This document shows positions 1 to 8,948 of a stretch of DNA of 8,948 nucleotides, piece by piece. Each line of letters begins with the position of its first letter. Within the stretch, counting starts at the first letter, position 1. A program made the position numbers and the translations under genes. The notes beneath the pieces are model-generated. The model made no database searches and had not been told where the DNA came from. It worked only from the letters and a program-made list of their open reading frames with translations. Origin of the DNA: Tardiphaga sp. (lineage in GTDB: Bacteria; Pseudomonadota; Alphaproteobacteria; Rhizobiales; Xanthobacteraceae); NCBI GenBank assembly GCA_028290765.1, contig JAQGJF010000519.1, positions 1 to 8,948 on the forward strand, read 5' to 3'.

Positions 1-1
1 C

Positions 2-1867
2 GGCGGCGCCACCTTCACGGCGCCGGTGGGCTGGAGCATCACCTCCGCCGCGAACAAGACCGTGCTCGAGCCACCGGAGGCCGACTCGCACCTTGCCATA
101 CTCGACGTGCAGGCCGCGGATGCGGACGCCGCGGTGGCGGCGGCCTGGGCCGGTTACCGTTCTGATGCGCGCCGGCCGCTCAGGCTGGCGACGCCGCAGG
201 CCCCCCTCAATGGCTGGGAAGAGCGGCGCCTCTATACCTATGAGACCTCGCCCAACGAAAAGGCCGTGGTCTATGCGCTGGCCTGGCGCGCGGGCCGGGA
301 TTGGGCGGTTGTCATCGTCGAGGCGGCGCAGTCGACCTTCGGCAAACGCAACTCGGCGTTTTCGCTGGTGATCGGAAGCTTGCGCCCCAAGGGATATCAG
401 CGCGAGCTGTTCGCCGGCAGGAAGGCCCATCCGCTCGATGCCGAGCGGATCGCCGTGCTCAAGACGTTCGCCCAGGATGTCATGCAGCAGTTCGACATTC
501 CGGGCGTCGGCCTCAGCCTCATCGACGGCGGCAAGGTCGTGTTTGAGGGTGGCCTCGGCGTGAAGACGCTAGGCAAGCCCGATCCGGTCGATGCCGATAC
601 GCTGTTCATCGCCGCCTCCAACACCAAGGCGATGACGACGCTGCTGCTGGCGGAACTGGTCGACGCGCACAAGATGCGATGGGACCAGCCGGTAACCGAA
701 CTTGATCCGGGCTTCCGGCTGGGCGATGCCGAGACCACGCGGCAGGTGCTGGTGAAACATCTGGTGTGCGCCTGCACCGGCCTGCCCCGCCAGGATTTCG
801 AATGGCTGTTCAATTTCGGAGCGGCCACGCCCGCATCGTCGCTCGGTCTGCTCGGCACCGTGCAGCCGACCAGCCGCTTCGGCGAGATCTTTCAATACAG
901 CAATCTCATGGCGGGTGCCGCCGGCTATGTGGCGGCCTCGCTGGTCAACCCGAAGCAGGAACTGGGCACGGCCTATGACGAGGCGATGCAATCGAAGGTG
1001 TTCGGGCCGCTCGGCATGACGCATACCACCTTCGACTTCGCCACGGCGCTGAACGGCAATGTCGCCGCGCCTCACGACGAGGACGTCGACGGCAAGACCG
1101 TGCCCGCCCGCATGGACATCAACTATTCGGTGGTGCCGCTGCGGCCGGCGGGCGGGATGTGGACCAGCGCCCGCGACCTGTCGAAATATCTCCAGATGGA
1201 ACTGGCGCTCGGCCGGCTGCCCGACGGCACCCAACTGGTCTCCCCGGAAAACCTGCTGGAGCGACGCAAGGCGCAGGTTCAGACCGGCGAGGATACCGCC
1301 TATGGCATGGGCCTCCTGATCAACACCCAGTACGGCATCCCGGTCATCAGCCACGGCGGCAGCATGTTCGGCTACAAGAGCGACATGATCTTCCTGCCCG
1401 ACCATGGCGTCGGCGCGGTGATCCTGACCAACTCCGATTCCGGCGGCTATCTGTCCGGGCTGTTCCGCCGCCGGCTGCTCGAGGTGCTGTTCGACGGAAA
1501 ACCCGAGGCGATCGAACAGGCCAAGGCCGCCGGTGCGCAGCGGCTCGCCAACCGCGCCAAGCGGCGCGAGCGGCTGGTGGTCCCGCCGGATGCGGCGGAG
1601 GCCGGCAAGCTCGCCGCGCGCTACGCTTCGCCCGCGCTGGGAACGCTGGCCGTCGGCGCCAAGGACGGCGCCACGATCTTCGATTTCGGTAAATGGTCCA
1701 GCGCGGTCGCTTCGCGCAAGAATGACGACGGGACCCTCTCCTTTGTCACCATCGATCCGACCGTCGACGGCTTCACTTTCGTGGTCGGCGAACGCGACGG
1801 CAAACGGGCGCTGATCATCCGCGACGCCCAGCACGAGTACCCGTTCATCGAACAGGCGTCGCAGTGA
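2..1867 (+). CDS. Serine beta-lactamase-fold hydrolase (class C / PF00144-like), 5'-partial
   Basis: The reading frame is open from base 2 through the TGA at 1865-1867, so the gene starts upstream of the window. The GTG at 26 lies inside the continuing frame, has no ribosome binding site and is unlikely to be the start. The nucleophile motif SxxK is seen as S-N-T-K at 617-628, the second motif Y-S-N at 896-904, and the third as H-G-G at 1352-1360 in place of K-T-G. This pattern fits the class C beta-lactamase / penicillin-binding esterase and peptidase family. About 130 residues precede the catalytic domain and do not match a domain I recognise. A C-terminal beta-rich segment of about 100 residues follows it, as in many 'serine hydrolase' proteins. 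HGG instead of KTG favours an esterase or peptidase over an antibiotic-hydrolysing enzyme, but that is inference. Any export signal would lie outside the window. The fold is well supported; the substrate is unknown. Confidence 0.9.
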   Translation, partial: GGATFTAPVGWSITSAANKTVLEPPEADSHLAILDVQAADADAAVAAAWAGYRSDARRPLRLATPQAPLNGWEERRLYTYETSPNEKAVVYALAWRAGRDWAVVIVEAAQSTFGKRNSAFSLVIGSLRPKGYQRELFAGRKAHPLDAERIAVLKTFAQDVMQQFDIPGVGLSLIDGGKVVFEGGLGVKTLGKPDPVDADTLFIAASNTKAMTTLLLAELVDAHKMRWDQPVTELDPGFRLGDAETTRQVLVKHLVCACTGLPRQDFEWLFNFGAATPASSLGLLGTVQPTSRFGEIFQYSNLMAGAAGYVAASLVNPKQELGTAYDEAMQSKVFGPLGMTHTTFDFATALNGNVAAPHDEDVDGKTVPARMDINYSVVPLRPAGGMWTSARDLSKYLQMELALGRLPDGTQLVSPENLLERRKAQVQTGEDTAYGMGLLINTQYGIPVISHGGSMFGYKSDMIFLPDHGVGAVILTNSDSGGYLSGLFRRRLLEVLFDGKPEAIEQAKAAGAQRLANRAKRRERLVVPPDAAEAGKLAARYASPALGTLAVGAKDGATIFDFGKWSSAVASRKNDDGTLSFVTIDPTVDGFTFVVGERDGKRALIIRDAQHEYPFIEQASQ

Positions 1868-1899
1868 TCCGCCGCGGGCAGCACGACCGCCATTCGGTT

Positions 1900-1928
1900 C
1901 CAGTTTCTGACCAAAACAAAGAAGCTGG
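1900..1928. repeat. Small imperfect hairpin after the hydrolase gene
   Basis: CCAGTTTCT at 1900-1908 pairs with AGAAGCTGG at 1920-1928 with one mismatch (G-U in RNA), leaving an 11-base loop. It lies about 30 bases after the hydrolase stop codon. There is no T-run behind it, so it is at best a weak transcript-end structure. TTCGGTTC just before it recurs at 1932-1939, suggesting it belongs to the repeat cluster of this gap. Confidence 0.35.
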
Positions 1929-1932
1929 AGTT

Positions 1933-1957
1933 TCGGTTCTGATTCAATCAGAACCGA
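1933..1957. repeat. 25-bp palindrome (TCGGTTCTGATT / AATCAGAACCGA)
   Basis: Two perfect 12-base arms are separated by one base. From memory, sequences with the core GGTTCTGATT are common intergenic palindromes in Bradyrhizobium-like genomes. No T-run follows on either strand, so I do not call it an intrinsic terminator, although the stem could act as an RNA 3' end. It stands immediately left of the segment that carries the REP-like element. Confidence 0.7.
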
Positions 1958-2136
1958 TCATGCGCCAGAGCGGGATGATTTTAAGTTAGTTCGGCGACAT
2001 CACCCCGTCATTGCGAGCGAAGCGAAGCAATCCAGGAGCCAAGAAGCAAGAACTGGATTGCTTCGTCGCAAGAGCTCCTCGCAATGACGGAGTTAGCTAT
2101 CCGATTCAGCTTAAAGCCATCATGCGCTAGAATTCG
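1951..2136. repeat. Composite repeat: related flanks on both sides of the REP-like element
   Basis: The segment 1955-1967 (ATCATGCGCCAGA region) and 2119-2132 (ATCATGCGCTAGA region) are direct copies with one mismatch. In addition 1968-1993 and 2101-2128 are imperfect inverted copies, each holding a TTTAAG/CTTAAA block followed or preceded by a TCGG/CCGA block. The REP-like element at 2005-2090 sits between them. This looks like one repeat placed inside, or assembled next to, another. The right-hand copy runs into the TctC gene and supplies its TAG stop codon at 2127-2129. Confidence 0.45.
2005..2090. repeat. REP-like dispersed palindromic element (CCGTCATTGCGAG family)
   Basis: The left arm runs 2005-2035, from CCGTCATTGCGAG to GAAGCAATCCAG. 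The right arm runs 2053-2090, from CTGGATTGCTTCG to CTCGCAATGACGG. The outer 13 bases and the inner 13 bases of the arms are perfect complements. The middle of the right arm is 7 bases longer, so the stem has an internal bulge. I recognise the 'cgtcattgcgagcgaagcgaagcaatccag' type, known as a very widespread intergenic repeat in several bacterial phyla, especially in Bradyrhizobium and its relatives. It lies in the convergent gap between the hydrolase and the TctC gene and may serve as a transcript-end structure for both. Confidence 0.8.
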
Positions 2137-3134
2137 ATCTTGGCCGCCTTGATCAAAGGGCCCCATTTGTTCAGCTCGCTGGCGATGAAAGCCTTCAGAT
2201 CGCCCGCCGAACCGCCTGCCCCCTGCATGCCGTTCTGCTCGAGGATCGCCTTGCCTTTGTCACTCGCGAGCCATGCATTCACGACCCCGTTGATGCCACG
2301 AACCACCTCGTCCGGCGCGTTTTTCGGAACGACGATCGCATACCACGCGCTCGCCTCGAATCCCGGCAGCCCGGCTTCGTTCGCCGTCGGGACATTCGGC
2401 AACTGGTTGGACCGTGCGGCCGACGTCACGGCGAGCGGTTTGAGCTTGCCGTCGAGGATCAAGGGCACATAGGCGGGCATGAAATCGATCGCGACATCGA
2501 CGGTCGCGCCCAACAGATCGGTCATCAGCGGCGTCGTGCCGCGATAGGCCACATGGGTGACCTTCACGCCTGTCATCTGCTGCAGCAATTCCGATGTGAT
2601 ATGGCCCAGCGTGCCGTTGCCGGGATGGCCCAGGTTGATTTTGCCGGGATTGGCCTTCGCGAAATCGATCATTTCCTTGAGGTCGGAAAATCCGCCGGCC
2701 TTCGCCGCGATGATCAGCGGCGACTTCGCGATCAGGACGACGGGCTCGAAGTCGGTTTCCGGATCATAGGGCATGTTCCGGTACATCAATTTGTTGAGCG
2801 CGATCGGCGCCGGCGTCGTGAACAAAATCGTGTAGCCGTCAGGCGTTGCCTTCGCCACGGCAGCCGCACCGATGTTGCCGCCCGCCCCGCCCCGGTTATC
2901 GATCACGAATGCCTTGCCGAGTTTGTCGGAGAGTTCCTGTGCCACCGAGCGCGCCAGAAGGTCGGCCGATCCGCCCGCGGGGAACGGCACGATCATCGTC
3001 ACGTTTCGCGCCGGCCAATTATCCGCGAGTGCGGGGCCGGCAAGCCACCCGGCGAACAAAGCCAGCAGCGCGCCACACCGGTATATCCTGCTGCGACGGA
3101 GCGTCGTGAAATGCGGCCTGAATGCGCTTGGCAA
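2127..3134 (-). CDS. TctC/Bug-family periplasmic solute-binding protein (orphan receptor)
   Basis: This is a 335-residue extracytoplasmic receptor of the tripartite tricarboxylate transporter (TTT) type, which binds small carboxylates in the periplasm. Family marks are P-F-P-A-G-G-S-A-D near residues 50-58, N-R-G-G-A-G-G-N-I-G-A near 80-90, P-D-G-Y-T near 98-102, and the H-V-A-Y-R-G-T block near 194-200. A basic stretch (RRSR) and a hydrophobic segment end in G-P-A-L-A before D-N-W-P, a good Sec signal peptidase I site. I chose the TTG at 3134-3132 because AGGGAGG lies 8 bases upstream of it (3149-3143 on this strand). The frame runs on to another TTG at 3191, which has no such site and would give an overlong leader. 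No TctA or TctB membrane genes are in the window; orphan receptors of this type are numerous in Bradyrhizobium and Bordetella. The gene is divergent from the lyase-like gene, so it may serve the same pathway, but the ligand is unknown. Confidence 0.9.
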   Translation of the reverse strand: MPSAFRPHFTTLRRSRIYRCGALLALFAGWLAGPALADNWPARNVTMIVPFPAGGSADLLARSVAQELSDKLGKAFVIDNRGGAGGNIGAAAVAKATPDGYTILFTTPAPIALNKLMYRNMPYDPETDFEPVVLIAKSPLIIAAKAGGFSDLKEMIDFAKANPGKINLGHPGNGTLGHITSELLQQMTGVKVTHVAYRGTTPLMTDLLGATVDVAIDFMPAYVPLILDGKLKPLAVTSAARSNQLPNVPTANEAGLPGFEASAWYAIVVPKNAPDEVVRGINGVVNAWLASDKGKAILEQNGMQGAGGSAGDLKAFIASELNKWGPLIKAAKIEF

Positions 3135-3142
3135 AGCGGTTA

Positions 3143-3149
3143 CCTCCCT
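3143..3149 (-). promoter_or_regulatory. Strong ribosome binding site AGGGAGG deciding a TTG start
   Basis: On the minus strand AGGGAGG is followed by 8 bases (TAACCGCT) and then TTG. Both the match and the spacing are near ideal. It fixes the start of the TctC-family gene at 3134 in preference to the upstream TTG at 3191. Confidence 0.75.
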
Positions 3150-3423
3150 GATCGTCTTGCTTGTGGCTGCGACTGTCGGCGAACGAGCCAACCGCAGCGT
3201 TTGCCAAAGCTATGGCAGCCGGCGCGGCCTTCGACCACCGCTATCCAGCAGCGTTCCGCAGAGTGGAATGGGTGGCAGCGCACTTAGTTGGTTCAAGCCG
3301 CCGCGGGAAATATCTCTCCGAGTGTGGCGCGGTTCACTCTCGCCCGCAACCGCGCGCCGCAGCTACCGCGTGCAAACCACGGCAACTCCATTGGCCATGG
3401 CGAGGCGGTGTACAACGGCCGAA

Positions 3424-3441
3424 AGCTTGTCTATACAAGCT
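3424..3441. promoter_or_regulatory. Operator A: perfect palindrome AGCTTGT-CTAT-ACAAGCT
   Basis: Two perfect 7-base arms surround a 4-base centre. The core TGT-N4-ACA is the form used by the HutC/UTRA branch of GntR regulators, one of which is encoded at 7732-8547. The 11-mer TTGTCTATACA in it (3427-3437) recurs on the minus strand at 7599-7589 in front of the ABC operon. It lies over the likely -35 box of the lyase-like gene, a typical repressor position. Confidence 0.75.
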
Positions 3442-3456
3442 GAGGCCATTCTGTAT
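3427..3456 (+). promoter_or_regulatory. Candidate promoter of the lyase-like gene (TTGTCT-N18-CTGTAT)
   Basis: TTGTCT at 3427-3432 and CTGTAT at 3451-3456 are 18 bases apart. CTGTAT differs at one base from CTATAT, the -10 consensus reported for alphaproteobacterial housekeeping promoters. Transcription would begin near 3463, giving a leader of about 20 bases. The -35 box lies inside operator A, so bound repressor would exclude RNA polymerase. The assignment is by eye. Confidence 0.4.
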
Positions 3457-3483
3457 CCCGTTCGCCACTCCATGGAGCAGTCT

Positions 3484-4515
3484 ATGTCGTCCCTCAAATC
3501 CTTCGCAGGCATCATTCCCTCGCCGCCGATCGTCTACACCGATCACCATTGCACGACGGTCGATTTCGAAGCCTATCGCGAGCATCTGGATTTTCTGCTG
3601 CGCCATGACATCTCGGCGCTTTGCGTCGGCGGCCATGCCGGCGAGACCGAATGCCTGCGCGACAAGGAACGGCAGGGCGTGATCAAGGTGGCGCTGGAGG
3701 CGAGCAAGGGCCGGGTGCCGGTGATCGGCGGCGTCGTCGCCGATTCCACCTGGAGCGCGATCGAGCAGGTGCAGTGGCAAAAGGAAGCCGGCGCCGATGG
3801 CGTGCTGGTGTGCCCGCCCAACATCGTGGGCTGGGACGCCGCGTCCGCCGACGCCATGCTGGTTGCGCATTTCAAGGCCATCGACGAGCAGGGCCTGCCG
3901 TTCATCGTCTATGGCGGCCCCGGCGATGGCAGCAGCTGCCGCCAGCTGCCCCCGACCATGGAAAAGACCGCGCGCGAATGCGTCAATCTGGTCGGATGGA
4001 AGCTTGCGGTGCGCGGCATCACCACCGGGGAGAACTCGTTCGCGGATTGCGTGTCGGCGTTGCAGCGGGCCGAGCAAGCCACCGGCCGGCACGTCGCGCC
4101 GCTGGTGGCGGGCGACGCCAACCTGCTGGGCGCGCTGCAGGCCGGCGCCGAAGGCACCATCAACGCCTGCGAAAGCGTGCGGGTCGATCAGAACTGTGCG
4201 CTGTTCGCCGCGTACAAGGCCGGCGACATCGCCACCGCTACCGCGATCCATGACCGCAACCAGAAGCTCGGCGCCACCATCTACGGCATTCGCCTCGGCC
4301 GCAGCTTCACGTATTTCCATTATCGCTTCAAGATCGCGAGCTGGATGCTGGGCTATATCAAGAGCCCCTACATGCGGCTCCCGCAGGTGCCGCCGCCGGC
4401 CGAAGAAATCGACATGCTGCATGCGGCCCTGATCGAGACCGGCATGACGCCGGTTCACACCGCCGAGGAATTCTGGGCGCCGCTGCGCAGCGGGTTCAAC
4501 GTCGCGGCGGAGTGA
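3484..4515 (+). CDS. DapA/NanA-superfamily lyase-like protein with altered active site
   Basis: This 343-residue TIM-barrel protein belongs to the dihydrodipicolinate synthase / N-acetylneuraminate lyase superfamily, cytosolic enzymes that make or break C-C bonds through a lysine Schiff base. The lysine is seen as K173 in N-L-V-G-W-K-L-A and the partner tyrosine as Y143 in V-Y-G-G-P. The usual G-T/S-T-G-E loop reads G-G-H-A-G-E (residues 49-54), so the threonine pair is replaced by His-Ala. The T-P-Y-Y block reads C-P-P-N (110-113), so the second DHDPS tyrosine is gone, and the DHDPS Arg138 position appears to be Asp. It is therefore unlikely to be DapA itself. I chose the ATG at 3484 because GGAG (3474-3477) lies 6 bases upstream; the in-frame ATG at 3472 has no such site. 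At 343 residues it is about 45-50 longer than typical DHDPS, mostly in the C-terminal part. It converges on the ABC operon and shares its operator motif, suggesting a catabolic role for the imported compound. The substrate is unknown. Confidence 0.88.
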   Translation: MSSLKSFAGIIPSPPIVYTDHHCTTVDFEAYREHLDFLLRHDISALCVGGHAGETECLRDKERQGVIKVALEASKGRVPVIGGVVADSTWSAIEQVQWQKEAGADGVLVCPPNIVGWDAASADAMLVAHFKAIDEQGLPFIVYGGPGDGSSCRQLPPTMEKTARECVNLVGWKLAVRGITTGENSFADCVSALQRAEQATGRHVAPLVAGDANLLGALQAGAEGTINACESVRVDQNCALFAAYKAGDIATATAIHDRNQKLGATIYGIRLGRSFTYFHYRFKIASWMLGYIKSPYMRLPQVPPPAEEIDMLHAALIETGMTPVHTAEEFWAPLRSGFNVAAE

Positions 4516-4529
4516 TTGCTAAACCTCTC

Positions 4530-4555
4530 CCGCGCGCGGCAATACGTTTTTTTTT
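4530..4555 (+). terminator. Possible weak intrinsic terminator after the lyase-like gene
   Basis: CCGCGCGCGG at 4530-4539 is self-complementary and is followed by a run of nine T at 4547-4555. The stem is very short (three pairs if a 4-base loop is kept) and lies 7 bases before the T-run, so it is not a textbook terminator. The T-run stands out in this GC-rich DNA and starts about 30 bases after the stop codon. Confidence 0.35.
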
Positions 4556-4576
4556 GGAGTGTGATGACGGCTCGTG

Positions 4577-4737
4577 ATCCCTCCCCCTTGTGGGGAGGGT
4601 CGGCCGAGCCTGCACGATGCGAAGCATCGTCCAGAAGCGGAGGCCGGGGTGGGGGTAGCCACAACGGAAACCTTTCTTGTGGCTACCCCCACCCGACCAG
4701 CCTCCGGCTGGCCACCCTCCCCACAAGGGGGAGGGAT
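4577..4737. repeat. 161-bp multi-hairpin palindromic element in a convergent gap
   Basis: The outer arms at 4577-4600 and 4714-4737 are perfect 24-base inverted copies (ATCCCTCCCCCTTGTG...). Inside are three further hairpins: ACGATGC-GAA-GCATCGT at 4614-4630; an 18-base perfect stem at 4647-4664 / 4677-4694 with a 12-base loop; and CCAGCC-TCC-GGCTGG at 4697-4711. Folded together they give a closed stem with three arms, a cloverleaf-like cruciform or RNA. From memory, 'CCCTCCCCCTTGTGGGGAGGG' palindromes are dispersed in rhizobial genomes. It lies between the ends of two convergent genes and could stop or protect both transcripts. No protein is encoded. Confidence 0.8.
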
Positions 4738-4798
4738 AAGAAAGAGCCGCAGCGACCGCCCGTTTCAAATGCGATCGTATGTCGCGCGTAACGCCGCC

Positions 4799-5590
4799 CT
4801 ACGCCCCCGGCCCGCTGACCGACGTCGCGCGGCGGTCTTCCCAGAACGCGAATTTGCGCCGGGCCAGGATCACGATCTGGCTCAGGATCACGCCGATCGC
4901 GCCGAGGATGACGATGCAGGCGAACATCAGCGCGATGTTGAAGTCGACGCCGGACGACTGGATCACGTAGCCGAGCCCGCGGCGCGAGGCGACGATTTCG
5001 GCGAGCACGGCGCCGAGCAGCGCCAGCACCACGCTGATTTCCAGGCCGGCGAAGATCGCGCCGAGCGCGGACGGAATCTTGATGCTGATCAGGATCTGCC
5101 AGCGGCCGGCGCCGAAGGTCTTGTACAGATCGGCGAGGTTGCGGTCGTAGGAGCTCAGGCCCACGAACGCATTGACGAAGGTCGGAAAAAAGCAAATCAG
5201 CGCGATCATCACCACCTTCGAGGCGAGATCGAAGCCGAACCACACCACCAGCAGCGGCGCCAGCGCGACCTTCGGGATCGCCTGGAACGCGATGATCAAC
5301 GGATAGACCGCGCGGCGGAACAGCGGAAATTCGGCCACCACCGCCGCCGAGATCAGCGCGCTGCCGCAGCCGAGCAAATAGCCGATGGCGATCGCCGCCG
5401 TGGTGGCGGCGATATGCGGCCACAGCGTGCCGCCGATCAGCCCGGCCTTCAGCGCGATCAGCACGTCGAGCGGCGGCGGAATGAGATAGGCCGGCACCGA
5501 AAACGCCCACACCGAGAATTGCCAGGCCGCGATCAGCAGGATGCTGGAGACGACCGGCAGCAGGATATTCAGAAGCCGGCTCTCACGCAT
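4799..5590 (-). CDS. ABC transporter permease, NitT/TauT (SsuC/TauC-like) family
   Basis: This is the 263-residue inner-membrane subunit of an ABC importer. It has about six hydrophobic segments, the first near residues 8-29 and the last near 219-242. The cytoplasmic coupling (EAA-like) loop lies near 153-176 (D-L-Y-K-T-F-G-A-G ... I-P-S-A-L). A-S-R-R-G-L-G-Y-V-I near 201-210 matches the conserved block of the nitrate/taurine/sulfonate permeases. Length is normal for the family. The ATG at 5590-5588 overlaps the end of the ATPase gene by 8 bases (ATGCGTGA), so translation is probably coupled. It is the last gene of the operon, and its TAG stop lies about 60 bases from the 161-bp multi-hairpin element. 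The substrate cannot be told from the permease. Confidence 0.93.
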   Translation of the reverse strand: MRESRLLNILLPVVSSILLIAAWQFSVWAFSVPAYLIPPPLDVLIALKAGLIGGTLWPHIAATTAAIAIGYLLGCGSALISAAVVAEFPLFRRAVYPLIIAFQAIPKVALAPLLVVWFGFDLASKVVMIALICFFPTFVNAFVGLSSYDRNLADLYKTFGAGRWQILISIKIPSALGAIFAGLEISVVLALLGAVLAEIVASRRGLGYVIQSSGVDFNIALMFACIVILGAIGVILSQIVILARRKFAFWEDRRATSVSGPGA

Positions 5591-6407
5591 GATGGGTCTC
5601 CGGTTTCACGGTCAGGAGCCGCCGTAGCCGATCGCAGATCGCAGAAAATTCCGCGGTCGCCATGCTGTCGAGGCCGCGCGGTCGCGGCAGCTTGACGTGC
5701 TCGGTGTGGATGATGCGGCCCGGCCGCGCCGACAGCACGATGACGCGATCGGCCATGAACACCGCCTCGGGAATCGAGTGGGTGATCAGGATCACCGATT
5801 TCTGCGAACGCTCCCATACGGTTTGCAGTTCGACCGTCATCTGGTCGCGCGTCAGCGCGTCCAGCGCGGCAAACGGTTCATCCATCAGCAGAAGTTTCGG
5901 ATCGTGCAGCAGGCCGCGCGCGATTGCCACGCGCTGCTGCATGCCGCCGGAGAGCTCATGTGGATAGTGGCTGGCGAAGGCCGACAGCCCGACCATGTCG
6001 AGCAGCGCCTCGGCCTGCCGCCGGTAGGTGTCGGAATAGATCCGCATCACCCGGACCGGCGCCAGCACGTTCTCCAGAACGGTCTTCCACGGCAGCAGCG
6101 TCGGCTGCTGGAACACGATGCCGACATCCTTGCGCGGCCGGTCGATGGTCTCGCCGCGCAGCACGGCCCGCCCCTGGCTCACCGGCAGCAACCCCGAGAG
6201 AATCCGCAGCAACGTCGACTTGCCGCAACCCGACGGTCCCAGCACGGCGACGAATTCGCCGTCGGCGACGTCGAGATCCAGCGGACCCAGCGCATCGAGC
6301 GGCCCGCGGCTGGTCGCATAGGTCAGCGCGACGCCTTGCAGCGAGAGGTTCGCGGAGCCGCGCGGCGCCGGCGGTGTCATGGCTGCGCCGCCGGGGCCGC
6401 CGGTCAT
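5583..6407 (-). CDS. ABC transporter ATP-binding protein, NitT/TauT (SsuB/TauB-like) family
   Basis: This 274-residue cytoplasmic ATPase drives import. All motifs are intact: Walker A G-P-S-G-C-G-K-S-T at residues 57-65, Q-loop F-Q-Q-P near 99-102, signature L-S-G-G-M-Q-Q at 152-158, Walker B L-L-L-M-D-E-P at 172-178, and switch His210 in I-T-H-S. The L-L-P-W after the Q-loop is typical of the nitrate/taurine/sulfonate branch. I chose the ATG at 6407 because it overlaps the stop of the binding-protein gene as ATGA, a common coupled junction. An ATG at 6380 would give 265 residues and cannot be excluded, since neither has a clear ribosome binding site. The open frame extends up to 6731, but that part is the binding-protein gene read out of frame. 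Confidence 0.93.
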   Translation of the reverse strand: MTGGPGGAAMTPPAPRGSANLSLQGVALTYATSRGPLDALGPLDLDVADGEFVAVLGPSGCGKSTLLRILSGLLPVSQGRAVLRGETIDRPRKDVGIVFQQPTLLPWKTVLENVLAPVRVMRIYSDTYRRQAEALLDMVGLSAFASHYPHELSGGMQQRVAIARGLLHDPKLLLMDEPFAALDALTRDQMTVELQTVWERSQKSVILITHSIPEAVFMADRVIVLSARPGRIIHTEHVKLPRPRGLDSMATAEFSAICDRLRRLLTVKPETHHA

Positions 6408-7477
6408 GGCTGCCAGGCCAGTGCTTTGGCCTTGACGGCGGCCTCGTCGAATTTGTTGAAGTCGTCGACGAATTGGTTGGTGAAGATCGACTCCGGCTTG
6501 ATGTCGCCGGTGGAGATCGTGCCGGCCTCGCGGAACGACGCCACCGAGGTGGTGGCGTCGCGGTCGCGAAAACTTCCCCATTTTTGCGGTTGGCCGTCCG
6601 CCACCGCGACCATGCGGTCGAGCCGCGCCTGCAGCAGCTGGAGCTGGCGCGCCACGGCGTCGCCGGTGACGCGGGCGCTGGGATCGAATTTCCAGTAGGA
6701 TTCCAGGCAGCCCTGCGGATTGGCCAGGCACGCCACCGTTCCCTTGGCCAGCGCGCGACCGAACCCGGCGACCAGCTTCGGCCGCTCGCGAATATCCTTG
6801 TTGGTGAACGGCAGACTATGGCTGGTCAGGCCGGCGAATTCCGGCGGGATATCGAGCATCCGGATTTTCGTGCCCTGCTGCAACAGCGTGACGTTGACGA
6901 TGTCGAACAGATTGAGCGCGTCGATGTTGCCGCGCCGCAGCGCTTCCATCGCCGGCACGCCGGTGCCGACCGGGATCATCGTCACCGTGGCCGGATCGAC
7001 GCCGGCATGGCGCAGGATCGACTTGGTCATCGGGACATTGCCGAAGGTCAGCGCGCCGACGCCGATGTTCTTGCCACCAAGATCCTTCAGCGACTTGATC
7101 GGGCTCGTGTCGAGCACCGAAATTTCCCAGGCCGACCTCGGCACCGCGTTATAGGCGAAGCGAACATCGAAATTCGGCTTGCCGGGTTCGCGCGACAGGA
7201 TCAGCGGATCGAGACCGATATAGGAGGTGAAGATCGTGCCGCTCATCATCTGCGGAATGATCACGGCGCCGCCGGGCAGCGTGATGACATCCATCTCGAT
7301 GCCTTCCTCCGCGAAGAATCCCAGCTCCTTGGCGAATGTAAAAGGTCCGACCGTGGCACTCATCGAGCCGGGCCAGGCGAAGGTGAGCTTTGTCAGTGCC
7401 TGCGCCGCCGCGGGCGATGGCGCCGCGGCCAGTGCGGCGGCGAGCAGCACGAATACCTTCCAGCAAGCGATCTTCAT
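6404..7477 (-). CDS. ABC transporter substrate-binding protein, NitT/TauT (NMT1/SsuA-like) family
   Basis: This 357-residue periplasmic receptor supplies the adjacent permease and ATPase. The N-terminus (M-K-I-A-C-W-K, then a hydrophobic stretch to P-S-P-A-A-A) is a Sec signal peptide with likely cleavage near residues 25-27. Family marks include K-E-L-G-F-F-A-E-E-G-I near 50-60, a G-G-A-V-I-I-P-Q-M-M-S-G stretch near 69-80 typical of the SsuA/ThiY lobe-1 binding region, and S-L-K-D-L-G-G-K-N-I-G-V near 129-140. I chose the ATG at 7477: it starts the signal peptide and has GGAG 9 bases upstream. The frame extends to 7612, but that part lies in the promoter and leader. It is first in the operon, with a leader of about 95 bases behind operator B. 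Nitrate, taurine, alkanesulfonates, thiamine precursors and aromatic acids are all known ligands of relatives, so the ligand is open. Confidence 0.92.
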   Translation of the reverse strand: MKIACWKVFVLLAAALAAAPSPAAAQALTKLTFAWPGSMSATVGPFTFAKELGFFAEEGIEMDVITLPGGAVIIPQMMSGTIFTSYIGLDPLILSREPGKPNFDVRFAYNAVPRSAWEISVLDTSPIKSLKDLGGKNIGVGALTFGNVPMTKSILRHAGVDPATVTMIPVGTGVPAMEALRRGNIDALNLFDIVNVTLLQQGTKIRMLDIPPEFAGLTSHSLPFTNKDIRERPKLVAGFGRALAKGTVACLANPQGCLESYWKFDPSARVTGDAVARQLQLLQARLDRMVAVADGQPQKWGSFRDRDATTSVASFREAGTISTGDIKPESIFTNQFVDDFNKFDEAAVKAKALAWQP

Positions 7478-7558
7478 CCGTGACGACTCCAGCGATGCCG
7501 CGCCGACGCAAGGCCCAAGTGCCGAAACTTCTGCCGAACTTCGCCGGCAGGATCCGCC

Positions 7559-7586
7559 TTGCATCCCCTGTATCGACTTGTATAAT
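7559..7586 (+). promoter_or_regulatory. Candidate promoter of the HutC-like regulator gene (TTGCAT-N16-TATAAT)
   Basis: TATAAT at 7581-7586 is a perfect -10 box, with TTGCAT at 7559-7564 spaced 16 bases upstream. Transcription would start near 7593, inside operator B, so the regulator is probably autorepressed. The leader would be about 140 bases. The -35 box is weak. Confidence 0.45.
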
Positions 7587-7600
7587 GCTGTATAGACAAC
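7577..7600. promoter_or_regulatory. Operator B: second copy of the TTGTCTATACA core
   Basis: On the minus strand TTGTCTATACA occupies 7599-7589, identical over 11 bases to the core of operator A. The palindrome is less perfect than in A, because the arm ends ACAG and not ACAA. A second half-site, TTGTATA at 7578-7584 on the plus strand, faces it across 6 bases, so two overlapping arrangements of half-sites exist. It lies within both candidate promoters and is probably bound by the product of the gene at 7732. Confidence 0.7.
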
Positions 7601-7606
7601 TGGCAA
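7579..7606 (-). promoter_or_regulatory. Candidate promoter of the ABC operon (TTGCCA-N16-TATACA)
   Basis: On the minus strand TTGCCA (7606-7601) has five of six bases of TTGACA, followed by 16 bases and TATACA (7584-7579). The operator core TTGTCTATACA fills the spacer between the two boxes, the classical position for a repressor. The -10 box shares its TATA with that of the facing regulator promoter. Confidence 0.5.
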
Positions 7607-7731
7607 CCGCAATTTGCCGACGATTGATTTTTAACCGCGACACTTCGTTGCGCCAGCAATCCCTGCGATGGATCGCGCCCCGCACGCAACCAGCTGGCGT
7701 GTTCAACCGGAAGCCAGCCCCCGGATGACCG

Positions 7732-8547
7732 ATGCCGAATGAGAATCCGCCGACCGCGCTCTATCGCAAGATGAAGACGTTCATCCAGGGACGCATCAAG
7801 GACGGCGACTGGAGCCCCGGCGACCGCGTCGTCTCCGAAGCCAATCTGGTGCGGGACTTCGGCGTGAGCCGGATGACGGCCAACCGCGCACTGCGCGAAC
7901 TGGCCGCGGAAGGCTGGCTCACGCGAATCCAGGGTGTCGGCACCTTCGTCAGCGAGCCCCCGGCGCAATCCGAGATCGTCCGGATTCGAAGCATCGCCGA
8001 AGAAATCCGCGAGCGCGGTCATACCCACCGCAGTGTTCTGTGCAAGTTGAAGGAGACGCCCGCCAGCGAAGCCGTGGCCAAGTCACTTGGCGTCAAGCCA
8101 GGCGCGCGGGTGTTTCATTCGGTGATCGTGCACTCCGAGAATGACGTCCCGATCCAGGTCGAGGACCGCTTCGTCAATCCGGCGATCGCGCCGGACTATC
8201 TTGCGGTCGATTTTTCCAGGACGACCCCCAACGAATATCTGGTCAAGGTGGCGCCGATCGGACAGGTCCGGCATGTCATCGAAGCCGTCAAGCCGAACGC
8301 CCGCGTCCAGAAGCTGCTCAAGATACCGCGCGACGAACCCTGCCTCTGCCTGTTTCGACAGACCTGGACCGGACAGATTGCCGCCAGCTGTGCCTGGTTG
8401 ACTCATCCCGGCAGCCTGTACCGCATGGTCGCGCAGTTCATGCAGCCGTTCAGCGGTTTCGACAACTTGCAACCGCCATCGGCGGCCCGCCTCCACGAAG
8501 CGGCAGCCACGAAAAAAATGGCAGGCCGCAGCACCCGAACCAAATAG
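7732..8547 (+). CDS. GntR-family transcriptional repressor, HutC-like (UTRA domain)
   Basis: This 271-residue DNA-binding regulator has an N-terminal winged helix (residues about 8-75) with the HutC-type recognition region S-E-A-N-L-V-R-D-F-G-V-S-R-M-T near 35-49 and the wing Q-G-V-G-T-F-V at 67-73. A UTRA ligand-binding domain follows (about 80-240). Its blocks I-R-S-I-A-E-E-I-R, H-S-E-N-D-V-P-I-Q-V-E-D-R-F-V-N-P and T-T-P-N-E-Y-L closely resemble the histidine-utilisation repressor HutC, which senses urocanate. Beyond residue 240 it carries a basic, low-complexity tail of about 30 residues not usual in HutC. The ATG at 7732 is the first possible start, as an in-frame TGA lies at 7726. The ribosome binding site is weak. 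It is divergent from the ABC operon and shares a control region with it. No hut genes are in the window, so it is more likely a paralogue controlling the local transporter and lyase genes. Confidence 0.92.
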   Translation: MPNENPPTALYRKMKTFIQGRIKDGDWSPGDRVVSEANLVRDFGVSRMTANRALRELAAEGWLTRIQGVGTFVSEPPAQSEIVRIRSIAEEIRERGHTHRSVLCKLKETPASEAVAKSLGVKPGARVFHSVIVHSENDVPIQVEDRFVNPAIAPDYLAVDFSRTTPNEYLVKVAPIGQVRHVIEAVKPNARVQKLLKIPRDEPCLCLFRQTWTGQIAASCAWLTHPGSLYRMVAQFMQPFSGFDNLQPPSAARLHEAAATKKMAGRSTRTK

Positions 8548-8565
8548 CAGCTTCGGCGGCAGGCC

Positions 8566-8948
8566 TCAGGCGCGTTTTGCCAGCGACGCGGGAAGATCGT
8601 CGCTCGCGTCCAGTACAACATCCGCATGGGTCAAATTGCGGAAATTGCCGATTCCAGCCGGACGTCCGAGCAGATACCCCTGCACCTCGTCGCACAGCTC
8701 GTCCTGCAGGAATTGCAGCTCGGCGTCGGTCTCGACGCCTTCGGCGAGCACCGGGAGGCCCAGCCCGCGACCGAGGCCCAGCACCGCCCGGACGATGGTC
8801 GCGGCCTGATCGTTGGAATTGACCGACTTGATGAAGGAGCCGTCGATCTTGATCTTGTCGAACGGGAACGCCCGCAGGTTGGCGAGCGACGAATAGCCCG
8901 TGCCGAAATCGTCCATCACGACGTGGGCCCCCAGCGTCTTGATGCGGC
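8566..8948 (-). CDS. EAL-domain cyclic-di-GMP phosphodiesterase, C-terminal part (5'-partial)
   Basis: The frame is open from the right edge of the window to the TGA at 8568-8566, so only the last ~127 residues are seen. They form the C-terminal half of an EAL domain, which hydrolyses cyclic di-GMP to pGpG. Visible are the metal-binding D-D-F-G-T-G-Y-S-S, the catalytic lysine in D-K-I-K-I-D, the glutamate in A-E-G-V-E-T, and Q-G-Y-L-L-G-R-P. These residues are intact, so this half looks active; the E-x-L signature lies outside the window. An internal ATG at 8919 is within the domain and is not a true start. Any sensor or GGDEF domain would be off the right edge. It converges on the HutC-like gene with an 18-base gap and is probably unrelated to the transport cluster. 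Confidence 0.92.
   Translation of the reverse strand, partial: RIKTLGAHVVMDDFGTGYSSLANLRAFPFDKIKIDGSFIKSVNSNDQAATIVRAVLGLGRGLGLPVLAEGVETDAELQFLQDELCDEVQGYLLGRPAGIGNFRNLTHADVVLDASDDLPASLAKRA

Follow-up and report, generated by a model that had tools for sequence, protein, structure and literature searches.

The closest described counterparts of the locus analysed here are the hut operons and their repressor HutC. In Pseudomonas, the binding of HutC to the hutU promoter is weakened by urocanate (PMC12977541, in the part of that paper available), and the operator core consensus of the HutC subfamily is given as GTMTAKAC (PMC4494728, likewise in part). HutC ligands need not be urocanate, because the P. 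aeruginosa protein is reported in the title of PMC12772324 to sense PCA; in the accessible part of the same paper, its sites are described as having little resemblance to the earlier consensus.

The window, by which we mean the whole 8,948-nt stretch of DNA analysed, carries two candidate operators of this type, a HutC-family regulator gene, an NMT1-type ABC transporter operon and a gene for a DHDPS-fold enzyme (Table 1). Read together with the gene neighbourhoods of its relatives, it probably represents a small HutC-type regulon for uptake and a DHDPS-fold enzyme, tied to urocanate or thiourocanate degradation.

Table 1 Coordinates and assignments of the features of the window
Feature	Position	Strand	Description
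TctC-type solute-binding protein	2127..about 3134	-	PF03401 220.9 bits; TTG start after GGAGGT (inferred)
Operator O1 (putative)	3424..3441	none	Imperfect 18-bp palindrome; core 3427-3438 TTGTCTATACAA
DHDPS/N-acetylneuraminate-lyase superfamily protein, 343 aa	3484..4515	+	Pfam PF00701 112.5 bits
Inverted repeat between convergent units	4577..4737	none	Arms of 24 nt and inner arms of 18 nt, both 100% complementary
ABC transporter permease, SsuC/TauC-like	4799..5590	-	59-62% identity in L001-L003 clusters
ABC transporter ATPase, SsuB/TauB-like	5583..6380	-	67-74% identity in L001, L014, L003 clusters
NMT1/SsuA-type substrate-binding protein	6404..7477	-	PF09084 79.4 bits; first gene of ABC operon
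Three TGTA words	7569, 7579, 7589 (7569..7599)	+	Exact 10-bp spacing; last in O2
Operator O2 (putative)	7588..7599	-	TTGTCTATACAG on - strand; between ABC operon and regulator gene
GntR/UTRA regulator, HutC family	7732..8547	+	TIGR02018, PF00392, PF07702, PDB 2pkh

Putative operators, a HutC-family regulator and the genes between the sites

An earlier note on this DNA had described an 11-mer, TTGTCTATACA, that occurs twice in the window, in front of two convergent gene sets. Most of this description stands: exact copies occupy 3427-3437 (+) and 7589-7599 (-) and are the only two in the window, each is intergenic and precedes a gene set, and between them the lyase-like gene converges with the ABC genes. 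What has to be given up is the perfect 18-bp palindrome claimed at 3424-3441. This stretch reads AGCTTGTCTATACAAGCT, with 7-bp arms, and pairs at 16 of its 18 positions, the C and T at 3431 and 3434 being mismatched, which rules out perfect symmetry at O1. The centre of O1 is located 51.5 bp before the start codon of the lyase-like gene. O2 is asymmetric, with one TTGT half and one CTGT half, and shows no palindrome beyond its core. The operator-like box form can also be written as CTTRTNTANACAAG.

The region around O2 contains further elements. The earlier note is silent on the TGTA words spaced by 10 bp, in whose region a direct repeat, CTGTATCGAC/CTGTATAGAC, is found, and a TATAAT sequence is present at 7581-7586, just upstream of O2. 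A scan for sigma-70 promoters at O1 and O2 gave none that passed the threshold.

The gene at 7732, which had been called a HutC-like GntR regulator, encodes a protein that scores 293.6 bits against the NCBIfam HutC model, with a cut-off of 220 bits, and contains a GntR helix-turn-helix (58.9 bits) and a UTRA domain (106.5 bits). Its best match in the PDB is a histidine utilization repressor. The HutC proteins of the window, L001 and L002 group together in a clade of 15 rows (97/96), from which the other labelled HutCs are separate.

The DHDPS-fold protein matches seven NCBIfam families, all with scores under the respective cut-off. DapA (TIGR00674, 90 vs 206.15 bits), KdgD and NanA were rejected as identities on these grounds. 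The predicted structure (mean pLDDT of 88.6) is matched to DHDPS by Foldseek, and its TM-score to 3pb2 is 0.93 by target length and 0.81 by query length. Residue K173, which aligns with the VGVK of 6xgs at the position of the Schiff-base lysine, is invariant in all 20 aligned proteins (that of the window and 19 of the 77 found). The GTTGE loop of the superfamily, which we take to bind the carboxylate of the keto acid, is replaced by GGHAGE in 16 of the 20, including the window protein, and the loop letters of the four distant proteins differ from GGHAGE. The idea of a C-C lyase thus retains the fold and the lysine, loses the usual carboxylate-binding loop, and is unproven. A search of 5.8 billion sequences yielded 3955 candidates, of which 77 reached E <= 1e-40; judged by sequence, the protein is a member of its own rare subfamily, characterized by the GGHAGE motif and the invariant K173. 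It has no match in the plasmid collection searched.

Two features flank or separate these genes. The TctC-type gene, which the earlier note omitted, lies on the far side of O1 and is oriented away from the lyase-like gene; its control by O1, 298.5 bp distant, is uncertain. The inverted repeat at 4577..4737 may be a terminator acting in both directions, or else an intergenic repeat element.

Operator-like boxes and pathway genes in relatives

Gene context was available for three relatives, all MAGs: G001 (Rhodospirillales), G002 (Bradyrhizobiaceae) and G003 (Eremiobacterota). In samples of related genomes, the lyase-like gene was found in 1/297, 1/391, 1/39 and 1/99, each time in an already known MAG. 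An orthologue of the substrate-binding protein, 57-58% identical, is present in the clusters of G001, G002 and G003.

The motif precedes the orthologous genes where the regulator is of the HutC type (G001, G002) and is missing where it has been replaced (G003). The sole TTGTMTATACA in the 4.9 Mb of G002 lies before the orthologous lyase-like gene. Since a control, the same pattern read backwards, also matches once in G002, this count alone is at chance level and it is the position that carries weight; in L002, the distance from the box centre to the DHDPS start codon is 51.5 bp, the same as in the window. The looser form TTRTNTATACAW matches G002 three times, each time at a promoter within the orthologous cluster. 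G001 has no TTGTMTATACA and a single TTRTNTATACAW match, just upstream of its SBP-DHDPS-hutC operon. Neither form matches anywhere in G003, where HutC above the cut-off is absent and an IclR-type regulator is found instead. The variant boxes of L001, L014, L016 and L002:11885 are not matched by GTMTAKAC.

Loose-form boxes also occur at 8 places in the 12 genomes without a HutC match, five of them in G307. G560, G572 and G535 each have a single loose match, on a contig that does not carry their HutC genes; in G441 no match occurs. Five longest-contig sizes are common to the DHDPS-like and HutC matches.

The module adjoins thiourocanate enzymes in two of the MAGs and hut enzymes in one. Thiourocanate hydratase and thiohydantoin desulfurase are above the cut-off in L002 and L003 and absent from the window; ErtD and ErtE exceed it in L002, and L003 has ErtD-like and ErtE-like proteins that do not reach it. 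G001 encodes HutI, HutF and HutG above the cut-off as well as a urocanase-family protein. In all three relatives, urocanase-family genes are no more than about 11 kb away from the DHDPS-like gene, with two versions of the lower pathway. No hut or ert gene was found among the eight window proteins scanned; histidine-utilization neighbours are present in the relative L001/L016. Rieske genes accompany the module in all three relatives and UbiD genes in L002 and L003; to our knowledge, neither belongs to the established hut or ert routes. G001-G003 contain no ammonia-lyase gene of PF00221, the family to which ergothionase presumably belongs.

Regulon model, rival readings and known systems

That one repressor might switch both transporter and lyase, as proposed earlier, is supported by the conservation of sites at orthologous promoters, and the notion of an uptake-and-breakdown module is sharpened by relatives in which it is linked with the catabolism of urocanate or thiourocanate. 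We infer the regulation from sequence comparison across three genomes. The repressor encoded at 7732-8547 would bind the GTMTAKAC boxes, that at O2 to control the divergent ABC operon as well as its own expression and that at O1 to control the gene for the DHDPS-fold enzyme. Uptake and breakdown would be kept off until an inducer frees the repressor. Considering HutC-family chemistry and the neighbours in relatives, the inducer that releases this HutC paralog is probably an imidazole-acrylate, for example urocanate or thiourocanate; it would be either the imported compound itself or a product of it. The substrate of the DHDPS-fold protein would be a compound feeding into the breakdown of urocanate or thiourocanate.

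A chance origin of the repeated 11-mer, already disfavoured, is highly improbable. The motif is short, its second copy is asymmetric, and the reversed control is equally frequent in G002 (1 and 1), yet a first-order Markov model predicts 0.0001 exact copies of TTGTCTATACA in the window. Allowing up to two mismatches adds a sole match, the reverse strand of O1, and shuffled sequences give a mean of 0.25 such matches, with three reached in 0/200. GTMTAKAC matches the window exactly twice, at O1 and O2 only, so that both cores in these upstream intergenic regions (2/2) are candidate HutC sites; two matches were reached in 2/1000 Markov (shuffled) sequences. The conserved position in relatives also argues against coincidence. 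The matrix scores of O1 (25.0) and O2 (14.1) give a ranking that is partly circular because the matrix sites were first chosen by similarity to the window motif.

It is unlikely that a canonical second HutC encoded elsewhere in the genome, or both paralogs, binds O1 and O2, which would make the module an outlying part of the hut regulon and leave the adjacent regulator otherwise employed. All seven genomes with HutC above the cut-off (19 searched) do carry two or three, and hut promoters with boxes of the same form occur in 3/7 (G335, G455 and G609; HutI/HutF and HutC/HutH), yet G001 and G002 each have one HutC above the cut-off, the module's own, and the boxes are present. We are equally doubtful that the regulator has drifted to another inducer and that the module serves some unrelated compound, an aromatic acid or a keto-sugar acid, its hut and ert neighbours being coincidental. 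The wide substrate range of NMT1-type transporters and DHDPS-fold enzymes, the accompanying Rieske and UbiD genes and a window devoid of hut and ert enzymes would all suit such a drift; the urocanase-family genes near the DHDPS-like gene in every relative, together with the two lower-pathway versions, speak against it.

Within the regulon model, we tentatively raise a new entry into (thio)urocanate degradation that dispenses with an ammonia lyase (HutH or ergothionase). The ABC transporter would import a histidine-, hercynine- or ergothioneine-type compound, from which the DHDPS-fold enzyme and a Rieske oxygenase, in some cases with UbiD, would make the acrylate under a dedicated HutC paralog. 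Among the open-access matches listed, the text available mentioned neither control of a thiourocanate cluster by HutC nor a DHDPS-type enzyme linked to urocanate. The rare subfamily lacks an assigned reaction, and its attachment to a regulator whose type is known, and whose chemistry probably is too, leaves a short list of substrates. If the model is true, HutC regulons extend to thiourocanate breakdown, and soil bacteria may prove to have a second way into (thio)urocanate, with a bearing on ergothioneine-type sulfur recycling.

Compared with known systems, the transporter resembles SsuABC/TauABC in gene set and families, although all three proteins are below the listed SsuABC/TauABC cut-offs. 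The enzyme shares the TIM-barrel fold and the position of the Schiff-base lysine with the DHDPS/N-acetylneuraminate lyase superfamily (PF00701) and differs from it by GGHAGE in place of GTTGE and by a C-terminal part with FTYFHYRFKIASWMLG. Thiourocanate/ergothioneine catabolism differs in that its enzymes (thiourocanate hydratase, thiohydantoin desulfurase, ErtD and ErtE) are absent from the window and in that nine plasmid ert loci are without this DHDPS-fold gene within up to 10 kb; its genes do lie in the cluster of the module in L002 and, in part, in L003, and a HutC-family gene adjoins ert genes on two of the nine plasmid loci (L022, L029). Unlike hut operons, the window set lacks HutH, HutU, HutI, HutF and HutG and has an NMT1-type ABC transporter and a DHDPS-fold enzyme instead, whereas the regulator that passes the HutC cut-off, the site in its own upstream region and the operator form shared with the hut promoters of G335, G455 and G609 are features that the two have in common.

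Two operator-like sites in the window

The earlier note had tied a lyase-like gene, an ABC transporter and a HutC-like repressor into one regulon through a shared 11-mer, TTGTCTATACA, of which it had seen just two copies. An exact search of the window bears out this count, finding one copy on each strand where a first-order Markov model expects 0.0001, while the 18-bp palindrome around the first copy, claimed to be perfect, is actually imperfect (16 of 18 positions). GTMTAKAC, given as the HutC-subfamily core in a passage of PMC4494728 and independent of the window, has exactly two matches here, both at the places of the candidate operators O1 and O2, a number attained by 2 of 1000 Markov sequences. 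O2 is asymmetric and contains the last of three TGTA words at 10 bp spacing; for many GntR-family groups, a passage of the same source describes additional, weaker boxes at 7-12 nt from the centre of the site. Measured from its centre, O1 is 51.5 bp upstream of the start of the gene for the DHDPS/N-acetylneuraminate-lyase superfamily (DHDPS-like) protein; O2, likewise, is 116.5 bp upstream of the binding-protein start and 138.5 bp upstream of the regulator start.

A matrix built from six sites of loci L037, L038 and L043 ranks O1 first in the window (25.0) and O2 second (14.1), with the next score at 7.0, a ranking that is no more than supportive, since these sites were chosen for their similarity to the window motif. 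Among 200 shuffled sequences, the best score reaches 14.1 in three and the second-best in none.

Features of the window
Feature	Position	Strand	Remark
Serine-hydrolase/beta-lactamase-fold protein	2-1867	+	truncated by window edge
Inverted-repeat region	1933-2128		intergenic, hydrolase/TctC gap
Hairpin in that region	1933-1957		perfect, 12 nt
Arms in that region	1967-2017/2078-2128		51 nt, 71% complementary
Stem in that region	2023-2035/2053-2065		perfect, 13 nt
TctC-type binding protein	2127 to about 3134	-	
O1	3424-3441		
11-mer copy	3427-3437	+	
DHDPS-superfamily protein	3484-4515	+	
Nested inverted repeat	4577-4737		separates the two convergent units; 24-nt and 18-nt arms, each 100% complementary; resembles a bidirectional terminator or an intergenic repeat element
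ABC permease, ATPase, NMT1-type binding protein	4799-7477	-	
O2	7588-7599		
11-mer copy	7589-7599	-	
HutC-family regulator	7732-8547	+	HutC equivalog 293.6 bits, cut-off 220
EAL protein	8566-8946	-	partial

Gene clusters and boxes in three relatives

A single pattern-based scan, covering 84,980 species genomes and sensitive to close relatives only, found the DHDPS-like gene at 64-70% identity in three loci: L001 of a Rhodospirillales MAG (genome G001), L002 of a Bradyrhizobiaceae MAG (G002) and L003 of an Eremiobacterota MAG (G003). All three clusters carry the ABC permease, ATPase and binding protein (57-58% identical) and a Rieske-type oxygenase gene; UbiD-family genes are present in L002 and L003. 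A HutC gene lies immediately 3′ of the DHDPS-like gene in L001 and L002, and an IclR-type regulator immediately ahead of it in L003. Thiourocanate hydratase, thiohydantoin desulfurase, ErtD and ErtE exceed their NCBIfam cut-offs in L002; in L003 the hydratase and desulfurase do so, and the ErtD-like and ErtE-like proteins fall below. In the G001 cluster (L001 with L016), HutI, HutF and HutG exceed their cut-offs, and a urocanase-family protein encoded ~11 kb away from the DHDPS-like gene falls short of the one for thiourocanate hydratase (704 vs 930 bits). A search of five genomes for the aromatic ammonia-lyase family PF00221 gave no match in G001, G002, G003 or G335 and a match in G455; MAG incompleteness may account for gene absences. 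On the remainder of the G002 contig, a MarR-type regulator, two more Rieske-type genes and an Fe3+-type ABC transporter adjoin the cluster, as named from their ORF translations.

The window motif occurs at a single place in the three loci, upstream of the L002 DHDPS-like gene and at the same distance from the start codon as in the window; the top matrix score in L003 is 3.0. Genome-wide, TTGTMTATACA matches once in G002, at this site upstream of the DHDPS-like gene, and nowhere in G001 or G003. Read backwards, the pattern also matches once in G002, so that the number of matches has no weight by itself and the position is what matters. The pattern was widened to TTRTNTATACAW after variant boxes had been noticed at other cluster promoters, and its counts are thus not fully independent: three matches in G002, all on the 23-kb cluster contig (the UbiD/Rieske divergent promoter, DHDPS-hutC and the operon ATPase-permease-ErtD-ErtE-desulfurase-hydratase), one in G001, upstream of SBP-DHDPS-hutC, and none in G003. 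The check proposed in the earlier note, for the motif upstream of orthologues, gives a positive result in the two relatives with HutC (in G001 with the widened pattern only) and a negative one in the relative with the IclR-type regulator. None of the variant boxes in L001, L014, L016 and L002 (at 11885) contains the strict core GTMTAKAC.

Inside the DHDPS-like gene, close to the start of its coding sequence, GTCTATAC occurs as well, at V-Y-T codons, in all three relatives (L001 7049, L002 7049, L003 7025); this occurrence is absent from the window and is probably a codon coincidence.

HutC genes and boxes in other genomes

The reversed TTRTNTATACAW pattern matches seven times over 22 genomes, with none in G001-G003, and 12 genomes lacking a HutC match hold eight TTRTNTATACAW places altogether, five of them in G307. 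Seven further genomes have HutC genes above cut-off. All three matches in G455 lie on its hut (histidine utilization) contig, and two of four in G335 lie in the HutI/HutF gap. G609 has seven places: two in the HutF/HutI gap, one in the HutH/HutC gap, two flanking another HutC gene, and two without a match in the gene query set. G560, G572 and G535 have one match each, lying on a different contig from their HutC genes, and G441 has none.

The G335 locus L046 carries urocanase-, HutG-, HutI- and HutF-like genes and two HutC genes; lacking a PF00221 match, this genome is possibly that of a urocanate-only degrader. Two rhizobial plasmids with ert (thiourocanate/ergothioneine catabolism) genes, L022 and L029, encode a distant HutC-family protein above cut-off (285 and 278 bits) and bear HutC-like boxes (L022 1756, inside an oxidoreductase gene as annotated, at its 5′ end; L022 5686; L029 4817), which suggests HutC control of thiourocanate breakdown in the rhizobial lineage also.

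In a 29-row tree, whose details are unsure given unsettled bootstrap and several long branches, one clade of 15 rows (97/96) unites the window, L001 and L002 HutCs with 12 unlabelled relatives and stands apart from six HutCs of the other genomes (L044-L048) and the two ert-plasmid HutCs. In L044, L045 and L047, the sole hut-set gene beside HutC in the stretch read is an ammonia-lyase-family gene. Among the longest contigs of the DHDPS-like and HutC matches (34 and 50 rows compared), five are of equal size (2590, 9372, 17760, 36025, 62912), which suggests that the two genes share a contig in these cases; the 62912 pair seems to consist of the protein clusters of L002 itself.

The DHDPS-like enzyme and proposed regulation

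The DHDPS-like subfamily is rare (77 proteins at E <= 1e-40). The predicted structure (mean pLDDT 88.6) matches DHDPS structures. Aligning the window protein with 19 of the 77 shows K173 in all 20 sequences, and GGHAGE in 16 of the 20 where the compared solved DHDPS chains have the loop GTTGE. A Schiff-base mechanism is likely, and C-C bond cleavage is one possible reaction.

From the observed sites, gene families and conserved placement, we propose that a HutC-type dimer would occupy O1 and O2 and, when bound, would keep the DHDPS-like gene, the ABC operon and the regulator gene itself from being transcribed; the TctC gene, divergent and 298.5 bp away from O1, is a possible member of this regulon. 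Pseudomonas HutC is released by urocanate, according to a passage of PMC12977541, and on that model an imidazole-acrylate would probably free the HutC-type dimer.
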